The translations under genes and the position numbers were made by a program. Positions 1-64,000 of a stretch of 64,000 nt of DNA are shown here, in pieces; the stretch's first letter is position 1, and every line of letters begins with the position of its first letter. The stretch is from the NCBI GenBank assembly GCA_015660965.1, contig JACTVG010000004.1, forward strand, positions 1 through 64,000, in the 5' to 3' direction. The stretch comes from Methanoregulaceae archaeon. GTDB taxonomy: Archaea > Halobacteriota > Methanomicrobia > Methanomicrobiales > Methanospirillaceae. The notes beneath the pieces are model-generated. The model had not been told where the DNA came from. It did not search any database and worked only from the letters and a program-made list of their open reading frames with translations.

Positions 1-323
1 CGTAGGGCCTGGATTCGTGTCTCAGAATCCATCTCCGGGCTCTTGCTCCCACAACCCGTACCGATTACAGGCTTGTTGGGCCGTTACCCCAACAACAACC
101 TAATCGGCCGCAGACCCATCCTCAGGCGGCTGACCTTTTGGCTACAGAGCATTCCAGCTTCCATAGTCTATGGGGTATTATCCCCAGTTTCCCGGGGTTA
201 TCCCCCTCCTGAGGGTAGGTTATCCACGTGTTACTGAGCAGTATGCCGAGGTCTTACACCTCTCAACTCGCATGGCTTAATCGAACTCCGATAGCAGTGG
301 CCTCTGGCAGGATCAACCAGAAT
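1..323 (-). rRNA. rrs: 16S ribosomal RNA, 5' part only
   Basis: Read on the minus strand, positions 323 to about 306 give the near-universal archaeal 16S start (ATTCTGGTTGATCCTGCC). The following bases keep the expected 5'-domain conservation down to the window edge. Only about 323 nt of roughly 1470 nt are present; the rest lies to the left of the window. The gene is transcribed away from scpA, with its leader and promoter at 324-781. Confidence 0.97.
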
Positions 324-781
324 TATAAAGCACACTTGTACTGAACTTTTTCGGAATTAGCGGTTACTAAACAAATTTCCGCATTGCCAGTATCAACGTC
401 AGACGCAACACCGGCCAAGCCGGTTTTCGTTGGGTCTCCATCATTTTATAGTAAAAATTTAGTCGTGTTTTTGATGAATAAACACGGGCTATTATTATAG
501 GTTTCAAGGATATTTATACCTTGTCACACCTACATTTTTTCCATCAGAAGCTGCACCGGCACGGGCCGGTTAATAGGTTCGTCATCTGAATATAGGGATA
601 ACATAATTGAGCTGTCCTATACTTAAACATTACCCCAGATCTGGTTACTAGTATCCGACGAGACAAATACTCAATGCAATATAATTTCAAAAGATAATGT
701 AACTAAACCCAAAAAAAGAATATCATTGATTTTTTACTTTATTTTTTAATCATGAAAAAATGGGTTTGTATTTGCAACTCA
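324..781 (-). promoter_or_regulatory. 16S rRNA leader and promoter region, plus scpA trailer
   Basis: These 458 bases have no credible gene. On the minus strand a good archaeal TATA box (TATAAATA, 518-511) would place a start near 490, giving a leader of about 165 nt before the 16S. A hairpin (ACCGGC/GCCGGT arms at 410-415 and 419-424, with outer CAAC/GTTG pairing at 406-409 and 429-432) lies in that leader and may belong to the rRNA processing region. A second TATA-like string (TTTAAGTATA, minus strand, about 617-626) suggests another rRNA promoter. The last 70 bases, nearest scpA, contain runs of T on the minus strand that fit termination of the smc-scpA unit. Confidence 0.6.
511..518 (-). 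promoter_or_regulatory. TATA box of the rRNA operon
   Basis: Minus-strand TATAAATA, about 190 nt upstream of the 16S 5' end, in an otherwise gene-free segment. It matches the archaeal TATA consensus closely. The initiation site about 25 nt downstream is inferred. Confidence 0.5.
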
Positions 782-1651
782 CTAACCTGCACGACAAATT
801 TGCACGAAAATATCCCCAAAGAACTCTTCCTGTCTTAAAGCACATTGCCCTTCGAGCATTAAGAAAAGGAGTGGAATAAAAACATCCGGGATAGTCCACC
901 CGAGTTTATCACAAATTTCAGTGAGAGTCATCTCTCCTTCATCCGTCATACACTGCAGGCATTCTTCAAAAACTTTGGTTGCCGATTCTTGATATTCTTC
1001 ATCATGAGCAATACCGACTACGTCATCAGCATCTATAAGTACAATCTCACCCTCCGTAAATCTTCGACGCCGGCGTTCTTCCTTTTCGATATTTTTGAGT
1101 TCAATGATAAGCTCGAAAAGCGTAACAGGGCTCTTACGTAAATTTTTTCGGTCAAGCCGACGCTGAATCTCACGTTCTAATTGCTCGATAGGACCTAGCC
1201 GACCCGCATATTTGAACTCTGAATCTAGTGCAAGATCGAAGTCATCACCAAACCCTAAATCACTTCCATCAGCATTTTCTCCATCTTCTGATGAAGTATC
1301 AGCAAGGTGTTCAGACTTCATTCGAAGAAGTGTTGCTGCATAAAAAAGCGTCCTCCCAGAAAGTTGGAGATTCAGCTGTCGACATCGTTCCAATTCTAAA
1401 AGGAATCTGTCAGTCACTTCAATAATATTGATATTCCACGGATCAATCTCACCACGTTCTGCCATCTGGACAAGGATTTCAACTGGGTCTTCAATGAAAG
1501 GCTGATCAGATTGGGATGTAGCTTCAACAATCATGCCATTTTTGTTGGATCCGCTATCTGTGTTATCCTGAACAGAATATTCATCACCTTCTTTTTTATT
1601 AGGCGGAGTAGATTCGCGGTTCTGTGAAGCTTCGGAATTCTTATCACTCAT
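782..1651 (-). CDS. scpA: Segregation and condensation protein A (ScpA kleisin)
   Basis: This 289-aa protein is the kleisin that bridges the heads of an SMC dimer in the chromosome-organising condensin complex. After an acidic, Ser/Thr-rich N-terminus (about residues 1-50) it has the ScpA core with the family hallmark DPVEILVQMAERGEIDPW and a helix ending ATLLRMKSEHL, the part that contacts the SMC neck. A very acidic linker (about residues 118-145) separates this from a C-terminal winged-helix-like region that would bind the second SMC head. Its ATG lies inside the last codons of smc (8-nt overlap), so the two are translationally coupled. No scpB is visible in the window. The N-terminal extension is longer than in bacterial ScpA. 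Confidence 0.93.
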   Translation of the reverse strand: MSDKNSEASQNRESTPPNKKEGDEYSVQDNTDSGSNKNGMIVEATSQSDQPFIEDPVEILVQMAERGEIDPWNINIIEVTDRFLLELERCRQLNLQLSGRTLFYAATLLRMKSEHLADTSSEDGENADGSDLGFGDDFDLALDSEFKYAGRLGPIEQLEREIQRRLDRKNLRKSPVTLFELIIELKNIEKEERRRRRFTEGEIVLIDADDVVGIAHDEEYQESATKVFEECLQCMTDEGEMTLTEICDKLGWTIPDVFIPLLFLMLEGQCALRQEEFFGDIFVQICRAG

Positions 1652-4600
1652 GTGCCTTGACTCCAGTGACGAGCGTAGTCTTGTCAGGACGTAGAGTTAC
1701 ACCCATAATTCGCTGGGCACCCTCAATCATTGGTTTGCGAAGCGAAACGATCACAAACTGGGACTTTGGAGAGAGTTCCGTGATCATGGTGGCAATCCGT
1801 TCTACATTTGAACCATCCAATGACATATCCACTTCATCAAATGCATAAAACGGTGCAGGAATGTACTGTTGAATTGAGAATATGAATGCCAGAGTCGTGA
1901 GTGACTTCTCACCGCCAGAAAGAGATGAAAGAAGGTGTACGGTTTTATCTCTGGGTTGAACAGCAAATGTTAAACCGCCGGCAAATGGATCTTCTTCATT
2001 TTCAAGTACAAGATGTCCACTCCCGCTCGTGAGTCGGGCAAATATTTCACGGAAATTCGAATCGATTGCTTTTAGTGCGGTCATAAAGGACTCGTACTTC
2101 ATTTGTTCGTATTTCTGGATCCGTTCGAGAATATTGGTCCGCTCTTTTGAGAGGACTTCTTTCTTTTCAGTCCGCTCGTCAACTTGTTTCTGCACCTTCT
2201 CGTATTCTTCGATTGCAAGCATGTTGACAGCACCAACTTTCCGTAATGCACCATCAGCTTCTGCGATCTTTCCCTCGATCTCTGATAGTGTCAAATCTGT
2301 TTTTGCCTCACCAACCTGTTGACGGAGCATGTCAACTTCAATCCCAAGAGATTTTGCTCGATCTTCAACTGCCGCCATTTGGACTTTAATACGCTCTGTT
2401 TCTGAATCGAATTTTAGAAGTTTCTGCTGTGATTCTGCAATATGTTGTGAAATTTCATTGCGCTTGCTTTTTAATTCATCGAGCTCTCCGGAGAACTCCT
2501 TTTGTCGCCCTTCAAGTGCAGCGATTTGTGCTTTGTGGTTTGTGATCTGTTCATTAGATGAAGCGATCTCAGTATCGATCTGCTGATTTCGTTCTTCCTG
2601 TCGTTTGCGTTCATCTGCAAGTTCACCAAGTCGCGAGCTGAAATGGGATCGTTCTCGTGTGACATCGTTGATATCAGCGTCCTTATTACGCAAGCGCCCA
2701 TCGAGCTCTTCGATCCCCCGTTTCTTTTTCTCCATCTGTTCAGTTAGCTGTGGGATATTGGTGTCATCAAGGCGCTTTTTGATCGCATCAATCTCAGCAT
2801 TGATACCGTTTATAGCCTCAGTGGTCTTATCGAGTTCTGATTCTAGAGCCGCAATTTCAGCTGCACCACCCTTCGTTTCCTCTTGTTGGCGGGCGACTGC
2901 TTGCTCGATTGTTTGCTTTTCAATAGAGATCGCATCGAACCTGCGGTTAAACTCCTCGGTAAACATCCCATAACGAGCTGTCTTTTGATCAATCTCACTT
3001 CGAGAAGTTCGTTTCGCATCTACTTCATCGGTAAGGCGTTTGACTGATGCCTCGATTAGTGATGCCTCGCTCGTTAGTTCAGATAGATGTGTGCGAATCC
3101 CAACAATCTCATCGTCTACTGCTGCACCAAACCCATGGATCGGTTTTTTACTAACCCCGCCGGTTATAGCACCACTTCGTTCTAGGAGTTCCCCTTCAAC
3201 GGTCACTAACCGGTACTTACCGAGCAGCTTTCTGGCATGATCGAGCGTGTCGACTACGACTGTAGCACCAAGTGCAACAGTAAACGCTTTTTTATACTTA
3301 GGATCAAATTCGAGCAAATTGACTGCGTACCCTATTACCCCGGTTTCTTTGACTGCCGGAAGCTGCGGGGGATTTAGTTTGTTAAGTGGAAGAAAGGTTA
3401 CTCTGCCTAATTTTTCGTTTTTCAGATATTGGATCGCTTCTGCCGCTATCTTATCGGTATCTACGACAACAAAATGGAGTTTCTGTCCTGCAGCAACGTT
3501 GAGGGCAGTTGCATATTCAGCAGGAGCTTTACCGAGAGATGCAATAGTTCCATGCACTCCATCCATAGCACAAACTGCCTCAATTGCTTTACCCCCGGAT
3601 TCACCTCTCGCTTGCTGGGCGGCTTCAAGCCGAAATGCTTCCTGTTCGGTTTCCCTGATCTCTCCTTTCAGACGTTCAAGGGTCGATCGCTGTGCAAAAA
3701 GGGTACCTTCAAGTTCTGATAAAGCCCGGTCGAGTGTTTTTTTCTCTCCTGCAAGGTTAGATACACTCGTTTCCGAATCGGTCAGTTGTCCTTTCTTTGC
3801 AGTATATTCTTCATCGAGTTGCTTGAGTAAACCAGTGAGCCGTTCGAGCTCCGATGTTCGCATTCTGCTCTTTTCAATAAGCATGTCTTGTTGATGTAGA
3901 AGTGCAGATCGGGCACCTTTCTTTTCCTCAACTTGCTGCAGAAGAGCAAAGAGTTTATCGCGGGCACCCTCAGTGTCTTGGCTATGTTCTCGGATCTCGA
4001 TTTCAATCTTCTCTAATTGGGCACGGGCAGTAGCAACCTCCATCGCGATATTTGTACGATCGATGGATAAAGTTCGAACTTGTTCTGAGCATTCTGTTAC
4101 TCGAGCTTCTGCCCGTTTTGTGTCCAAGTAAACGCGATTTATTGCTTCTAAGTTGGTTTCTTTTTCTTTACGCAATCGTACAATGGTTTGTTCGGCAAGT
4201 TTGATACCCCCCTTTGCTTCCTCTAGTTCAGCAATGAGTTTTAGGTAATCAGCCCCACTTTTTTTGTTGATCTGATCATCAATGTCTTTTAGGTCAGCTT
4301 GATGGTAGATGAGCTCGTTTTCTTCAAGGCTACGGTCTGACTCGACACGGGAGAAATTGATCTTATGCTCGTCTGTTAGCTTCAGAAGAGTTCCAAGCTC
4401 TTTTTCACGGTTATGAAGTTGAGCAGCAGCACGACAGTTCTGGAAAAATGTGAGCTCTTTCTGCCATTTCTGGTATTCAAGAGCATGCTCCCGTTCTTTC
4501 TTTAGCTCATTGACCCTTTTCGATAGCTCAAGTAGGAGCAATTCTTCGCGTTCGATCCGTTCTCTCACAACGTCTAGTTCACGGAGTGCTTGTTCTTTTT

Positions 4601-5084
4601 TCTGATCAAACTCAGCAACGCCTGCGATTTCATCGATAATCTTTCGACGTTCAAAATCACTCATTTCCATGATTCGAGTAATATCCCCTTGCATCACTAC
4701 ATTATATCCATGGGGTTTGATGCCATGCTTCGCAAGAAAGTCAATAATATCACCCTGTTTGCAAACACGGTCGTTTAAATAATTGTAACTATAATATCCG
4801 TTACCAGTCCGTTTTATTCGGCGTCGAACCCGCGTTCCATCAGAAAACTCAATTCCAACTTCTGCAGTATTCTTTCCAGAATTGAGGTTGATTAAGTCCG
4901 TTAGTTTCTCTGCACGCAGATTGCGGGCGCTGGATAAGGCGAGAACAAAAAGGATTGCATCAATGATATTGCTTTTACCAGAACCATTGGGGCCGGAAAT
5001 GACCGTGAAGCCTTCAAGAAAAGGAATTTTTGTCTTTTTTGAGAAAGATTTGAAGTTATCGATCTCCAGCTCTGTGATATGCAA
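1644..5084 (-). CDS. smc: Chromosome segregation ATPase SMC
   Basis: This is a full-length 1146-aa SMC, the ATPase that folds and segregates the chromosome. The N-terminal head has Walker A GPNGSGKS at residues 31-38. Two long coiled coils flank a hinge at about residues 500-650, which contains the flexible-hinge pattern around VCAMDGVHGTIASLG. The C-terminal head carries the ABC signature LSGGEKSL and a Walker B ending YAFDEVDMSLD. The length is normal for archaeal SMC. It sits 12 nt downstream of a coiled-coil gene and overlaps scpA by 8 nt, so the three genes probably form one operon. Many long open frames on the other strand here are shadows of the coiled-coil coding sequence. Confidence 0.97.
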   Translation of the reverse strand: MHITELEIDNFKSFSKKTKIPFLEGFTVISGPNGSGKSNIIDAILFVLALSSARNLRAEKLTDLINLNSGKNTAEVGIEFSDGTRVRRRIKRTGNGYYSYNYLNDRVCKQGDIIDFLAKHGIKPHGYNVVMQGDITRIMEMSDFERRKIIDEIAGVAEFDQKKEQALRELDVVRERIEREELLLLELSKRVNELKKEREHALEYQKWQKELTFFQNCRAAAQLHNREKELGTLLKLTDEHKINFSRVESDRSLEENELIYHQADLKDIDDQINKKSGADYLKLIAELEEAKGGIKLAEQTIVRLRKEKETNLEAINRVYLDTKRAEARVTECSEQVRTLSIDRTNIAMEVATARAQLEKIEIEIREHSQDTEGARDKLFALLQQVEEKKGARSALLHQQDMLIEKSRMRTSELERLTGLLKQLDEEYTAKKGQLTDSETSVSNLAGEKKTLDRALSELEGTLFAQRSTLERLKGEIRETEQEAFRLEAAQQARGESGGKAIEAVCAMDGVHGTIASLGKAPAEYATALNVAAGQKLHFVVVDTDKIAAEAIQYLKNEKLGRVTFLPLNKLNPPQLPAVKETGVIGYAVNLLEFDPKYKKAFTVALGATVVVDTLDHARKLLGKYRLVTVEGELLERSGAITGGVSKKPIHGFGAAVDDEIVGIRTHLSELTSEASLIEASVKRLTDEVDAKRTSRSEIDQKTARYGMFTEEFNRRFDAISIEKQTIEQAVARQQEETKGGAAEIAALESELDKTTEAINGINAEIDAIKKRLDDTNIPQLTEQMEKKKRGIEELDGRLRNKDADINDVTRERSHFSSRLGELADERKRQEERNQQIDTEIASSNEQITNHKAQIAALEGRQKEFSGELDELKSKRNEISQHIAESQQKLLKFDSETERIKVQMAAVEDRAKSLGIEVDMLRQQVGEAKTDLTLSEIEGKIAEADGALRKVGAVNMLAIEEYEKVQKQVDERTEKKEVLSKERTNILERIQKYEQMKYESFMTALKAIDSNFREIFARLTSGSGHLVLENEEDPFAGGLTFAVQPRDKTVHLLSSLSGGEKSLTTLAFIFSIQQYIPAPFYAFDEVDMSLDGSNVERIATMITELSPKSQFVIVSLRKPMIEGAQRIMGVTLRPDKTTLVTGVKAHE

Positions 5085-5096
5085 AGACCGGGCTCC

Positions 5097-5585
5097 TTAC
5101 TTCTTTGCAGGATCCGCTTTCTCATCATCGGTGGCGTAGATGAGATCGCTCTGTTTTTTGGCAGGTTCTTTGCCCTTTTTTCTGCCATAGCCAGGCGTTG
5201 CAACAATAAAGTTCTTATCTCCTCGCCGAGGTTCCAGCTTCATTGTACCGTCAGATTGCATGATCATGTCCATTGAAGGTTCCTCGGGTTTAGCTGGTGC
5301 ATCTCCCTGACGTGCAGACTTCGGTCGCATTACAACAGTACTACCTGCTTGTGATGTACTTCCAGGTGCTGCCTGTTGTTGCGAACCCTGAACAATTGGC
5401 TGAACTCTCTTGAGTTCCTGCCGACTCCGTTCTTCACTCATCTTCGAGAGTTTCATCGTAATAGATTTTAAGTCAAGGAGCTCTTCCGTGAGACCCTTCA
5501 AAAGTGCCTCGATTTCCTTAATCTTACGTTCCATCGCTACAATGCGGTCATCGCTTGCAGCTCCACCAGTTGATCCATTTGTCAT
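5097..5585 (-). CDS. SMC-linked coiled-coil protein of unknown function
   Basis: I do not recognise a named family. From the ATG at 5585 the product has 162 aa: a predicted helical coiled coil (about residues 10-65, with regular Leu/Ile and charged residues), a low-complexity Gln/Ala/Ser/Pro linker, a short conserved-looking segment (around DGTMKLEPRRGDKNFIVATPG), and a Lys/Asp-rich tail. An AGGAG lies 12 nt upstream of this ATG. A TTG at 5654 could start a 185-aa form 14 nt below the inferred transcript start; a TATA-like TATTTATAATTA lies at about 5690-5701. It is the first gene of the smc-scpA unit, so a role with SMC is inferred from context only. Confidence 0.7.
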   Translation of the reverse strand: MTNGSTGGAASDDRIVAMERKIKEIEALLKGLTEELLDLKSITMKLSKMSEERSRQELKRVQPIVQGSQQQAAPGSTSQAGSTVVMRPKSARQGDAPAKPEEPSMDMIMQSDGTMKLEPRRGDKNFIVATPGYGRKKGKEPAKKQSDLIYATDDEKADPAKK

Positions 5586-5899
5586 TCTAATCAATTTCTC
5601 CTGTTCATCCAGTTCTAACTTAACCAGTCTGGTCTTTGCATTTTTCTGCAGCAATCCAGCCTATAAAGGTAAGGATTGACGCTATACTAATTATAAATAA
5701 TAGTATTGATCGCCGGATAAGGAAAAAAGGTTTGTGCTATTTTCCTCGGTTATTTCCTCTGTACGTAACAAAATTCATGTATATCACGCGCTTTGATTGG
5801 AATTAGGCAATTTTGTAATGAGTGATTTCTATTCTGAAGAGAATTAGTCAGACCTGATAACAAAACTGTATTACCTAATTGCAGCACACCCTTTTCCAT

Positions 5900-7138
5900 A
5901 TGTCCTATCTTGCGAAAACCGATCCGCAAATAGCAGATATTATTGAAAAAGAAAGATTGCGGCAGCAAAACGGGCTGGAACTTATTGCATCCGAAAACCT
6001 CGTTTCTAGGGCTGTACTTGAAGCAGTGGGGTCAATCATGACCAACAAATATGCAGAAGGCTACCCCGGCAAGCGATATTATGGAGGGTGCGAGTTTCAT
6101 GATATGGCAGAGAATCTCGCCCGAGATAGATTGAAAAAGCTCTTCGGTGCACAACACGCAAACGTACAACCTCACTCAGGTACCCAAGCAAACATGGCGG
6201 TTTATTTTGCATTCATGAAGCTTGGCGAGGGACTGTTGAGCATGAAACTAACGCAGGGCGGACATCTTTCTCATGGTTCACCAGTCAGTTTCACCGGCCA
6301 GTTTTATAAGGTGAGCCAATACAGTCTCGATCCAAAAACAGAACGCCTAGATTATGGCATAGTTGAGGAACTTGCACGTAAAGAGAGACCGAAAATAATT
6401 GTTTGCGGTGCTTCAGCATACCCTCGAACTATTGATTTCAAAGCGTTCCAGGAAATTGCAGATGCGGTAGGTGCGTACTGTATGGCTGACATTGCCCATA
6501 TTGCAGGTCTTGTGGCCAGCGGTGTTCATCCCACTTCAGTAGGTGTCACGAACTTCACAACAACGACCACTCACAAAACACTTCGTGGTCCTCGTGGTGG
6601 TGCTATTATGTGCAACACCGAATATGCTCAAGCTATCGACAAGGCTGTGTTCCCCGGTATGCAGGGCGGTCCACTCATGAACACAATCGCTGCAAAAGCA
6701 GTTTGTTTTGAGGAGGCTTTGCGCCCCTCTTTTAAGGAGTATAATAAACAGATTGTAAAAAACGCAAAAGTTCTTGCTGAAACTCTGAGTGATACTGGAC
6801 TTCGACTTGTTTCAGGTGGTACGGACAATCACCTGATGCTCATTGACCTTACATCACAGGGTATTACTGGACTCGAAGCTGAAACAGCCCTCGGCAAAGC
6901 AGGTATTACGGTGAATAAGAATACAATTCCCAATGAAACTAAGAGCCCATTTATTACAAGCGGACTCCGTATCGGTACACCCACGGTCACTTCACGTGGT
7001 ATGAAAGAGGGAGAGATGCGTGAAATCGGCAGATATATCGCACGTATTGTTAAAGACATTCACAATGAATCGACGATTAAGGATATACTCCTTAAGGTCA
7101 CTGCAATGTCGAGTAAATTCCCGCTCTATCCAGAATAA
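5900..7138 (+). CDS. glyA: Serine hydroxymethyltransferase
   Basis: This 412-aa PLP enzyme interconverts serine and glycine while passing the hydroxymethyl carbon to a tetrahydropterin (folate or methanopterin in methanogens). The Schiff-base lysine is K226 in [15 protein letters not shown], and the ASENLVS and [11 protein letters not shown] motifs are present. An in-frame TTG lies 21 nt upstream, but the ATG at 5900, giving [10 protein letters not shown], matches the family N-terminus better. It leads a plus-strand C1 cluster with folD, a DHPS-like gene and cofE, and is divergent from the smc operon. Confidence 0.96.
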
Positions 7139-7174
7139 AAAGAATCGATTCCTCAAATTAAATCCCCGGTTAAT

Positions 7175-8017
7175 ATGATCCTAGATGGAAAAACGTGCTC
7201 AGAAAGACGGCTCGAGATTCTACGTGAGGAAATCGATGAATCGGGACTCAATCCTACTTTAGCAACTGTGATTGTAGGAGCCAACCCCGCATCTCAAATG
7301 TATGTACGTATGAAGCAACGTACCTGTGAAAAAGTTCACATTGAGTCTGTTGGGATTGAATTACCGGCAAATACAAAAACAGATCAGGTATTAGTTACAG
7401 TTCACCAGTTGAACAATGATTCTGATATTGATGGGGTTCTTGTCCAACTTCCCCTTCCCAAAACAATTGATACAGGGATTGTTATACGATCGGTTCGTTC
7501 CGACAAGGATGTCGATGGATTCCATCCTTACAATCTCGGACTCCTCTTTTCTGGAAAACCAGTATTTGTTCCATGTACACCAAAAGGTATCATGACTCTA
7601 TTTGGTGAATATGAAATTGATGTCGCAGGAAAGAATGCAGTTGTTCTCGGACGAAGTCTTGAAGTCGGGAGACCGATGGCTGCACTTCTCACAAATGCCG
7701 ATGCAACTGTAACTATTTGTCATAGCAAAACCTCCAATCTTTCCGAAGAGACTTTGAGAGCAGATATACTAGTCTCTGCTATTGGAAAACCGCAATTTAT
7801 TACCGCAAATATGGTGAAGCCAGGCGCTGTGATAGTTGACGTTGGAATCAATCAGCTTAATGGTAAATTAGTTGGTGACGTGGACTTTGAGGCAGTTAAG
7901 GAGATTGCCTCTGCTATAACCCCAGTGCCTGGAGGGGTTGGTCCTATGACGATCGCAACACTTATGGAGAACACTTTCCTAGCAGCGAAGTTGAGGTCAT
8001 GCAGCACTGTGTGGTGA
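7175..8017 (+). CDS. folD: Methylene-tetrahydrofolate dehydrogenase / cyclohydrolase (FolD)
   Basis: This 280-aa bifunctional enzyme oxidises methylene-H4F to methenyl-H4F with NAD(P) and hydrolyses it to formyl-H4F. The catalytic Tyr/Lys pair is Y43 and K47 (YVRMK). The family strings [17 protein letters not shown] and PGGVGPMT are all present, as is a Rossmann-type segment ([14 protein letters not shown]). It starts 36 nt after glyA and overlaps the next gene by 19 nt. FolD implies a tetrahydrofolate pool beside methanopterin, as known in Methanosarcina barkeri. Confidence 0.95.
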
Positions 8018-8811
8018 ATGGTCATGAGATTGGCGGTGGATCACCCATCAAAATTATGGGAATAATCAATTGTAGCCCAGAATCTTTTTTTAATGGATCC
8101 TACGTCCCAACGGCATCTGTTCATTCAGCGGCAATAGAGATGGTGGAGCATGGTGCAACAATCATTGATGTAGGTGCACGAAGCACTGCTCCAAATGTAC
8201 AACCAATCAGTGGGAGAGAAGAAGTGGAGAGGATCGGTTCGGCACTCAAAGAACTGGATGGAAGCGGTATTACTGTTTCTGTTGATACCATGCATCCGGG
8301 AGTACTTGAAGTCTGCCTAAAACATGATATTCACATGGTAAACGATATAGCAGGGCTCTCCTCTGAATCGTATGCAAAGATGGTTGCAGAGACCCATCTG
8401 CCGATGATTTTAATGGCGTCTTTTTCACGTCAAGGAGATCCTGTCGGTTTCGATGCAACGATGAAAGCAATGGAGACGGTTACTTCCCGTTGTGAACGTT
8501 ATGGAATTGATAATTATATTCTCGATCCTGCTATAGGTATCTGGACTCCGTTTCGATCTGTTGAGGATGATTGGGATATCTGTCGAAATTTCGAGAAATT
8601 TAGGATCTTCAACCGGCCACTGCTTGCTGCCATATCTCGAAAAACATTTATTGGTAGCTTGCTGGATCAAGAACCCGAAGAAAGACTTTATGGCTCCCTT
8701 GCTGTCACGATGATGTTACTTTCTAAAGGGGCGTCATTGGTTCGTACGCATGATGTAGCCGCTACTGCTGATACAATAAAAGTTTATGAACGGATGGTGA
8801 AAGGGGCATGA
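7999..8811 (+). CDS. Dihydropteroate synthase-like pterin-binding protein
   Basis: This 270-aa TIM-barrel protein belongs to the pterin-binding (DHPS) superfamily. It has the pterin-site strings [39 protein letters not shown] and a late [10 protein letters not shown]. Classical DHPS joins dihydropterin pyrophosphate with p-aminobenzoate. Archaeal relatives are diverged, and methanopterin uses a different synthase, so the substrate is uncertain. A late in-frame ATG inside the end of folD gives the 19-nt overlap, and the next gene overlaps by 4 nt. Position between folD and cofE suggests a role in making or tuning the C1 carrier. Confidence 0.85.
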
Positions 8812-9578
8812 ATGCCTCTTTTTCAGTCTTTGGGTTAGCGACAGGATTGATAAACCCCGGTGACGATATCGCTGCAAGAATTGTTAAGACTGCAGAGAAA
8901 TCAGAATGTCGGGGAATTTGCAGCGGGGACATTATTGTACTAGCAGAGTCGATGGTGGCAACTGCAGAGAGTCGTGTAATTGATCTAAAGACAATAAAGC
9001 CTTCAAAACAGGCAAAGGAGCTAGCCCAAAAATATGATATGGATCCCCGTTCTGCTGAAGTGGTGCTCCGCGAAAGCGATTCTATAATAGGGGGTATCCC
9101 ACACTTCCTTCTCTGTATGACAAATGGTACGCTTCTACCTAATGCAGGTGTTGATGGTTCCAACGCACCTCCTGGTTGCCTTATACCACTTCCGTTGAAT
9201 CCAGATGCAAGTGCAGTTAGAATCAGAAATGAGATTGAGCAATTATGTGGCGTGAAAGTTGGTGTGATCATTGCAGATAGTCGAACTCATGCGATGAGAT
9301 CTGGGTGTAGTGGAGTTGCTATCGGCTGTGCAGGGATTGAATCGGTGATTGATGACCGTGGTCGGGCGGATCTTTTTGGTAGGCGAATGGAAGTCACAAA
9401 GAGAGCAATTGCCGATAACATTTCATCAGCGGCAGAAATTGTGATGGGTGAAACTGATGAAGGAGTGCCCGCTGCTATTGTGCGAGGATTGGACATCCCA
9501 ATTAAAGAGGTCTCTGGTGTGGAGTCGATCGATGCTAACGATTGTTTGTTTATGGGTTTGCTAAGAAGGAGAGATTAA
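8808..9578 (+). CDS. cofE: Coenzyme F420-0:L-glutamate ligase
   Basis: This 256-aa CofE adds glutamate to F420-0 in a GTP-dependent reaction to give F420-1/F420-2. Recognisable family strings are GDIIVLAESMVATAESR, RTHAMRSGCSGVAIG, GRADLFGR and the C-terminal EGVPAAIVRG. It starts with an ATGA overlap on the DHPS-like gene, indicating coupling. F420 is the hydride carrier of methanogenesis; cofC and cofG lie within the next 3.5 kb. Confidence 0.95.
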   Translation: MNASFSVFGLATGLINPGDDIAARIVKTAEKSECRGICSGDIIVLAESMVATAESRVIDLKTIKPSKQAKELAQKYDMDPRSAEVVLRESDSIIGGIPHFLLCMTNGTLLPNAGVDGSNAPPGCLIPLPLNPDASAVRIRNEIEQLCGVKVGVIIADSRTHAMRSGCSGVAIGCAGIESVIDDRGRADLFGRRMEVTKRAIADNISSAAEIVMGETDEGVPAAIVRGLDIPIKEVSGVESIDANDCLFMGLLRRRD

Positions 9579-9602
9579 AACCGTTATTTGAAGGTGTCAA
9601 TT

Positions 9603-10232
9603 TTATTGAAGATATTTTTCTAATAATTTTTTTATTCGAGGTTTTTTAAGAGCATTAAATGCAGCTGCTTGTTCTGCTTCTTGCATAGTATTCCCCTTAC
9701 CCTCATCGCAATCAATATTACGAATAGAAACTTTTGCGGTGAATGTTGGATTGTGATCTGGGCCCTGCTTATTCACCCTAAAATACTGAGGAACACTTTT
9801 CCATTCTTTTTGTACACATTCTTGGAGTTGTCTTTTATAGTTGATACCGGGATTAAATCGAAGGATATCATTTTTAATAATTCCTAAAACTTTTTTTGAT
9901 AAGGAGGTAATGTCCTTATTTTCTGAGAGGTAAAGGTAGCCGATTAATGCCTCAAAATCATCACTTGTAATCTGGTCATTATTGACGTCTTTTCTTTGAA
10001 AAAAAGAGGGACATAATTTTTTTATCTCATCGCTATGGATAGAAACAATCTTATTAAGATAATCATTCGATGTTGCACCCATTTTATCAGTTAATTGACC
10101 TTCTGATGATGATGGATGATTTTCGTTAAGATAATCTGCTACAATCAAATTGAGCACTCGATCGCCGAGAAATTCAAGCCTTTCAAATTCATGAGATGGA
10201 AGATTTTCTAAATCTGGTGCGGTGTTTGGCAT
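9603..10232 (-). CDS. rnc: Bacterial-type ribonuclease III
   Basis: The 209-aa product has one RNase III catalytic domain and one double-stranded RNA-binding domain. The signature ERLEFLGDRVL supplies E17, E20 and D24; E44 (SSSEGQ), D91 and E94 (DDFEALIG) match the other catalytic positions of E. coli RNase III (E65, D114, E117). The dsRBD (about residues 134-205) ends with the canonical GKGNTMQEAEQAAAFNAL. The N-terminus begins about 21 residues late relative to E. coli, lacking the first helix, and an in-frame stop just upstream rules out an extension. It lies 15 nt after cofC on the same strand and looks more AT-rich than its neighbours. RNase III is uncommon in archaea, so horizontal gain is likely. 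Confidence 0.92.
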   Translation of the reverse strand: MPNTAPDLENLPSHEFERLEFLGDRVLNLIVADYLNENHPSSSEGQLTDKMGATSNDYLNKIVSIHSDEIKKLCPSFFQRKDVNNDQITSDDFEALIGYLYLSENKDITSLSKKVLGIIKNDILRFNPGINYKRQLQECVQKEWKSVPQYFRVNKQGPDHNPTFTAKVSIRNIDCDEGKGNTMQEAEQAAAFNALKKPRIKKLLEKYLQ

Positions 10233-10247
10233 ATCAAAACAACTCTC

Positions 10248-10883
10248 TCAAGACTTACCAATTCTTTCTATACCAACCCTACCATTCTCTGTTGTAAGCC
10301 TGAAACCCCGTTCTTCAAGAAAAGATCGACTCTTTCCAGTCCCATGAATCAATAACTCAACAAGATCGTCCTTTTCATCTATATCCGTGTGAAGCCGGAA
10401 CGAATCGATTACCTCGTAGGAGAGGCCACATTCTTCAGCAATTCTGATATGTTTGAGGAAGCTTCCCCCATAATAATCGACATGGAATCGTTTGGGGTCT
10501 TTAAGGAGGATAACATTTGTTCCTCCGCCACGACCTGGAACAATAGCTATATCCTTTTTAGTCTCAAGAACGCGTTTGATTGATGTTTCATCGGCAAGCG
10601 GGAGATCTGCCATTATTATAAGCACACTGGTCACTGCACATGTAAGGTACTCGTTGAGTGCATCTGATAGTCCAACATCCTTTATTGTAACCTGCACAAG
10701 CTCAGAATCAAAAAGCTCGGTCCCGAGTATCACCGGTTGGCAGTCTGCTTCCTTTACTGCAGTGACAACATCGAGAAGCATTGCTTCGGCAAACGCCTCA
10801 CGTTCAGCTTCATCGAGTACGCAGGAGAGGCGACTCTTTGGGTTTTTCGGTTTAAAGGGAATTATTGCCGTGGCTCTCATCAT
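10248..10883 (-). CDS. cofC: 2-phospho-L-lactate guanylyltransferase
   Basis: This 211-aa nucleotidyltransferase activates 2-phospholactate (or a related 3-carbon phosphate) with GTP for F420 assembly. The N-terminal ATAIIPFKPKNPKSRLS is the family nucleotide-binding start, and MADLPLAD and the later PGRGGGTNVIL are typical CofC strings. Two consecutive ATGs (10883 and 10880) are possible starts. It is transcribed towards rnc, with its stop 15 nt before the rnc start. Confidence 0.94.
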   Translation of the reverse strand: MMRATAIIPFKPKNPKSRLSCVLDEAEREAFAEAMLLDVVTAVKEADCQPVILGTELFDSELVQVTIKDVGLSDALNEYLTCAVTSVLIIMADLPLADETSIKRVLETKKDIAIVPGRGGGTNVILLKDPKRFHVDYYGGSFLKHIRIAEECGLSYEVIDSFRLHTDIDEKDDLVELLIHGTGKSRSFLEERGFRLTTENGRVGIERIGKS

Positions 10884-10972
10884 GGTATGTTGTGTAGTTC
10901 GGGAAAGGAAAAAAAGGTAGTGTACTTAGTTGCAAAACTTTCAAAAGTATGAATATGGAGGAGTATGGGGGA

Positions 10973-11740
10973 TTATTTCGATATATTATTACTTTCAAAC
11001 TTAATTCGATTGGCCGGGATCTGAATTTCGAAACATGCACCAGAACCGGCAGTACCATTTTCTCGAATGGTCATACCATTTGAGGTGAGAATTTCTCGCG
11101 TGACATAGAGTCCCCACCCCGTGAATTTACCGAACCCTTTTTCAAATATTTTCTCCTTTTCCTCAGGCACGACTCCAACACCATCATCTTCAATGAAAAG
11201 AATAGCACCTTTGTCAGTACGCTGGAGTCGAATTTTAATCTCAGTTGTGCGCTTTCCATGACGGATAGCATTATCAAAGAGGTAAAAAAACGCTTTTGCA
11301 ATGAGTAGATCTGAATAAATAGAGGCGTGGGCTGTTTCAATGCGAATAGCGATTGTACCAATCTCTATCTCATCTCGGGCGATGTTCACGAGCAAATCGA
11401 TCTTATTCCATCTGGGGGGCTCCTCTCCTATATTTTGGAACACTTTTGAATACAAAAGGATTCTTCTCATTTTATCAGAGGCTCGACGTTCAATTGCTAA
11501 AAAATTTAAAAGTTGTTCATCTTTCACCATAGTGCTCAACAACTCGTTGTATCCCATAATAGCGGTTAGTTGGTTGAGTACGTCGTGCCTCGTAACACTA
11601 CCAACAATCTGCAGTTTCTTCTGGGCAATCTCTAATGCTTTCTGTAATTCGGCAACAGTCAGTTCAGGAATAGTGGACTTTTCAGTCTGACGATCTTTGT
11701 TATTTTCGTTCAAACTCAGATTGTTTCTTTCTAGCGACAT
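10973..11740 (-). CDS. Orphan histidine kinase without sensor domain
   Basis: This 255-aa soluble protein is essentially only a transmitter module. The phospho-acceptor helix has VTRHDVLNQLTAIMGY (H-box His about residue 54). The HATPase domain has the N box DNAIRHGK, the D box EDDGVGV and a G-rich GKFTGWGLYV lid. The N-terminal 40 residues are hydrophilic and probably helical, with no PAS, GAF or membrane segment. No response regulator is adjacent. The transmitter is clearly paralogous to that of the 731-aa kinase at 31777-33972. It may read a partner sensor or act in a branched phosphorelay; its target is unknown. Confidence 0.9.
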   Translation of the reverse strand: MSLERNNLSLNENNKDRQTEKSTIPELTVAELQKALEIAQKKLQIVGSVTRHDVLNQLTAIMGYNELLSTMVKDEQLLNFLAIERRASDKMRRILLYSKVFQNIGEEPPRWNKIDLLVNIARDEIEIGTIAIRIETAHASIYSDLLIAKAFFYLFDNAIRHGKRTTEIKIRLQRTDKGAILFIEDDGVGVVPEEKEKIFEKGFGKFTGWGLYVTREILTSNGMTIRENGTAGSGACFEIQIPANRIKFESNNISK

Positions 11741-11943
11741 TCTTATCCTTTAGGTCCTAGATATTTCCTCACTTATTGGAAGAACTCTTTCATAAACTAG
11801 TCATCATAAATTGTATTAACTTACCGATATTTTCTTAACTAGAGCTCTTGTTGATAAAAGACAACTTCCAAACTATTTCGCAGAAAAAGAACTAATGCAG
11901 AATACAACAAAAATTAGAGAAGTAACACTTTAGTGAGAAATTC

Positions 11944-12927
11944 ATGCAGCGCCGAATTATAACATTCTCTCGAAACGTTTTTCTTCCGCTAACCACAGTG
12001 TGTCGAAACCGGTGCGGTTACTGTATTTTCAGAACTCCGATACAAGAGGGATGTATTATGAGACCTCAAGAGGTGGAGCAGACACTAAAACATGGCGCTC
12101 TTATGGGATGTACCGAGGCACTCTTTACATTTGGTGAACGTCCTGAAGAGGAGCATGGATTCAACGACTATATTCACAGAATAGGTTATACCACCATTCT
12201 CGATTATTGTGAAGCAATGTGTAAAAAGAGCATACAGTTTGGAATATTACCACACACAAATGCAGGCATTCTTACGTACGAAGAGATGAAGCGACTACGG
12301 CCAGTAAATGCAAGTATGGGACTGATGCTTGAGACAACTGCTAAACTCCCAGCACACGCAAACTCAAAAGGAAAAGATCCAGAAGTTCGGATTGCGATGA
12401 TCGAGGGGGCTGGAAAACTTAAAATTCCTTTTACCACCGGTATCCTTCTTGGAATTGGAGAGAAAACATCAGATCGGGAAGAATCGCTCATTATTATTCG
12501 CAATATTCATAAAAGATATAAACACATCCAAGAGGTAATTCTTCAGAATTTCTGCCCAAAACCGGGAACACCAATGGCAGGATTTCATATTCCAACAACG
12601 GACGAAATCTGTGCTACATTACAGCTTGCACGTGAAATTTTACAAAAAGATATTGCAATCCAGATCCCCCCTAATCTACTTGACGCATCGACACTGATCT
12701 CGTGCGGAGTTGATGACCTTGGGGGTGTTTCTCCGCTTACTATAGATTACGTGAATCCCGAACACCCTTGGCCTGCAATTGAAGAACTTAAAAAGATCAT
12801 TGGAAATGCAGAACTCATAGAGAGACTTTGTATCTACCCTCAGTTTATCAAACGAGGCTGGTATGATACCAATTTGGAACCTCTAATAAACCAGCTCGCA
12901 CAAACAATAAAATCAAGGAGCAGTTGA
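11944..12927 (+). CDS. cofG: 7,8-didemethyl-8-hydroxy-5-deazariboflavin synthase, CofG subunit
   Basis: This 327-aa radical SAM enzyme works with CofH to build the deazaflavin chromophore Fo of F420 from tyrosine and a ribityl pyrimidine. The [4Fe-4S]/SAM motif is C20-x3-C24-x2-C27 (CRNRCGYC), followed by the CofG-like FGERPEE and the product-side string QNFCPKPGTPM. CofH is not in this window. The 203-nt gap upstream (11741-11943), divergent from the histidine kinase, holds the promoter. It is followed almost without a gap by purC. Confidence 0.95.
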   Translation: MQRRIITFSRNVFLPLTTVCRNRCGYCIFRTPIQEGCIMRPQEVEQTLKHGALMGCTEALFTFGERPEEEHGFNDYIHRIGYTTILDYCEAMCKKSIQFGILPHTNAGILTYEEMKRLRPVNASMGLMLETTAKLPAHANSKGKDPEVRIAMIEGAGKLKIPFTTGILLGIGEKTSDREESLIIIRNIHKRYKHIQEVILQNFCPKPGTPMAGFHIPTTDEICATLQLAREILQKDIAIQIPPNLLDASTLISCGVDDLGGVSPLTIDYVNPEHPWPAIEELKKIIGNAELIERLCIYPQFIKRGWYDTNLEPLINQLAQTIKSRSS

Positions 12928-12929
12928 CC

Positions 12930-13661
12930 TTGAAACAGACGAATCTCTTGTACTCAGGAAAGGCAAAATCGGTATATCGGACCGATACAAAAGGAAAATT
13001 GATTATCGAATTCCGAGATGATATTACTGCATTTGATGGCAGAAAAAAGGACGTTTTAAAAAATAAAGGGAACTTCAATGCAGAAGTCTCTGCATTCGTT
13101 TTTAGATACCTCGAAAAAAATGGAGTAAAAACGCATTTTGTAAAAATGATTGATGAAAACAAGATGATCGTACGTGAACTCTCAATGATCCCTCTTGAAG
13201 TGATCGTACGGAATCTTACTGCTGGTTCACTTGTTCGTAAATATCCGTTTAAGGAAGGATCACCCCTTAATCCGCCTGTTATTGTGATCGATTACAAAGA
13301 CGATTCTCGTCACGATCCTATGCTTAACGATGATATCATAATTGCACTTGGGCTTACCACGAGTGCAGAACTTAAAAAGATCAAAACAATTTGTCTCAAG
13401 ATTAACCATCTTCTTAAAGACTTTCTTGCAAAACAGGGGATTATACTCGTCGACTTCAAAATGGAATTCGGGCGGCAAGGTAAGACCATCTATCTCGGAG
13501 ACGAGATCAGCATGGATTCGATGCGTCTATGGGATAAAAAGACCGGGAAGTCACTCGATAAGGATGTTTATCGATTCGACAAAGGGGATGTAATGGCAAC
13601 ATATAACCTTGTCACAAAACGAATTACGACAACAAAAACAAGAGTGCACAAGAAACGATGA
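12930..13661 (+). CDS. purC: SAICAR synthetase (PurC)
   Basis: This 243-aa enzyme joins CAIR and aspartate in purine synthesis. The N-terminal LLYSGKAKSVYRT is the ATP-binding glycine/lysine segment, with FDGRKKDVLKNKG, EVIVRNLTAGSL and DFKMEFGR further on. The start appears to be TTG at 12930: an AAGGAG at 12915-12920 is 9 nt upstream, whereas the other TTG at 12924 is only 3 nt away, and starting at 12930 matches the family N-terminus. It follows the cofG stop by 2 nt and heads a purC-purS-purQ run. Confidence 0.95.
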   Translation: MKQTNLLYSGKAKSVYRTDTKGKLIIEFRDDITAFDGRKKDVLKNKGNFNAEVSAFVFRYLEKNGVKTHFVKMIDENKMIVRELSMIPLEVIVRNLTAGSLVRKYPFKEGSPLNPPVIVIDYKDDSRHDPMLNDDIIIALGLTTSAELKKIKTICLKINHLLKDFLAKQGIILVDFKMEFGRQGKTIYLGDEISMDSMRLWDKKTGKSLDKDVYRFDKGDVMATYNLVTKRITTTKTRVHKKR

Positions 13662-13679
13662 GTCTTGAGAGAGATAACT

Positions 13680-13922
13680 ATGAAATTTGATGTAACAATC
13701 ACAGTTGGGCTCAAGGAAGGTATGCTTGACCCGGAAGCGCAGACAATAAAAAATGCGATCAAAAACCTTGGGTACGAGACTGAGTCTTTAAAGACTGCTC
13801 GACTCTTTAGAGTCCGTTTAGATGCAGCGAATAAAGCAGCTGCACGAAAGATGGCAGAGAAGATGTGCGAGCGGCTCCTTGCGAATCCAATAATTCACAA
13901 GTTTGAGATTGAGGTCTCTTGA
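13680..13922 (+). CDS. purS: Phosphoribosylformylglycinamidine synthase subunit PurS
   Basis: This 80-aa protein links the glutaminase PurQ to the synthetase PurL in FGAM synthase. It shows the PurS pattern: VTVGLKEGMLDPEAQTI near the start, then a second beta-alpha unit and the C-terminal LLANPIIHKFEIEV. ATG at 13680 was preferred over an in-frame TTG 15 nt earlier. Its stop overlaps the purQ start by one base. PurL is not in the window. Confidence 0.93.
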   Translation: MKFDVTITVGLKEGMLDPEAQTIKNAIKNLGYETESLKTARLFRVRLDAANKAAARKMAEKMCERLLANPIIHKFEIEVS

Positions 13923-14620
13923 TGAGGTTTGGAGTCGTTCAGTTTGGTGGTAGCAACTGCGACCGCGATGTAGTCTATGCTCTATCTAAAGTTTGTAGTG
14001 TTGACACTGATCTAATATGGTATAAAGAACGGTTGAAAAAGAACTACGATGCTGTGATTCTTCCAGGGGGTTTCTCTTATGGAGATTACCTCCGGGCTGG
14101 AGCTATTGCAGCTCGTACAGCAATCATGGGAGATGTGGTGAAACACGCAGAATCTGGAAAACTTGTTCTCGGTATATGTAACGGCGCACAAATTCTCGCG
14201 GAGAGTGGTCTAGTGCCAGGAGTTTTCACAATTAATGCATACCCAAAATTTATTTGTAAATGGGTTCATCTCCGGTTGGAAAATGTGATTTCACCTTTCA
14301 CTTCACTTTATAAAAAAGGAGACGTTGTCAAAATGCCAATCGCTCATGCCGAAGGACGGTATGTTGCACCAGCAGAAACCTTATCCGCACTGAATAAAAA
14401 CAACCGTGTCGTATTCCGATTCTGTGATGAAAATGGGAATGTAACGTCAGACGTAAACCCGAATGGTGCTGCAGAAAACATTACCGGTGTCCTTTCCGTT
14501 AAGAATAACGTCCTTGCTATGATGCCACATCCAGAACGATCATCGGAACAAATTCTTGGTTCTGCTGATGGAAAACGGATCTTTGAATCGATGATCCAGT
14601 ATATCGAGCGCAAAGACTAA
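13922..14620 (+). CDS. purQ: Phosphoribosylformylglycinamidine synthase subunit PurQ
   Basis: This 232-aa class-I glutamine amidotransferase supplies ammonia to FGAM synthase. The nucleophile is C86 in GICNGAQIL; ILPGGFSYGDYLRAG is the family signature and the catalytic His/Glu lie in MMPHPERSSE. The ATG at 13922 overlaps the purS stop (TGATG), so translation is probably coupled. Confidence 0.95.
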   Translation: MRFGVVQFGGSNCDRDVVYALSKVCSVDTDLIWYKERLKKNYDAVILPGGFSYGDYLRAGAIAARTAIMGDVVKHAESGKLVLGICNGAQILAESGLVPGVFTINAYPKFICKWVHLRLENVISPFTSLYKKGDVVKMPIAHAEGRYVAPAETLSALNKNNRVVFRFCDENGNVTSDVNPNGAAENITGVLSVKNNVLAMMPHPERSSEQILGSADGKRIFESMIQYIERKD

Positions 14621-14671
14621 AGTATCGAAGGAAGATAGTTCACCAGCAAAAAAATGAGATGAACAAATACT

Positions 14672-14950
14672 ATGAGTGATGAGACCACGGAGAGAGAGAT
14701 GTTGAAATGGGCGAAAGCATATGCCAAGAAAAACAAATTGGTGCTAAATCCCAATAAAAAGCAGCTTGAGACAGTCATTCGTGGACTTGTCCGAAACAAA
14801 TCACGATTCGGGCACCAGTATTGCCCTTGTCGGATTCGAAGCGGAGATGAAGAGAAAGACCGAGCTATTGAGTGCCCCTGTATCTATCATAAGGATGAAA
14901 TCAAACAGGACGGTAGCTGCCATTGTAATCTCTATTTCAAAAAAGCATGA
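14672..14950 (+). CDS. ftrB: Ferredoxin-thioredoxin reductase, catalytic subunit
   Basis: This 92-aa protein carries all the FTR catalytic motifs: CPC at residues 51-53, CPC at 68-70 and CHC at 83-85. These bind one [4Fe-4S] cluster and form the active-site disulfide that passes electrons from ferredoxin to a thioredoxin-like partner. HKDEI between them is also typical. It is the last gene of the cofG-pur run, 51 nt after purQ. No variable (alpha) chain or thioredoxin gene lies beside it, as usual in methanogens. Confidence 0.92.
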   Translation: MSDETTEREMLKWAKAYAKKNKLVLNPNKKQLETVIRGLVRNKSRFGHQYCPCRIRSGDEEKDRAIECPCIYHKDEIKQDGSCHCNLYFKKA

Positions 14951-15089
14951 TTATTTCCACCAAATCCGTTTTACTAGATTTGATGTTTCCTATCAATTCC
15001 TGTTAACAACGGTTCCAATTTACTGAGAGAGAATCAAAGAGAATTTTTAGGAACTTTTAAATTGGTAAAAAAGTTGGAAAGGATTGAAA

Positions 15090-16742
15090 TTACCGCTCCA
15101 ACCGAAACTTAAGAAAGATGACATGATAAATTGCGTAAAACCCAACGAGTACGGCTGCACTGTATCCAAGAATTGCAAGCCAGAAAACCTCTCTAGGAAG
15201 AGTCATAGAGGAGGATAGGAGAACAAGAGAGGACCCAACAACAAGAGCTGCCACCACAAGGCCTATCATGATTTTATCACTTGCTCGGTCAAGTGCCATT
15301 TGCAGTTTTTGAAGATCAGTATCTACAATTTCAAGCCGAACAGTCCCAGTTGAGAGTCGTTTTAGCATTAAATTCACGTTGCGTGGCAAGTCAAAAAGTG
15401 CGTCAACACCTTCCATCAATGAATTAGATGCCCGCTTTAGGTAAGCAGCTGAAAGAGTATTTGTGTCTGCAAGTTTTGTGAGATATGGTGTGATTTCTTT
15501 GCCAAAATTGAACTGTGGATCAAGCCTGACACCAATGTCCAAAACCATCACAAACACTTTTAGCAACAGCATCAGGTTCATGGGTACCTTCATTCGGTAC
15601 CTTCGCATTGTCTCAGTAAGTTCTGTAACCACAAAGCCGAAGTTAAATTGCTGAACCTGATCGCCGCCGAAGTCATGTATCATGATATAAAGATCATCAC
15701 GAAGCGCTTCACGATCGACTTCATTGATCACGATACCGAATCCTTCGAGCGACTTTAGCATTAACTCAATATCGTCGGTAACTAAAGCAAAGAGTAAGTT
15801 GATGAAGATCTGACGTTTTTCTGGACGGAGCACCCCTACAATACCAAAGTCCAAAAAGACAACATCGCCTTCTTTCGTAACAAGTAAATTGCCTGGGTGT
15901 GGATCACCATGGAAGAATCCATCCTCAAAAATCATCTTTAAGTATGCATGAAACCCTCGCACCCCGACAGAATGTGGGTCGACCCCAAGACTCTTGATTG
16001 CATCAGGATCATCAATTCGCACTCCGTCAACAAACTCCATCACCAGCAGGTGTGGTGATGAATATTCCCAGTATATTTTTGGAAACCGGATACCAGGAAC
16101 ATTCAGAAAGTTGCGTGCCATCCGGTCTGCGTTACGAGCGTCTCGTAAAAAATCTAGCTCTTTTCTGATTTGAATGGCAAAATCTTGCACCATTCCGATA
16201 GGGTTGTACACCCGTACTTCTGGGAATACAGCATCGATGCGTTCTGCCATCGATGTTAGGATAGCCAGGTCGGTCTCAATAATATCTCGAATTCCAGGAC
16301 GCTGAACTTTGAGCGCGACTTTGGTGCCATCTTTTAATATTGCACAGTGAACCTGCCCGATGGATGCAGATGCAACCGGTGTCTCATCGATCTCACAGAA
16401 CCAATCATTAATATTGGGACAAGTCTGTTGAATAACCGCTTGAACATCCGAAAATGGGATTGGCTTTGCATGATCTTGTAGTTTCTTGAGCTCATAGATC
16501 AATTCTGGCGGTAGTAACTCCGTCCTCGTACTCATGATCTGCCCGAACTTCACGAAGGTTGGTCCGAGCTCTTCAATTGCAAGACGCATCCGCTCATAAA
16601 TTGTCGATGTTTCTGGTTGACCACTTGGAGTTGGAAGCCGGAACCGAGCTCGTCCTGGAAACATCTTCTCGAGCCCAATGCCAAAACCGTATTTGCCGAG
16701 AACGTCCACGATCTGCGCATAACGCCGGATCCTGGTTACCAT
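15090..16742 (-). CDS. UbiB/ABC1/ADCK-family atypical protein kinase
   Basis: This 550-aa protein has the UbiB family's KxGQ-type motif (FVKFGQIMSTR, about residue 64), the Ala-rich nucleotide loop VASASIGQVH, ALKVQRPG, the catalytic-loop string HGDPHPGNLLV and the metal-binding FLDFG. Two hydrophobic segments at the C-terminus (about residues 490-540) should anchor it in the membrane. In bacteria and mitochondria the family supports quinone biosynthesis; methanogens of this type lack ubiquinone, so the role is unknown, perhaps in isoprenoid lipids. It stands alone, flanked by short spacers. Confidence 0.92.
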   Translation of the reverse strand: MVTRIRRYAQIVDVLGKYGFGIGLEKMFPGRARFRLPTPSGQPETSTIYERMRLAIEELGPTFVKFGQIMSTRTELLPPELIYELKKLQDHAKPIPFSDVQAVIQQTCPNINDWFCEIDETPVASASIGQVHCAILKDGTKVALKVQRPGIRDIIETDLAILTSMAERIDAVFPEVRVYNPIGMVQDFAIQIRKELDFLRDARNADRMARNFLNVPGIRFPKIYWEYSSPHLLVMEFVDGVRIDDPDAIKSLGVDPHSVGVRGFHAYLKMIFEDGFFHGDPHPGNLLVTKEGDVVFLDFGIVGVLRPEKRQIFINLLFALVTDDIELMLKSLEGFGIVINEVDREALRDDLYIMIHDFGGDQVQQFNFGFVVTELTETMRRYRMKVPMNLMLLLKVFVMVLDIGVRLDPQFNFGKEITPYLTKLADTNTLSAAYLKRASNSLMEGVDALFDLPRNVNLMLKRLSTGTVRLEIVDTDLQKLQMALDRASDKIMIGLVVAALVVGSSLVLLSSSMTLPREVFWLAILGYSAAVLVGFYAIYHVIFLKFRLER

Positions 16743-16808
16743 GAATAATGATTGGACTTCGGGCTACTTAACAATCACTTCTAAAGGAGCAGTTAAAATT
16801 AGAACAAA

Positions 16809-18050
16809 CTACTTCTCTTTTCTAAAAATGACAATTCGATTTGTATTGGTACCACACCCCATATTATCCACACCCCAGATGTGGGATGTCTTTGTGAATT
16901 CCTGACTATTGATCATGATCGCTTCGCATGTAAAACCAGCATCGAGTCCAAGTGGTACAACCTCTTCCTCAAGACGGACAGTGCCTTTACGTACTTCACC
17001 AACCTCAAATGCCAACCAACCACCTTTCTTTGTCAAACGGTATATTTCATAAAAAACATCACGTATTACTCGGGTCCATTCTTCGACACTTTTTGCCATC
17101 GTGATTCTTTTGCTAATTGCGTTGCTATCGAGGTTATTAAACCAACATCTAAGCCAGTTGTCATCTTGATACTGGACAATGTCTAGAAATGGTGGAGATG
17201 TTACAGTAAGCTGTACCGATTCCGTCACTATCTCTGGTGTATATCTCGAATCAGTCGTTAGAAATTGTGCTTGCTTACTAGCTCGTTTTAGTTGGCGAAC
17301 CTGAGATGCGGTCAATGTCCTAATGAGACTCTTTGTCTTTCGAATTATCAAATTGTGAGTGTCACGATATTCAGGCACCTGATTTCTTCTCATATTGATT
17401 CTCATTTGACTCTGCTGAGAAACCGCTTGATTAGGAGGTAATGTATAAACAGAGAGAAATCCTGACGAATGGCCAGTAAGCCGGTTTGTTGCAACCATTG
17501 CAATCCAGCGATCGAGATAATCCACCTCACCTTTCTGCCGCTTCTTGGCAATGTAATTTCGAATCGCGACAATCTCACGTTCGGTTTTAGGGTGGTAGAA
17601 CATAGAGAGATCAAGTTCTGAAGGTGGTCCATCTCTCGATATATCATTGAGTCTTTTTTCCACTGCTGAAATGGTGGGAGGAGTGAACCGCGGTTCGGTC
17701 ATTAGCTTAGAAAGTGGATTTGAATCGTTGGCAATGACCTTACACCCACACAACCCCGCCTCAATTGCTGTCGTTCCCCGACCACTGAATGGATCATATA
17801 CAATATCCCCGTTCTTTGTAAACAAATCAATGAAGAACTTAGGGAGTTGGGGTTTGAAGCAGGCACGGTAAGAAATCTCATGAATGGATGATGCTTTTCG
17901 CTGCTCCGCCGTCCAGAACTCGTTGATAAACATTGGAACCTTTTCGCCACCAAATGAGCCAATTACAAGTTTTGTGGACCTCTTACTAATTGTTGGACTA
18001 GTGAACTTCCTCAGATACGATTTCAGATCACTATTGCGGGAGTCAGGCAT
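16809..18050 (-). CDS. Orphan DNA amino-methyltransferase (N4-cytosine/N6-adenine type)
   Basis: This 413-aa protein has a SAM-binding motif I (YDPFSGRGTTAIEAG, about residue 97) followed by an acidic motif II (ANDSNPLS) and, much later, the catalytic motif TSPPFLDIVQYQ (about residue 283). TSPPF/Y is typical of exocyclic-amino DNA methylases. Between them lies a helix-rich region that could be the target-recognition part. No restriction endonuclease gene is adjacent, so it is a solitary methylase or an RNA-modifying relative. It is transcribed in the same direction as gltX, which lies 85 nt downstream. Confidence 0.85.
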   Translation of the reverse strand: MPDSRNSDLKSYLRKFTSPTISKRSTKLVIGSFGGEKVPMFINEFWTAEQRKASSIHEISYRACFKPQLPKFFIDLFTKNGDIVYDPFSGRGTTAIEAGLCGCKVIANDSNPLSKLMTEPRFTPPTISAVEKRLNDISRDGPPSELDLSMFYHPKTEREIVAIRNYIAKKRQKGEVDYLDRWIAMVATNRLTGHSSGFLSVYTLPPNQAVSQQSQMRINMRRNQVPEYRDTHNLIIRKTKSLIRTLTASQVRQLKRASKQAQFLTTDSRYTPEIVTESVQLTVTSPPFLDIVQYQDDNWLRCWFNNLDSNAISKRITMAKSVEEWTRVIRDVFYEIYRLTKKGGWLAFEVGEVRKGTVRLEEEVVPLGLDAGFTCEAIMINSQEFTKTSHIWGVDNMGCGTNTNRIVIFRKEK

Positions 18051-18135
18051 TGTGTTCTTTCACTTATTAAATACCCGTTTATACGATAGGACTATATCAA
18101 CTGTAAGGGGATTGATTTTTAAAAATGATTCGTCG

Positions 18136-19827
18136 TCATTTGTGGGTGAAATACGCCATTATGTTATTATCACCCAATGAATCGATCCGTGCAAATCCAA
18201 CTCGTTCAAACTGGACGACATTCCCAAGTTCCCTTTTCACAACCGGTTCACAAACACCGTGCACATCGCCACTCTGTGTTCGTAATGTGCAAACAAACGT
18301 TTCTTGTACAGGCAGCCATTGGATGATTGATGACTTTGCAGCCCTAGCATCTGCAAGAGCATCGCCAGCATACACAAGTTGAGGGATATCACCATTCCAA
18401 GCGACCTTCACGTTAAAGAGATCTTTGAGACGCAGCATTGTGATATTCTGAGTAAGTTCTGATCTCGGTAAAACTACGGTTCCTGTAAATGTTAGTTCCC
18501 GAGAACCTCGGGATGCATCGGCAGGATGGAGCATCGCATGAGCTGTACGGGTAGGAGCGCCTTCAATCCGAAATTCAGCTGGATTTGGTACGAAGAAATA
18601 TCTGTTTGCGATAGAGTCGATTAACTTCTTATTCTCCGCATATAGATTGTCCCATGAAAATGAAATATCAGTTTCTCCAATCCCGATTGCTAGCGTCGCA
18701 TTTTTCACTGCATCAGGTAATATACCACGACGGGCTAGCGCACGAAGTGTCCCGAGCCGAATATCATCCCATCCAGTATAACTGCCTTCTTGAATACCAC
18801 GTCGCATCTGGGAAGTTGAGAGCACAACACCTTCAATTCCCATTCTACCATAATGTCGATATATCGGAACTTTCCAGCCGAAATAATCGTAAATATATCG
18901 CTGCCTTCGGGTGTTTGCGATGTGATCCTTACCTCGAATTACATGTGTAACTCCTAAAAGATGATCATCAGCAACCACAGAGAAATTCATGAGTGGATAA
19001 ACATGTGCCTCAACTTTTGGATGGGGTGGAGAATCAAGAATCCGAAAAGCCGGGAAATCACGCATTGCGGGATCAGGGTGATTGAGATCCGTTTTTACTC
19101 GTACCGATGCTTCTCCTTCAGCAAAACGGTGATCGATCATTTTCTCCCAGAGATCTAGATTGGTTTCAACCGAATGATCACGGCACGGACAAGCAATCTT
19201 GGCAATCTTTAGTTCCTTAAAGTGTTCGTTGTCGCATGTGCAAATGTAGGCTCCGCCCCTTTCGATAAGCTGGCGACACAGGTCATAGTATAGATGCAGA
19301 CGGTCACTCTGGGTTACTGTTTCGGAAATACAAAGCCCAAGCCATGCAATGTCCTCTTTCACCATCTCATAAGCATCTGGATCAACGCGTTTTGGGTCAG
19401 TGTCCTCTATTCGAAGGATGTATCTACCCCCGTATTGCCGTACGTATGCATCATTGAGTACTGCCGCACGAGCGTGACCGATATGTAGAGGACCAGAGGG
19501 GTTGGGTGCAAACCGCATAACAACACCGTTCTCTGCATCTTCGAGGTCAGGAAGTACTTTTTTATGTTCATGCTTTTCTGAGAGAGCTGCAATCATATCT
19601 GGAGCAATCTCTCCGAGCTTTGAACATCGCTGATCCGGTGAAAGGGTGGCAACTTCAGCAATAACCTCCTTCGCAATTGCTGCAATTTCCTTTGCCCGTG
19701 TTCGAAACTCTGGATGTGCACCCATCACCATGCTGATAACTGCACCACTCTGCGGTATACCACCGTGTTTTACTGCATTTTGAAGGGCACATCGGTAGAG
19801 CAGGTCTCGCGGGTTATCCCCTGCCAT
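18136..19827 (-). CDS. gltX: Glutamyl-tRNA synthetase (archaeal type)
   Basis: This 563-aa class-I synthetase charges tRNA-Glu, and in most archaea only glutamate. HIGH appears as PLHIGHARAAVLND (about residue 117), and the KMSKS loop is VLSTSQMRRG. The catalytic core is preceded by an archaeal/eukaryotic-type helical N-terminal domain of about 100 residues, and the C-terminal half is the beta-barrel anticodon-binding domain of the GlnRS-like type. It starts immediately after the idsA stop and ends the long minus-strand superoperon. Confidence 0.96.
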   Translation of the reverse strand: MAGDNPRDLLYRCALQNAVKHGGIPQSGAVISMVMGAHPEFRTRAKEIAAIAKEVIAEVATLSPDQRCSKLGEIAPDMIAALSEKHEHKKVLPDLEDAENGVVMRFAPNPSGPLHIGHARAAVLNDAYVRQYGGRYILRIEDTDPKRVDPDAYEMVKEDIAWLGLCISETVTQSDRLHLYYDLCRQLIERGGAYICTCDNEHFKELKIAKIACPCRDHSVETNLDLWEKMIDHRFAEGEASVRVKTDLNHPDPAMRDFPAFRILDSPPHPKVEAHVYPLMNFSVVADDHLLGVTHVIRGKDHIANTRRQRYIYDYFGWKVPIYRHYGRMGIEGVVLSTSQMRRGIQEGSYTGWDDIRLGTLRALARRGILPDAVKNATLAIGIGETDISFSWDNLYAENKKLIDSIANRYFFVPNPAEFRIEGAPTRTAHAMLHPADASRGSRELTFTGTVVLPRSELTQNITMLRLKDLFNVKVAWNGDIPQLVYAGDALADARAAKSSIIQWLPVQETFVCTLRTQSGDVHGVCEPVVKRELGNVVQFERVGFARIDSLGDNNIMAYFTHK

Positions 19828-20790
19828 CTAAAAACTCCGTGTTACAAAGAACTTCCCTATATCTTTTAACAACTCTCTCTCTGGTGATTGAGGTAGTGTA
19901 TTAAGTAATCGGTTACTTTCGTTAACTAAATCGGTAGCGGCTTTTTTAACGTCGGCAATTACACCAACCTTGTCTAGGATCGAAATAACTTCCTCAATAT
20001 CAGCATCTGAAAGATCACGTTTGTATTTTGATAAGTCAATTCCTTTCTCCCTTGCCCTAATCCAAATAAGAGTTTGTTTTCCGTCACGAAGATCAGAAGC
20101 ACGATCCTTTCCGCTCTTTTCACTTGAGGTAAGCAAATCGATCAAATCATCCTGAATCTGAAAAGCGATACCTGTATTTAGCCCAAATTGGTAGAGATTT
20201 TTCGCTTGATAGGGGGTTCCCCCAGCAAGGATAGCGCCAATACCAGCAGCTGCGGCATAAAGCATCCCTGTCTTCTTCTTTGCCATTTCGAAATATTCGT
20301 CCTCAGTAACATCATCCCTTTTTTCGAACGACATGTCCAAGTGTTGTCCTGCGCAGATTTCGGCGCAGGCTCGAGCAAGCATTGAAACAGCTCGGATCTT
20401 TGCCTTTTCCGATGCCATTGCAAGACAGAGAAACTCGAATGCACGTGCATATAGAACATCGCCAGCTAAGATCCCCGTTGGAATATCCCATTTTGTATGG
20501 ACGGTTGGAACTCCCCTTCGCATTGTGTCATCATCCATGATGTCATCATGCACAAGAGTGAACGTATGGATTAGCTCAAGAGATAGGGCAGCAGGCAAGA
20601 TATCCGATGAGCTTCCATGGTTTATTGCATCAGCACTTAGCATCACAACAGCTGGTCGTAAACGTTTGCCACCCGCAACGAGCAGGTGTGTACTTGCCCG
20701 ATCAAGGTCACTCCATGTATTTCCGAAAGACCTGTCGATCAAACTGTCTATTTGTGTTGCCACCATTTCCAGATACTGTTCGAGTTCCAT
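19828..20790 (-). CDS. idsA: Short-chain isoprenyl diphosphate synthase (GGPP/FPP synthase)
   Basis: This 320-aa all-helical prenyltransferase condenses isopentenyl diphosphate units to make the C15-C20 chains of archaeal lipids. The first aspartate-rich motif is DDIMD (residues 82-86) after GGKRLRP, and the second is QDDLID. It sits between RNase J and gltX, downstream of mvk, ipk and fni, so the full modified mevalonate branch from mevalonate 5-phosphate on is mostly co-transcribed. Confidence 0.95.
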   Translation of the reverse strand: MELEQYLEMVATQIDSLIDRSFGNTWSDLDRASTHLLVAGGKRLRPAVVMLSADAINHGSSSDILPAALSLELIHTFTLVHDDIMDDDTMRRGVPTVHTKWDIPTGILAGDVLYARAFEFLCLAMASEKAKIRAVSMLARACAEICAGQHLDMSFEKRDDVTEDEYFEMAKKKTGMLYAAAAGIGAILAGGTPYQAKNLYQFGLNTGIAFQIQDDLIDLLTSSEKSGKDRASDLRDGKQTLIWIRAREKGIDLSKYKRDLSDADIEEVISILDKVGVIADVKKAATDLVNESNRLLNTLPQSPERELLKDIGKFFVTRSF

Positions 20791-20802
20791 TTTTTCCCTT
20801 GC

Positions 20803-22140
20803 CTAATTTAACTTGGTGCGTTGCCCGTTGCGCAGCATATGGAGGTCAGAATGAAGGGTGTAACCCAAATCTGAAGCAAAGTCGGAATACCTTGCACTCA
20901 TCTTAAGATCACCATGAGCAGGAATGATGTGTTGAGGGTTAAGTAAGTGGACCAGTTCGTAGTGGTCTTCACAATACGCGTGCCCACTCACATGCAAATC
21001 TTCGAAGATGCGAACGCCGGCGAGTTTTAAGTGAGCTTCCACCATATATCGCTGACCGAAGTTCATGGGGTTGGGAATTACAGTAGCAGAAAAAATAACC
21101 TTGTCACCCTTTGTGAGCTGGTACGGAGTGTCACCAGTTGAAATACGGGTAAGAATTGAACCGGGTTCTCCCTGATGTCCGGTGACGATTGGCAAGAACT
21201 TATCCTTACCTGCCTTCATCATACGCCGCAGTGTTCGATCGATTGTACGTCGGTTGCCAAAGACACTGGTAGTTGAAGGGAACGAGACAAGCTTCATCTG
21301 CTCGGCGGTCACCGAATACCGTTCCATGGATCGCCCAAGCAATACAGGTTTTCGCCCAATCTCGTGTGCACATTCTGCAAGCGTCTTTACTCTCGCGATA
21401 TGCGATGAGAAGGTAGAAACGAGAATTGCATTTTTATCATCCTCATAGCTTGTGATCGTATCACGAACAAGATCACGAGCGATCCGTTCGCTAGGTGCTC
21501 TACCTGGCCGCTCAATGTTGGTACATTCTACAATTAAGGCAAGTACACCTTCTTTACCAATCTGACGGAGCCGACCGAAGTCTGGAACCTCACCAATAAC
21601 TGGTGTTCGATCCAGCTTAAAGTCACATGCATATACGATAGCCCCATGAGGTGTATGGAGCACTGCCATTACAGTATCGATTATCGAATGCTGCATTCGT
21701 ACAAACTCTAAAACAAGGGTCTGCGAGATTGTATATCGTTGACCTGACTTTAACGCGAAGAGTTTGTTATTTACACCGAACTTCTGTTCTCCAGAAATCT
21801 GCTGACGGATTAGTTCTGTCGTATAAGGCGTTGAAATGATTGGTGCATTATACCGATGTGCAAGCTTTGGGATTGCTCCTATATGGTCGAGATGCCCATG
21901 TGTGCAAATGATTGCTTTCACAGTCCCCTCAACCGCATTCATTAATGTGTCGTCAGGTATTGCCTTGATCTTGATTAGATCGAGGGAATGCATGTTCTCT
22001 ATTTCCGCATCCTCGTGGATCATTACCTGATCCAAACGAAGTCCCATGTCAAAAATGACAATTTCTTTGCCGCAGCGGACGGCAGTCATATTTCTCCCGA
22101 CTTCGTCATACCCGCCTACGGCGATGATTTCTATATCCAT
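20803..22140 (-). CDS. rnj: RNase J (beta-CASP metallo-beta-lactamase ribonuclease)
   Basis: This 445-aa nuclease of the beta-CASP family processes or degrades RNA, probably 5' to 3'. It has the metal-binding motif THGHLDHIGAIP (about residue 80), a later IVYACDFKLD aspartate motif, and the beta-CASP histidines in HVSGHAYCEDH and IPAHGDLKM near the C-terminus. The length fits archaeal RNase J, shorter than bacterial forms because it lacks their C-terminal extension. It lies inside an isoprenoid gene run, 12 nt before idsA. Confidence 0.93.
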   Translation of the reverse strand: MDIEIIAVGGYDEVGRNMTAVRCGKEIVIFDMGLRLDQVMIHEDAEIENMHSLDLIKIKAIPDDTLMNAVEGTVKAIICTHGHLDHIGAIPKLAHRYNAPIISTPYTTELIRQQISGEQKFGVNNKLFALKSGQRYTISQTLVLEFVRMQHSIIDTVMAVLHTPHGAIVYACDFKLDRTPVIGEVPDFGRLRQIGKEGVLALIVECTNIERPGRAPSERIARDLVRDTITSYEDDKNAILVSTFSSHIARVKTLAECAHEIGRKPVLLGRSMERYSVTAEQMKLVSFPSTTSVFGNRRTIDRTLRRMMKAGKDKFLPIVTGHQGEPGSILTRISTGDTPYQLTKGDKVIFSATVIPNPMNFGQRYMVEAHLKLAGVRIFEDLHVSGHAYCEDHYELVHLLNPQHIIPAHGDLKMSARYSDFASDLGYTLHSDLHMLRNGQRTKLN

Positions 22141-22189
22141 TTGTTGTCTCCTGTCTGTTCTTGTGTTTGTTTAAACAAATCTTCTAAGA

Positions 22190-23281
22190 TTATTTTTTGA
22201 GCCGTACCGGATTGTCCTTGTCGATCATTTGTCGTGTCCTTCCGGTAATAAACATCCGTGTCTTTTTCAGATCGGAAATTTTCGCTGAACCCGTGAGAAA
22301 CATCGCCACGTCCAACTGATGGTGAATCGTATCGATTGTCTGTTTTAGAACCGCATCGGTCTTTAGAGCTGGCTTGAGAAGTGGAAGTGCCATACCACAA
22401 AGATCCGCACCCAAAGCTAGTGCCTTTGCAATATCCTGTCCACTCCGGATGCCTCCCGATGCAATTACAGGTCCTCCAACTGCAAGTACCTCACATAAAC
22501 TCACTACAGTTGGTATACCCCAATCTCCAAAGTCTTCTCCGAGAACTTTTTTCTCTTTCTCTCGAATATTCCGGCTTTTTTTGGCACGTAGGCTCTCTAC
22601 GACAGCCCATGATGTGCCGCCACGACCTGCAATATCGATTGCATCAACGCCAGCCCCCCAACATTTTCGTGCGATTTCAGCGGAAATGCCAGACCCGGTC
22701 TCTTTGACAATAACCGGTGTCTTCTTTTCTTTGCATAAATCGCGGATAGCATCAATGCATCCAACCGCGTTATAATCGCCTTCCGGTTGAATTGCTTCTT
22801 GCAGGAAGTTGAGGTGAATAGCAATAGCGTCTGCATCAATCATTTTGATTGCCTCTTCCGCCCATTCCACCCCATGATCGCGAAGCTGGACAACTCCGAG
22901 GTTAGCAACAATAAATGCGTTTGGTGCTTCATCACGCACAACTGAAAAAGTATCAGCTAGTTCTGGGTTCTCAAGAGCCGCCCGCTGAGAGCCCACGCCC
23001 ATTCCAATACCATAATGCTCTGCCGCTCGCGCAAGCCGTGCATTTGCGATTTTAGTTTCAGGGTGTCCACCTGTCATTGCCGATATGAATAAGGGCGATG
23101 AAAACTTGTGAGAGAGGAATTGCGTATGCCGGTCAATCGCTGCCATATTGCACTCCGGCAGCGCATTGTGAACGAACCTTATGTCAGAAAAACCAGCATC
23201 GCCACACTCGACATCTTCTTCTGCGCAGATCCGCAGATGATCAAGCTTCCGCGACGATGTATAACGCTTTTTATCTCCCAT
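22190..23281 (-). CDS. fni: Type 2 isopentenyl-diphosphate delta-isomerase
   Basis: This 363-aa FMN- and NADPH-dependent TIM-barrel enzyme interconverts IPP and DMAPP. Visible motifs are RKLDHLRI at the N-terminus, FISAMTGGHPE, GVGSQRAALE, VIVKETGSGIS and the flavin-phosphate glycine segment VIASGGIRSG. It begins 9 nt downstream of ipk, and a 49-nt gap separates it from RNase J. Confidence 0.95.
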   Translation of the reverse strand: MGDKKRYTSSRKLDHLRICAEEDVECGDAGFSDIRFVHNALPECNMAAIDRHTQFLSHKFSSPLFISAMTGGHPETKIANARLARAAEHYGIGMGVGSQRAALENPELADTFSVVRDEAPNAFIVANLGVVQLRDHGVEWAEEAIKMIDADAIAIHLNFLQEAIQPEGDYNAVGCIDAIRDLCKEKKTPVIVKETGSGISAEIARKCWGAGVDAIDIAGRGGTSWAVVESLRAKKSRNIREKEKKVLGEDFGDWGIPTVVSLCEVLAVGGPVIASGGIRSGQDIAKALALGADLCGMALPLLKPALKTDAVLKQTIDTIHHQLDVAMFLTGSAKISDLKKTRMFITGRTRQMIDKDNPVRLKK

Positions 23282-23290
23282 TGTTTTTAC

Positions 23291-24049
23291 CTACCCTTTC
23301 ATACTTACTTTCGTCCCGCTACAATCTCTTCCAAAGAGGAAATCCGAAATGTGTGAGACATGAAATATTTCAGATTCGATACCTGCTTTTGCAAGATCGA
23401 GAAGTTCATTGATCTTTCCCTTCATTCCACCGGTGACATCGGTATGGGATGAGCTACCGATCTGGAGACTGGGTACAGATGCCGGAGTAATCACCGGCAC
23501 CACCGCTCCTCCATCCAGTACTCCCGGTACATCGGTGGCGAGACCTACTCGGTGCATCCCAAGTAGGGGTGCAAGATAACGCACGATCTGGTCTCCTGAA
23601 ATGATACAGGATCCACGTTTATGGTCCATCACCACGTCTCCGTGGATCACCGGAACCATTCCGAGTTTTAACATTTGGTCGAGTTGACGATACTCGAACG
23701 AAACCAACTTTCTATCATTAGCATATGCAACATGTAACGGATGAATACCAATCGCATCGATTCCCTGCTCTCTTAGGGCCGTTACAACTGCAATATTAAG
23801 CTTTGAGACTGCATAGTGGGTAATAGAGATCCCTTCAGCGTAACCTCGAGTTACTCCCTCGTTAATTCGGTATTGCTTTGCCTCAGGATGTCCACAAGAA
23901 CCCGCGCCATGAACGACGAGGAGCTCTCCATCGATTGCTCTGGCAATTGATACAGCAATAGATTCAAGCTGCTGATGATTGATAGTACAGTCACCACTCT
24001 TATCGGTTATGACACTGCCACCAACTTTGAGCATTAATCGATCAGACAT
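23291..24049 (-). CDS. ipk: Isopentenyl phosphate kinase
   Basis: This 252-aa amino-acid-kinase-fold enzyme phosphorylates isopentenyl phosphate to IPP, the archaeal alternative route. The N-terminal LKVGGSVITDK is the phosphate-binding glycine loop, VVHGAGSCGH contains the catalytic His, and the acidic TDVPGVLD and DVTGGMKGK motifs close the active site. The ATG at 24049 was chosen over one 18 nt upstream because it begins with the family MSDRLMLKVGG, has GGAG just upstream and overlaps mvk by 8 nt. Confidence 0.95.
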   Translation of the reverse strand: MSDRLMLKVGGSVITDKSGDCTINHQQLESIAVSIARAIDGELLVVHGAGSCGHPEAKQYRINEGVTRGYAEGISITHYAVSKLNIAVVTALREQGIDAIGIHPLHVAYANDRKLVSFEYRQLDQMLKLGMVPVIHGDVVMDHKRGSCIISGDQIVRYLAPLLGMHRVGLATDVPGVLDGGAVVPVITPASVPSLQIGSSSHTDVTGGMKGKINELLDLAKAGIESEIFHVSHISDFLFGRDCSGTKVSMKG

Positions 24050-24911
24050 TCTTCTCCTTTCGTGCACCTTCGATGTCGATACAAGTTACGATTGCACGTG
24101 CATTACACGCTTCAATCGCTTCAGCAACCCGGTATTTGAGTCCCTTAGGACAAACAGCTACCATGCATCCACCTCCACCAGCTCCAGTGAGTTTTGCACC
24201 AAATGCACCCGCTGAACGTGCTGCAAGCACGAGTCGAGTCAGTGCAGGGTGACCTACACCTAACGCTTCGAGAAGAGCCTGGTTTAAATCCATATAACGT
24301 CCGAGCTCTTTTGGGTTGTTGAGGTGGTGTATTGCGTTTAGACTCACACCTTCAATGGCATCAAGAATATGATCAACTATTTCTGGATGCTTTTTTCGAA
24401 GCTCGCTGACTTGTTCTACCATTTGGGAGGTGTTGTGGGAGATCAAGGTATCACCAATGACCAAGTGTAAGTTCTCGGGAGGGAGACGCCGGCGTGATGT
24501 TCCCTTAATAAGCACAATTCCACCGTATGTTGATACTGTCGTATCGGTTGGACTCGCTCGGCCTTTCTGGACTTTCCGTTCAATCTCAAATGCCATGTTG
24601 GCAATTTCCTCCCTTGTCTTTTCTAATTGAAATTCATCATTTATAGCGCAGAGTGTGGCAACCGTGACCGCCGCAGATGAACCCAACCCAGATGAACTTG
24701 GGATCTGCGAGTTGATGTACACACTTCCTGACACATCCATATCAGCAAAGCAGTTTTGGATGTAGGGGGAACTCACAGAGTGTGGTCGCTTACTATGACG
24801 CACAGTTACATAGACTCGAGGTTTGATTCCCATCGCGATCCCAGGCTTCCCGTACACAACCGCATGTTCGCCGAACAAGAAGACCTTCCCCGGCGCACTC
24901 CATGTTGACAA
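24042..24911 (-). CDS. mvk: Mevalonate kinase
   Basis: This 289-aa GHMP-superfamily kinase phosphorylates mevalonate. The N-terminal SAPGKVFLFGEHAVVYG, the ATP-binding IPSSSGLGSSAAVTVA and the C-terminal KLTGAGGGGCMVA are the three GHMP motifs. Length is normal. It is followed at once by ipk and preceded by the MEMO1 gene one base upstream. Confidence 0.96.
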   Translation of the reverse strand: MSTWSAPGKVFLFGEHAVVYGKPGIAMGIKPRVYVTVRHSKRPHSVSSPYIQNCFADMDVSGSVYINSQIPSSSGLGSSAAVTVATLCAINDEFQLEKTREEIANMAFEIERKVQKGRASPTDTTVSTYGGIVLIKGTSRRRLPPENLHLVIGDTLISHNTSQMVEQVSELRKKHPEIVDHILDAIEGVSLNAIHHLNNPKELGRYMDLNQALLEALGVGHPALTRLVLAARSAGAFGAKLTGAGGGGCMVAVCPKGLKYRVAEAIEACNARAIVTCIDIEGARKEKNV

Positions 24912-24912
24912 C

Positions 24913-25701
24913 CTAAATCACCGCAATGGCTGCGTACCCCACGACTTCACGTTTATCACCGGTAATATCACCGCTCGTTGCATACTTTATAAGAGTAGCC
25001 TGTTTTGCACCCATTACTTTGCATGCTTCCACCATCGCAGAAATTGGACCGTATCCACAGGCGGACACCTTTCGACTCTCAATCCTACGATAGAATTCGT
25101 TCGTATCTAATGTTTGAAGCGGCTCGATCGCATACAAATCGTTCTCACGTGCAATCTTCTCCGACACATAGTGAGAAAAATCACTCGATGCCACTATCCG
25201 AATATCTCTTCCTGTTTTCCTTTTTGCTTCAATAATCTTTCCAGCGAGATTCATAGCACTCGGTTGGTCTTGTTCACCCATCATGATCGGTGCAATTCGC
25301 GCACGAGGAAATCGGAATTTAATGAACGGTACTTGGACCTCGAGTGAGTGCTCATCTGCTTGCGAGAACTCATCGGCTTCTAAATCAAGAGCCGAAACAA
25401 ACTCAGTATCGGTATCAACTATTCCTAACGGAGTCTCCCAAGGCACCATCGAAACCGCGGTGAGATAACCGCGATGAGAGGGGCCGATAACAACAAAGGT
25501 TCCAGAGAAATCAGTCGGAATCGATGCGTATGCCTGTGCTGCTACCTCTCCTGAGTAGATGTAACCAGCGTGAGGTGAGACGATTCCCTTTGCATCACTC
25601 GGTTTTTTTACATTGGCAAAGAACCTAGTGAGCAACTGCTCCAGATGATTAGGATCCCGCGGATAGAACATGCCAGCAACTGCACATATACGAATGTTCA
25701 T
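24913..25701 (-). CDS. MEMO1-family protein (AmmeMemoRadiSam system protein B)
   Basis: This 262-aa protein of the MEMO family has a dioxygenase-like fold with conserved metal-site residues: RDPNHL near the start, SPHAGYIYSGEVAA, VIGPSHRG, DEHSLEVQVPF and SSDFSHYV. In archaea it travels either with AMMECR1 and a radical SAM gene or, as here, beside mevalonate kinase. The biochemical activity is not settled; an RNA- or lipid-linked oxidation is only conjecture. It lies between rpsB and mvk. Confidence 0.93.
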   Translation of the reverse strand: MNIRICAVAGMFYPRDPNHLEQLLTRFFANVKKPSDAKGIVSPHAGYIYSGEVAAQAYASIPTDFSGTFVVIGPSHRGYLTAVSMVPWETPLGIVDTDTEFVSALDLEADEFSQADEHSLEVQVPFIKFRFPRARIAPIMMGEQDQPSAMNLAGKIIEAKRKTGRDIRIVASSDFSHYVSEKIARENDLYAIEPLQTLDTNEFYRRIESRKVSACGYGPISAMVEACKVMGAKQATLIKYATSGDITGDKREVVGYAAIAVI

Positions 25702-25764
25702 CGGATCAAGCCTCTGGTCAAACTGGTATATCTATAGATCGGTTTTTGGGAATGACCCCCGATC

Positions 25765-26376
25765 TCAAATATCCGTCTCGAAATCCTCAGGAGTGAGTGC
25801 CGTCGATATACCGCGCAACCGGAGCATCTCGCGGGTGATCAAGAAGTAGATCATCGAAAGTGCTTTTCTACCTTTGTTGTTTGTTGGGATAACTAGATCA
25901 ACAAATTTTGTCATATTATTCGTATCACAAAGTGCAACGACCGGGATTCCGCACTGTACGGCTTCATGGATAACCTGTGCATCACCTATTGGATCGGTAA
26001 CGACAACTACTTCGGGTTCAATATATCCGTCAAGAACGGGATTGGTTAAAAGTCCAGGAATGAATCGTCCTGTCGCGGACATTGCACCGATGGTGTCGGC
26101 AAACTTCTTCGCCGGGTACTGTCCATACTGACGAGAAGTAACAACGAGGATATTCGGCGGTTCGTATTGGTTCAAGAATTTTGCCACGGTTTTGATTCGT
26201 GCGTCAGTTTCCCGTATATCTAAGATATAGAGACCATCACCGCGGACGCGGTAGATGAACTTCTTCATGTCCTCGCTCTTCTGTTGCGTGCCGATATGGA
26301 CGCCTGCCGCAAGATAATCTTCGACAGAGACGAGCGGTTCTTTGAGTTCTATTTCCATCTCGGTAACTTGGGTCAT
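25765..26376 (-). CDS. rps2: Small-subunit ribosomal protein S2 (uS2)
   Basis: This 203-aa uS2 has the family strings [53 protein letters not shown] and the late VALCDTNN and [13 protein letters not shown]. It is the archaeal short form lacking the bacterial coiled-coil insertion. It starts within the end of eno (ATGA, 4-nt overlap). Confidence 0.97.
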
Positions 26377-27560
26377 AACTGTTCCTCTATTCGTATCAAT
26401 TCGTTCAGTTTTGCAATGCGTTCCCCACCTACTACTCCGGTTTTAAGGAATACACAAGAGAACGCGGTTGCGAGGTGTGCAATTGTTTCATCGGTCGTCT
26501 CACCAGACCGGTGGCTCATCACCGTGTCAAGCCCATACGTATGAGCGAGTCTGACAGCTTCAAAAGTGTCAGTCAAAGTGCCTACCTGGTTAGGTTTAAT
26601 TAGTACACAATTGGCAGCTCCAGTCTCAATCCCCTGCATGATACGGTCGATTTGTGTTACAAATATGTCGTCTCCACATACAAGGCATCGGTCACCAACT
26701 TGTGTATTAAGGTCAGCAAAGCCCGAAAAGTCGTCTTCGTGTAGGGGATCCTCGACATAGACAAGATCATACTTGTCCACAAGTTCTGCGATATAGGCAA
26801 CCTGTTCTTCAGTTGAACGTTTTTTCTCGCGATATTGATAGTATTCACCGTTCCAGAGTTGACTTGCTGCAACGTCAATACCCATATCAACCGATACGTT
26901 CAATTCATCAGCAACTTTCTTGCAAGCTTCTGTAACGACCTCGAAGGCAAGATCGTCATCGATCTGCGGGGCCCACGCACCTTCATCACCTTTGCCGCAG
27001 GTCTTTCCACGCTTTTTTAATAAATCTTTAATCGTATGGTGCACTGCAGCATTTGAAAAGACAGCTTCCTGAACATCTGCAGCATCGCCAGTTACAACAA
27101 GAAATTCTTGAATTTCAGTTGCGTTTGTTGCATGTGCACCCCCGCCAATTACATTACCGAGCGGTAATGGTAATTCAGAGACAAACGCTCCTCCAAGATA
27201 CCTGAATAAGGGCATTCCTTCAGATGAAGCAGCAGCTTTAGCATTGGCAAGGGATAATGCTACAGAAATATTTGCTCCGATTACAGAAAAGTCCGAAGTA
27301 CCATCAATGTCTCGAAGTTGTTCGTCAAACCCAACCTGATCTGATGCATCCATTCCGATCAAAGTGGGGATTAAATTCGCAATCGCATTTTCCACTGCTT
27401 CCTTTGGAGGTCTAACCTTTGCCTCAAGAGATCCTGTGCTAGCACCAGCCGGAGCTGCCGCTCTGCCAAAACCAGTGGTGGTGAGTATATCGGCTTCAAC
27501 AGTCTGGTTGCCTCGGCTGTCAAGGATCACCCGCAACTCAATTGCTTCAATCATAGTCAT
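26373..27560 (-). CDS. eno: Enolase
   Basis: This 395-aa enzyme interconverts 2-phosphoglycerate and phosphoenolpyruvate, used for gluconeogenesis in methanogens. It has [24 protein letters not shown], the metal ligands in [20 protein letters not shown] and VCGDDIFVT, and the signature [12 protein letters not shown] followed by [10 protein letters not shown]. Two near ATGs are possible (27560 and 27554). It lies between rpoK and rps2, the standard archaeal order. Confidence 0.97.
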
Positions 27561-27567
27561 GCGGTAT

Positions 27568-27741
27568 TCACTTCCTCTTTACGGTAATGGGTATCTTGTT
27601 ATGGGTGAATTCTTCGATCGCAATTTCGAGTGGATCGATTTTGCTAGTTTTGATGAGTAATGGTGCACCCATCGATATTTGCAAAGCCCGGGCTCCGATA
27701 ATGCGTGCCCGTTCATACCGGGTGTACATTGGTGTTTGCAT
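27568..27741 (-). CDS. rpoK: DNA-directed RNA polymerase subunit K
   Basis: This short gene encodes a 57-aa RpoK (omega/Rpb6 homologue), which stabilises the RNA polymerase clamp. The translation begins [20 protein letters not shown], continues with a segment ending SMGAPLLI, and ends with ITVKRK. The [19 protein letters not shown] core is the diagnostic Rpb6/RpoK motif. It lies 7 nt upstream of eno and just downstream of tRNA-Pro in the conserved order rpoN-rpoK-eno-rps2. It is the minimal form without the acidic N-terminal tail of Rpb6. Confidence 0.95.
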
Positions 27742-27769
27742 TTTTTTCCCTCAAATTGGTGGTTTTAAA

Positions 27770-27844
27770 TGGGGTCGCTGAGATTCGAACTCAGGTCACT
27801 GCGTCCCGAACGCAATAGGATGGTCCAGGCTACCCTACGACCCC
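27770..27844 (-). tRNA. tRNA-Pro (anticodon CGG)
   Basis: A 75-nt minus-strand cloverleaf. The 7-bp acceptor stem pairs GGGGTCG with CGACCCC, with discriminator A and no encoded CCA. The anticodon loop TTCGGGA gives CGG. The T arm has GTTCGAAT. The D stem is GGGT/ATCC with one G-U pair. It sits between rpoN and rpoK and is probably excised from the operon transcript. Confidence 0.96.
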
Positions 27845-27857
27845 TCTTCAGTCTCCT

Positions 27858-28046
27858 CTATTGGTACGGATTAAGCTCATCAATGATCTCATTATGAGTT
27901 AGTAGCATACGCCGGCAACAGTATCGAGTCAAACCGAGATCATCGAGGATCTTTTTTGGATCCTCCCCAGCGTCGAGCCGCTTCTTGAACTCTTCATATG
28001 CTGTTGAAATCGGTTTTCCACAAGTAAAGCATCGTACAGGTATCAC
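27858..28046 (-). CDS. rpoN: DNA-directed RNA polymerase subunit N
   Basis: This 62-aa RpoN (Rpb10 homologue) helps assemble the polymerase D-L platform. It has the full zinc-binding set: CFTCGKP near the start and [11 protein letters not shown] later, with [12 protein letters not shown] as the family signature. It follows rps9 and precedes tRNA-Pro. Confidence 0.96.
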
Positions 28047-28076
28047 GAATGTCGACCTCTCACCATATCTTTTATC

Positions 28077-28478
28077 CTAACGATAAGACTTTTGGAACTT
28101 CTTGCGAGCACCGCGTCCATGCGGTTTTTTCGTCTCTTTTTGTCGTGAATCATTGACCAGCAGTGTCCTGTCGTATGTAAGATACACATCCTTGATTTGA
28201 GGATCGTTATACCATTCGAGAATGCCACGTGCAAGTGCCGTTCTAACCGCTTCTGCCTGTCCCATTACACCGCCACCTTCAACATCGATTGAGACATCGA
28301 TTCCATGGACCGCTTTCGGCACTAGAAGAAGTGGTTCGGAGATCTTCAACCTCAATACTTCGGTTCCATATTGTTCGAGCGGGACAGAGTTGATCCGAAT
28401 GATCCCTTTTCCTGCTTTCAAAGTTGCTCGTGCGATTGCAGTCTTTCGCTTTCCACTTGTATTAATAATCTTCACCAT
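28077..28478 (-). CDS. rps9: Small-subunit ribosomal protein S9 (uS9)
   Basis: This 133-aa uS9 has the N-terminal [11 protein letters not shown], the central [18 protein letters not shown] and the basic C-terminal tail [11 protein letters not shown] that reaches the P-site tRNA. An upstream in-frame start would add 16 unrelated residues overlapping rpl13; ATG at 28478 gives the family start [12 protein letters not shown]. Confidence 0.97.
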
Positions 28479-28491
28479 TGACAACACCTCA

Positions 28492-28914
28492 CTAGAACTT
28501 TGCCCCCAAGAACGTACAGACTGCACCTAGGGTGACAAATTGTGGATTATTCAGCCGGTTCATGTGTGCTTCTTCTGGCACTTCCATTTCCTTTCCTACA
28601 AATTCCGAGGGGATACCAACATAACATTTGATACGCTTCATAGCATCAACACCTCGTTGGCGTTTGTATGGGAGCATACCACGAATCGTGCGTTTCATAA
28701 GATGGTCAGGTCTGCGTGGGAAAAATGGGCCCCAACCGGTTGAACCCCGGCTGCGTTTGTGATGATAATTGCCGAGAACGCGTGCTCTACTTCCAGAGAT
28801 GATTGCTTTTTCTGCATTCAGAATCGCGATCTCTTCACCTGAAAGCGCCCGCTGTGCAACGATGCTTGCAAGCCTACCTAAAAGCAACCCGTCTCCGTTG
28901 ATTATTGTAACCAT
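28492..28914 (-). CDS. rpl13: Large-subunit ribosomal protein L13 (uL13)
   Basis: This 140-aa archaeal uL13 has [14 protein letters not shown] at the start, the [28 protein letters not shown] core and a short C-terminal helix. It lies between rpl18e and rps9 in the classical order, with a 7-nt gap upstream. Confidence 0.97.
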
Positions 28915-28921
28915 GGTTGCC

Positions 28922-29287
28922 TCACCTCAAGATGCGGACGCCGCTACCTTTTGGGTTGTCCGCAAGCAATTGTTCGATACTTAGACACTGACCTTTTGCA
29001 TCACGAATCTTACTTGTCGCTGCCTGTGAAAAGTTGAGTGCTGCAACTTTAACAGACTGGGATAACACTCCACTTCCTAAGACCTTACCTGGAACAATTA
29101 TCGTTTCCCCATTCTGAGCGTAACGATCAATTTTCGAAAGGTTAACTTCGGCATAGTTTCTTCTGGAGCTTTCTAGCCGAATCGCGATCTCTCGCCAGAT
29201 TTTTGCTTCATTCTCACGCGACGTTGTTTTTAATAGCGAAATGAGGTTATGTAAACGTGGGTTGGTCTTGACTCCAATTTTCTTCAT
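28922..29287 (-). CDS. rpl18e: Large-subunit ribosomal protein L18e (eL18)
   Basis: This 121-aa eL18 has the recognisable [19 protein letters not shown], the mid-segment [10 protein letters not shown] and the [18 protein letters not shown] core. The family is found only in archaea and eukaryotes. It starts 6 nt after rpoD. Confidence 0.96.
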
Positions 29288-29293
29288 CTTTTC

Positions 29294-30115
29294 TCATCCC
29301 CCTGAAATCTCGCGAACTTGACTCTCCAGTTCCTCTGACTGCTCTTTGATGTAATGAATCGCTTTCTGCATGATCTCTTTCACTGGAAGCGCTCCATCGC
29401 CTTCAACTACGAAAATGAATCGATCTGGCTCTGACGAGATCTTAATCGCCGGTTCTTCCCCAATACCAGTTGCCACACAAGCTCTTTCGCAGAGACGACA
29501 CATGGAACAATCAGAAAGCTTGCCTTCAATTACCTCAACTTTCTTACCTTTCACGGTGAGAATTTCCCGTGGGCATTCTTCCACGCACATCCCGCACGCA
29601 TCACAAATATCGCTTATTGTTATAACGGGTTGATTCTTGTATCCGCAAATGATGGTGGGCTGCCACTTTGCATGTTCTTTCCCAGTGTTTAAAATTGCCT
29701 TTGCCTCTAAAACCAGTTTCTGACCTTTAGTAAGCTTAACTATCGGTATATTGTCAAACACAGGGACTGCTTTCGGGTCTTGTGGGATCAAATCACTTGA
29801 GATAACCGTTTTGGGACCTTCTGCGCTTAGCGTAAATGTGACTGAACAGCTTGGGCATCCCTGGCCTTCACACGAACATTTGTCTTTAAGGGAGTATGTT
29901 GTAAGATCGGTTTTAATCGGTATCAGACCAAGCCGGTGGGTAAGCATCTCGTCGAAGAGTGCACTTGTATTATCATAAATACGCACATCTTCAATTGCAA
30001 GAGTTGGCACCTCGGCAATCATAGCCCTTCGGAACGCATTGGCAAATGCCGGGGTTACACCACTAAGCGTGAATCGCGCAACATCATCGTCCAGACTGCC
30101 GAACTGAATTTCCAT
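29294..30115 (-). CDS. rpoD: DNA-directed RNA polymerase subunit D with two [4Fe-4S] motifs
   Basis: This 273-aa RpoD (Rpb3/alpha homologue) forms the assembly platform with L, N and P. The dimerisation half has NAFRRAMIAEVPTLAIEDV and MLTHRLGLIPI. A ferredoxin-like insert carries two complete cluster motifs: C171, C174, C177, C181 and C203, C206, C209, C213. Another cysteine group (C80, C82, C87, C90) lies in the loop before it. The ATG at 30115 was chosen over an upstream frame that runs back into rps11. It overlaps the rps11 stop by one base. Confidence 0.97.
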   Translation of the reverse strand: MEIQFGSLDDDVARFTLSGVTPAFANAFRRAMIAEVPTLAIEDVRIYDNTSALFDEMLTHRLGLIPIKTDLTTYSLKDKCSCEGQGCPSCSVTFTLSAEGPKTVISSDLIPQDPKAVPVFDNIPIVKLTKGQKLVLEAKAILNTGKEHAKWQPTIICGYKNQPVITISDICDACGMCVEECPREILTVKGKKVEVIEGKLSDCSMCRLCERACVATGIGEEPAIKISSEPDRFIFVVEGDGALPVKEIMQKAIHYIKEQSEELESQVREISGG

Positions 30116-30513
30116 CAAACTCTCCTTCCTCGTCTGCCACCCTTTGGACGGCAAGAATCGTGGGGAATCGGGGTGACGTCTTCAATTCTCCCAATGCGCA
30201 TTCCAGCACGTGCAAGCGATCGAATCGCTGCTTGTGCACCGGGACCTGGGCTACGCTGCTTACCTTGTCCTGGCGCCCTTACTTTGACGTGGACACCAAC
30301 AATCCCCTTTTCTTTTGCTGCGGCTGCAACATTTGCTGCCATTTGCATAGCTGCATAAGGCGAACTCTCGTTCCTGTCTTGTTTGACCACCATACCTCCT
30401 GAGCTCTTTGTCACCGTTTCAGCGCCTGATAGGTCAGTAATCGTGATAATTGTGTTATTGAATGACGCAAAAATGTGGGCGATTCCCCACTTTTCCTTCT
30501 CAGGTGCCGTCAT
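30115..30513 (-). CDS. rps11: Small-subunit ribosomal protein S11 (uS11)
   Basis: This 132-aa uS11 has the family segments [43 protein letters not shown] and the basic C-terminal PKGGRRGRR. It lies one base from rps4 and overlaps rpoD by one base. Confidence 0.97.
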
Positions 30514-30514
30514 T

Positions 30515-31066
30515 TCATTTCACTCCTGCTATTTTTGTGATCCGTGCCCGCTCAGCGTGAGAATCGCTTGTAAATGGCGATTTTCCATAATAACTAATCT
30601 GAGTTTCCTCATTACGGTTAACGCGGTAACTTGGAATACTCACTCGCCGACCGGCAACCGCTACGTGTCCGTGGGTGATGAGCTGCCGTGCCTGTTTTGG
30701 CGATCTTGCAAGTCCTTTACGATAAACAATTGTCTGAAGCCTACGTTCGAGTTGGGTCTGAATCTTAAGTGATAGGATGTCATCGATATCTGCGTCAGGA
30801 CCAAGAAGTCCTGCACGCTGCATTGATGTGATCAACTCATTGCGCTTTGCATCAACTGCAGCTTTATCTGTACTAGTGGATATAAAGGCGAGAAGGTCGC
30901 GAGCACCCTTTCGATATTTGCGTAGGATGCTCTGTGCATTCCATATTTCGCGTTTATTTCGAAGCCCGTACTCGATAACAAGCCGAGTCTCTTCCTCAAT
31001 ACGAGTTTTTTCGAACGGTCGTTTGGGGGGCTGGTATGCCTTATGATTCTTTCCTGGATATCCCAT
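30515..31066 (-). CDS. rps4: Small-subunit ribosomal protein S4 (uS4)
   Basis: This 183-aa archaeal uS4 begins with [20 protein letters not shown] and has LRNKREIW, then the S4 RNA-binding domain ([32 protein letters not shown]). It follows rps13 by 3 nt. The N-terminal zinc fingers of some bacterial S4 proteins are absent, as usual here. Confidence 0.97.
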
Positions 31067-31069
31067 GGA

Positions 31070-31531
31070 TTACACACTTCCTTCTTTCTTCTTTTTAACG
31101 CCAACAGTCGCTCCAGTTCTTCCGGTGGACTTGGTACGCTGCCCTCGAACTTTCTGACCCGTCTCATGCCTGATTCCTTTATAGCAGCGGATCTTTCTCA
31201 TGATGTTAATATCATCGTCCTTGGCCATTGTCACATCTACACCGAACAGATGTTTTGAGTCTCCGGTATACACGTCCTTAGGCCGGTTCGTCATCCAAGC
31301 CGGAACCTTGCTTCCATATTGGTCGATAACAGCACGAAGTCGGTTCACCCCATCTTCGTCAAGACGCCCGAGTTGGGTGTATTCATTTACCTTTGCCATC
31401 CGAGCAATCACACTAGATGTATGCCTACCGACGCCATTAATGCCCGTAAGGGCAACACGTACAGATTTTGTTCCGTCTAAATCCGTCGTGCCAATCCGTA
31501 CAAAATATTTTATGTCTTCTTCCTGAGCCAT
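31070..31531 (-). CDS. rps13: Small-subunit ribosomal protein S13 (uS13)
   Basis: This 153-aa uS13 has [26 protein letters not shown], the [23 protein letters not shown] motif and a basic tail. An upstream in-frame extension reads back into tRNA-Ser and is rejected; ATG at 31531 gives [14 protein letters not shown]. It is the first protein gene of the long minus-strand superoperon. Confidence 0.97.
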
Positions 31532-31565
31532 CCAATCCCCTCGATTTTTGAGATTAACTCTTGAG

Positions 31566-31650
31566 CGCTGAGGGAGGGATTTGAACCCTCGAGTCCCAGA
31601 GGGACACAGGTTTAGCAAACCTGCGCCATACCAGGCTTGGCTACCTCAAC
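31566..31650 (-). tRNA. tRNA-Ser (anticodon GCT)
   Basis: An 85-nt class-II tRNA on the minus strand. Acceptor stem GTTGAGG pairs with CCTCAGC (one G-U pair), with discriminator G. The anticodon loop TTGCTAA reads GCT. A long variable arm (GTGTCCCTCTGGGACTC region) and T arm with GTTCAAAT confirm serine identity. No encoded CCA. It lies 34 nt upstream of the rps13 start and probably shares its promoter. Confidence 0.95.
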
Positions 31651-31704
31651 AGAGAATCTCGCGTCTTTCGACACTCGCGACGGAATCCCGCCGCTCCATG
31701 AATG

Positions 31705-31727
31705 GTGCTATATTATTGTTATAGCAC
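31705..31727 (-). promoter_or_regulatory. Palindromic TATA element upstream of the tRNA-Ser/ribosomal superoperon
   Basis: An exact inverted repeat, GTGCTATA and TATAGCAC, with a 7-nt AT spacer. It contains TATA strings on both strands and is the only good TATA candidate upstream of tRNA-Ser on the minus strand, about 55-75 nt away. A start near 31690 is inferred. The symmetry could mean a repressor site or simply a symmetric core promoter. Confidence 0.45.
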
Positions 31728-31776
31728 GGTAATAACTGTTTGCTTTAATTAAATTACACTTATTTGGAATTCCCAG

Positions 31777-33972
31777 TTATCGCGTATTTGTTGTTGTTGA
31801 CGACAACCTATACACTCCTTTTGGCACTATGATTTCAAATCGTGCACCTTTCCCAAACTCACCAGTCTCTATAATATGAATACCAGTGATCGAGAGTATT
31901 TCCCGAATTAAGAACAAACCAAGTCCTGTGTGATTTCCGAATCCGCGATGGAATATCTTTTCCTTATTCTCAGGAGGGATACCAATACCGTTATCCTCAT
32001 AAACAATTGTCAAGCCGTCTTGGGTTTCTTGCATTGAATATATAATCGCATTCACATGTTCGCCATGACGGATCGAGTTTTCCATAAGATTGTAAAAAAC
32101 CTTCTCGATGAGGGGGTCTGCATAGATGGAAATTCTATCAAAATTAAGTGATATTGATACCCCGCCCAGCGGAAGTTGGGCCGCTGCTCGCATAGATGTT
32201 GTTTTAACATCCTCCCACTCTGGATTGCGCACCCCAATATCCTGGTAGTATCTCGTGAATTCGATCTGTCGCTCTATCGCTTGAATAATTTTGATTTGTT
32301 TTTGATTATATTCAAGAACTAAAGGATCTTTGGTCATTTCCCCCGAAAGTTGGACGTAAGCAAGGAGTGCAGTAATTTGATTCAAGATATCGTGACGGGT
32401 AATTGAGGACAAGATATTAAGTTTCTTGTTCGCCTGAGCCAAGGCTTGATTGAAGCGGACCAACTCTTTGTTATTATTCTCCACCGCCTCTTCCATTGCT
32501 TTCCGATCTGTGATATCTTCGATAATACCATCTATCCATTCGATTTCCCCCTTGCCGGTATATTTCGCAGTGACATTAACCGATACCCAAATAAGTGTCC
32601 CGTCTTTCTTTTTTATTTGCATTATTCGGTTTTTCAAGGAACCGTGAATTTTAAGATCTTCTAAGAATTGTTTCCGGTCATTTGGAGTTGGATATAGAGA
32701 TGAAACAGGAACTTTTAGAAACTCTTCAATTGATTCATAGCCAAGAATATGGGCCTGAGCTGTATTTGACCAGAGGAAAGCATCTTTCTCATCTGTCGTG
32801 TTTCGGTAGAGACCGACATTTAGGTTTTCAACGAGAGTGCGGAATTTCTCTTCACTTTCCTTCAATGCTTTTTCTGAGCGTTTTCGTTCAGTGATGTCCT
32901 CAGAAATTCCCAATAAATACTGCGGCTTTCCCTCTTCATTGAGTATTGGTATTTTTTTTGTATGGAGTATTCTTTCTCCTCTAAACTTAGTCAGTATTTT
33001 CTCTTCTGGAATGTCACTATATTGTTTAGATTGAAGAACTTCCCTATCCTTTTTTATAAAATGATCTGCTTCATCTTTCGGGAAGAGATCATAGTCATTT
33101 TTTCCATACATGTCTTCTCTTAAAAAACCTACGAGGTCTTCACCGGCCTTATTAAACCTTATAAATCGAAGTTCCTCTGCATCTTTCACGAAGATCATAT
33201 CGGGAATATTTTCAACGATACTATTGACAAACCTCTCACTTTCTTTCAGTGCCCGGTCTACTTTCTTACGATTGGTGATATCACGTGCAATATGAACACT
33301 ACCGATCATTTTGCCTTGAGAGTCATAGAGAGGAGAACATGTAACTAAGAAATCACCGCCAAGGTTATCTTCATGAACTTCAACGGTGTGCTCTTTTCTA
33401 TCTTGTAGTAATCGAGAATGGGGGCAGATGATTGGTGGGGATTGGGATTGATGTATTACTTCGTAGCACCTAAGACCGACTATTTTTTCTGGGGATATTC
33501 TTAATCGATCCGAAGTTGCCTTGTTGATACGAAGGATACGATGGTTAAGATCAATAAGAGAAATTAAATCGGGAACCGAATCGAAAGTTCGTTCCCATTC
33601 ATCTTTAACATATTTTAGCTGTTTTTGTTCTTCGTTAAGCTGATATGAGAGATACGATACGACTGCAGCGATAATAATAAAAACAATACAACGTGCTCCC
33701 GCTGAAATTAGATCAGATGTATATTGAAGCCCTACAACCACAAACATCAATAAATAAATGACAGATATCCCAACAGCAAAAGGGACACCTCGTTTGGGGT
33801 AGAAGAATGCTACAAGAATGATCGGGATATATAAAAGATGCGAAACAACAATGGTAACTCCAATCATTAGGCTATAGAAATTTATTGTAATTGCTCCAAC
33901 AGTTGCCAAAACAATAAGGATGAGATGAACGTTTGATCTGGTATGTAATCGGTCAAACAACGAATCTGCCAT
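31777..33972 (-). CDS. Membrane multi-PAS sensor histidine kinase
   Basis: This 731-aa kinase begins with about five membrane segments (residues 15-115). Three PAS/PAC units follow: about 125-245 (with a Cys/His-bearing HQSQSPPIICPHS), 250-370 and 375-500, each closed by a PAC-like 'DITxRK' string. The transmitter has the H box SITRHDILNQITALLAY (about residue 530) and a HATPase domain with NSIRHGE, EDNGIGIPPE and GNHTGLGLFL. No response regulator gene is adjacent. The transmitter is homologous to the sensor-less kinase at 10973-11740. The ligand is unknown. Confidence 0.93.
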   Translation of the reverse strand: MADSLFDRLHTRSNVHLILIVLATVGAITINFYSLMIGVTIVVSHLLYIPIILVAFFYPKRGVPFAVGISVIYLLMFVVVGLQYTSDLISAGARCIVFIIIAAVVSYLSYQLNEEQKQLKYVKDEWERTFDSVPDLISLIDLNHRILRINKATSDRLRISPEKIVGLRCYEVIHQSQSPPIICPHSRLLQDRKEHTVEVHEDNLGGDFLVTCSPLYDSQGKMIGSVHIARDITNRKKVDRALKESERFVNSIVENIPDMIFVKDAEELRFIRFNKAGEDLVGFLREDMYGKNDYDLFPKDEADHFIKKDREVLQSKQYSDIPEEKILTKFRGERILHTKKIPILNEEGKPQYLLGISEDITERKRSEKALKESEEKFRTLVENLNVGLYRNTTDEKDAFLWSNTAQAHILGYESIEEFLKVPVSSLYPTPNDRKQFLEDLKIHGSLKNRIMQIKKKDGTLIWVSVNVTAKYTGKGEIEWIDGIIEDITDRKAMEEAVENNNKELVRFNQALAQANKKLNILSSITRHDILNQITALLAYVQLSGEMTKDPLVLEYNQKQIKIIQAIERQIEFTRYYQDIGVRNPEWEDVKTTSMRAAAQLPLGGVSISLNFDRISIYADPLIEKVFYNLMENSIRHGEHVNAIIYSMQETQDGLTIVYEDNGIGIPPENKEKIFHRGFGNHTGLGLFLIREILSITGIHIIETGEFGKGARFEIIVPKGVYRLSSTTTNTR

Positions 33973-34312
33973 ATAAAATCCGATAACTTACAATTATACC
34001 CATCTTGTATAATGAAATATATAGTATTGTTCTAAGTTTAAAAAACAACGATTAAGAGGATTCGAAATAAAAAATTAAGACTATTTGGATAGTAAAATAG
34101 AATCCTTTTCTAAATTCAACCTTCTTTTTTAAATTGCGTCTTTTCAGACGTTTCACGTCAGTTCCTATATGTGCTGATATTACAATATGTAACGCGATCG
34201 TTGCATCAACATACACTGGCACCTGCAAAGTTTTAGCAGATTCTTTTCCCCGACTTATTGCTTCATCGAAGGTGCAAACCTAAAAAAAGAGAGACTGTTG
34301 TATTAAAAAAGG
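33973..34312 (-). other. Gene-free spacer with a decayed open frame
   Basis: Upstream of the PAS kinase and downstream of the CBS cluster there are 340 bases without a convincing gene. On the minus strand one frame stays open from 34279 to a stop at 34052 (75 codons). It reads as protein-like sequence (for example FDEAISRGKESAKTLQVPVYVDA) but has no ATG, is preceded by an in-frame TAG, and only offers internal GTGs. It may be the remains of a gene. The kinase promoter should lie at the low-coordinate end. Confidence 0.35.
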
Positions 34313-35089
34313 TTACAATGCATTGAGAAGCGATTGACGTGTAACTATACCGAAAAGCTTTCCCTGGTCAGTTACTGGGATTGAGCTGATATTCTTTTTT
34401 AGCATAAGATCGATTATTTCTGTCACTTTTACATTGCGATCGACCGTTATAATAGGTGAGGTCATGACACTCCGTACCAAGAGATTATGAAGATGAAAAT
34501 CGTGGTGACGCCCCTCTATCTTCTCACGGAATTTTATTAAAGAAACTGCCAAATCGGTCTCGGTCACAATCCCAATTATTTTTTCATTCTCATTTACCAC
34601 AAAACGAGAAATTTTGTGTTGTATCATCTGGTTTTCAAGGTGTGTAAGTCGTTCATTCACATTTATTGTATGGGCGGGTTCCGTTACTTTATCGATGCCT
34701 CCCTTTGGCTGAAGTACTTTGAGCAGTTCCCCATATCCAACCTGACCGATCAAGTGGTCGTCTTTATCATACACTACAACAATTTTGTTCTTTTTGAGTA
34801 ATGGGAGGAGATCATTGATATTTTGTTCGGGAAATGCAGATGAGAAATTTTCTTCTAGAGAACTTGCGACATGTATCTTTGCAATTGCAATTTGCGCCTT
34901 TTGTTTACTGCCCAGCTTATCCGCAATTGATTTTCGGGAGACGGTACCAACAACCTGATGACTACTCAATACTATAAGTGGGTCGATGCCTTCATGAAAC
35001 ATTTTGTTTAACGCTTCAATAATTGATTGAGATTTCGAAATAGTCACTGGCTTTACCATAATTTCTTTAACTCTTAATGATACCACCAT
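34313..35089 (-). CDS. CBS-domain protein, four motifs (cluster gene 6)
   Basis: This 258-aa soluble protein consists of two CBS pairs. Typical units are VKEIMVKPVTISKSQSIIEAL...VGTVSR, a second repeat ending HLIGQVGYGEL, a third ending KIIGIVTETDLA, and a fourth SVMTSPIITVDRNVKV...LFGIVTRQSLL. CBS pairs usually bind adenosine nucleotides or SAM and act as regulatory modules; no enzyme domain is attached. It is a close paralogue of the next gene (35169-35945). The start at 35089 (MVVSLRVKEIM) follows GAGG and was preferred over an upstream ATG. It is last in a six-gene CBS run. Confidence 0.9.
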   Translation of the reverse strand: MVVSLRVKEIMVKPVTISKSQSIIEALNKMFHEGIDPLIVLSSHQVVGTVSRKSIADKLGSKQKAQIAIAKIHVASSLEENFSSAFPEQNINDLLPLLKKNKIVVVYDKDDHLIGQVGYGELLKVLQPKGGIDKVTEPAHTINVNERLTHLENQMIQHKISRFVVNENEKIIGIVTETDLAVSLIKFREKIEGRHHDFHLHNLLVRSVMTSPIITVDRNVKVTEIIDLMLKKNISSIPVTDQGKLFGIVTRQSLLNAL

Positions 35090-35168
35090 TTTTTCCCTCT
35101 TTAGATCTCTTCTCCCAAAAAGGCACAATTTTTTGCCTTAAATTTCAGTGTCATTTATGTTTTTTTAT

Positions 35169-35945
35169 TTATAAGGCGTTGACAAGTGATTGACGTGTTA
35201 CCATGCCAACTAATTTACTCTTGTCGGTTATAGGGATCGAGCTTATGTTCTTTTTAAGCATGATATTGATGATTTCAGAGATCTTTGCAATTCTATCCAC
35301 TGTGATGAGAGGTGAGCTCATAATGTCTTTTACAAGTAGATTGCGAATACGGTGATCCTGATGTTTGCCTATCACTGATTCCCGAAACTGGCGCATTGCT
35401 ATTGCCACATCAGTTTCAGTCACAATACCGATAATCTTGTCATTTTCAGTCACAACAAAGCGAGTGGTATTATCATCTAGCATTCTGCGGCGTAGGTGGA
35501 CGACACGTTCGTCAGCTTCGATTGTAATTGCTTTTTCCATTGCTCCGTCAAGCAATCCGTCAGGTTGTAGTTTTTTCAAAAGATCTCCAGCACCTACCTG
35601 GCCGATCAACCTATGCTCGTTGTCATAGACTACAATCAACTTATAATGCTGGAGCAATGGCACAAGGACGTTTATGCTTTCATCGGGATAGATACTAGTG
35701 AAGTCTTCTTCTACAACGCTTGCAACGTGTATGGCTGCAGGTGCAATAACTGAATCGTGTTTACTACCTAGTTTTTTAGCAATCGATTGCCGGGATACAG
35801 TACCAGCGACACTCGTATTGTGTGTAACGATTAAGGGATCAATACCCTCATCTAACATTTTATCGAGGGCTTCTGTGATCTTTGCAGATTTTGCAATTGT
35901 TACTGGTTTTGCCATTAAGTCTTTTATAAAAAGTTCTTTGGTCAT
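35169..35945 (-). CDS. CBS-domain protein, four motifs (cluster gene 5)
   Basis: This 258-aa protein has the same length and domain plan as its downstream neighbour and shares long stretches with it (for example EGIDPLIV, GTVSRQSIAKKLGSK, GIVTETDVA, MLKKNISSIPIT), so the pair arose by tandem duplication. It is stand-alone CBS with no catalytic domain, likely a nucleotide- or SAM-responsive adaptor. It overlaps the upstream CBS gene by 4 nt, and a 79-nt spacer separates it from gene 6. Confidence 0.9.
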   Translation of the reverse strand: MTKELFIKDLMAKPVTIAKSAKITEALDKMLDEGIDPLIVTHNTSVAGTVSRQSIAKKLGSKHDSVIAPAAIHVASVVEEDFTSIYPDESINVLVPLLQHYKLIVVYDNEHRLIGQVGAGDLLKKLQPDGLLDGAMEKAITIEADERVVHLRRRMLDDNTTRFVVTENDKIIGIVTETDVAIAMRQFRESVIGKHQDHRIRNLLVKDIMSSPLITVDRIAKISEIINIMLKKNISSIPITDKSKLVGMVTRQSLVNAL

Positions 35946-36781
35946 TTTGCCACTTCCTTAATAATATCATCCCGTTTTATGATTCCTACAATATTATTCT
36001 CTTTTAGAACCACAAGACTGTTAATTTGGTGTTTGTTCATGATTGCAACAGCTTGGTTAAGAGGAGTATCAGATGAGATCGTGACTACTGGCGAAGTCAT
36101 AATATCCTCTGCAATCACGGGTGCAACGAAAAATGCACTTTGTCTATAGGTTCCTTTCGGTTGTTTTCTTCGTCTGACTGTCACTTCTTTTTGTACTAAA
36201 CCTTTGATCTTCTGTTCATTGTTAAAGAATGCAAGATTGGTCTCAGTTATAATTCCTGCAATGGACCCATTATTGTTGGTGACCACCACCTTATCGTTGC
36301 GTTCGCTCATAACATCAATTACATGGTCTAACGAATGGTAACCATTCACCGTTGCTACGTCTTCCATCAAATCTCTAATAGGATATGACAAGTTTCCGAT
36401 AAGGGTTGACTTCAGAAGATCGGACTTTGTTACAATCCCCACTACCTTATCATCATCAACAACGGGTACGCAGCTAATTCCTTTCTCGATAAAAATTCTT
36501 GCAATTTCCTGTATACTTGTTTCAGGTGCCACTACTATGGGGTTAGGAACTGCAAGAACCTTTACAGGAATACTATCAATCGGTCGACGTCGCCATGCCG
36601 GTTCGCTCTGCCGGAGTCGATAGGCAAGATCTTTTTTTGTGATAATTCCAGAAAGGACTTCCCCCTCCATAATTAGTAAACGGGAGATTCGATGTTTGAC
36701 CATTAGATGACGGGCATGTGCCACAGTCTCCGATGGCGAAATAATATGAACTGGTGATGACATAACATCGAACGCCTTCAT
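35942..36781 (-). CDS. CBS-domain protein, four motifs (cluster gene 4)
   Basis: This 279-aa protein has four CBS repeats: MKAFDVMSSPVHIISPSETVAHARHLM..., VKVLAVPNPIVVAPETSIQEIARIFIEKGISCVPVV..., a diverged third (around RDLMEDVATVNGYHSLDHV), and a fourth, EDIMTSPVVTISSDTPLNQAVAIM. A basic linker (VTVRRRKQPKGTYRQ) precedes the last one. The ATG at 36781, not the one at 36835, gives the usual MKAFDVMSSPV start and a 4-nt gap from the preceding gene. Ligand and target are unknown. Confidence 0.9.
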   Translation of the reverse strand: MKAFDVMSSPVHIISPSETVAHARHLMVKHRISRLLIMEGEVLSGIITKKDLAYRLRQSEPAWRRRPIDSIPVKVLAVPNPIVVAPETSIQEIARIFIEKGISCVPVVDDDKVVGIVTKSDLLKSTLIGNLSYPIRDLMEDVATVNGYHSLDHVIDVMSERNDKVVVTNNNGSIAGIITETNLAFFNNEQKIKGLVQKEVTVRRRKQPKGTYRQSAFFVAPVIAEDIMTSPVVTISSDTPLNQAVAIMNKHQINSLVVLKENNIVGIIKRDDIIKEVAK

Positions 36782-36785
36782 AAAG

Positions 36786-37727
36786 TTACTCCTGAGTAAA
36801 TGCTCGTACAAGGTCAAATTCGGTAACAAGTCCAATTAAGCGAGAGCCTTCAATTACCGGAAGAGCTCCAATGTTGTGTTCTAACATCTCTTTGGCAGCT
36901 TGGTTGATGCTCTTTTCAGGTGTAGTGGTGAAAAGATCTCCTGAGAGTAGAGTGCGAACTGGCAGGCCCATTACCTCTGCGGCATTTCCAGTTGAGAGTC
37001 TGGAAAAGACTTCTCGGTTGCCAAGGTATCGCATAATGTCAGTAGCAGTGATAATTCCATACATGACTTCGTCGCTTACAACTGGAAGTCGTCTGTACCT
37101 GTGTTGAGTCATGTCGCGGGTGGCCGATGAAATTGGACTTTCGGGATGAGTCACTTGAAGCTTATCTGTCATAATATCCTCTACTAAGAGATCACTTCTT
37201 TCCGCTGCAAGTACTCGCATAGCATCACGCTCAGTGGCTATGGCTACTAACGCACCATCTTTGTCAACAATAGGAAGCCCCCCAATTTTTTTCTTCACAA
37301 TAATACTAACGGCGTCAGAAATTTTTGCAGTATCATAAAGTGTTTCAACTTTTTGAGTCATTATCTCCCGAACACTCTCATTAACGGCTGCAATTAGATT
37401 ACCGCCATGTTTTACTTGAACCAGATGGTACTTCTCACCACCTCCCATGAAGTTGATAACATCCCCCGCGGTGATAATGCCTCTTAGTTTCTTTGTCCCT
37501 GGATCGGTTACAGGTAGGCGGCGGAACCCACACTTCGTCATCGTATCTACCGCCCCCATGATAGACGTAGTTTGTGGAATCGATACGACGTTACGTGTAG
37601 CAATTGCCATAATCTCACCCTCCTGTTGCACGATATGGGATTTGAACTCAATAGGACCCCTATCGAATTTTCCATGCATCTTAAGCAATTTATCACCTTG
37701 CTTGATACTGCGGTCATTCATGCGCAT
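36786..37727 (-). CDS. CBS-domain protein, four motifs (cluster gene 3)
   Basis: This 313-aa protein has an N-terminal basic segment of about 25 residues, then four CBS repeats: GEIMAIATRNVVSIPQTTSI..., VREIMTQKVETLYDTAKI..., VEDIMTDKLQVTHPESPI... and VRTLLSGDLFTTTPEKSI.... The ATG at 37727 follows GGAGG with a 9-nt spacing (an out-of-frame ATG lies between). It is preceded by a 114-nt promoter region containing a long palindrome (37751-37779), so genes 3-6 can be transcribed separately from genes 1-2. It is slightly more regular, that is closer to canonical CBS, than its neighbours. Confidence 0.9.
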   Translation of the reverse strand: MRMNDRSIKQGDKLLKMHGKFDRGPIEFKSHIVQQEGEIMAIATRNVVSIPQTTSIMGAVDTMTKCGFRRLPVTDPGTKKLRGIITAGDVINFMGGGEKYHLVQVKHGGNLIAAVNESVREIMTQKVETLYDTAKISDAVSIIVKKKIGGLPIVDKDGALVAIATERDAMRVLAAERSDLLVEDIMTDKLQVTHPESPISSATRDMTQHRYRRLPVVSDEVMYGIITATDIMRYLGNREVFSRLSTGNAAEVMGLPVRTLLSGDLFTTTPEKSINQAAKEMLEHNIGALPVIEGSRLIGLVTEFDLVRAFTQE

Positions 37728-37750
37728 ACATTTCCTCCACGCTATTGACT

Positions 37751-37779
37751 TTCGTATCCCCAGATGTTGGAGATACGAA
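37751..37779 (-). promoter_or_regulatory. Long palindrome at the promoter of CBS genes 3-6
   Basis: Arms TTCGTATC (37751-37758) and GATACGAA (37772-37779) are exact complements; after one C/A mismatch the inner CCA/TGG also pair, leaving a 5-nt centre. On the minus strand a TATA-like TTATAATTT (about 37792-37800) is about 25 nt upstream, so the palindrome spans the expected transcription start. It could be a repressor operator or a 5'-end hairpin. Confidence 0.5.
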
Positions 37780-37841
37780 GTATGATAAATCAAATTATAA
37801 TGTTCGAATATCTGAAACAACGGTGCAGTTTCCTTGGTGCA

Positions 37842-38591
37842 TCATCGAAGTCCCGCAAGGACATCATGCCGATCCACGATCCCAACGATTTTTTGCTCTT
37901 CAATAACTGGTAAGAGGCTTATGTCATACTGTACGAGCAAATTAGCAGCGGTACTAATGGCTTCATTTGGAGTTATTATAATGACCTTTTTTGTCATTAG
38001 CTCACTAATTTTTGTATGCGTTGAGTGGGAGAGGGCGGCCCTTACTCGTCCACCACGTAGCAAATCACGTCTTGAAATGATCCCAACTAGCTTCTTTTTG
38101 TTTTCAACAGGAAATGCTAAAAAACCACTCTCAACAATCATATTATAGATGTGTTGTACAGTGGCATCCGCATTCACTACAACAACTTTTTTAGACATAT
38201 AGTCCGCTACCGTACCAGACAACTCATTGCGTGAAATGATTACGGGAAAGAGATCTGAGATCAAAACACCTCCTTTCAGATGCCGTTGACCGTTCACTAC
38301 TGCGGCACTGTCAACATTGAATTTTCTGATCTGTTGTGCCACTTGCTCGATTAGATCAGTTGCATGTACTTCCGGTGCGTCTTTTATGAAACTCTCAACG
38401 GTTACATTTGATTTAGTCGCAATAACACGAAGCCCATCTGTAATGTCGATATAGCCGAGGAGTTTTTTTGCATCGTCTACGATAAAGACTTCACGGAACC
38501 TATCGTCACGTAAGATCTGCCGTGCCTTTGTTATTTGGTCACTGAACCGGAGCACAGGGATCTCAACCATGAAATCCTGTGCAACCCTCAT
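37842..38591 (-). CDS. CBS-domain protein, four motifs (cluster gene 2)
   Basis: This 249-aa protein has four CBS-like repeats. The first (VEIPVLRFSDQITKARQIL...LLGYIDITDGL) and second (ESFIKDAPEVHATDLIEQV...GGVLISDLF) are diverged. The third (DYMSKKVVVVNADATVQHI...VGIISRRDLL) and fourth (SELMTKKVIIITPNEAIS...VGIVDRHDVL) are regular. It overlaps gene 1 by 4 nt, so the two are coupled. No other domain is present. Confidence 0.88.
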   Translation of the reverse strand: MRVAQDFMVEIPVLRFSDQITKARQILRDDRFREVFIVDDAKKLLGYIDITDGLRVIATKSNVTVESFIKDAPEVHATDLIEQVAQQIRKFNVDSAAVVNGQRHLKGGVLISDLFPVIISRNELSGTVADYMSKKVVVVNADATVQHIYNMIVESGFLAFPVENKKKLVGIISRRDLLRGGRVRAALSHSTHTKISELMTKKVIIITPNEAISTAANLLVQYDISLLPVIEEQKIVGIVDRHDVLAGLR

Positions 38592-39154
38592 GTGATGTTT
38601 TCCTCCTCACGACAACGGGCGCAGAGCATCACATTGTCTAACCGCTTAAGCTCATCAGACATCTGACCGCAGCGGCTGCACGTCCCCATCTCAACAATAT
38701 CCTCACGGTTAATCTCAATAAGATCCGCCATAAGTTCGTTGAGTTCATTTGAAACGGTAAGGAGGTCACGGACGGTCACAATTCCTATTACCTTTTTCTT
38801 TTCATCGATAACAGGAAGCCTCCTTACCCGATGCTTCACCATCATAGTAGCAGCGTCTCCGACAGTCTTATCAGCACGAACCGTTATCAGCGGTGTGCTC
38901 ATGATCTCGTTTACATGTACATTACTAGGCTTGAGATCCTTTGCAACGACCTTGCAGTTAATGTCTTGCTCAGTCACGATTCCTATGGGAAGGTTCCTCT
39001 GAAGAACAATGCAGCTACCAACGTCATCATGGCACATGGCTGCCGCCGCTTGTGCAACGGTAGCGCCAGAGCTAATAGTCGTCGGATTTGACCGCATTAC
39101 CTCATTAAGAGGAACACGGGTCTCGAAGCGAATTTCATTGTTTGAATTTTTCAT
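38588..39154 (-). CDS. CBS pair with C-terminal zinc ribbon (cluster gene 1)
   Basis: This 188-aa protein opens the CBS cluster. It has two CBS repeats (LNEVMRSNPTTISSGATVAQA... and VNEIMSTPLITVRADKTVGDA...GIVTVRDLL), then a C-terminal zinc ribbon with CSRCGQ and CARC (about residues 158-183). Such ribbons usually contact nucleic acid or protein, so this member could be the output subunit. A strong GGAGGTGA precedes the ATG, and a TATA-like TTTATATCA lies at about 39214-39223 (minus). Confidence 0.88.
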   Translation of the reverse strand: MKNSNNEIRFETRVPLNEVMRSNPTTISSGATVAQAAAAMCHDDVGSCIVLQRNLPIGIVTEQDINCKVVAKDLKPSNVHVNEIMSTPLITVRADKTVGDAATMMVKHRVRRLPVIDEKKKVIGIVTVRDLLTVSNELNELMADLIEINREDIVEMGTCSRCGQMSDELKRLDNVMLCARCREEENIT

Positions 39155-39414
39155 GAGATCACCTCCGTATGCTTCTGGTCTGATGATTACAATTTACCAA
39201 TACTCACCAACTTTGATATAAAGGATTTGGCCATGTCATGCAATCATGCATTGCAGTAATAACGGAAATTAAATCCACTTTCGTATAATTTATAAAAGAC
39301 TACTATAGGGGCGTTTCTGTCAGAAAAAACCTAATAAAGAGCGCATTCTATACATTACTTACGAGTTTAGGGGATCACTTTTCAGGTAAGGCGGTATATA
39401 CCATGAGGTGTTAA
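39155..39414. promoter_or_regulatory. Divergent promoter region between the CBS cluster and the GTPase
   Basis: 260 bases with no gene. On the minus strand a TATA-like TTTATATCA (about 39214-39223) serves the CBS cluster. Two palindromes are visible: TGCAAT-5 nt-ATTGCA at 39239-39255, and a perfect 13-bp TTTCTG-T-CAGAAA at 39314-39326. The second shares its half-site with repeats upstream of rps15. T-rich and A-rich stretches nearer 39400 may hold the GTPase promoter. Confidence 0.45.
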
Positions 39415-40068
39415 ATGAAGATATTTTATCAGACATTTGGTAGAGTTAAAAAGAGATTTTCTGATTTTCTTTCCAGGTTTTTTAAAAAAAAGAGGACCCG
39501 AATTGGCATATACGGTCCCCCTAATGCAGGAAAGACAACGCTCGCAAACCGCATTGCTCGTGACTGGACGGGCGATGCTGTTGGTCCAGTGAGCGAAATA
39601 CCTCATGAAACACGACGGGCACGTAAGAAAGAGGATATTATTATTTCCGGTGCAAATGGTGCGACGGTTACGATTGATATTGTCGATACCCCTGGTGTGA
39701 CTACTAAGATAGACTATCACGAGTTTCTTGAATTTGGTCTTGAGAAAGAGGAGGCCATTATTCGAGCTCGTGAGGCAACAGAGGGTGTTGCCGAAGCGAT
39801 GCACTGGCTCCGTGAAGATATCGACGGTGTTATTTACATGCTTGACGCAACTGTCGATCCTTTTATGCAAGTAAATATTATGATGGTTGGAATTATTGAG
39901 AGTCGAAAACTACCTGTTATCATTGTCGCAAATAAAATTGATCTCCCGAATGCTGCTCCAGCACGAATCCGTAGTGCATTCCCCCAACACCCGGTGGTTG
40001 CTGTTTCAGGTTTGGATGGCAGAAATGTTGAAGAACTATATGAGACGATGCTCGAACGTTTCAGTTAG
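39415..40068 (+). CDS. Era-like GTPase (archaeal)
   Basis: This 217-aa P-loop GTPase has G1 GPPNAGKTT (about residues 34-42), a G2-like Thr (PHETRR), G3 DTPGV and G4 NKIDLP; a G5-like VSG closes the domain. The first 28 residues are basic and aromatic (MKIFYQTFGRVKKRF and onward), a likely membrane- or RNA-binding tail. There is no KH domain, unlike bacterial Era. It is paired with the zinc-ribbon gene 24 nt downstream, an association seen in many archaea, sometimes near replication origins. Its function is not known. Confidence 0.9.
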   Translation: MKIFYQTFGRVKKRFSDFLSRFFKKKRTRIGIYGPPNAGKTTLANRIARDWTGDAVGPVSEIPHETRRARKKEDIIISGANGATVTIDIVDTPGVTTKIDYHEFLEFGLEKEEAIIRAREATEGVAEAMHWLREDIDGVIYMLDATVDPFMQVNIMMVGIIESRKLPVIIVANKIDLPNAAPARIRSAFPQHPVVAVSGLDGRNVEELYETMLERFS

Positions 40069-40091
40069 ATATCATAAATTGAGGTAACGTA

Positions 40092-40481
40092 ATGCCACAC
40101 AAGTGTACTAAGTGCGGGCGAGAATACAGGGACGGCTCAACTGAGATCCTAAAAGGCTGTGCAAGCTGTGGCGGTAAGAAGTTCCTTTATGTGAAGGATG
40201 CGGACCTCCACAAAGACGTACTTGAAGAGAAATCGATTGAAGAAATCGCCCACGAAACGAAGGAGCCGGTACTCGAATTAAAATCTGAACCTAAAAAAGA
40301 GGTTGAGATGTACGACCGCGTTGAAACTATTCGAATCGTGGGACCCGGTACATATGAGCTTAATCTTGAGAAAATGGCAAAAGGCGATGAGAGAATTATC
40401 TCAGTTGGAAAAGAGGGCGTATACAATATCGATTTGCTTTCGTTCACCAAAGATCAAAGGAAGAAGAAACATCGTAAATAA
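40092..40481 (+). CDS. Zinc-ribbon protein of the DUF2072 type
   Basis: This 129-aa protein starts with a zinc ribbon (CTKCGREY and CASCGGKKF, residues 5-28), continues with an acidic helical linker, and ends with a conserved beta segment (ESIRI-like: TIRIVGPGTYELNLEKMA) and a Lys-rich tail. It matches my recollection of the archaeal family DUF2072. It lies directly downstream of the Era-like GTPase and may act with it; the function is unknown. Confidence 0.85.
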   Translation: MPHKCTKCGREYRDGSTEILKGCASCGGKKFLYVKDADLHKDVLEEKSIEEIAHETKEPVLELKSEPKKEVEMYDRVETIRIVGPGTYELNLEKMAKGDERIISVGKEGVYNIDLLSFTKDQRKKKHRK

Positions 40482-40589
40482 TTCTCTGTTCTTATGTTAT
40501 ATGGATAATTTCTGCTTTTACTCTATCGATACCATTAATATTCACCTGACAGAAAATACTTAAGCACTTTTGAGAAAGTGCTGACAGAA
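40482..40589 (+). promoter_or_regulatory. rps15 promoter with palindrome
   Basis: A TATA-like AAAATACTTA lies at 40553-40562. An exact 8-bp inverted repeat, AGCACTTT-TGAG-AAAGTGCT (40563-40582), lies between it and the predicted start at about 40583. CTGACAGAA occurs twice, at 40546-40554 and 40581-40589, exactly 35 bases apart. The repeat is not followed by a T run, so it is a poor terminator and a better operator candidate. Confidence 0.45.
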
Positions 40590-40673
40590 GTAAGTCCGAC
40601 GTGCATTAACTGCACTGCCCAACGTGGCTTGGGATTACCAGGAGTCAGCAAACACTGCTCTTTTTGGACTTAC
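40590..40673 (+). ncRNA. Structured RNA leader upstream of rps15, cloverleaf-like
   Basis: Hand folding gives four helices. P1 is GTAAGTCC (40590-40597) with GGACTTAC (40666-40673). P2 is GTGC/GCAC (40601-40604, 40612-40615). P3 is CCCAA/TTGGG (40618-40622, 40629-40633). P4 is GAG-T-CAG with CTGCTC (40642-40648, 40655-40660) and is followed by five T (40661-40665). The four-way plan resembles a tRNA, but there is no TTCGA loop and no recognisable tRNA identity. The S15 Shine-Dalgarno AGGAGG lies 11 nt beyond P1. Candidate roles: S15-responsive leader, attenuator, or separate small RNA. An ACA just after P1 (40672-40674) is compatible with an H/ACA guide but I see no clear K-turn. Confidence 0.45.
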
Positions 40674-40696
40674 ATTCTTCAATAGGAGGTAATATT

Positions 40697-41158
40697 ATGG
40701 CAAGAATGCATACCCGCAGAAGGGGTAAGTCATGCTCAGTTCGCCCCTACCGAAAGGAAGCTCCCTCTTGGTCGAACGTAGATATCAAAGGGATTGAGAA
40801 AGTGATTATCGATCTACGGAAGGAAGGAACATCGAGCAGCAAGATCGGACTGATCCTGCGGGACCGCTACGGCGTCCCTGATATCAAACTCGTGACCGGA
40901 GGAAAACGCATCGGCGATATCTTAAAGGCCTACAAGCTAGAGTCAGACATACCTGAAGACCTACGTGATCTCATGAAAAGGGCGCTCGGTCTTCGTAAGC
41001 ACCTAATTGAGAATGAAAACGACCTACACAATAAAAGGCGGCTCCAGCTTGTTGAATCAAAGATTCGCCGATTGGTAAAGTACTATACTAGAAGTGGCAG
41101 ATTACCCACAGATTGGAGCTATAAACCGGAGACCACAGAAATTCTGCTGTCCAGATAA
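40697..41158 (+). CDS. rps15: Small-subunit ribosomal protein S15 (uS15)
   Basis: This 153-aa archaeal uS15 has an N-terminal extension (MARMHTRRRGKSCSVRPYR) and the core helices with LRDRYGVPDIKLVTG and KRALGLRKHLIENENDLHNKRRLQLVESKIRRL. The ATG at 40697 follows a strong AGGAGGT; an in-frame start 33 nt earlier would overlap that site. It is followed by the DHH gene 16 nt on. Confidence 0.97.
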   Translation: MARMHTRRRGKSCSVRPYRKEAPSWSNVDIKGIEKVIIDLRKEGTSSSKIGLILRDRYGVPDIKLVTGGKRIGDILKAYKLESDIPEDLRDLMKRALGLRKHLIENENDLHNKRRLQLVESKIRRLVKYYTRSGRLPTDWSYKPETTEILLSR

Positions 41159-41174
41159 ATCGTTTCGATCCCCT

Positions 41175-42398
41175 ATGTCACTTGAAGCCGCCGCAAACCT
41201 TGTCGCAGAACAGATTAAAAGGCAGGAATATGTCGAGGTAGTTGCACACCATGACAGTGACGGCATCGCTACAGGTTCAATTCTTTGCTATGCAATGTTC
41301 CGTGCAGGCATCCACTTCCGGTTCAGAATCAGACATGAGATTACCGCGGCAGAAATTAGGAGGGAGAACGCGTATCTACTCTGTGATCTCGGTGCTGGAA
41401 TCGAAGACCTCCCAAAAGATACGATGGTTGTAGACCATCATAACCCGCACTTTTCAGGGGATTATCATGTTAACCCCAGGCTTGCAGGTATTGATGGCGA
41501 CCATGAGCTATCGGCTTCAGGAGTTGCTTACATTGTTGCCCAACATCTAGGCGACAACCGTGATCTCGTTGGACTTGCGTTACTCGGACTCATTGGCGAT
41601 GGTCAACAAGTACTAAGCGGGAAAAACCTTGAAATCCTCAATGAAGGGGTAGGAAATGGCATTATTACATCGAACCGGGGGTTGTTGCTTCCAGGAAGAG
41701 ATATGTTTGAACGATGGCTCATGGCCATAAACCCGTTCCTTGATGGCCTCAGTGGGAATGAGACCGAGGTGAACGCGATTATTGAGCAATCGGGTGGAAA
41801 AAACGCTCTGAAATTTGATCAGTTGCTTTCAATGGCTCTGCTAAAGATTGTGCCCCATGTGAATATCGATTGTATAGATGAGATCTATGGCGATACCTAT
41901 GTCATGGAACGCGAGGTGATCCCAGACGCTCACACATTCTCCTCGATTATCGACGCATGCGGAAAATCAGGACATGGTGACATTGCTGCATCGCTTTGTT
42001 TGCGCAATTCCTATGATATTGATAAAGCGTGGGAAATTACGAAGGCACACCGTTTGAAAGTAATCGATGCAATTCGTGTGGCGGAAACCTCTGCAATACG
42101 TAGGGATGAGGTGTATGAGATTGAAGACGCAACAGTGTTAGGAGATCTCGCTGACGCCTTGATTTGCCGAACCACAAACACAACTCCAATTGCAGTTGTT
42201 GCTAATGATGGGGGGATCTGTCGAATTTCTGCACGTTGTCCCCAGGATATCAATTTAGATCTTGGTTTAGTAATTCGCGAGATAGCCCGCTCTTCTGGAG
42301 GGGTTGGCGGAGGTCACCATAACCGAGCAGGGGCAACCATACCTTGCAAACAGCTCGAGACATTCAAAAAGGATTGGCATAAGGTTGTGGCTGCATGA
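41175..42398 (+). CDS. RecJ-like DHH phosphoesterase
   Basis: This 407-aa DHH-superfamily protein has HHDSDGIATGSI, CDLGAG and the name motif VDHHNPH, the manganese ligands of RecJ-like nucleases. The C-terminal part contains the DHHA1-type GGGHHNRAG substrate motif. Archaeal relatives include GAN, which binds GINS at the replication fork, and stand-alone exonucleases. Beginning at ATG 41175 gives MSLEAAANLV; an upstream start would overlap rps15. It is coupled by a 4-nt overlap to pcc1. Confidence 0.92.
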   Translation: MSLEAAANLVAEQIKRQEYVEVVAHHDSDGIATGSILCYAMFRAGIHFRFRIRHEITAAEIRRENAYLLCDLGAGIEDLPKDTMVVDHHNPHFSGDYHVNPRLAGIDGDHELSASGVAYIVAQHLGDNRDLVGLALLGLIGDGQQVLSGKNLEILNEGVGNGIITSNRGLLLPGRDMFERWLMAINPFLDGLSGNETEVNAIIEQSGGKNALKFDQLLSMALLKIVPHVNIDCIDEIYGDTYVMEREVIPDAHTFSSIIDACGKSGHGDIAASLCLRNSYDIDKAWEITKAHRLKVIDAIRVAETSAIRRDEVYEIEDATVLGDLADALICRTTNTTPIAVVANDGGICRISARCPQDINLDLGLVIREIARSSGGVGGGHHNRAGATIPCKQLETFKKDWHKVVAA

Positions 42399-42619
42399 TA
42401 AAAATCGATGGTGTTATTATTACAACACATAAAAACCCAACGTGCGTTGCACAGGCAATTCGTCCCGACAACCTCTCATCAATGACAACGATTGCAACTG
42501 AAAAAGGGGTAAAAACGTTGATTAATGGTAAACATCTGCGTTCAGTAATCGCATCAGTAGATGATTATCTGACAAATCTTGCAATTGCGGAGGAAATATG
42601 TTCGTTCGTTTCGCACTGA
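42395..42619 (+). CDS. pcc1: KEOPS complex subunit Pcc1
   Basis: This 74-aa protein fits Pcc1, the dimerising subunit of KEOPS that makes t6A in tRNAs reading ANN codons. It shows the small alpha-beta pattern with IRPDNLSS, the mid TIATEKGVKTLING, and the final helix SVIASVDDYLTNLAIAEE. It starts inside the end of the DHH gene (ATGA) and ends inside serS (22-nt overlap). The match is by fold pattern and neighbourhood (rps15-recJ-pcc1-rps3ae is a common archaeal order). Confidence 0.85.
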   Translation: MIKIDGVIITTHKNPTCVAQAIRPDNLSSMTTIATEKGVKTLINGKHLRSVIASVDDYLTNLAIAEEICSFVSH

Positions 42620-44151
42620 CCGCTAAACTAAACTTCAACAACGAACTGTCCAGTGACGCGAAGAATAGTGTCGAAAAGACTGTGACTGAGTCAAACACTG
42701 TGCTGTTTAAAAAGGGCGTTCCTAAAGGTACTCAAGAACGAGAAATAGGCCGAATCACCACATGGAGTGTTGAGGAAAACACAATTTACCTATTTATCGA
42801 GAGCGGAACTTACACAAGAGCACACGACGCCCTGTTCCGGTTCAAAAAACAAATAACCACTGCATTAGGTAAATTTAGGCTTGGACTTAGAGGTATCGAA
42901 ATAAGCGAGTATCAGATCAATTTGAGTGGAGAAATCCCAGATGGAATTCGAATCCCAAACCTTCCGTTCATCAAATCTTATGATTTGAAAAGCAACGAGA
43001 TCTGTCTTGACCTAAAAGTGACTGCAGCGGACTTAGAGAATAAGGTGCCGGATCGTCTCGTCAAACTTATTGAGGAAAAAATTCAAGCGATGAGCTATGG
43101 CGGCAAAGGTGAACATTGGGATCTCGTCTTCGCAAGTAAGCCCAAACCAAAGCAATTTACTCGCGATCCTACAGAAGAAATGGTGAACCGAAATTGGATC
43201 CGACATGGGGCATCTCGTGGCCAGTGGATTCACGGTCCACAATCTGTTCAACTCTTTCGAGCGTTTGAACAGATTGTTATTGAAAAAATCATTCGCCCAT
43301 TAGGTTTCTCCGAGATGATCTTCCCCAAGCTCACACCATGGGAGGTCTGGAAGCGATCAGGGCACGCCAAAGGCGTCTATCCAGAGATCTATTACGTTTG
43401 TACACCAAAGACGCGAGATCCCACTTTTTGGGAGGATGTTGGGGACTTCTTCAAGGTAACTGGAGAAGTGCCAATCGATATGATCCGTGAGAAGATGGAT
43501 GGACCTATTGGCGGGTTGTGTTACGCTCAATGCCCCTCTTTCTGGCCGTTCATACAGGGTGAAACACTTGCGACTGCCTCGTTACCAATTAAGGTTTTTG
43601 ACCGTAGTGGCACTTCACACCGATATGAAAGTGGTGGTATCCACGGGATTGAACGTGTTGACGAGTTCCATAGAATAGAAATTGTGTGGCTAGGGACTGC
43701 TGAGCAAACGGTAGAATTAGCCGATAAACTCCACGAAGCATACCACCAGGTATTTGAAGAAATTCTTGAGCTTGAGTGGAGATGTGCCAGAGTAACCCCT
43801 TGGTTTATGGCTCAGGAAGGTATGATTGATACAGGAAAAGCGCCGCAAAATATTGATACCTGCGCTTGTGATTGCGGTAAACGTGTAGGCACGACAGATT
43901 ATGAAGCTTACCTGCCATATAGTGATAGCTGGCTTGAGTTTCAAAATGTAAGTATAAATGGTGACAAATACCCGAAAGGGTTCAACGTGAAAATACAGAA
44001 CAACGAACCCTGCTGGTCTGGTTGTTCTGGTGTTGGGCTCGAACGGTGGACTGCGGCATTTTTAGCCCAAAAAGGGCTTGATATTGAAGCTTGGCCGGAT
44101 AAAATTGTTAAGTTAGTAGGAGAACCAAATGAGATATTCAAATTCTTATAG
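42598..44151 (+). CDS. serS: Type-2 (methanogen) seryl-tRNA synthetase
   Basis: This 517-aa product is the rare methanogenic SerRS rather than the common form. The N-terminal domain (about residues 1-165) is unlike the coiled coil of ordinary SerRS. The core has MSYGGKGEHWDL, PRTSHRYESGG-like FDRSGTSHRYESGG, CYAQCPSFWPF and a motif 3, GCSGVGLERW; Zn is expected to be held by Cys, Glu and Cys in this family. Late cysteines (CACDCGKRVG) lie in the expected region. A GGAGG is placed 4-5 nt before the ATG, which lies within pcc1 (22-nt overlap). Confidence 0.95.
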   Translation: MFVRFALTAKLNFNNELSSDAKNSVEKTVTESNTVLFKKGVPKGTQEREIGRITTWSVEENTIYLFIESGTYTRAHDALFRFKKQITTALGKFRLGLRGIEISEYQINLSGEIPDGIRIPNLPFIKSYDLKSNEICLDLKVTAADLENKVPDRLVKLIEEKIQAMSYGGKGEHWDLVFASKPKPKQFTRDPTEEMVNRNWIRHGASRGQWIHGPQSVQLFRAFEQIVIEKIIRPLGFSEMIFPKLTPWEVWKRSGHAKGVYPEIYYVCTPKTRDPTFWEDVGDFFKVTGEVPIDMIREKMDGPIGGLCYAQCPSFWPFIQGETLATASLPIKVFDRSGTSHRYESGGIHGIERVDEFHRIEIVWLGTAEQTVELADKLHEAYHQVFEEILELEWRCARVTPWFMAQEGMIDTGKAPQNIDTCACDCGKRVGTTDYEAYLPYSDSWLEFQNVSINGDKYPKGFNVKIQNNEPCWSGCSGVGLERWTAAFLAQKGLDIEAWPDKIVKLVGEPNEIFKFL

Positions 44152-44159
44152 GTGATAGA

Positions 44160-44765
44160 ATGGCAAAAAAACAAGTTGGAAGAAGAGTCGAAGGCTGGAA
44201 AGCCAAGAGTTGGTTTAAGGTGCACGTTCCAGAGAATCTCGGAAAGGTGTACATTGGTGATACCATTGCAAATGACGCTGGAAGCGTTGTTGGCAGGATT
44301 ATGCAGGCAACGCTCGGTGAGATAACAAACGACTATGCAAAGCAGCATATAAAAATGAGATTCAGAATTGCAAATGTGACCGGAGACGCCGCATACACTG
44401 AATTTGTTGGTCATGATGTAACACGTGACTACCTTCGTTCGCTTATCAAGCGTCGAAGTACCCGTATAGATTGTTTGGTCCCCATCGTAACAAAAGATAC
44501 AAAGAAAGTCCGGCTTACAATCAGCTGTTATACATTAGCCAGAGCAAACGTATCACAGATACATGCAATAAGAAACGCGATTACTGCAAATGTTCAAGCT
44601 CAAGCGGCCGCATGGGACCTCAATACGCTTGTTAACGGTATTGTCGCAGGCGAGATTTCACGCGATCTTTTCAAAGTGATCAAAGTACTCTACCCAATCC
44701 GGAGAATTGAGGTTGTCAAATCAAAAGTCGAAATGGTGGCTGCACCAACTCCTGAAAGTCCATAA
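44160..44765 (+). CDS. rps3ae: Small-subunit ribosomal protein S3Ae (eS1)
   Basis: This 201-aa eS1 begins with a basic segment (MAKKQVGRRVEGWKAKSWF) and has the recognisable APENLGK-like VPENLGKVYIGD, KIRFRIA-like MRFRIANVTGD and the FVGHDVTRDYLRSLIKRRSTRID motif. It is restricted to archaea and eukaryotes. It follows serS by 8 nt. Confidence 0.96.
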   Translation: MAKKQVGRRVEGWKAKSWFKVHVPENLGKVYIGDTIANDAGSVVGRIMQATLGEITNDYAKQHIKMRFRIANVTGDAAYTEFVGHDVTRDYLRSLIKRRSTRIDCLVPIVTKDTKKVRLTISCYTLARANVSQIHAIRNAITANVQAQAAAWDLNTLVNGIVAGEISRDLFKVIKVLYPIRRIEVVKSKVEMVAAPTPESP

Positions 44766-44874
44766 TATTTTAATAAACATCCAGTTTTTTTTATTTAGCA
44801 CTTAACAACCATAATCTGTGACCGGTTTCTGTAGACCGTTCAGCATAAGAGCTCTCCCGACAAATCTATCCATA

Positions 44875-46110
44875 ATGACCGCACGCAAGATCCTCTTTTT
44901 GGTCCTTGATGGTATCTCCGATCGTCCATGTCCAGAGCTTGAGGGGAAGACCCCACTCCAGTCGGCAAAAAAACCTAACCTTGATACCTTTGCTCGTGAG
45001 GGTATCTGCGGTATAATGGACACAATCGCACCCGGTATTCGCCCAGGATCAGATACGGCTCACCTCGCTTTACTCGGTTATGATCCAAACAGATTTTACA
45101 CGGGTCGGGGTCCACTCGAATGTGAAGGGACCGGAATAAAAATGCACCCCGGCATGATCGGGTTCAGATGCAACTTCGCAACACTATTGCATGATGGAAA
45201 TATTAGTGATAGGAGAGCTGGGAGAATTCATGATACAATAGCACTTTCTGAAGCGATCCAACGTCAGATAGATCTATCAAAATTCGGAGTTGAGTTCACA
45301 TTTAGATCGGGTGCCGGACATCGCGCTGCGCTTGCCCTTAAAGGAAAAGGTCTTGGACACTGTGTCTCATCTAATGACCCAAAAAAAGAGGGTGTTCCTC
45401 CCCTCGCTATAAATGCGGTTAAACAAACCAAAAAAGATAAAAAAACTGCTGCGGTATGTAACGAGTTTATAAAACAGGCCAATGCAATCCTTTCCGAGCA
45501 TCCTCTTAATAAGGAACGACAGAGAAAGAGGCTCCCCCAAGCAAATACAGTTCTATTGCGAGGCGCTGGGGAGATGGGAGTTTTCGAACCATTCTCTCAA
45601 AAATACGGTATCAATGGTAGTGTTATCTCAGCTGCAAGTTTGATTGCAGGGATTGGTACAGCTTTAGGGCTTAAGCGTGTTCATGTAGATGGGATAACAG
45701 GTTCTCAAGATAGTAACCTTTTTGGAAAGATTTTAGCTGCACAGAATGAGCTTCGTTCACAGGATTTCGTTCTCGTCAACATTAAAGGAGCAGATGAATC
45801 TGGTCATGATGGGCTTGCTAAGCAAAAAACAGCATTTATTGAAAAGATCGATGCCGCCATTGCTCCCTTACGTAGTTTACAGGAGTGTATTATCGTGATT
45901 TGTGCAGATCATAGCACTCCCTGTACTATTAAAGACCACAGTGCAGACCCAGTACCAGTTATAATTTGGGGAGATGGTGTTCGTACCGATGATGTTGTTC
46001 GGTTTGATGAGATCTCCTGTCCAAAGGGAGGACTCAACCGTATTCCGGGATCATCTCTTGTTCCGACCGCGCTTGACCTCATTAATAGAGCCCATAAATA
46101 CGGCGCGTGA
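44875..46110 (+). CDS. apgM: Archaeal 2,3-bisphosphoglycerate-independent phosphoglycerate mutase
   Basis: This 411-aa alkaline-phosphatase-superfamily mutase interconverts 3- and 2-phosphoglycerate. LFLVLDGISDRP supplies the first metal Asp, SDTAHLALLGYDP has the nucleophilic Ser, and the later ADESGHDG and CADHSTPCTIKDHSADP hold the second set of ligands. It uses ATG at 44875; an in-frame ATG upstream adds an unlikely 19 residues. Together with enolase it serves the gluconeogenic lower pathway. It is followed 9 nt later by the beta-helix gene. Confidence 0.95.
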   Translation: MTARKILFLVLDGISDRPCPELEGKTPLQSAKKPNLDTFAREGICGIMDTIAPGIRPGSDTAHLALLGYDPNRFYTGRGPLECEGTGIKMHPGMIGFRCNFATLLHDGNISDRRAGRIHDTIALSEAIQRQIDLSKFGVEFTFRSGAGHRAALALKGKGLGHCVSSNDPKKEGVPPLAINAVKQTKKDKKTAAVCNEFIKQANAILSEHPLNKERQRKRLPQANTVLLRGAGEMGVFEPFSQKYGINGSVISAASLIAGIGTALGLKRVHVDGITGSQDSNLFGKILAAQNELRSQDFVLVNIKGADESGHDGLAKQKTAFIEKIDAAIAPLRSLQECIIVICADHSTPCTIKDHSADPVPVIIWGDGVRTDDVVRFDEISCPKGGLNRIPGSSLVPTALDLINRAHKYGA

Positions 46111-46119
46111 GGGGACCCT

Positions 46120-46974
46120 GTGGCAAAGAAACGAAAAAAGCGTGTAGAGGATTGGCACCGACACTGTCTCCTGCCTGATAACACCGAATTACAAGAGCAT
46201 AGTATAAAGACAGACCGGAACATCGTAATTGGCGAGTTTTGTCAGATCGATTATGGACTCCGGGGGGAGGACGTCATTGTGGGGGATTCAACAAATATCC
46301 GCGAATACGTTTGGGCAAATGGTGATGCACGGATCGGCAACTGGTGCGAGATTGGAAGCGATGTGATAACCAAACAGGATGCATATATTGGTGAGGGGGC
46401 AAAAATCAAAGGCAAACTTGTCGTCGCAGGAATGTTAGATATTGGTGAAAACGTCGAAATTAAAGAGGGTTTTGAAGCGACGGGGGCAATCGAGGTAAGA
46501 AACCCGATGCCCGTAATTATTTTTATCCTTATTTATTTTATGACGCTCCTTCGTATCCAGAGAGAGGAGGATGTTGATCGGATTCTCGCTGATCTTTTCT
46601 CTGATGATGAAGAAGAATTCGAAATGCCACTTATGATACCATCCAGATCAAAATTAAATATGAAACTTTTTTCGGTACCTTCGACAATGCGGATTGGGAA
46701 AGGGTGTCGACTCCATGGGAATATTAGGGCAGGTTCAATCGATGTCCAACCAAGTACTGTGATTTTCGGTAGCTTAAGAGCAAAGAGGGGGATCAATGTG
46801 TCAATGGGCGTCGCCGTTCACGGAAATGTGGAAAGCGGGGAGGAAATCTATGTTCAGAAAGGTGCTCACATTCTCGGTGACGTTATAGCAAAAACAATTC
46901 GGCTTCATGAAGAAGCGAAAATTGACGGTACTATCGAAGCGCCCCACGGTCTTCGGATCGAGCGAGATTCATGA
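46120..46974 (+). CDS. Beta-helix / bactofilin-like protein with a central hydrophobic segment
   Basis: This 284-aa protein (GTG start) has two blocks of short beta-helix repeats: about residues 33-128 (IGEFCQIDYGL, VGDSTNIREYV, IGNWCEIGSDV, IGEGAKIKGKLVVAG) and 190-280 (IGKGCRLHGNI, VSMGVAVHGNV, VQKGAHILGDV, IDGTIEAPHG). A hydrophobic stretch (about 130-145, MPVIIFILIYFMTLL) and an acidic segment lie between them. The repeats resemble hexapeptide and bactofilin families, which can polymerise or scaffold. The product overlaps the next gene by 4 nt. Function unknown, possibly envelope or scaffold. Confidence 0.75.
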   Translation: MAKKRKKRVEDWHRHCLLPDNTELQEHSIKTDRNIVIGEFCQIDYGLRGEDVIVGDSTNIREYVWANGDARIGNWCEIGSDVITKQDAYIGEGAKIKGKLVVAGMLDIGENVEIKEGFEATGAIEVRNPMPVIIFILIYFMTLLRIQREEDVDRILADLFSDDEEEFEMPLMIPSRSKLNMKLFSVPSTMRIGKGCRLHGNIRAGSIDVQPSTVIFGSLRAKRGINVSMGVAVHGNVESGEEIYVQKGAHILGDVIAKTIRLHEEAKIDGTIEAPHGLRIERDS

Positions 46975-47807
46975 GAGCGGCTGAGATTCTTGGAACGAAA
47001 ACATTTGAGTTTATCGAACCTTCATTTGCCGATCTTATTAATACTAATTTCAATGAATTGCTCTTACACCTACCTGGTGACGAAGCCCTATTGTTAATCG
47101 ATGAACATGAAGAGCCTCTTACTATCGCTATTCACAGCTTAGGAAAATGGACGGCTGGAACATTTCTCTTTCGTCGGCCGACAGCGGCAGTAATTGAACG
47201 ATTCGAAGAATTAAATGGTGAAATATACCAAGAAAACAAAGCAGTTTGGACATTGGCAGTACGAGAATACTATAGTTTGCAAATTTTAGAACAGATCAGA
47301 CCCGCAGTTGGAGATCTTAATACGGCTAGATTGGTGATTCTTGAAAATTTGATTAAAGATATCTGGGGACAAGACACTGGTGGGACTTGTCTTGACTTTT
47401 GTTGTGGATCGGGTGTTGGATCGCAGGTGCTTCGTACGCTTAGGTTTTCCCCAGTCTCATGTGATAATGATTCTGCTCTTCTCTCTCTTGGACTATCAAC
47501 AGGACGCTTGAAACCTGAAGAAACAATGTGCATCGATGCCACTATTGCATCGAGGTATATCGATCCTTTGCCAAGAGGTATTGGCATCATGATGGGAGAA
47601 ATTAATAATTTTTCAAAGGAACTATGGCAGCATCTGGTTACTGAACTTTTTGCACTTACAAATGAAACTGTGATAACCGTTGGCACTAAACCAGAAGCTG
47701 ATTTAGTGAAAGATTGGGGTGAATCGTTACACCGTTCAATAAAAATATGGGAAAACGCGAAAGATCCGATCTATGATAGATGGATCTGTTCTTCAATTAG
47801 AGAATAA
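46971..47807 (+). CDS. Methyltransferase-like protein of unknown target
   Basis: This 278-aa protein has a degenerate N-terminal half and a Rossmann-type SAM-binding motif at about residues 136-150 (TCLDFCCGSGVGSQV), followed by an acidic CDND and a later CIDAT-like acidic loop. I do not recognise the family; there is no NPPY or similar catalytic tetrapeptide. It starts within the beta-helix gene (ATGA overlap), so the two are a coupled pair. Its stop lies 62 nt from that of the convergent helicase gene. Confidence 0.65.
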   Translation: MRAAEILGTKTFEFIEPSFADLINTNFNELLLHLPGDEALLLIDEHEEPLTIAIHSLGKWTAGTFLFRRPTAAVIERFEELNGEIYQENKAVWTLAVREYYSLQILEQIRPAVGDLNTARLVILENLIKDIWGQDTGGTCLDFCCGSGVGSQVLRTLRFSPVSCDNDSALLSLGLSTGRLKPEETMCIDATIASRYIDPLPRGIGIMMGEINNFSKELWQHLVTELFALTNETVITVGTKPEADLVKDWGESLHRSIKIWENAKDPIYDRWICSSIRE

Positions 47808-47869
47808 AAACGATTGCGTAACAAGTCAGATTTAAGTACTGACAATATACCGAGTTAGACGATTAAAAA

Positions 47870-49930
47870 TTAATGACGATTTTTTTTAGTTTGTTTTTGT
47901 GGGTCAATCGGTTTTTGTTGTTTATCTTCTTCACAATCAAGCTCTGCAATAATATCAAGAGAGTCGTCCATTTTTTCTGATAGGTCAACCACACGTAATA
48001 ACCGGTTAATTCCAATAAAGTGTTCCGCCATCACTTTAGCTAGTGGTGTGAGTTCAATAGTACCTTTTTCTGCTCTTTTCACCAAACGGTTGGCAATTAA
48101 CTCCGGAAGCACTGGCTCCATTGTTCCTACCATCATATCATTAATCCGCATAAGATCCTGTTCATCTCCATTACAAATGACTGAATTGGCTACATATTCT
48201 TCTGAACTCTGTTCCATATCATGCTCTGGGGCAACTTCTTCCATAGCACCTTTGAGCAGACGCATTGCCATTTCCTCTTCAGTGAAGTGGCTTTCTCGTG
48301 AGTAGGTTCCACCAGGTTCAGCAAGGATAACGACCTTTCCGAGATCATGGAAATCAGGTCTGCCGGCCCTACCCGCCATTTGATTGAACTCTTGGACAGA
48401 GAGCCAATCTCGTCCCATTGCAAGCGAATCAAAGATAACCTGCGATGCTGGAAAGTCTACACCAGCTCCGAGTGCAGCAGTTGTTACGACCGCCATAAGT
48501 TTTCCTTGTAAAAATTTTGTTTCGACCTCTCGTCGTTCCTGTGAAGTAAGACCTGCATGGTATGCCGCTGCTCTTATACCGAGGGACTCAGCGATTGTAT
48601 GACAGCGTGCTCGTGCATTGGTAAAAATTATACTTTGACCTCGGTAGCCTTTTGATGATGTACGCTTATATTCCTCTATCGTGAGATGTTTGATGGTCGG
48701 TATCTTCTGCTTTCTTTCAACAAATAGCAAGTAACGTTCCAACCCAACAGGGCGCTCGTCATACCTAACAAGAGTACAATTAAGCTTTTTTGCAAGGATT
48801 TTCGGTAACCCAATTGTTGCAGAGAGATATAGGAACTGCGCTTGCGGAACGAGATATTTTAAACGGGCAATCATTCCATCCAATCTATGCCCACGATCGG
48901 GATCTTCAAGCATCTGAACTTCATCGATGACCACTGTTCCGATGTTTTTCACCCTTTGCCCACATCGAATCATGTGATCGACACCCTCATAGGTTCCGAC
49001 AATGAGTGGAGCTTCGGGGTTTCTGTCACCAATCTTGCGGGTTTCGGGAAGATTCAGCCGACTGACACCTGTAAGAATACCCGTCTTTGCAAACGAGCTA
49101 TACCTATCAGAGAAACGCTCATATTTCTGATTGGCTAGAGCTACAAGTGGCACAAGAAAAAGCATCCTCCCTCTACCCTCAAGATAGTTTTTCACACCAG
49201 CCATTTCCCCAATGAAGGTTTTGCCACTCGCTGTTGCAGCAACAATAAGCAGATCTTTTCCCGAAAGTAATTCTGCATCAACTGCAAGTTGCTGTACTGG
49301 CATGAGCATTTCAACTCCCGAAGCCTTCATAAATTCTGATGGAAGAGGGAGATCAATAATTTTTGATGTCAAAAGAACAGGATGCGGTTCGAGGCGATCA
49401 AAAAGTGTTTGGGAAAGTGAAAGTTTATCGGGCTGCAATGTGGCAAGCACATGGTCGAGGTTCCTGTATTGATCGAGTAACACTTCAAGATGAGCAATGG
49501 CGTCTCTACCTAATCTCCCGATTTGCGCCGCTTCTCTACGCAATTCCCGTCGTGCGCAATCTATACAAATTCGTTCCCCTTTTCCGAATGCAACTGAACT
49601 CTGATCATCGAGCGGTGTAAAATGTTCATCAAATAAACATATCCGACACGCATCCACATACTCCCATTGAATTTGGAAATCACGAAGAAATGTATCTAGC
49701 AATGGGTCGGCTTTAACTAGCTGAACTTCGCTCTCCCGGAGTTGCGCGATTAAGTCCTTAGAGGGAGTGTGTTTAAACTCCTTTTTACCGCCCCAACGCA
49801 ATCGATAACGTGTTGGACGGGGACCTCGAGGGGTATCAGAAAGTTCAGTAATACCAGAACCGCGAACGTGTTTTCCATCGTAAAAGAGAATTTTGTAACT
49901 GCCCTTAACTGGCTGAATAATAATTTTCAT
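47870..49930 (-). CDS. Superfamily 2 helicase with N-terminal DUF5814-like region
   Basis: This 686-aa DEAD/Ski2-like helicase has motif I AATASGKTFIGEMAG (about residue 232), motif II DEVQML, motif III LSATIG and motif VI NQMAGRAGRPD. Before the motor domains there is an N-terminal region of about 190 residues, with four cysteines in a zinc-finger-like pair (CRICLFDE... CIDCARREL, about 95-130). The C-terminus has a winged-helix-like region and a Lys/Gln-rich tail. It overlaps the upstream regulator by 4 nt, ending a three-gene unit. Confidence 0.9.
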   Translation of the reverse strand: MKIIIQPVKGSYKILFYDGKHVRGSGITELSDTPRGPRPTRYRLRWGGKKEFKHTPSKDLIAQLRESEVQLVKADPLLDTFLRDFQIQWEYVDACRICLFDEHFTPLDDQSSVAFGKGERICIDCARRELRREAAQIGRLGRDAIAHLEVLLDQYRNLDHVLATLQPDKLSLSQTLFDRLEPHPVLLTSKIIDLPLPSEFMKASGVEMLMPVQQLAVDAELLSGKDLLIVAATASGKTFIGEMAGVKNYLEGRGRMLFLVPLVALANQKYERFSDRYSSFAKTGILTGVSRLNLPETRKIGDRNPEAPLIVGTYEGVDHMIRCGQRVKNIGTVVIDEVQMLEDPDRGHRLDGMIARLKYLVPQAQFLYLSATIGLPKILAKKLNCTLVRYDERPVGLERYLLFVERKQKIPTIKHLTIEEYKRTSSKGYRGQSIIFTNARARCHTIAESLGIRAAAYHAGLTSQERREVETKFLQGKLMAVVTTAALGAGVDFPASQVIFDSLAMGRDWLSVQEFNQMAGRAGRPDFHDLGKVVILAEPGGTYSRESHFTEEEMAMRLLKGAMEEVAPEHDMEQSSEEYVANSVICNGDEQDLMRINDMMVGTMEPVLPELIANRLVKRAEKGTIELTPLAKVMAEHFIGINRLLRVVDLSEKMDDSLDIIAELDCEEDKQQKPIDPQKQTKKNRH

Positions 49931-50736
49931 GGAGCGATCAGATCATGAATCGTATAGCTGAGCTCCACACTTTCTAATCGTTTTAAAAAATCTGTGAACT
50001 CTTCATCTACTATTACAATTGCGCATTCAAGCCCATGGAATGCAGCTTCGATGACACCCTCACGTGCCCCAAAGAACATGTCGGGTTTTTTACCAGCTGC
50101 ACGCAAGGCTATATATGCTTCAACTCCAACCGCAGCGACAACCTCCGCACCTTTAATTACTTCTAATAGACGCCCACGATTCACTTTGCGTGATCCACCA
50201 TGTTGGATTCGAGGTACTTTACAGACACGGATTGAACCTTCAACATGATCGATTATACCATTCAACCGAGCAACTCCAACATCCTCGTCCTTTTTTGCAT
50301 CCATTACGACAGTACCGGTCGCCACCTGCTTCTTTTTACCGGCATATAACCACCCACCTTTCATATACACACCGACATCATCACCTACCTTCAAATCCTC
50401 AGATGCGATCGCTGCCCAAACAGCTACTTGCTGGATAATGTCGCGTCGTATATGACGTGCATATGCTTCGAGAGATTCTGCATTTGCGAGAATCCACTCC
50501 ACACCTGCTCTGGTGACCTCGTAATTGCCCCTACCACTAGCTGCGACCATTCCTTCATCGACAAGCTCACGGATGTATTCAGAGATTGCCTGCGGTGTAA
50601 CACCAAGTTTGTCAGCAATCTCTTGCTGTCGAACTGCTGGCTGGTGCTCAGCAATCTCAACTAAAATCTGAAGACGTGTGACTTCCCTTTTGCTACGCAA
50701 GATTGTGTATAGAGGGTCCTTACCGCCCGGAATCAA
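49927..50736 (-). CDS. Winged-helix transcription regulator, MarR-like
   Basis: This 269-aa protein starts with a winged helix-turn-helix (about residues 15-80: VTRLQILVEIAEHQPAVRQQEIADKLGVTPQAISEYIRELVDEGMV) and continues with about 180 residues of an unrecognised alpha/beta domain (with GGWLYAGKKK and a VVAAVGVEAYIALRA helix). The methanogen distribution I recall for such proteins suggests a regulator, with the C-terminal domain as sensor. It overlaps the upstream ArsR-like gene by 17 nt and the helicase by 4 nt. Confidence 0.82.
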   Translation of the reverse strand: MIPGGKDPLYTILRSKREVTRLQILVEIAEHQPAVRQQEIADKLGVTPQAISEYIRELVDEGMVAASGRGNYEVTRAGVEWILANAESLEAYARHIRRDIIQQVAVWAAIASEDLKVGDDVGVYMKGGWLYAGKKKQVATGTVVMDAKKDEDVGVARLNGIIDHVEGSIRVCKVPRIQHGGSRKVNRGRLLEVIKGAEVVAAVGVEAYIALRAAGKKPDMFFGAREGVIEAAFHGLECAIVIVDEEFTDFLKRLESVELSYTIHDLIAP

Positions 50737-51232
50737 GCCGCACCAGTCCCTGGCCCTTTACATCGAGATGGGGGATCCGCTTTGCGAGCCCTTTTATAAA
50801 AATTGGACTGACGCCATGTTTGCGGGAAAGGTCATTAATTGATGTGGAACCACCATTTAACTCCTCTTCAATCTGTTCGACTATAGTGCGGAGGTTTTCA
50901 TCATTTGAGAGGGAAATATACAAAATGTCTGAAAGGTCCTGTAAATTGCACTGAAAGTTTGCCCTGAATTTGTTGTAAGTTGCACGGTACTCCTTTTTCG
51001 GTTTCTCTCCACGTTTTGGCATCCGCCATTGCTCCTCAACAAGGTTACCTTTCTTGAGGACCTGAAGACACACCGGTATGGACTCGGGATCAATATGAGT
51101 ACTTAGTTCTTCTTCGGTCAACCACGATTTACTGAGAAGTTCATAGACTTTTTTGTAAATGGGGTCGTTAAATGTCATGAGGAGTGGAACAAGTTCCACT
51201 GGATCATTAACTATTCTGATATGGCCCGGCAC
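50720..51232 (-). CDS. ArsR-like helix-turn-helix protein
   Basis: This 170-aa protein has an N-terminal winged-helix region (about residues 25-75: VYELLSKSWLTEEELSTHI, then ECLQVL-type CLQVLKKGNLV) and a second helical region with another HTH-like segment near the end (SINDLSRKHGVSPIFIKGLAKRI). There are no ArsR metal ligands (no CxCxxC motif). It is first in the operon with the MarR-like gene and helicase, and divergent from hypF; 56 nt separate the two starts. Confidence 0.8.
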   Translation of the reverse strand: MPGHIRIVNDPVELVPLLMTFNDPIYKKVYELLSKSWLTEEELSTHIDPESIPVCLQVLKKGNLVEEQWRMPKRGEKPKKEYRATYNKFRANFQCNLQDLSDILYISLSNDENLRTIVEQIEEELNGGSTSINDLSRKHGVSPIFIKGLAKRIPHLDVKGQGLVRLDSGR

Positions 51233-51288
51233 GCTGAAAACCCTATACTTATATCGCCGCCGAAATCAATAAGGTTTTGTGACACGCA

Positions 51289-53523
51289 ATGCGTAGACAA
51301 GGCAGAATTATCGTCAGGGGCATCGTGCAAGGCGTGGGTTTTCGTCCATTTGTCTACGCAAAAGCGCATGAACTAAACATACTTGGCACCGTAAAAAATC
51401 TCGGTAGCGAAGTTGAGATCTTCGCTAAAGGTGACCGATTTGAGGATTTCGTTGATGCAATTTCACATGGACCTCCATTAGCACAAATCGATTCAGTTCA
51501 AGTTTTTGATATTCAGCAGCAAACCGGAGACAGATTCACGATCTTACCGAGTGGCAGCGGTGCACTTACTGGTATGATTCCTCCAGATGTAGCGATCTGT
51601 GATTCTTGTATTGCAGATATATTCCGGAAAGGAGGACGGTATGACGGGTACTGGGCGACGTCTTGTGTGAACTGCGGTCCTCGCTATAGTATCATTGAGA
51701 AGCTCCCTTATGACCGAGAGCGTACTTCAATGTCGGTCTTTCCCATGTGCTCTGATTGTGCTGCAGAGTACAATGACCCTCACTCACGTCGCCATCATGC
51801 ACAAACAATTGCTTGTACTGCTTGTGGGCCGCAACTTTCACTGTTCGATGCTCAGGGGAGACGCATCGATTGCTTCGATCCAATAAAAGAGACTGCTGGA
51901 TTACTTGAGGCGGGGCGAATTATTGCGGTCCGGGGGGTGGGGGGATTTCATATTGCCTGTATTGAGGATTCAGCCAATGAATTGAAACGACGACTTGGCA
52001 GGATTGAGCAACCATTTGCAGTTATGGTCCGCCCAGATGCAATTGAAAAGATTGTATGCATCTCCGATGAGGAACGTTCACTACTCCAAAGCCCAATTCA
52101 TCCTATCGTTGTTCTAACGAAACGCGATCACTCATCTCACCCTTCAATTAGTAACCTTCACACGATTGGCTGTATGCTGCCTTACACGGGATTGCATCAT
52201 TTACTTTTCTCACTCCTCAAGCACCCGCTGTTGATCATGACGAGTGCCAACATGCCCGGTTATCCAATGATAACCGATATAGATCACGCAATGGCTAAGC
52301 TTGATCATGACGTAGATTTCTTTTTAACTCACAATCGCACCATTGTCAATCGCTGCGATGATTCTGTTGTTCGGGATGGCTATGTAATTCGACTCTCTCG
52401 TGGCATGGCACCGAAACGTACTGCTATCGATCTTGGAAAGAGGTGCATCATTGGTGTCGGTCCAGAATTAAATGCAAACGCAACAGTATACCAAAACGGA
52501 TTTGCAGTTACTTCACCTCATGTTGGAAACGTCCGCAATCCCTCAACACTTGATTACTTGAAAGAAACGGTCGCACGACTTCGCCGGCTTCTTGGAGCTC
52601 GTTTAGATCTTATCGCCCATGACCTTCATCCTCAGTTCCTTTCTACCCGGTTTGCTCTTGAACTGGCTGAAGAGGTAAAGATAGATCGTGTCCCTGTACA
52701 GCATCATCGTGCACACATCGCTGCAGCAACGACCGAACCCTGTATTGGGATTGCAATTGATGGTGTTGGTTATGGCGATGATGGGACCGTTTGGGGTGGA
52801 GAGGTCTTCTGCGGCCAAGTGCCTAATTTTGATCGCGTCGCACATCTTGAACCAGTTGCAATGCCAGGTGGCGACCTTGCGACCCGGTTCCCAGAGAGAA
52901 TGTTATATGGAATTCTTCCCGAACCTGAGATCCTTGACCTTCTCTCGTCGCGGGGCTGGTCAGATGTTGAGTTGAGTGTATTAAAAAGGCAAGTTGCAAC
53001 TGGATTCAATGTTTCAAGAACAAGCAGTTCAGGAAGAGTTCTCGATGCTGCGTCGGCCCTTCTTGGGATATGTCGAGAAAGGACCTACGATGGTGAACCA
53101 GCTATGAAACTCGAATCGGCTGCTGCAGGCGGGAAACCTGAACCATGGGACCTTATCTTCACTCGTTTAGGAACTGTTGAAACGCTGTCATCTCGTGCAA
53201 TCTTGGAAGCAGCTCTTACACGCTTACAAGAAGCACCCGCAAATGATAGGAATTTTGTCCAAGATATAGCTGCATCAGTTCAGTACAATCTTGCGCGGGG
53301 AATATCAGCATTAGCTATTCGGGCGGCTCACAAATATGGCATGAACACTGTTGCCCTTAGCGGGGGTGTTGCATACAATTATATGATACGTGAAACTATC
53401 CGGCGAGAAATTGTTGCAAATTCGCTCACTTGCTTGATTAACCGCGATTATCCTCTTGGCGACGGGTGCGTTTCATTCGGACAATGTGTATATGCCGGTG
53501 TTCTTCATAAGCAACGAGATTAG
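51289..53523 (+). CDS. hypF: Carbamoyltransferase HypF
   Basis: This 744-aa HypF makes the cyanide ligands of [NiFe]-hydrogenase by carbamoylating HypE. The domains run in order: acylphosphatase (GIVQGVGFRPFVYAKA), two zinc fingers (CDSCIADI...CVNCGP and CSDCAAEY...CTACGP), a YrdC-like domain (IIAVRGVGGFHIAC, TSANMPGYP) and a Kae1/TobZ-like domain (HHRAHIAA, ALSGGVAYN). The length is complete. Methanogen [NiFe]-hydrogenases and F420-reducing hydrogenases use this; other hyp genes are not in the window. Confidence 0.95.
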   Translation: MRRQGRIIVRGIVQGVGFRPFVYAKAHELNILGTVKNLGSEVEIFAKGDRFEDFVDAISHGPPLAQIDSVQVFDIQQQTGDRFTILPSGSGALTGMIPPDVAICDSCIADIFRKGGRYDGYWATSCVNCGPRYSIIEKLPYDRERTSMSVFPMCSDCAAEYNDPHSRRHHAQTIACTACGPQLSLFDAQGRRIDCFDPIKETAGLLEAGRIIAVRGVGGFHIACIEDSANELKRRLGRIEQPFAVMVRPDAIEKIVCISDEERSLLQSPIHPIVVLTKRDHSSHPSISNLHTIGCMLPYTGLHHLLFSLLKHPLLIMTSANMPGYPMITDIDHAMAKLDHDVDFFLTHNRTIVNRCDDSVVRDGYVIRLSRGMAPKRTAIDLGKRCIIGVGPELNANATVYQNGFAVTSPHVGNVRNPSTLDYLKETVARLRRLLGARLDLIAHDLHPQFLSTRFALELAEEVKIDRVPVQHHRAHIAAATTEPCIGIAIDGVGYGDDGTVWGGEVFCGQVPNFDRVAHLEPVAMPGGDLATRFPERMLYGILPEPEILDLLSSRGWSDVELSVLKRQVATGFNVSRTSSSGRVLDAASALLGICRERTYDGEPAMKLESAAAGGKPEPWDLIFTRLGTVETLSSRAILEAALTRLQEAPANDRNFVQDIAASVQYNLARGISALAIRAAHKYGMNTVALSGGVAYNYMIRETIRREIVANSLTCLINRDYPLGDGCVSFGQCVYAGVLHKQRD

Positions 53524-53585
53524 CTCTTTACAGGTTTTATCCGAGAAGTTTATCTTTCTAGACGCACAAGGTGGGAACAATAAAG

Positions 53586-53999
53586 ATGGCACCAGTGGAT
53601 CAAGAGAAGGAGACTAAGGACAAGATCAATATTCTTGAAAAACAACTTGCAGACCTTCAACAGGGACTCTGCCTTGTACAAGATTATTATCATGACCTAG
53701 AAAAAGTAGCAGGTAAACAGGATGCTGAGGAGGATGTTAACCAGTCACTTTTAAAACCACTCTTAAAAGAAGACGAGGAATTCGAAGGGATCTGGAAGTT
53801 CCATGACGAAATGCTTATCCTCGATCCTCCTGCTCAGGTTCCATGTACCCAAATGTATGAATCGTTTGTCACTTACTGCAGGAATAAAGGTTGGGAGGCA
53901 ACAGACCGCCCATCTTTTGATTTTATATTCCTGAAAATGGGAATTCTACAAAGTTCTGAGCGGAATATGTGGCAGGGATATCGAATTCGCATAAATTGA
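53586..53999 (+). CDS. Small protein with a viral-primase-type C-terminal winged helix
   Basis: This 137-aa protein has an N-terminal helical, charged region (about residues 5-50) and a C-terminal domain (about 75-137: VPCTQMYESFVTYCRNKGWEA...SFDFIFLKMGI...RNMWQGYRIRI). That pattern (Y-F-C-G, then F..L, ending W.G.RI) resembles the wHTH at the C-terminus of phage and plasmid D5-type primases. No primase or helicase domain is attached, so this would be a domesticated fragment. The ATG at 53586 was preferred over the in-frame GTG at 53571, and a TATA-like TTTATCTTT lies at about 53549. Function unknown. Confidence 0.7.
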   Translation: MAPVDQEKETKDKINILEKQLADLQQGLCLVQDYYHDLEKVAGKQDAEEDVNQSLLKPLLKEDEEFEGIWKFHDEMLILDPPAQVPCTQMYESFVTYCRNKGWEATDRPSFDFIFLKMGILQSSERNMWQGYRIRIN

Positions 54000-54072
54000 A
54001 CCTTTATTTTTTATGGTATTTTGATTCTTAATACCCCATAACAAACTCTGATTAAAAGATCTGCTTTTCCAT

Positions 54073-55068
54073 ATGACTCAGATTAAGATAACAAAAAATA
54101 GCGGAATCCCACTGCTGGGTTCAATCTATTTTGGTGTTTTGGACCGCGGAACGAACCTTCTACAAATCCGGCCAAGCTGTGGATGTAACCTGAATTGTCC
54201 CTTCTGTTCGGTCGATGCTGGTCCGGAATCAACCACCCGTGCAACAAATTACGAGATCGAGAAAGATTATCTTGTTGAATATGTGCGGGAAATTGCAGAA
54301 TTTAAAGGAAACGGTGTCGAGTGTCATATTGATTCTCCAGGGGAACCGATGCTTTATAAGGAGATCGTCAAGCTTGTCGCTGATCTCAGAAAGATTAGCG
54401 AAGTCAGCATAATCTCCATGCAGACAAACGGCACATTACTTAACAAAAAGAACATTGCATCACTTGAATCTGCAGGGTTGGATAGAGTTAACCTTTCTAT
54501 TCATGCACTCAACCAAGAAATTGCTCAGAAACTTGCGGGTGTTCCTTGGTTTGACATTAATAAGATTAAAAATGCGGCTCGTCTTGTTGCTAATAGTAAA
54601 ATTGATCTGTTAATTGCACCAGTTTTCCTTCCAAAAATTAACGATGCCGAGATACCGGAACTAATAAAATTTGCAACAGAAATTGGAGCTGGAAAACGCT
54701 TTCCTCCGCTTGGTATTCAGAAATTTGAAAAATATAAATATGGCAGGTCTCCCAAAGGTATCAAGGTTCAGAGCTGGTGGCAGTTTTATAACTGGAGCCT
54801 CAAACCTTGGCAAAAAGAATTTGGCTGCAAACTTATTCTGAGCCCCAAAGATTTCGGCACAGTCAAACGGAAAATGCTCACGTCTTTTTTTGAGATTGGC
54901 GAAAAGTTGAAGGTTGATATCCGGGCACCGGGCTGGCTTAAGGGAGAGATGTTAGCTGTTTCTCGAGACCGTGTTGTCTCAGTGCTAAACTGTCAAAAAA
55001 ATTCTGGAACTATTCGTGTAAAAATTGTCAGCTCTAAGCATGGGATATACGTTGCAATACCGGTGTGA
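54073..55068 (+). CDS. Radical SAM protein of unknown substrate
   Basis: This 331-aa radical SAM enzyme has the cluster motif CNLNCPFC (CxxxCxxC, about residue 38-45) and FSVD-like CSVDAGPE downstream, then glycine-rich SAM-binding strings (HIDSPGEPMLY, SMQTNGTLLN). The C-terminal 60-70 residues contain a basic beta-rich segment resembling a TRAM-type RNA-binding module, suggesting an RNA substrate. I do not recognise a named family. A T8 run at about 55091-55098, just past its stop, may end the transcript. Confidence 0.82.
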   Translation: MTQIKITKNSGIPLLGSIYFGVLDRGTNLLQIRPSCGCNLNCPFCSVDAGPESTTRATNYEIEKDYLVEYVREIAEFKGNGVECHIDSPGEPMLYKEIVKLVADLRKISEVSIISMQTNGTLLNKKNIASLESAGLDRVNLSIHALNQEIAQKLAGVPWFDINKIKNAARLVANSKIDLLIAPVFLPKINDAEIPELIKFATEIGAGKRFPPLGIQKFEKYKYGRSPKGIKVQSWWQFYNWSLKPWQKEFGCKLILSPKDFGTVKRKMLTSFFEIGEKLKVDIRAPGWLKGEMLAVSRDRVVSVLNCQKNSGTIRVKIVSSKHGIYVAIPV

Positions 55069-55125
55069 GAACAACCCAGAATAATTTGGAATTTTTTTTG
55101 ATGGTTTGGAGAAAGAAAAAGAGAG

Positions 55126-55443
55126 TTATCCGAAAAGGGCTCCCAGCCCTGCCATTCCGCTCTCTTCATCTTCCTTCTTGTGTTCATCCTTCTTTTCATC
55201 CTTTGCTGGTGCTGCTGCCGCTGGGGCGCCAGATACTGCGGGGGCAGCTGCAACTGCAACTGGTGCAACGGCGGCCATGCTGATTGCATCCTCAATGTTC
55301 ACACCATCAAGTGCGGCAATAAGTGCTTTTACACGGGATTCATCAACTGCGACACCTGAGGCAGTTAGAACTGCCTTAACACCTTTCTCGTCAACCTTCT
55401 TGCCTGCCTTGTGCAGAAGAAGTGCTGCATAGATATATTCCAT
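55126..55443 (-). CDS. rpl12: Large-subunit stalk protein P1 (L12)
   Basis: This 105-aa archaeal P1/L12 stalk protein has [26 protein letters not shown] at the start, an Ala/Pro-rich hinge and the acidic end [15 protein letters not shown], which binds elongation factors. It is the last gene of the L11-L1-P0-P1 unit. Confidence 0.96.
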
Positions 55444-55469
55444 CTCAATTCACCTCGTAAATTTTAATT

Positions 55470-56318
55470 TCACTTAACAATACCTTTCAACGCAATGCTT
55501 TCTCGCTGAGCTTTACCGATAATCGCATCAACCACATCTTTCTCATAGATGCAAGCTTCGACCGCAAGACTTCTCGCCTCTCTAACCGCTTTAGTCAGAA
55601 TTGGAGTGATAGTACTCTTAGTCGGGATTGCTGCATTAACAGAGAGGTTAAATGCTTGCTGAGACGCGAGTGAGATCTGTGCAAGGATTGCCGTTTCATC
55701 GATCGCAAGGACAGATGGTTCGTATACATCGCCCTGATAGAATGCTGCTTGGAGAATAAGACCGACATCCATTGGCTTAATGTCCATTTTGATCAGGACA
55801 TCGGCAACCTTGTGACTAATGACGGCACCCTTCTTCACGATTGTCTTCGTCTCGCGGATCTTTACCTTACCTCCTTCGATTGCTGCCGGGATACCTGCCT
55901 GCTGAAGTTCGCCCACAATCGGTCCTGGCTTGAAGTTTGTTGGACCTTTCTCAATGACAATATCTTCAGGTGCGGTTTCACCAGGCTTTGCTGCCATTTT
56001 CGTCTTGGTCTTCTCAAGCTGTTTGAAGAGTTTAAACGGGTTGTCGTTTGTGAAGATCATCGCAGAGTGACCGGAGATATATTTCGATAAATCGATCATC
56101 TTTCCGCCAATTTCACCGAGTGCATGTTCGATGAGTGTGTTGCGGGTCACTCTAATTAGCGCTTTACCCCTAAGGGAACGCCGGATTTGTTGCACTTGTG
56201 CCGCGGGGATGCCATACATATCGACAAGTCCAACGAGTGTGTATTTCTCAGCATTCTTTTTGATCTCGTCAATCTCGGCCTTCTTCCAGACCGGCAAGTG
56301 CCGTGTGTAAAGTGCCAT
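55470..56318 (-). CDS. rplP0: Large-subunit stalk protein P0 (L10), without the acidic tail
   Basis: This 282-aa P0 has the N-terminal RNA-binding domain (LPVWKKAEIDEIKKNAEKYTLVGLVDMYGIPAAQ, RVTRNTLIEHAL) and the insertion domain (EDIVIEKGPTNFKPGPIVGELQQAGIPAAIEGGKVKI), then the helical spine that docks P1 dimers. It stops after about 40 residues of spine. The acidic hinge and the terminal GLGALFG found in most archaeal P0 proteins are missing, and the bases up to rpl12 do not encode them. It abuts rpl1. Confidence 0.95.
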   Translation of the reverse strand: MALYTRHLPVWKKAEIDEIKKNAEKYTLVGLVDMYGIPAAQVQQIRRSLRGKALIRVTRNTLIEHALGEIGGKMIDLSKYISGHSAMIFTNDNPFKLFKQLEKTKTKMAAKPGETAPEDIVIEKGPTNFKPGPIVGELQQAGIPAAIEGGKVKIRETKTIVKKGAVISHKVADVLIKMDIKPMDVGLILQAAFYQGDVYEPSVLAIDETAILAQISLASQQAFNLSVNAAIPTKSTITPILTKAVREARSLAVEACIYEKDVVDAIIGKAQRESIALKGIVK

Positions 56319-56963
56319 TTACACCAACCTCACTGCAGGACCCATTGAAGTCTTCACATAGATCGAGCGGATATTCAGTGGCCCTTGTTCAAGAACAGAC
56401 TCGATTCTCCTTAGAATCGTGTCAATGTTCTCTGCAACCTGTTCCGGCTTCATTTTTGTCGATCCGACTTTCGTAGAAAACACCGTTCGGTCTTTAGTAC
56501 GGATCTTTACAGAATTACGGAGACGTTCAACGATAGGGCGGATATCAGTTCCACCGGTTATTGGCATTGGCATTCTGCCTCGAGGACCGAGACGAGGACC
56601 TAAAAATCTACCAACTTGTGGCATTACTGCAGTCTCTGCAATGAAAAATCGATAACTCGCGGCGATTTTTCGCGCCTCACGCGGTGCGCCACCTAATCGT
56701 TCAATCTCTTCAGGACCGAGAATCAGATCAACTTTGGCATCCTTTGCCTGTGTGACGATATCTCCTTTTCCGAGCACACATATCCCAACATTTTCGCCGG
56801 TTCCATTAGGGAGAAGAATCGTCTCGTCAATACGATTTTTCGGCTGCGCCATGTCGATATTCTTGAGATTGATGGTGATATCTATACTCTCAGAGAATTT
56901 ACGTTCAGGCGCCTTTTCGATAGCCGTTTTTACGGCTTCTAGTATTTTGGCCTTTTCAACCAT
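56319..56963 (-). CDS. rpl1: Large-subunit ribosomal protein L1 (uL1)
   Basis: This 214-aa uL1 has KFSESIDITINLKNIDMAQPKNRIDE, a middle Rossmann-like domain (GPEEIERLGG, LGPRLGPRGRMPMPI) and RSVKIRTKD-like NSVKIRTKDRTVFSTKVGS. L1 often represses its own operon by binding mRNA. There is a 50-nt gap upstream to rpl11 and none downstream to P0. Confidence 0.96.
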   Translation of the reverse strand: MVEKAKILEAVKTAIEKAPERKFSESIDITINLKNIDMAQPKNRIDETILLPNGTGENVGICVLGKGDIVTQAKDAKVDLILGPEEIERLGGAPREARKIAASYRFFIAETAVMPQVGRFLGPRLGPRGRMPMPITGGTDIRPIVERLRNSVKIRTKDRTVFSTKVGSTKMKPEQVAENIDTILRRIESVLEQGPLNIRSIYVKTSMGPAVRLV

Positions 56964-57013
56964 CAGTTACCTCCATAGTACGCGACCTTTCGATCTTCTA
57001 TGGTTTTCACAAT

Positions 57014-57490
57014 TTATTTCGTAAGAGCGCTGTCGTATTTGCCTTCGTTGATAGCGGCAATAACCTCTTTTGGTTTTTTGTCATCAATGGTGATGCCCAT
57101 GCTCACACAAGTACCGATGACTTCCTTTACTGCGGTCCTTAGCTCATAAGAGAGCATACCATCCTGCTTCATTTTAGCAATTCGAACAGCGGCCTCAAAT
57201 GGTAGGTTACCTACCACCTTAACGTTAGGCTCTGAAGACCCTTTCTCAATACCAACCTCTTTTTTAATAAGAGCCGACGTGGGCGGTACGCCCACCGTGA
57301 CTGTAAAGTTCTTTTTATCGTCGACTTCGACCTTAACAGGCACTTGCATACCATTGAATGTGCCCGTCTTTTTGTTGATCTCATCAACGACTGCTTTTAC
57401 GTTGATACCGAGTGGTCCAAGTGCAGGTCCCAATGGGGGTCCTGCGGTCGCCTTTCCGCCAGGTACTAAAACCTCGACCACTTCTGCCAT
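57014..57490 (-). CDS. rpl11: Large-subunit ribosomal protein L11 (uL11)
   Basis: This 158-aa uL11 has the early [29 protein letters not shown], which binds the GTPase-associated RNA, and [15 protein letters not shown] plus the C-terminal RNA-binding helix set. An extension runs to the archaeal C-terminal tail. The upstream 120 nt hold a hairpin candidate (57505-57530) just before the ATG. Confidence 0.96.
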
Positions 57491-57504
57491 ATTTTGTCCA
57501 CCAT

Positions 57505-57530
57505 GCCGTCCCGTGTAACGGGCTTCTGGC
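57505..57530 (-). promoter_or_regulatory. Hairpin in the L11 leader, possible L1 autoregulation site
   Basis: On the minus strand GCC-AGAAG-CCCGT-TAC-ACGGG-AC-GGC forms two short helices (GCC/GGC and CCCGT/ACGGG) across an asymmetric internal loop (5 versus 2 nt), about 15-40 nt upstream of the L11 ATG. A helix-asymmetric loop-helix is the general shape of L1-binding sites, and archaeal L1 operons are known to be self-repressed through such leaders. The match to the exact L1 consensus was not tested. Confidence 0.35.
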
Positions 57531-57610
57531 GTGGGTTTGTATAGGTCTACGTTACATGACTTAAAGGTAGTGCGAAATAGATATTATAAAAAAGATGAAT
57601 TTTACTTCTT

Positions 57611-58159
57611 TTATTTCATGTCAGAAACTTTCTCTACTACTCTAACATTGTCACCACGGACTGTAATTGGTATTGGCACAACACTCTCATAAAGCTCGAC
57701 AGTAATTTCTTCCTTGGCAGAGTCAACTCGCTTAACAACTGCTTTCTCGCCTTTAAAGGGTCCGGCAATAAGCTCTACAATTGTTCCTTCCTCGATTCCA
57801 CTTACCACCGGTTTTGGTATGAGGAAATGGGCTACCTCATCAAGCATCATCGAGCTCTTCTCTCCTTCATCCTTCCCCTTGCGGACAACGGCCCGCGCGT
57901 GAGGGATCTTCTCTACGAGTTGCTCGATCCGATTTAATTTTTCGGAAGTCTCAATAAGGACGTAACCTTGCAGCTCATTAGGTACAATCACCGCGGTTAC
58001 ATTGATGTCGGTTGCCTTACTATCAATTGCCTTTTTTATGCTATCAGCAACTGTTCGTTCCTGTTTCGACGTTGTCTTGATCGCAAAAATACGATTATTT
58101 GAAACCTCAGTAGATGGTGTAGATTCCAGTGCCGTGGTGGAGGGGGTTTGTTCAGTCAT
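57611..58159 (-). CDS. spt5: Transcription elongation factor Spt5 (NusG family)
   Basis: This 182-aa archaeal Spt5 has a Thr/Ser-rich N-terminal tail, the NGN domain (IFAIKTTSKQERTVADSI...IVPNELQGYVLIET), and a KOW motif (EGTIVELIAGPFKGEKAVVKRV). It binds the polymerase clamp with Spt4 (not here). ATG at 58159 is preferred over upstream TTG/GTG codons and follows GGTGG. The usual archaeal neighbours secE and L11 are present. Confidence 0.94.
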   Translation of the reverse strand: MTEQTPSTTALESTPSTEVSNNRIFAIKTTSKQERTVADSIKKAIDSKATDINVTAVIVPNELQGYVLIETSEKLNRIEQLVEKIPHARAVVRKGKDEGEKSSMMLDEVAHFLIPKPVVSGIEEGTIVELIAGPFKGEKAVVKRVDSAKEEITVELYESVVPIPITVRGDNVRVVEKVSDMK

Positions 58160-58170
58160 AGCCACCAATA

Positions 58171-58377
58171 TTAGAATCCCAGCATCTTTTTATGTTCAAA
58201 AAGAATGAACAAGATAAATCCGATCAGGCCAATAAGAAGGACTCCCGCTGCAGCAACTATTGCAATTTTGGAGAACTCTTCACGAGTGGGTGTACGCGCA
58301 AGTTTCAATACCCGGAGGTATTTCCTAAAAAACTCCTCTTGGACGTTAACTTTGAAATCCGGCTTTGATATCTCCAT
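58171..58377 (-). CDS. secE: Preprotein translocase subunit SecE (Sec61 gamma)
   Basis: This 68-aa protein has the conserved amphipathic helix (FFRKYLRVLKLARTPTREEFSKIA) and one membrane segment (about residues 38-60), the archaeal SecE plan. It lies between ftsZ and spt5, as in most archaea. Confidence 0.93.
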   Translation of the reverse strand: MEISKPDFKVNVQEEFFRKYLRVLKLARTPTREEFSKIAIVAAAGVLLIGLIGFILFILFEHKKMLGF

Positions 58378-58383
58378 TTTTAC

Positions 58384-59475
58384 TCACTTGAGAAAATCGA
58401 TCTCAAACTGTTTCTGGACTTTTGGGGTAAGTTTCTCGTTCCTACCATATATCTGTGGCGACCGTACTCCTGTTACAACAAGTAACGTACGCATTTTATT
58501 CTGCATTGCAGGGTCTATTTGTGCACCCCATATGATTCGGGCATTTGGATCAACACGGTTGTAAACTTCTTGTACGACACCCTCTGCTTCCTCCATTGTC
58601 ATGTCAGGGCCCCCAACCACATTGACCAATGCGGCAGTAGCACCAGAAATATCTACATCCAACAGCGGAGACCGAATCGCCTTTTTTACCGAATCTGCAG
58701 CTTTATCTTCACTGTCACTCTCTCCCATCCCGATCATCGCAACACCACCGCGTTCCATAACAGTGCGAACATCAGCAAAATCGAGATTAACAAGTCCGGG
58801 CATCGTGATCAATTCGGTAATCCCCTTAACTGCACGCATGAGTACTTCATCAGCAACTTTAAAAGCGGCATAAAGGGGTAATTTTGGTACGACTTCGAGA
58901 AGACGATCATTAGGCACGACAATAACCGTATCTGCTACATCCCTTAAACGTTCGAGTCCGGCTTCTGCGTTCTCCATGCGAATGGTCCCTTCAGCGGTAA
59001 ATGGTAAGGTTACTATTGCAATTGTGAGAGCCCCCTCTTCACGGGCAGCCTTTGCAATAATCGGTGCACATCCAGTACCAGTTCCCCCACCTAGTCCAAC
59101 CGTTATAAAGACCATATCACAACCTGAAACCGCACCCCGGATCTCCTGCTCATTCTCGAGTGCAGCCTCTTCCCCAATTTGAGGGATGGAACCCGCACCC
59201 AGGCCACGGGTACGTTGCCTACCAATCAAGATCCGCTGATCAGCATGGGTTCGGATAAGGTGCTGTGCATCCGTATTGATAGCAATCATACGGGCGCCAT
59301 GGATACCCTCTTCCATCATACGAGTTATGGTGTTTGAGCCGCTGCCTCCGCAGCCGATCACGGTTATCTCTGTTTTGAGCTCGGCCAAAATCTGGTCAAG
59401 ATCTTCATTATTCTGAGCGACGGGTGTTTTATCGTCCCTCGCTTTAGTGAGTGCCTCTTCAACAATCGACCTCAT
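58384..59475 (-). CDS. ftsZ: Cell division GTPase FtsZ
   Basis: This 363-aa FtsZ polymerises into the division ring. It has [10 protein letters not shown] at the start of the GTPase domain, the T4 loop [10 protein letters not shown] (about residue 120), the T7 region with [11 protein letters not shown] and a short basic C-terminal tail. The N-terminus carries a charged extension of about 30 residues. It overlaps dtdA by 4 nt and precedes secE by 6 nt. Confidence 0.97.
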
Positions 59476-60788
59476 GAAATGTTCTCCAATCCCGGGATGT
59501 GGATTCTGATTTCATTACTCGAAGACACCATCGCTGGTGTGACCACCCTGCCGCTTACTTCAACTGACTGCCCCGCTGCAAGTGCTTTATATAGCGGTCC
59601 TTGCGGTACCCCCAAATTGCGCGCTTTATCTGGGTCAAATCGGACTTTCTTTATGATAAGGTGATCTCCGTCCTGTGCAATGATCTCTTTAATACGTATG
59701 ATTTTTACGCACAATGTATTTAAATCGTTTATTATTCTGGTTGTATACTTTGCATAAGTGATGAAAACCGGAAGCAGGCGATTTTCTCTCCCGGATAGAT
59801 GAATGACGGGCAATTCATCGAGTCCTTGTAAAAATGCCTGTTCATCTACCTTTTGAACTTCAGAAAGTAGCACTGGATTGACACTGACCTTTTCTAGCTG
59901 TCCATTGGTGTCTATTGCATGGATATGGCAGCGAGCTTCTTTTGAAATTGAAGTTGTTAGATCTCTTATTTCACAGTACATTTTCCAAGATAGAGACCCT
60001 ATTCCAACAATTTCGCTTTCACTAAGTCTGTTAATTTGTAATGCGTGTAGTTGATTAGTAAGCTTCTTTAGTACTTCCTTTTGGAGAGCTTTTTTATCTA
60101 TATACGCTGCGACAGCTCCGGTTTTTTCCTGCATTTGGTGGATCAGTGCCTCATCTAACAACCCCACCTCCCTAGAATGAACAATATGCCCAAATGCACC
60201 ACGGGAATTGATCGCTATTTCAGTTTGGCGTGCAGCGTAGTGATTGCCCCCGAACCCTATAAGCGGAATGGCATCAATTGGTGCAGCTTCGAGCACACTT
60301 TTCGCGACTGCTTCTCCCGCTCTTTGATCGACCCATTCCTTCTCAGTACTGCCTATTTCGACAAAAAATGAGGGTATGCTCAGTTCAGTAGGACCGTGGT
60401 GTGTCACCTCATACGAGACCCGGTATCCTGAAGGGCAGTGCTTGAAAAGTTGTCTAAGCACTGCTTGCATCATGACCGGATTTGTCGGAGATAATGATTG
60501 AGAAGCCCCACCAAGCTCAGCTTTTCCGGTATTGCCCGTAACGTGAACTGTAAGAACGGGTATTGGATTGATACTTGAGTGACGTGAGAGAAAAATGAGA
60601 AGGTCTGCATCGATCTGCCTATCCACCCTGTCAGCAAAGATAAGTCTACCCTTGACTTCATAAAACTCGTATGTTCGCCCACTTCCCTGCAAAGCATCTC
60701 GAGAGCTTCCTTTAAGAAGTTCCTCAATGTGATTCCGGATTTGAGACCCTGCCAAGTCCTGTTGGGAATTTATTAGAGCGATTTTCAT
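59472..60788 (-). CDS. dtdA: D-aminoacyl-tRNA deacylase (DtdA) with long C-terminal extension
   Basis: This 438-aa protein starts with the archaeal DtdA fold ([53 protein letters not shown]), about residues 1-270, which removes D-amino acids from tRNA. About 165 further residues follow. Near the end comes [21 protein letters not shown]...GRVVTP, which resembles the substrate-exit motif (PPGPLYGKLK...DGR) of tRNase Z. No metal-binding HxHxDH is present, so the tail is not a full nuclease. It is the first gene of the ftsZ-ribosomal stalk unit. A TATA-like CTATATTTT lies at about 60843-60851. Confidence 0.88.
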
Positions 60789-60932
60789 TGTGTGATATTG
60801 GGTATGAACCAGAATAAGCGTGCCTGATTAACGATGAATGGAAAATATAGATGTTTTTTTCAGCATTTTGGTTGTTCTGTACTAATACAACCTCAGTAAA
60901 CACAATAAAGAAGTAAAAAAAATAGTGTTACC

Positions 60933-61109
60933 ATGGACGAGAGAGAAATCGCAGATATCTTTAAAGAAGCTGGTATTGACAAAGAAATCAAATGCCCACA
61001 AGCATTTGCGATATCGCAGAAACACAAGATTTCAAAGAAGGCACTCGGTGACTTCTGCAATAGCCACCATATTAAAATTCGCGCCTGTCAATTAGGCTGC
61101 TTCAAATGA
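60933..61109 (+). CDS. Small cysteine-containing protein upstream of moeA
   Basis: This 58-aa ORF overlaps moeA by 4 nt (ATGA). It is helical and charged, with a possible helix-turn-helix (ISKKALGDFCNSHHIKIRACQLG) and four cysteines (C31, C42, C52, C56), the last group near two histidines (SHH). I do not recognise the family. Reading-frame continuity and coupling to moeA support it; a metal- or molybdate-related role is inferred only from position. There is no obvious Shine-Dalgarno before the ATG. Confidence 0.6.
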   Translation: MDEREIADIFKEAGIDKEIKCPQAFAISQKHKISKKALGDFCNSHHIKIRACQLGCFK

Positions 61110-62314
61110 GCTTGTTTTTAAAAGTCGTCCCTGCTTCCGACGCAATCGCGATAGTGAGGCATCTTGCACGGACAGTTGATGCTGAATATATCCCACTTAC
61201 TGAGGCAGTTGGACGAGTACTCTCTAAAAATATTAAAGCGGATATAGACATTCCAGGATATGACCGTTCGGTCGTTGACGGATTTGCGGTTCGAGCAGCT
61301 GATACAATTGGTGCTAATGATGCAATTCCAGCGATGCTGCGCTCGAAAGGCCGTGTTGAGATGGGAGGAAACATCCAACGAACATCGATAGATCCTGGTC
61401 AATGCTTTTACGTGCCAACAGGTGGAGTACTCCCGAAAGGTGCTAATGCGGTAGTGATGCTTGAAAACGCTGAAAATGTTGGTGATGAAATACTCATTAA
61501 AAAACCAGTGGCTCACCGCGAGAACGTTTTGTTGTATAATGAGGATTTTTCAAAAGGAGAATTGGTTATTTGTCGTGGTAAACGACTGACATCTCAAGAT
61601 ATTGGTGTTCTTGCAGCGGTTGGATGCATTCAAGTTCCGGTTTTTTTAAAGCCAATTATAGGTGTTCTATCTACGGGTAATGAACTCGTCTCCGCAACAG
61701 AAGTACCCGGATCTGGACAGATCCGAGATAGCAATTCCAACATGGTGGGGTCTTTTGTGCAGGAACGTGGATGTCATCCAAAATATTTTGGAATTGTTAA
61801 AGATAACCAAGAATCGTTGTATGCAATTCTAAAGAAAGCGGTTGCAGAATGCGATGCAGTATTGATATCAGGAGGAAGTTCAAAGGATGACCGAGATATG
61901 GTTGCTTCATTGATCGGTGACCTCGGTGAGGTATTAATCCATGGTATTGCAATTGCTCCTGGAAAACCCACGATTATTGGATGTTCAGATCAAAAACCTA
62001 TCATAGGACTTCCGGGGCATCCGGCATCGGCGTTTATTGTTCTTTTCGTAATAGTTCGTCATCTGATTGACGGTATGACTGGTGATGCATCACCTCAACA
62101 GGAAAAGGTTCGAGCTCGTATAAATCAAAACGTACCCTCACAAAAAGGTAGGGAAGATTATGTTCGAGTCTTTGTTGAGGGAGAAAAAGCAACCCCGCTC
62201 TTCGGGAAGTCTGGATTATTGAATACGCTCGTGCGGAGCAATGGAGTTATCCAGATTCCAGCGGAAAGCGAGGGACTTGAGGTCGGAGATCTGGTTGAGG
62301 TGTGGTTGTGGTAA
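61106..62314 (+). CDS. moeA: Molybdopterin molybdenumtransferase MoeA
   Basis: This 402-aa MoeA inserts molybdate (or tungstate) into adenylylated molybdopterin. It shows IPGYDRSVVDGFAV, the mid-domain ISGGSSKDDRDMV, and GLPGHPASAFI of the active-site lid. The length is that of a normal MoeA. The stop of the small upstream ORF overlaps its ATG, and the next moeA-like gene starts within its last codons (GTG at 62308). Methanogens need this for formylmethanofuran dehydrogenase and formate dehydrogenase. Confidence 0.95.
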   Translation: MSLFLKVVPASDAIAIVRHLARTVDAEYIPLTEAVGRVLSKNIKADIDIPGYDRSVVDGFAVRAADTIGANDAIPAMLRSKGRVEMGGNIQRTSIDPGQCFYVPTGGVLPKGANAVVMLENAENVGDEILIKKPVAHRENVLLYNEDFSKGELVICRGKRLTSQDIGVLAAVGCIQVPVFLKPIIGVLSTGNELVSATEVPGSGQIRDSNSNMVGSFVQERGCHPKYFGIVKDNQESLYAILKKAVAECDAVLISGGSSKDDRDMVASLIGDLGEVLIHGIAIAPGKPTIIGCSDQKPIIGLPGHPASAFIVLFVIVRHLIDGMTGDASPQQEKVRARINQNVPSQKGREDYVRVFVEGEKATPLFGKSGLLNTLVRSNGVIQIPAESEGLEVGDLVEVWLW

Positions 62315-64000
62315 AAAGGTATCTTAAGGTCAAAAGCCTTGCGGATGTCATGACGTTATTAAAGACTTCGTTTACCTGCATTCCATCCGTTGAATATGTC
62401 AAACTTGAGGACTCGGTTGGACGAATTACAGCCACTCCAATAATTGCACGTTACTCAGTGCCTGAGATTCATCTTGCAGCAATGGACGGAATATCTGTTA
62501 AAACTGAGAGTACATCATGTGCAAGTGAACAGAATCCTATCACGTTAAAGGATGCAATACGGATAAACACGGGGAACGTTGTGCCCAGAGATTATGATGC
62601 AGTTATCATGATTGAAGACGTGTGGGCTGAGGGGGATTCATTTACAATTCGTAAAGCAGCAGCTCCATGGCAACATATTCGTCCTGCTGGTGAGGATATC
62701 GGAGAATTAGAGATGGTATTACCATCACGGCACAAAATTCGCCCGCATGAGCTTGGTGCACTTGCTGCATATGGAATAACTGAAGTAGAAGTGCTCACTA
62801 TAAATGTTGGATTAATTCCGACTGGGAGTGAGCTTGTCAACCAAGGTTCTCGACCAAAACCTGGACAAGTTGTAGAGAGTAACACAGTAATGGCGACAGC
62901 AATACTTACTTCTGTCGGTGCCAAATGTACGCGATACCCAATGGTAAGAGATGATCCTTCTCTTATTCGCAAAGCTATTTCCAAAGCAATCATTGAGAAC
63001 GAGATTGTTATTGTCTCTGCTGGTTCGTCTGCAGGAACAAAGGACTTTACCGCAGATGCTATTTTGAATCTCGGCGAGGTTCTAGTTCACGGAATTGCCA
63101 TTAAACCTGGCAAACCAGCAATTATCGGGAGAATAACGGGAAAACCGGTAATTGGCATGCCAGGATATCCGCTTTCTGCTCTTACAGTTCTTCGAGAAAT
63201 TATATCCCCACTACTTGAGCTATACGGTCTTACATTTCCCAATCCAGAGACTGTCAATGCCCGACTAACTTCGACAATCCATAAAGATATTGGCACCGAT
63301 GAATTTGTTCTCTGTGCGACAGGTAAAGTCGGTGATCACTGGGTCATTTCACCATTGTCAAGAGGGGCTGGAGTGCAGATGAGTGCAGTGAGAGCAAATG
63401 CATATCTCAAAGTTCCTAATCAACTTGAAGGATTCGAAACAGGAGAGAATGTTGAATCAACACTTATGGTGTCACGTGATGAAGCGGAACAAGCGCTACT
63501 TATAACTGGAAGTCATGATCCGGTACTTGACCACCTTGCCAATATGCTGCGGAGAACTGGTATTGATCTTCACTCAACACATGCGGGTAGTATGGGAGGT
63601 ATACTTGCCTTAAAAAAAGACGAATGTCATGCGGCACCGATGCATTTACTCGCGAAGGATGGGAGCTACAACACCCAATATTTAAAAAAATATCTACCCG
63701 GAGAAAACCTAATCCTAGTCTGTGTTGCAGGTAGGCAACAAGGAATTGTTTCCCGAAATGGCATTAGTTTCAAGGAAATCCGAAATTATACATTCGTGAA
63801 CCGACAAAAAGGCTCTGGAACTCGGATGCTTCTTGACTTCGAACTAAAAAAAGCCGGTATGAATCCTTCAATTATCTGTGGATATGACCGAGAAGTTACA
63901 ACTCATCTCGCTGTGGCGCTAGCGGTGAAATCTGGTGAAGCAGATGCCGGGATATGTGTTTATTCAGCAGCAAAATCACTCGGTCTCCAATTCGTTCCAA
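62308..64000 (+). CDS. moeA: MoeA with C-terminal periplasmic-binding-like domain (partial at window edge)
   Basis: The frame is open from GTG 62308 to the window end, about 564 codons. The first 400 residues repeat the MoeA plan (MDGISVKTES in place of SVVDGFAV, SAGSSAGTKDFT, GMPGYPLSAL). From about residue 400 the sequence continues as an extracellular-solute-binding-like domain (SHDPVLDHLANML, GSMGGILAL, NRQKGSGTRMLLD), of the LysR/molybdate-sensing type often fused to MoeA. It overlaps the previous gene by 7 nt, with GAGG before the GTG. The 3' end lies beyond the window. Confidence 0.9.
   Translation, partial: MVKRYLKVKSLADVMTLLKTSFTCIPSVEYVKLEDSVGRITATPIIARYSVPEIHLAAMDGISVKTESTSCASEQNPITLKDAIRINTGNVVPRDYDAVIMIEDVWAEGDSFTIRKAAAPWQHIRPAGEDIGELEMVLPSRHKIRPHELGALAAYGITEVEVLTINVGLIPTGSELVNQGSRPKPGQVVESNTVMATAILTSVGAKCTRYPMVRDDPSLIRKAISKAIIENEIVIVSAGSSAGTKDFTADAILNLGEVLVHGIAIKPGKPAIIGRITGKPVIGMPGYPLSALTVLREIISPLLELYGLTFPNPETVNARLTSTIHKDIGTDEFVLCATGKVGDHWVISPLSRGAGVQMSAVRANAYLKVPNQLEGFETGENVESTLMVSRDEAEQALLITGSHDPVLDHLANMLRRTGIDLHSTHAGSMGGILALKKDECHAAPMHLLAKDGSYNTQYLKKYLPGENLILVCVAGRQQGIVSRNGISFKEIRNYTFVNRQKGSGTRMLLDFELKKAGMNPSIICGYDREVTTHLAVALAVKSGEADAGICVYSAAKSLGLQFVP

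Follow-up and report, generated by a model that had tools for sequence, protein, structure and literature searches.

A conserved second fold downstream of the S15-Methanomicrobia leader motif and a proposed strand-exchange switch upstream of rps15

Introduction

Little is understood of the way in which Archaea let a contact between leader RNA and protein alter expression, and PMC7247131 presents its archaeal leaders as a rare chance to learn how this is done. The question arises in concrete form on the forward strand of the window (the whole stretch of 64,000 nucleotides analysed here, from a contig of a Methanoregulaceae archaeon), where a cloverleaf-like RNA can be drawn at 40590-40673, upstream of rps15. 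What is this element, does it have one fold or two, and how might it act on the gene that follows? The answer proposed here is that S15 probably controls its own gene, rps15, through a leader with two competing folds. The conserved second fold provides a definite, testable hypothesis in a group of organisms in which U-tract termination is now biochemically understood. If the proposal is true, the Methanomicrobiales leader exposes or hides a U-tract and would be a protein-controlled transcription attenuator in Archaea.

Family and Gene Context

The element at 40590-40673 is part of the 5' leader of the rps15 operon and a member of the S15-Methanomicrobia family (RF03137). In a cmscan search the published motif matches 40563-40638 of the forward strand over model positions 1-74 of 74, at 73.8 bits (E 1.2e-11), which exceeds the gathering score of 42.2 by 31.6 bits, and the conserved three-way junction resembling the 16S S15 site, with GUCCGAC and CUUGGGAUUAC, is present, as judged from the cmscan alignment and from same-genus 16S. 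The family was described, together with its mimicry of the 16S S15 junction, by Eckert and Weinberg (2020; PMC7247131), who predict S15 binding and feedback control by the leader; a literature search found no experimental study of the S15-Methanomicrobia leader RNA. A first-pass annotation of the window had suggested a possible undescribed S15 feedback leader, its author knowing of no archaeal S15 leader already described. It recognized the right kind of element, but the claim of novelty is wrong because RF03137 is already described. The stretch that it marked folds as drawn but omits the 5' hairpin P1 (AGCAC...GUGCU, 40563-40582, forward strand), which the RF03137 alignment from cmscan and minimum free energy (MFE) folding assign to the published leader.

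Within the class, 209 of 232 genomes carry RF03137, and in a wider draw from the phylum all RF03137 hits among the matches listed fell in the same order; the rps15 loci of Methanosarcinaceae and Methanoperedens gave no RF03137 match. By S15 protein, the nearest named genomes to the window are those of Methanoregula sp. All 180 copies that were fetched lie directly upstream of rps15, a constancy of position that bears on a quite different reading, namely that of an independent small RNA, an H/ACA guide or a tRNA-like element unrelated to S15 control. The first pass had kept the guide and the stand-alone RNA as alternatives, and in favor of such a reading there is the cloverleaf-like outline and nothing more. 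Set against that outline are the invariable position upstream of rps15, the failure of ARAGORN and of a tRNA covariance search to find a tRNA at this locus, and an Rfam search of the locus that returned no family other than RF03137 at E values up to 1, and the probability of an independent RNA is negligible.

The gene that follows, rps15 (ribosomal protein S15, uS15; 40697-41158, forward strand, ATG start), is identified by Pfam PF08069 and PF00312 and by its translation, and the downstream genes of the probable operon occupy 41094-44765 of the same strand (Pfam; longest open reading frames). They encode a RecJ-like DHH protein, a small ORF, a methanogen-type seryl-tRNA synthetase (SerRS) and S3Ae; the small ORF, between the RecJ-like DHH gene and the SerRS gene, is without a Pfam match. 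The operon is thus of the published gene order type, which PMC7247131 gives for the family as rpsO, recJ, rps3ae. Upstream, a TATA-like box, TTAATATT (40535-40542, forward strand), is the predicted promoter, and 162 of 180 relatives have a TATA-like match about as far ahead of their leader; from the sequence, the start site is expected near 40563. A Shine-Dalgarno sequence, AGGAGGU, is found at 40684-40690 (forward strand). In one family of the order (f6, with L032, L050, L142, L168, L174 and relatives) some 80-350 nt separate the leader from rps15, and these spacers contain apparent recurring short boxes (GUAUCU) and more inverted repeats. At its start the window lies inside a truncated 16S rRNA gene at a contig end (1-323, minus strand); a whole-genome search of the assembly reported no 16S match.

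Two Mutually Exclusive Folds

All of the helices that the first pass had named, four around one junction including a closing stem, are found on folding. For 40590-40673 the MFE is -30.6 kcal/mol, where shuffles average -18.9 (z -3.76; 0 of 200 shuffles as good), and the whole leader folds with a z of -3.33. The closing stem (40590-40597:40666-40673) is a perfect 8 bp helix, outside which, past a one-base bulge, lie four extra pairs (AGAA 40586-40589 : UUCU 40675-40678). Within it are two arms common to both folds, one pairing 40601-40605 with 40611-40615 (hairpin P2, GUGCA...UGCAC, 40601-40615, from folding and covariation) and the other pairing 40617-40619 with 40626-40628 (hairpin P3, GCC...GGC, 40617-40628, from folding and the RF03137 alignment). 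The remaining arm, here called the T arm, is a bulged hairpin (40640-40662; 40640-40648:40655-40662) conserved in relatives, which runs into a U-run, UUUUU (40661-40665), also kept in relatives; the closing strand GGACUUAC (40666-40673) follows on the same, forward, strand.

This cloverleaf differs from the fold that was published. There, in the S15-binding stem, the shared strand GUAAGUCC (40590-40597, forward strand) has as its partner GGGAUUAC (40631-40638), within which GGAUUAC (40632-40638, forward strand) is the 3' strand of the junction stem in the RF03137 alignment. The published junction stem (fold A) and the cloverleaf (fold B) are mutually exclusive, GUAAGUCC being common to both; the first pass had drawn a real, conserved second fold but missed the other partner that its closing strand has inside the element. 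A further competition is found just outside the junction stem, where helix P0 pairs GCUGAC (40580-40585, forward strand, overlapping the 3' strand of P1) with GUCAGC (40644-40649, forward strand; alignment and growing-transcript folding). GUCAGC serves the T arm, too, as its 5' strand; that arm uses GUCAG (40644-40648) and is mutually exclusive with P0.

The window thus shares with the S15-Methanomicrobia leader its sequence, gene and archaeal order and adds P0, the T arm, the U-run and the closing strand, all outside the RF03137 model, which ends at 40638. The main text of PMC7247131 contains no alternative fold (the words "alternative" and "mutually exclusive" are absent from it), and on downstream U it says only that some leaders are followed by poly-U stretches. 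Judging by these sources, the competing fold downstream of the RF03137 motif is undescribed. Another pairing of GGACUUAC, with GUAAGUC in the window's rps15 coding sequence (K-S codons), was dropped by eye because that coding stretch is not kept in several relatives. On the minus strand, P1 (40563-40582) is followed by a T-rich tail and scores terminator-like; it may end antisense transcription, or the likeness may be due to chance.

Conservation of the Second Fold

Both folds are conserved. In 171 of 180 oriented leaders from 36 genera, the shared strand can pair over at least 7 bp with a downstream partner; when the window's own sequence is shuffled, a partner for GUAAGUCC equalling the native one arises in 2% of cases. 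After dereplication to 78 leaders, 82% have a closing duplex of -8 kcal/mol or better, compared with 6% of shuffles, and in a 66-sequence alignment the junction stem is 100% paired, and 92.6% of the cells of the closing helix are paired, as against 9.9-41.5% when that helix is slid. P0 is paired in 97% of cells even as every one of its pairs varies, with 10 further pair types in the alignment. The T arm hairpin occurs in nearly every relative with variable sequence and length (mean z -2.39, 77 relatives). In one genus (g25; L077, L085, L096, L113 and L130) it often carries an insertion of about 40-50 nt, with the base of the arm and the U-run kept.

Compensating changes in the helices, whose absence among relatives the first pass had counted against its own reading, are present, though few because the strands are nearly invariant. 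A matching change GUAAAUCC/GGAUUUAC is seen in three genera (g2, g7 and part of g17) and another, GUGAAUCC/GGAUUUGC, in one (g6). In g13, GUAAAUCC is matched by GGAUUAUAC and GCAAA/GUCC by GGAUUUUGC, the junction strand being GGGAUUGC; three strands take part here, in that where the shared strand has changed from U to C, the closing strand has changed from A to G and the junction strand has G. The genera g4, g8 and g15 and two of three g20 genomes have lost fold B or have it in weak form. In g15 P0 is replaced wholesale (GACACAC opposite GUGCGUC, with one mismatch). The leaders of this genus (L176, L178, L179 and L180), outliers within the family that lie close to the Rfam cut-off, have both P1 and P0 strands swapped for unrelated, again complementary sequences, and their closing strand is reduced.

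In a chimera control, in which arms were swapped between species and which leaves shared ancestry in, the native was matched by 0 of 5000 chimeras for the closing helix, 2 for P0 and 0 for the T arm. Under a home-made phylogenetic null, in which the observed substitutions were placed randomly on the tree and all column pairs were tested, no single pair of the closing helix or of P0 reaches significance, the best having E values of 12-60 (nominal p about 0.002-0.01). Single-pair covariation in the new helices is only nominal because their strands hardly vary, the shared strand having 0-2 substitutions in most columns. The strongest covariation is that of the P2 arm (columns 69:87 and 70:86), and only P2 stands out under the phylogenetic null.

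It could be argued that only the published motif matters, that GGACUUAC and the hairpin owe their conservation to something else, such as a role as a protein or RNase site, and that the second fold is a by-product of complementarity. The small number of substitutions and the lack of significant pairwise covariation under the phylogenetic null speak for this argument, but it has to contend with coordinated strand changes, including those in three strands of g13, with the chimera test (0 of 5000), and with Halobacteria that have the same design in unrelated sequence (below). The argument is in our judgement improbable, and we hold with considerable confidence that the second fold is conserved.

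Predicted Folding Order and S15

Folding of the growing transcript in 70 relatives gives the junction stem a mean probability of 0.63 after GUCAG is made and of 0.02 at full length. P0 stands at 0.64 and drops to 0.26 after the T arm is made, and the closing helix has a mean probability of 0.85 at full length. The predicted order is thus fold A before fold B, and these probabilities along the transcript suggest that fold A is therefore short-lived unless held. Given a conserved closing helix and a P0 that competes with the hairpin, the leader therefore appears to be a strand-exchange switch. According to the mechanism proposed, fold A would form first as a three-way junction closed by GUAAGUCC:GGGAUUAC with P0 (CUGAC:GUCAG) outside, mimicking the 16S S15 site. 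Fold B would be the more stable; GUCAG would quit P0 for the hairpin preceding the U-run, and GUAAGUCC would quit the junction for GGACUUAC, so that the cloverleaf closes with the U-run inside it. Any S15 beyond what the rRNA takes up would bind to fold A and keep the RNA there.

S15 is the obvious candidate for the holder of fold A because same-genus 16S resembles the junction and P0. UCCGAC and GGGA are common to the leader and to 16S (helix 22 and the h20-h21-h22 junction), and P0 occupies the position of distal h22, where 16S has CUCACCAGAACGGCUCCGAC and the leader CUGACAGAAGUAAGUCCGAC; in contrast, the strand order of the leader is circularly permuted and most paired bases differ. A switch held by S15 is in our judgement quite probable. 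P0 also has a purine-rich internal loop (40580-40597 and 40630-40649; 16S in L181) at the place of distal h22, and the leader may mimic the S15 site beyond the junction.

Termination or Translation as the Possible Output

How holding fold A would change expression is the last step and the least certain one. The first pass had proposed that the T run lets the RNA switch between termination and read-through; two mutually exclusive folds, conserved across the order, bear out the switching, while S15 binding, the direction of control and the termination output are matters that we infer. Of 169 relatives, 159 have a run of at least four U after the T arm and ahead of the closing strand, at a fixed position (2 nt before the closing strand in 124), although the run is usually only U4, then C. 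Archaeal terminators use U-tracts and need no hairpin; aCPSF1 binds U4 tracts, a single one of which is a weak archaeal terminator (PMC8716108). The U-run is predicted to be unpaired with a probability of 0.82 in fold A, 0.47 with the T arm allowed, and 0.39 in fold B. S15-bound fold A would favor early termination because the U-run is single-stranded there, as aCPSF1/FttA termination appears to need; in fold B, formed without S15, the U-run would be partly paired and enclosed, and read-through would result. We give termination as the output an even chance.

By bacterial logic the hairpin and U-run read as a terminator in fold B, giving the opposite sign. S15 on fold A would then prevent termination (positive control), or S15 might sit on the junction while the T arm forms, with termination occurring while S15 is bound. 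A hairpin does precede the U-run at once in almost all relatives, and the junction and T arm are compatible and lower in energy together before the closing strand is made (-37.5 vs -34.3 kcal/mol). However, archaeal terminators generally do not require a hairpin (PMC8716108), positive control by S15 would be unusual, and P0 and the closing helix would be left without a role. A bacterial-style intrinsic terminator is rather improbable.

The same two folds might instead act on translation, in that CUGCUCUUUUU, freed in fold A, would pair with the Shine-Dalgarno AGGAGGU and block initiation, while in fold B CUGCUCUUUUU would be kept in the T arm and the ribosome site would be free. The sign fits negative feedback. 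Further, the Shine-Dalgarno sequence of the window is predicted to be unpaired with a probability of 0.11 in fold A and 0.75 in fold B, and 43 relatives with short spacers average 0.27 in fold A and 0.60 in fold B; the site is clearly more open in B in 28 of these relatives and in A in 0. The masking is nevertheless not specific, as it is nearly unchanged (0.31) when the freed strand is shuffled; the partner of the freed strand is inconsistent across species, and in 19 relatives with long spacers there is little effect (0.27 vs 0.38). Local masking of the ribosome site is also unlikely as a general output because in 8 genera 66-350 nt separate the closing strand from the AUG. A translational output is the main rival and is possible in the window, but we consider it unlikely. 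The account in its entirety, that of a co-transcriptional strand-exchange switch in which S15 holds fold A and termination is the output, is one that we favor by a modest degree.

Relation to Other Leaders

The E. coli S15 leader similarly has two competing folds, with a pseudoknot that traps the ribosome. Autoregulation by S15 through mimicry of its 16S site would be common to the present leader and to bacterial S15 leaders (E. coli rpsO and others), but in place of the pseudoknot trap of E. coli there is here a closing helix around the U-run. Four validated bacterial S15 leader classes are cited in PMC7247131. Archaeal L7Ae is thought, according to PMC6298567, to control its own mRNA via a k-turn in the 5' leader; as described there, this is likewise autocontrol by a ribosomal protein, but one that uses a k-turn and not strand exchange.

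A further comparison is with the S15 leader of Halobacteria (RF03143, of the same clan), found in 104 of 106 genomes searched, for which ligand and rRNA mimic are common and in which, too, a second partner exists for the 5' strand of the binding stem. Sequence and layout differ, the alternative helix is longer (about -27 kcal/mol), and there is no obvious conserved U-run. The conserved GGGAAC of RF03143 is unpaired in Rfam, and the 5' strand to which it belongs, GGGAAC.GCACGGCCGC, has a partner immediately ahead of the rps15 AUG (such as GCGGUCUGUGCCGUUCC) that competes with the published GCAC..GUGC stem. Over 39 distinct leaders, the alternative helix has a median energy of -27.1 kcal/mol compared with -12.5 for mononucleotide-shuffled sequence; a few rows have the wrong register of the 5' strand and weaker energies as a result. 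A permutation test of this helix was not significant (740 of 5000), and what speaks for the helix at the level of sequence is strong complementarity relative to mononucleotide-shuffled sequence.

The pre-AUG partner suggests that both archaeal S15 leader classes therefore share a strand-exchange plan, in which the 5' strand of the rRNA-mimicking stem appears to have a second, better partner just past the leader. That both classes are switches built on one plan around a transient S15 site, with the Methanomicrobiales version being a protein-controlled transcription attenuator acting via a U-tract, is a tentative proposal to which we give somewhat less than an even chance. As the second fold of Halobacteria lacks an obvious conserved U-run, termination is unlikely as the output there. 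Halobacteria are genetically easy, and the same design could therefore be tested there soon. In individual Halobacteria leaders (L200-L249; for example, L200, L212, L217 and L219), a conserved 5' sequence, GGGAACAGCACGGCCGC, which Rfam leaves in part unpaired, has its complement in a conserved pre-AUG strand, and this pairing excludes the published stem.
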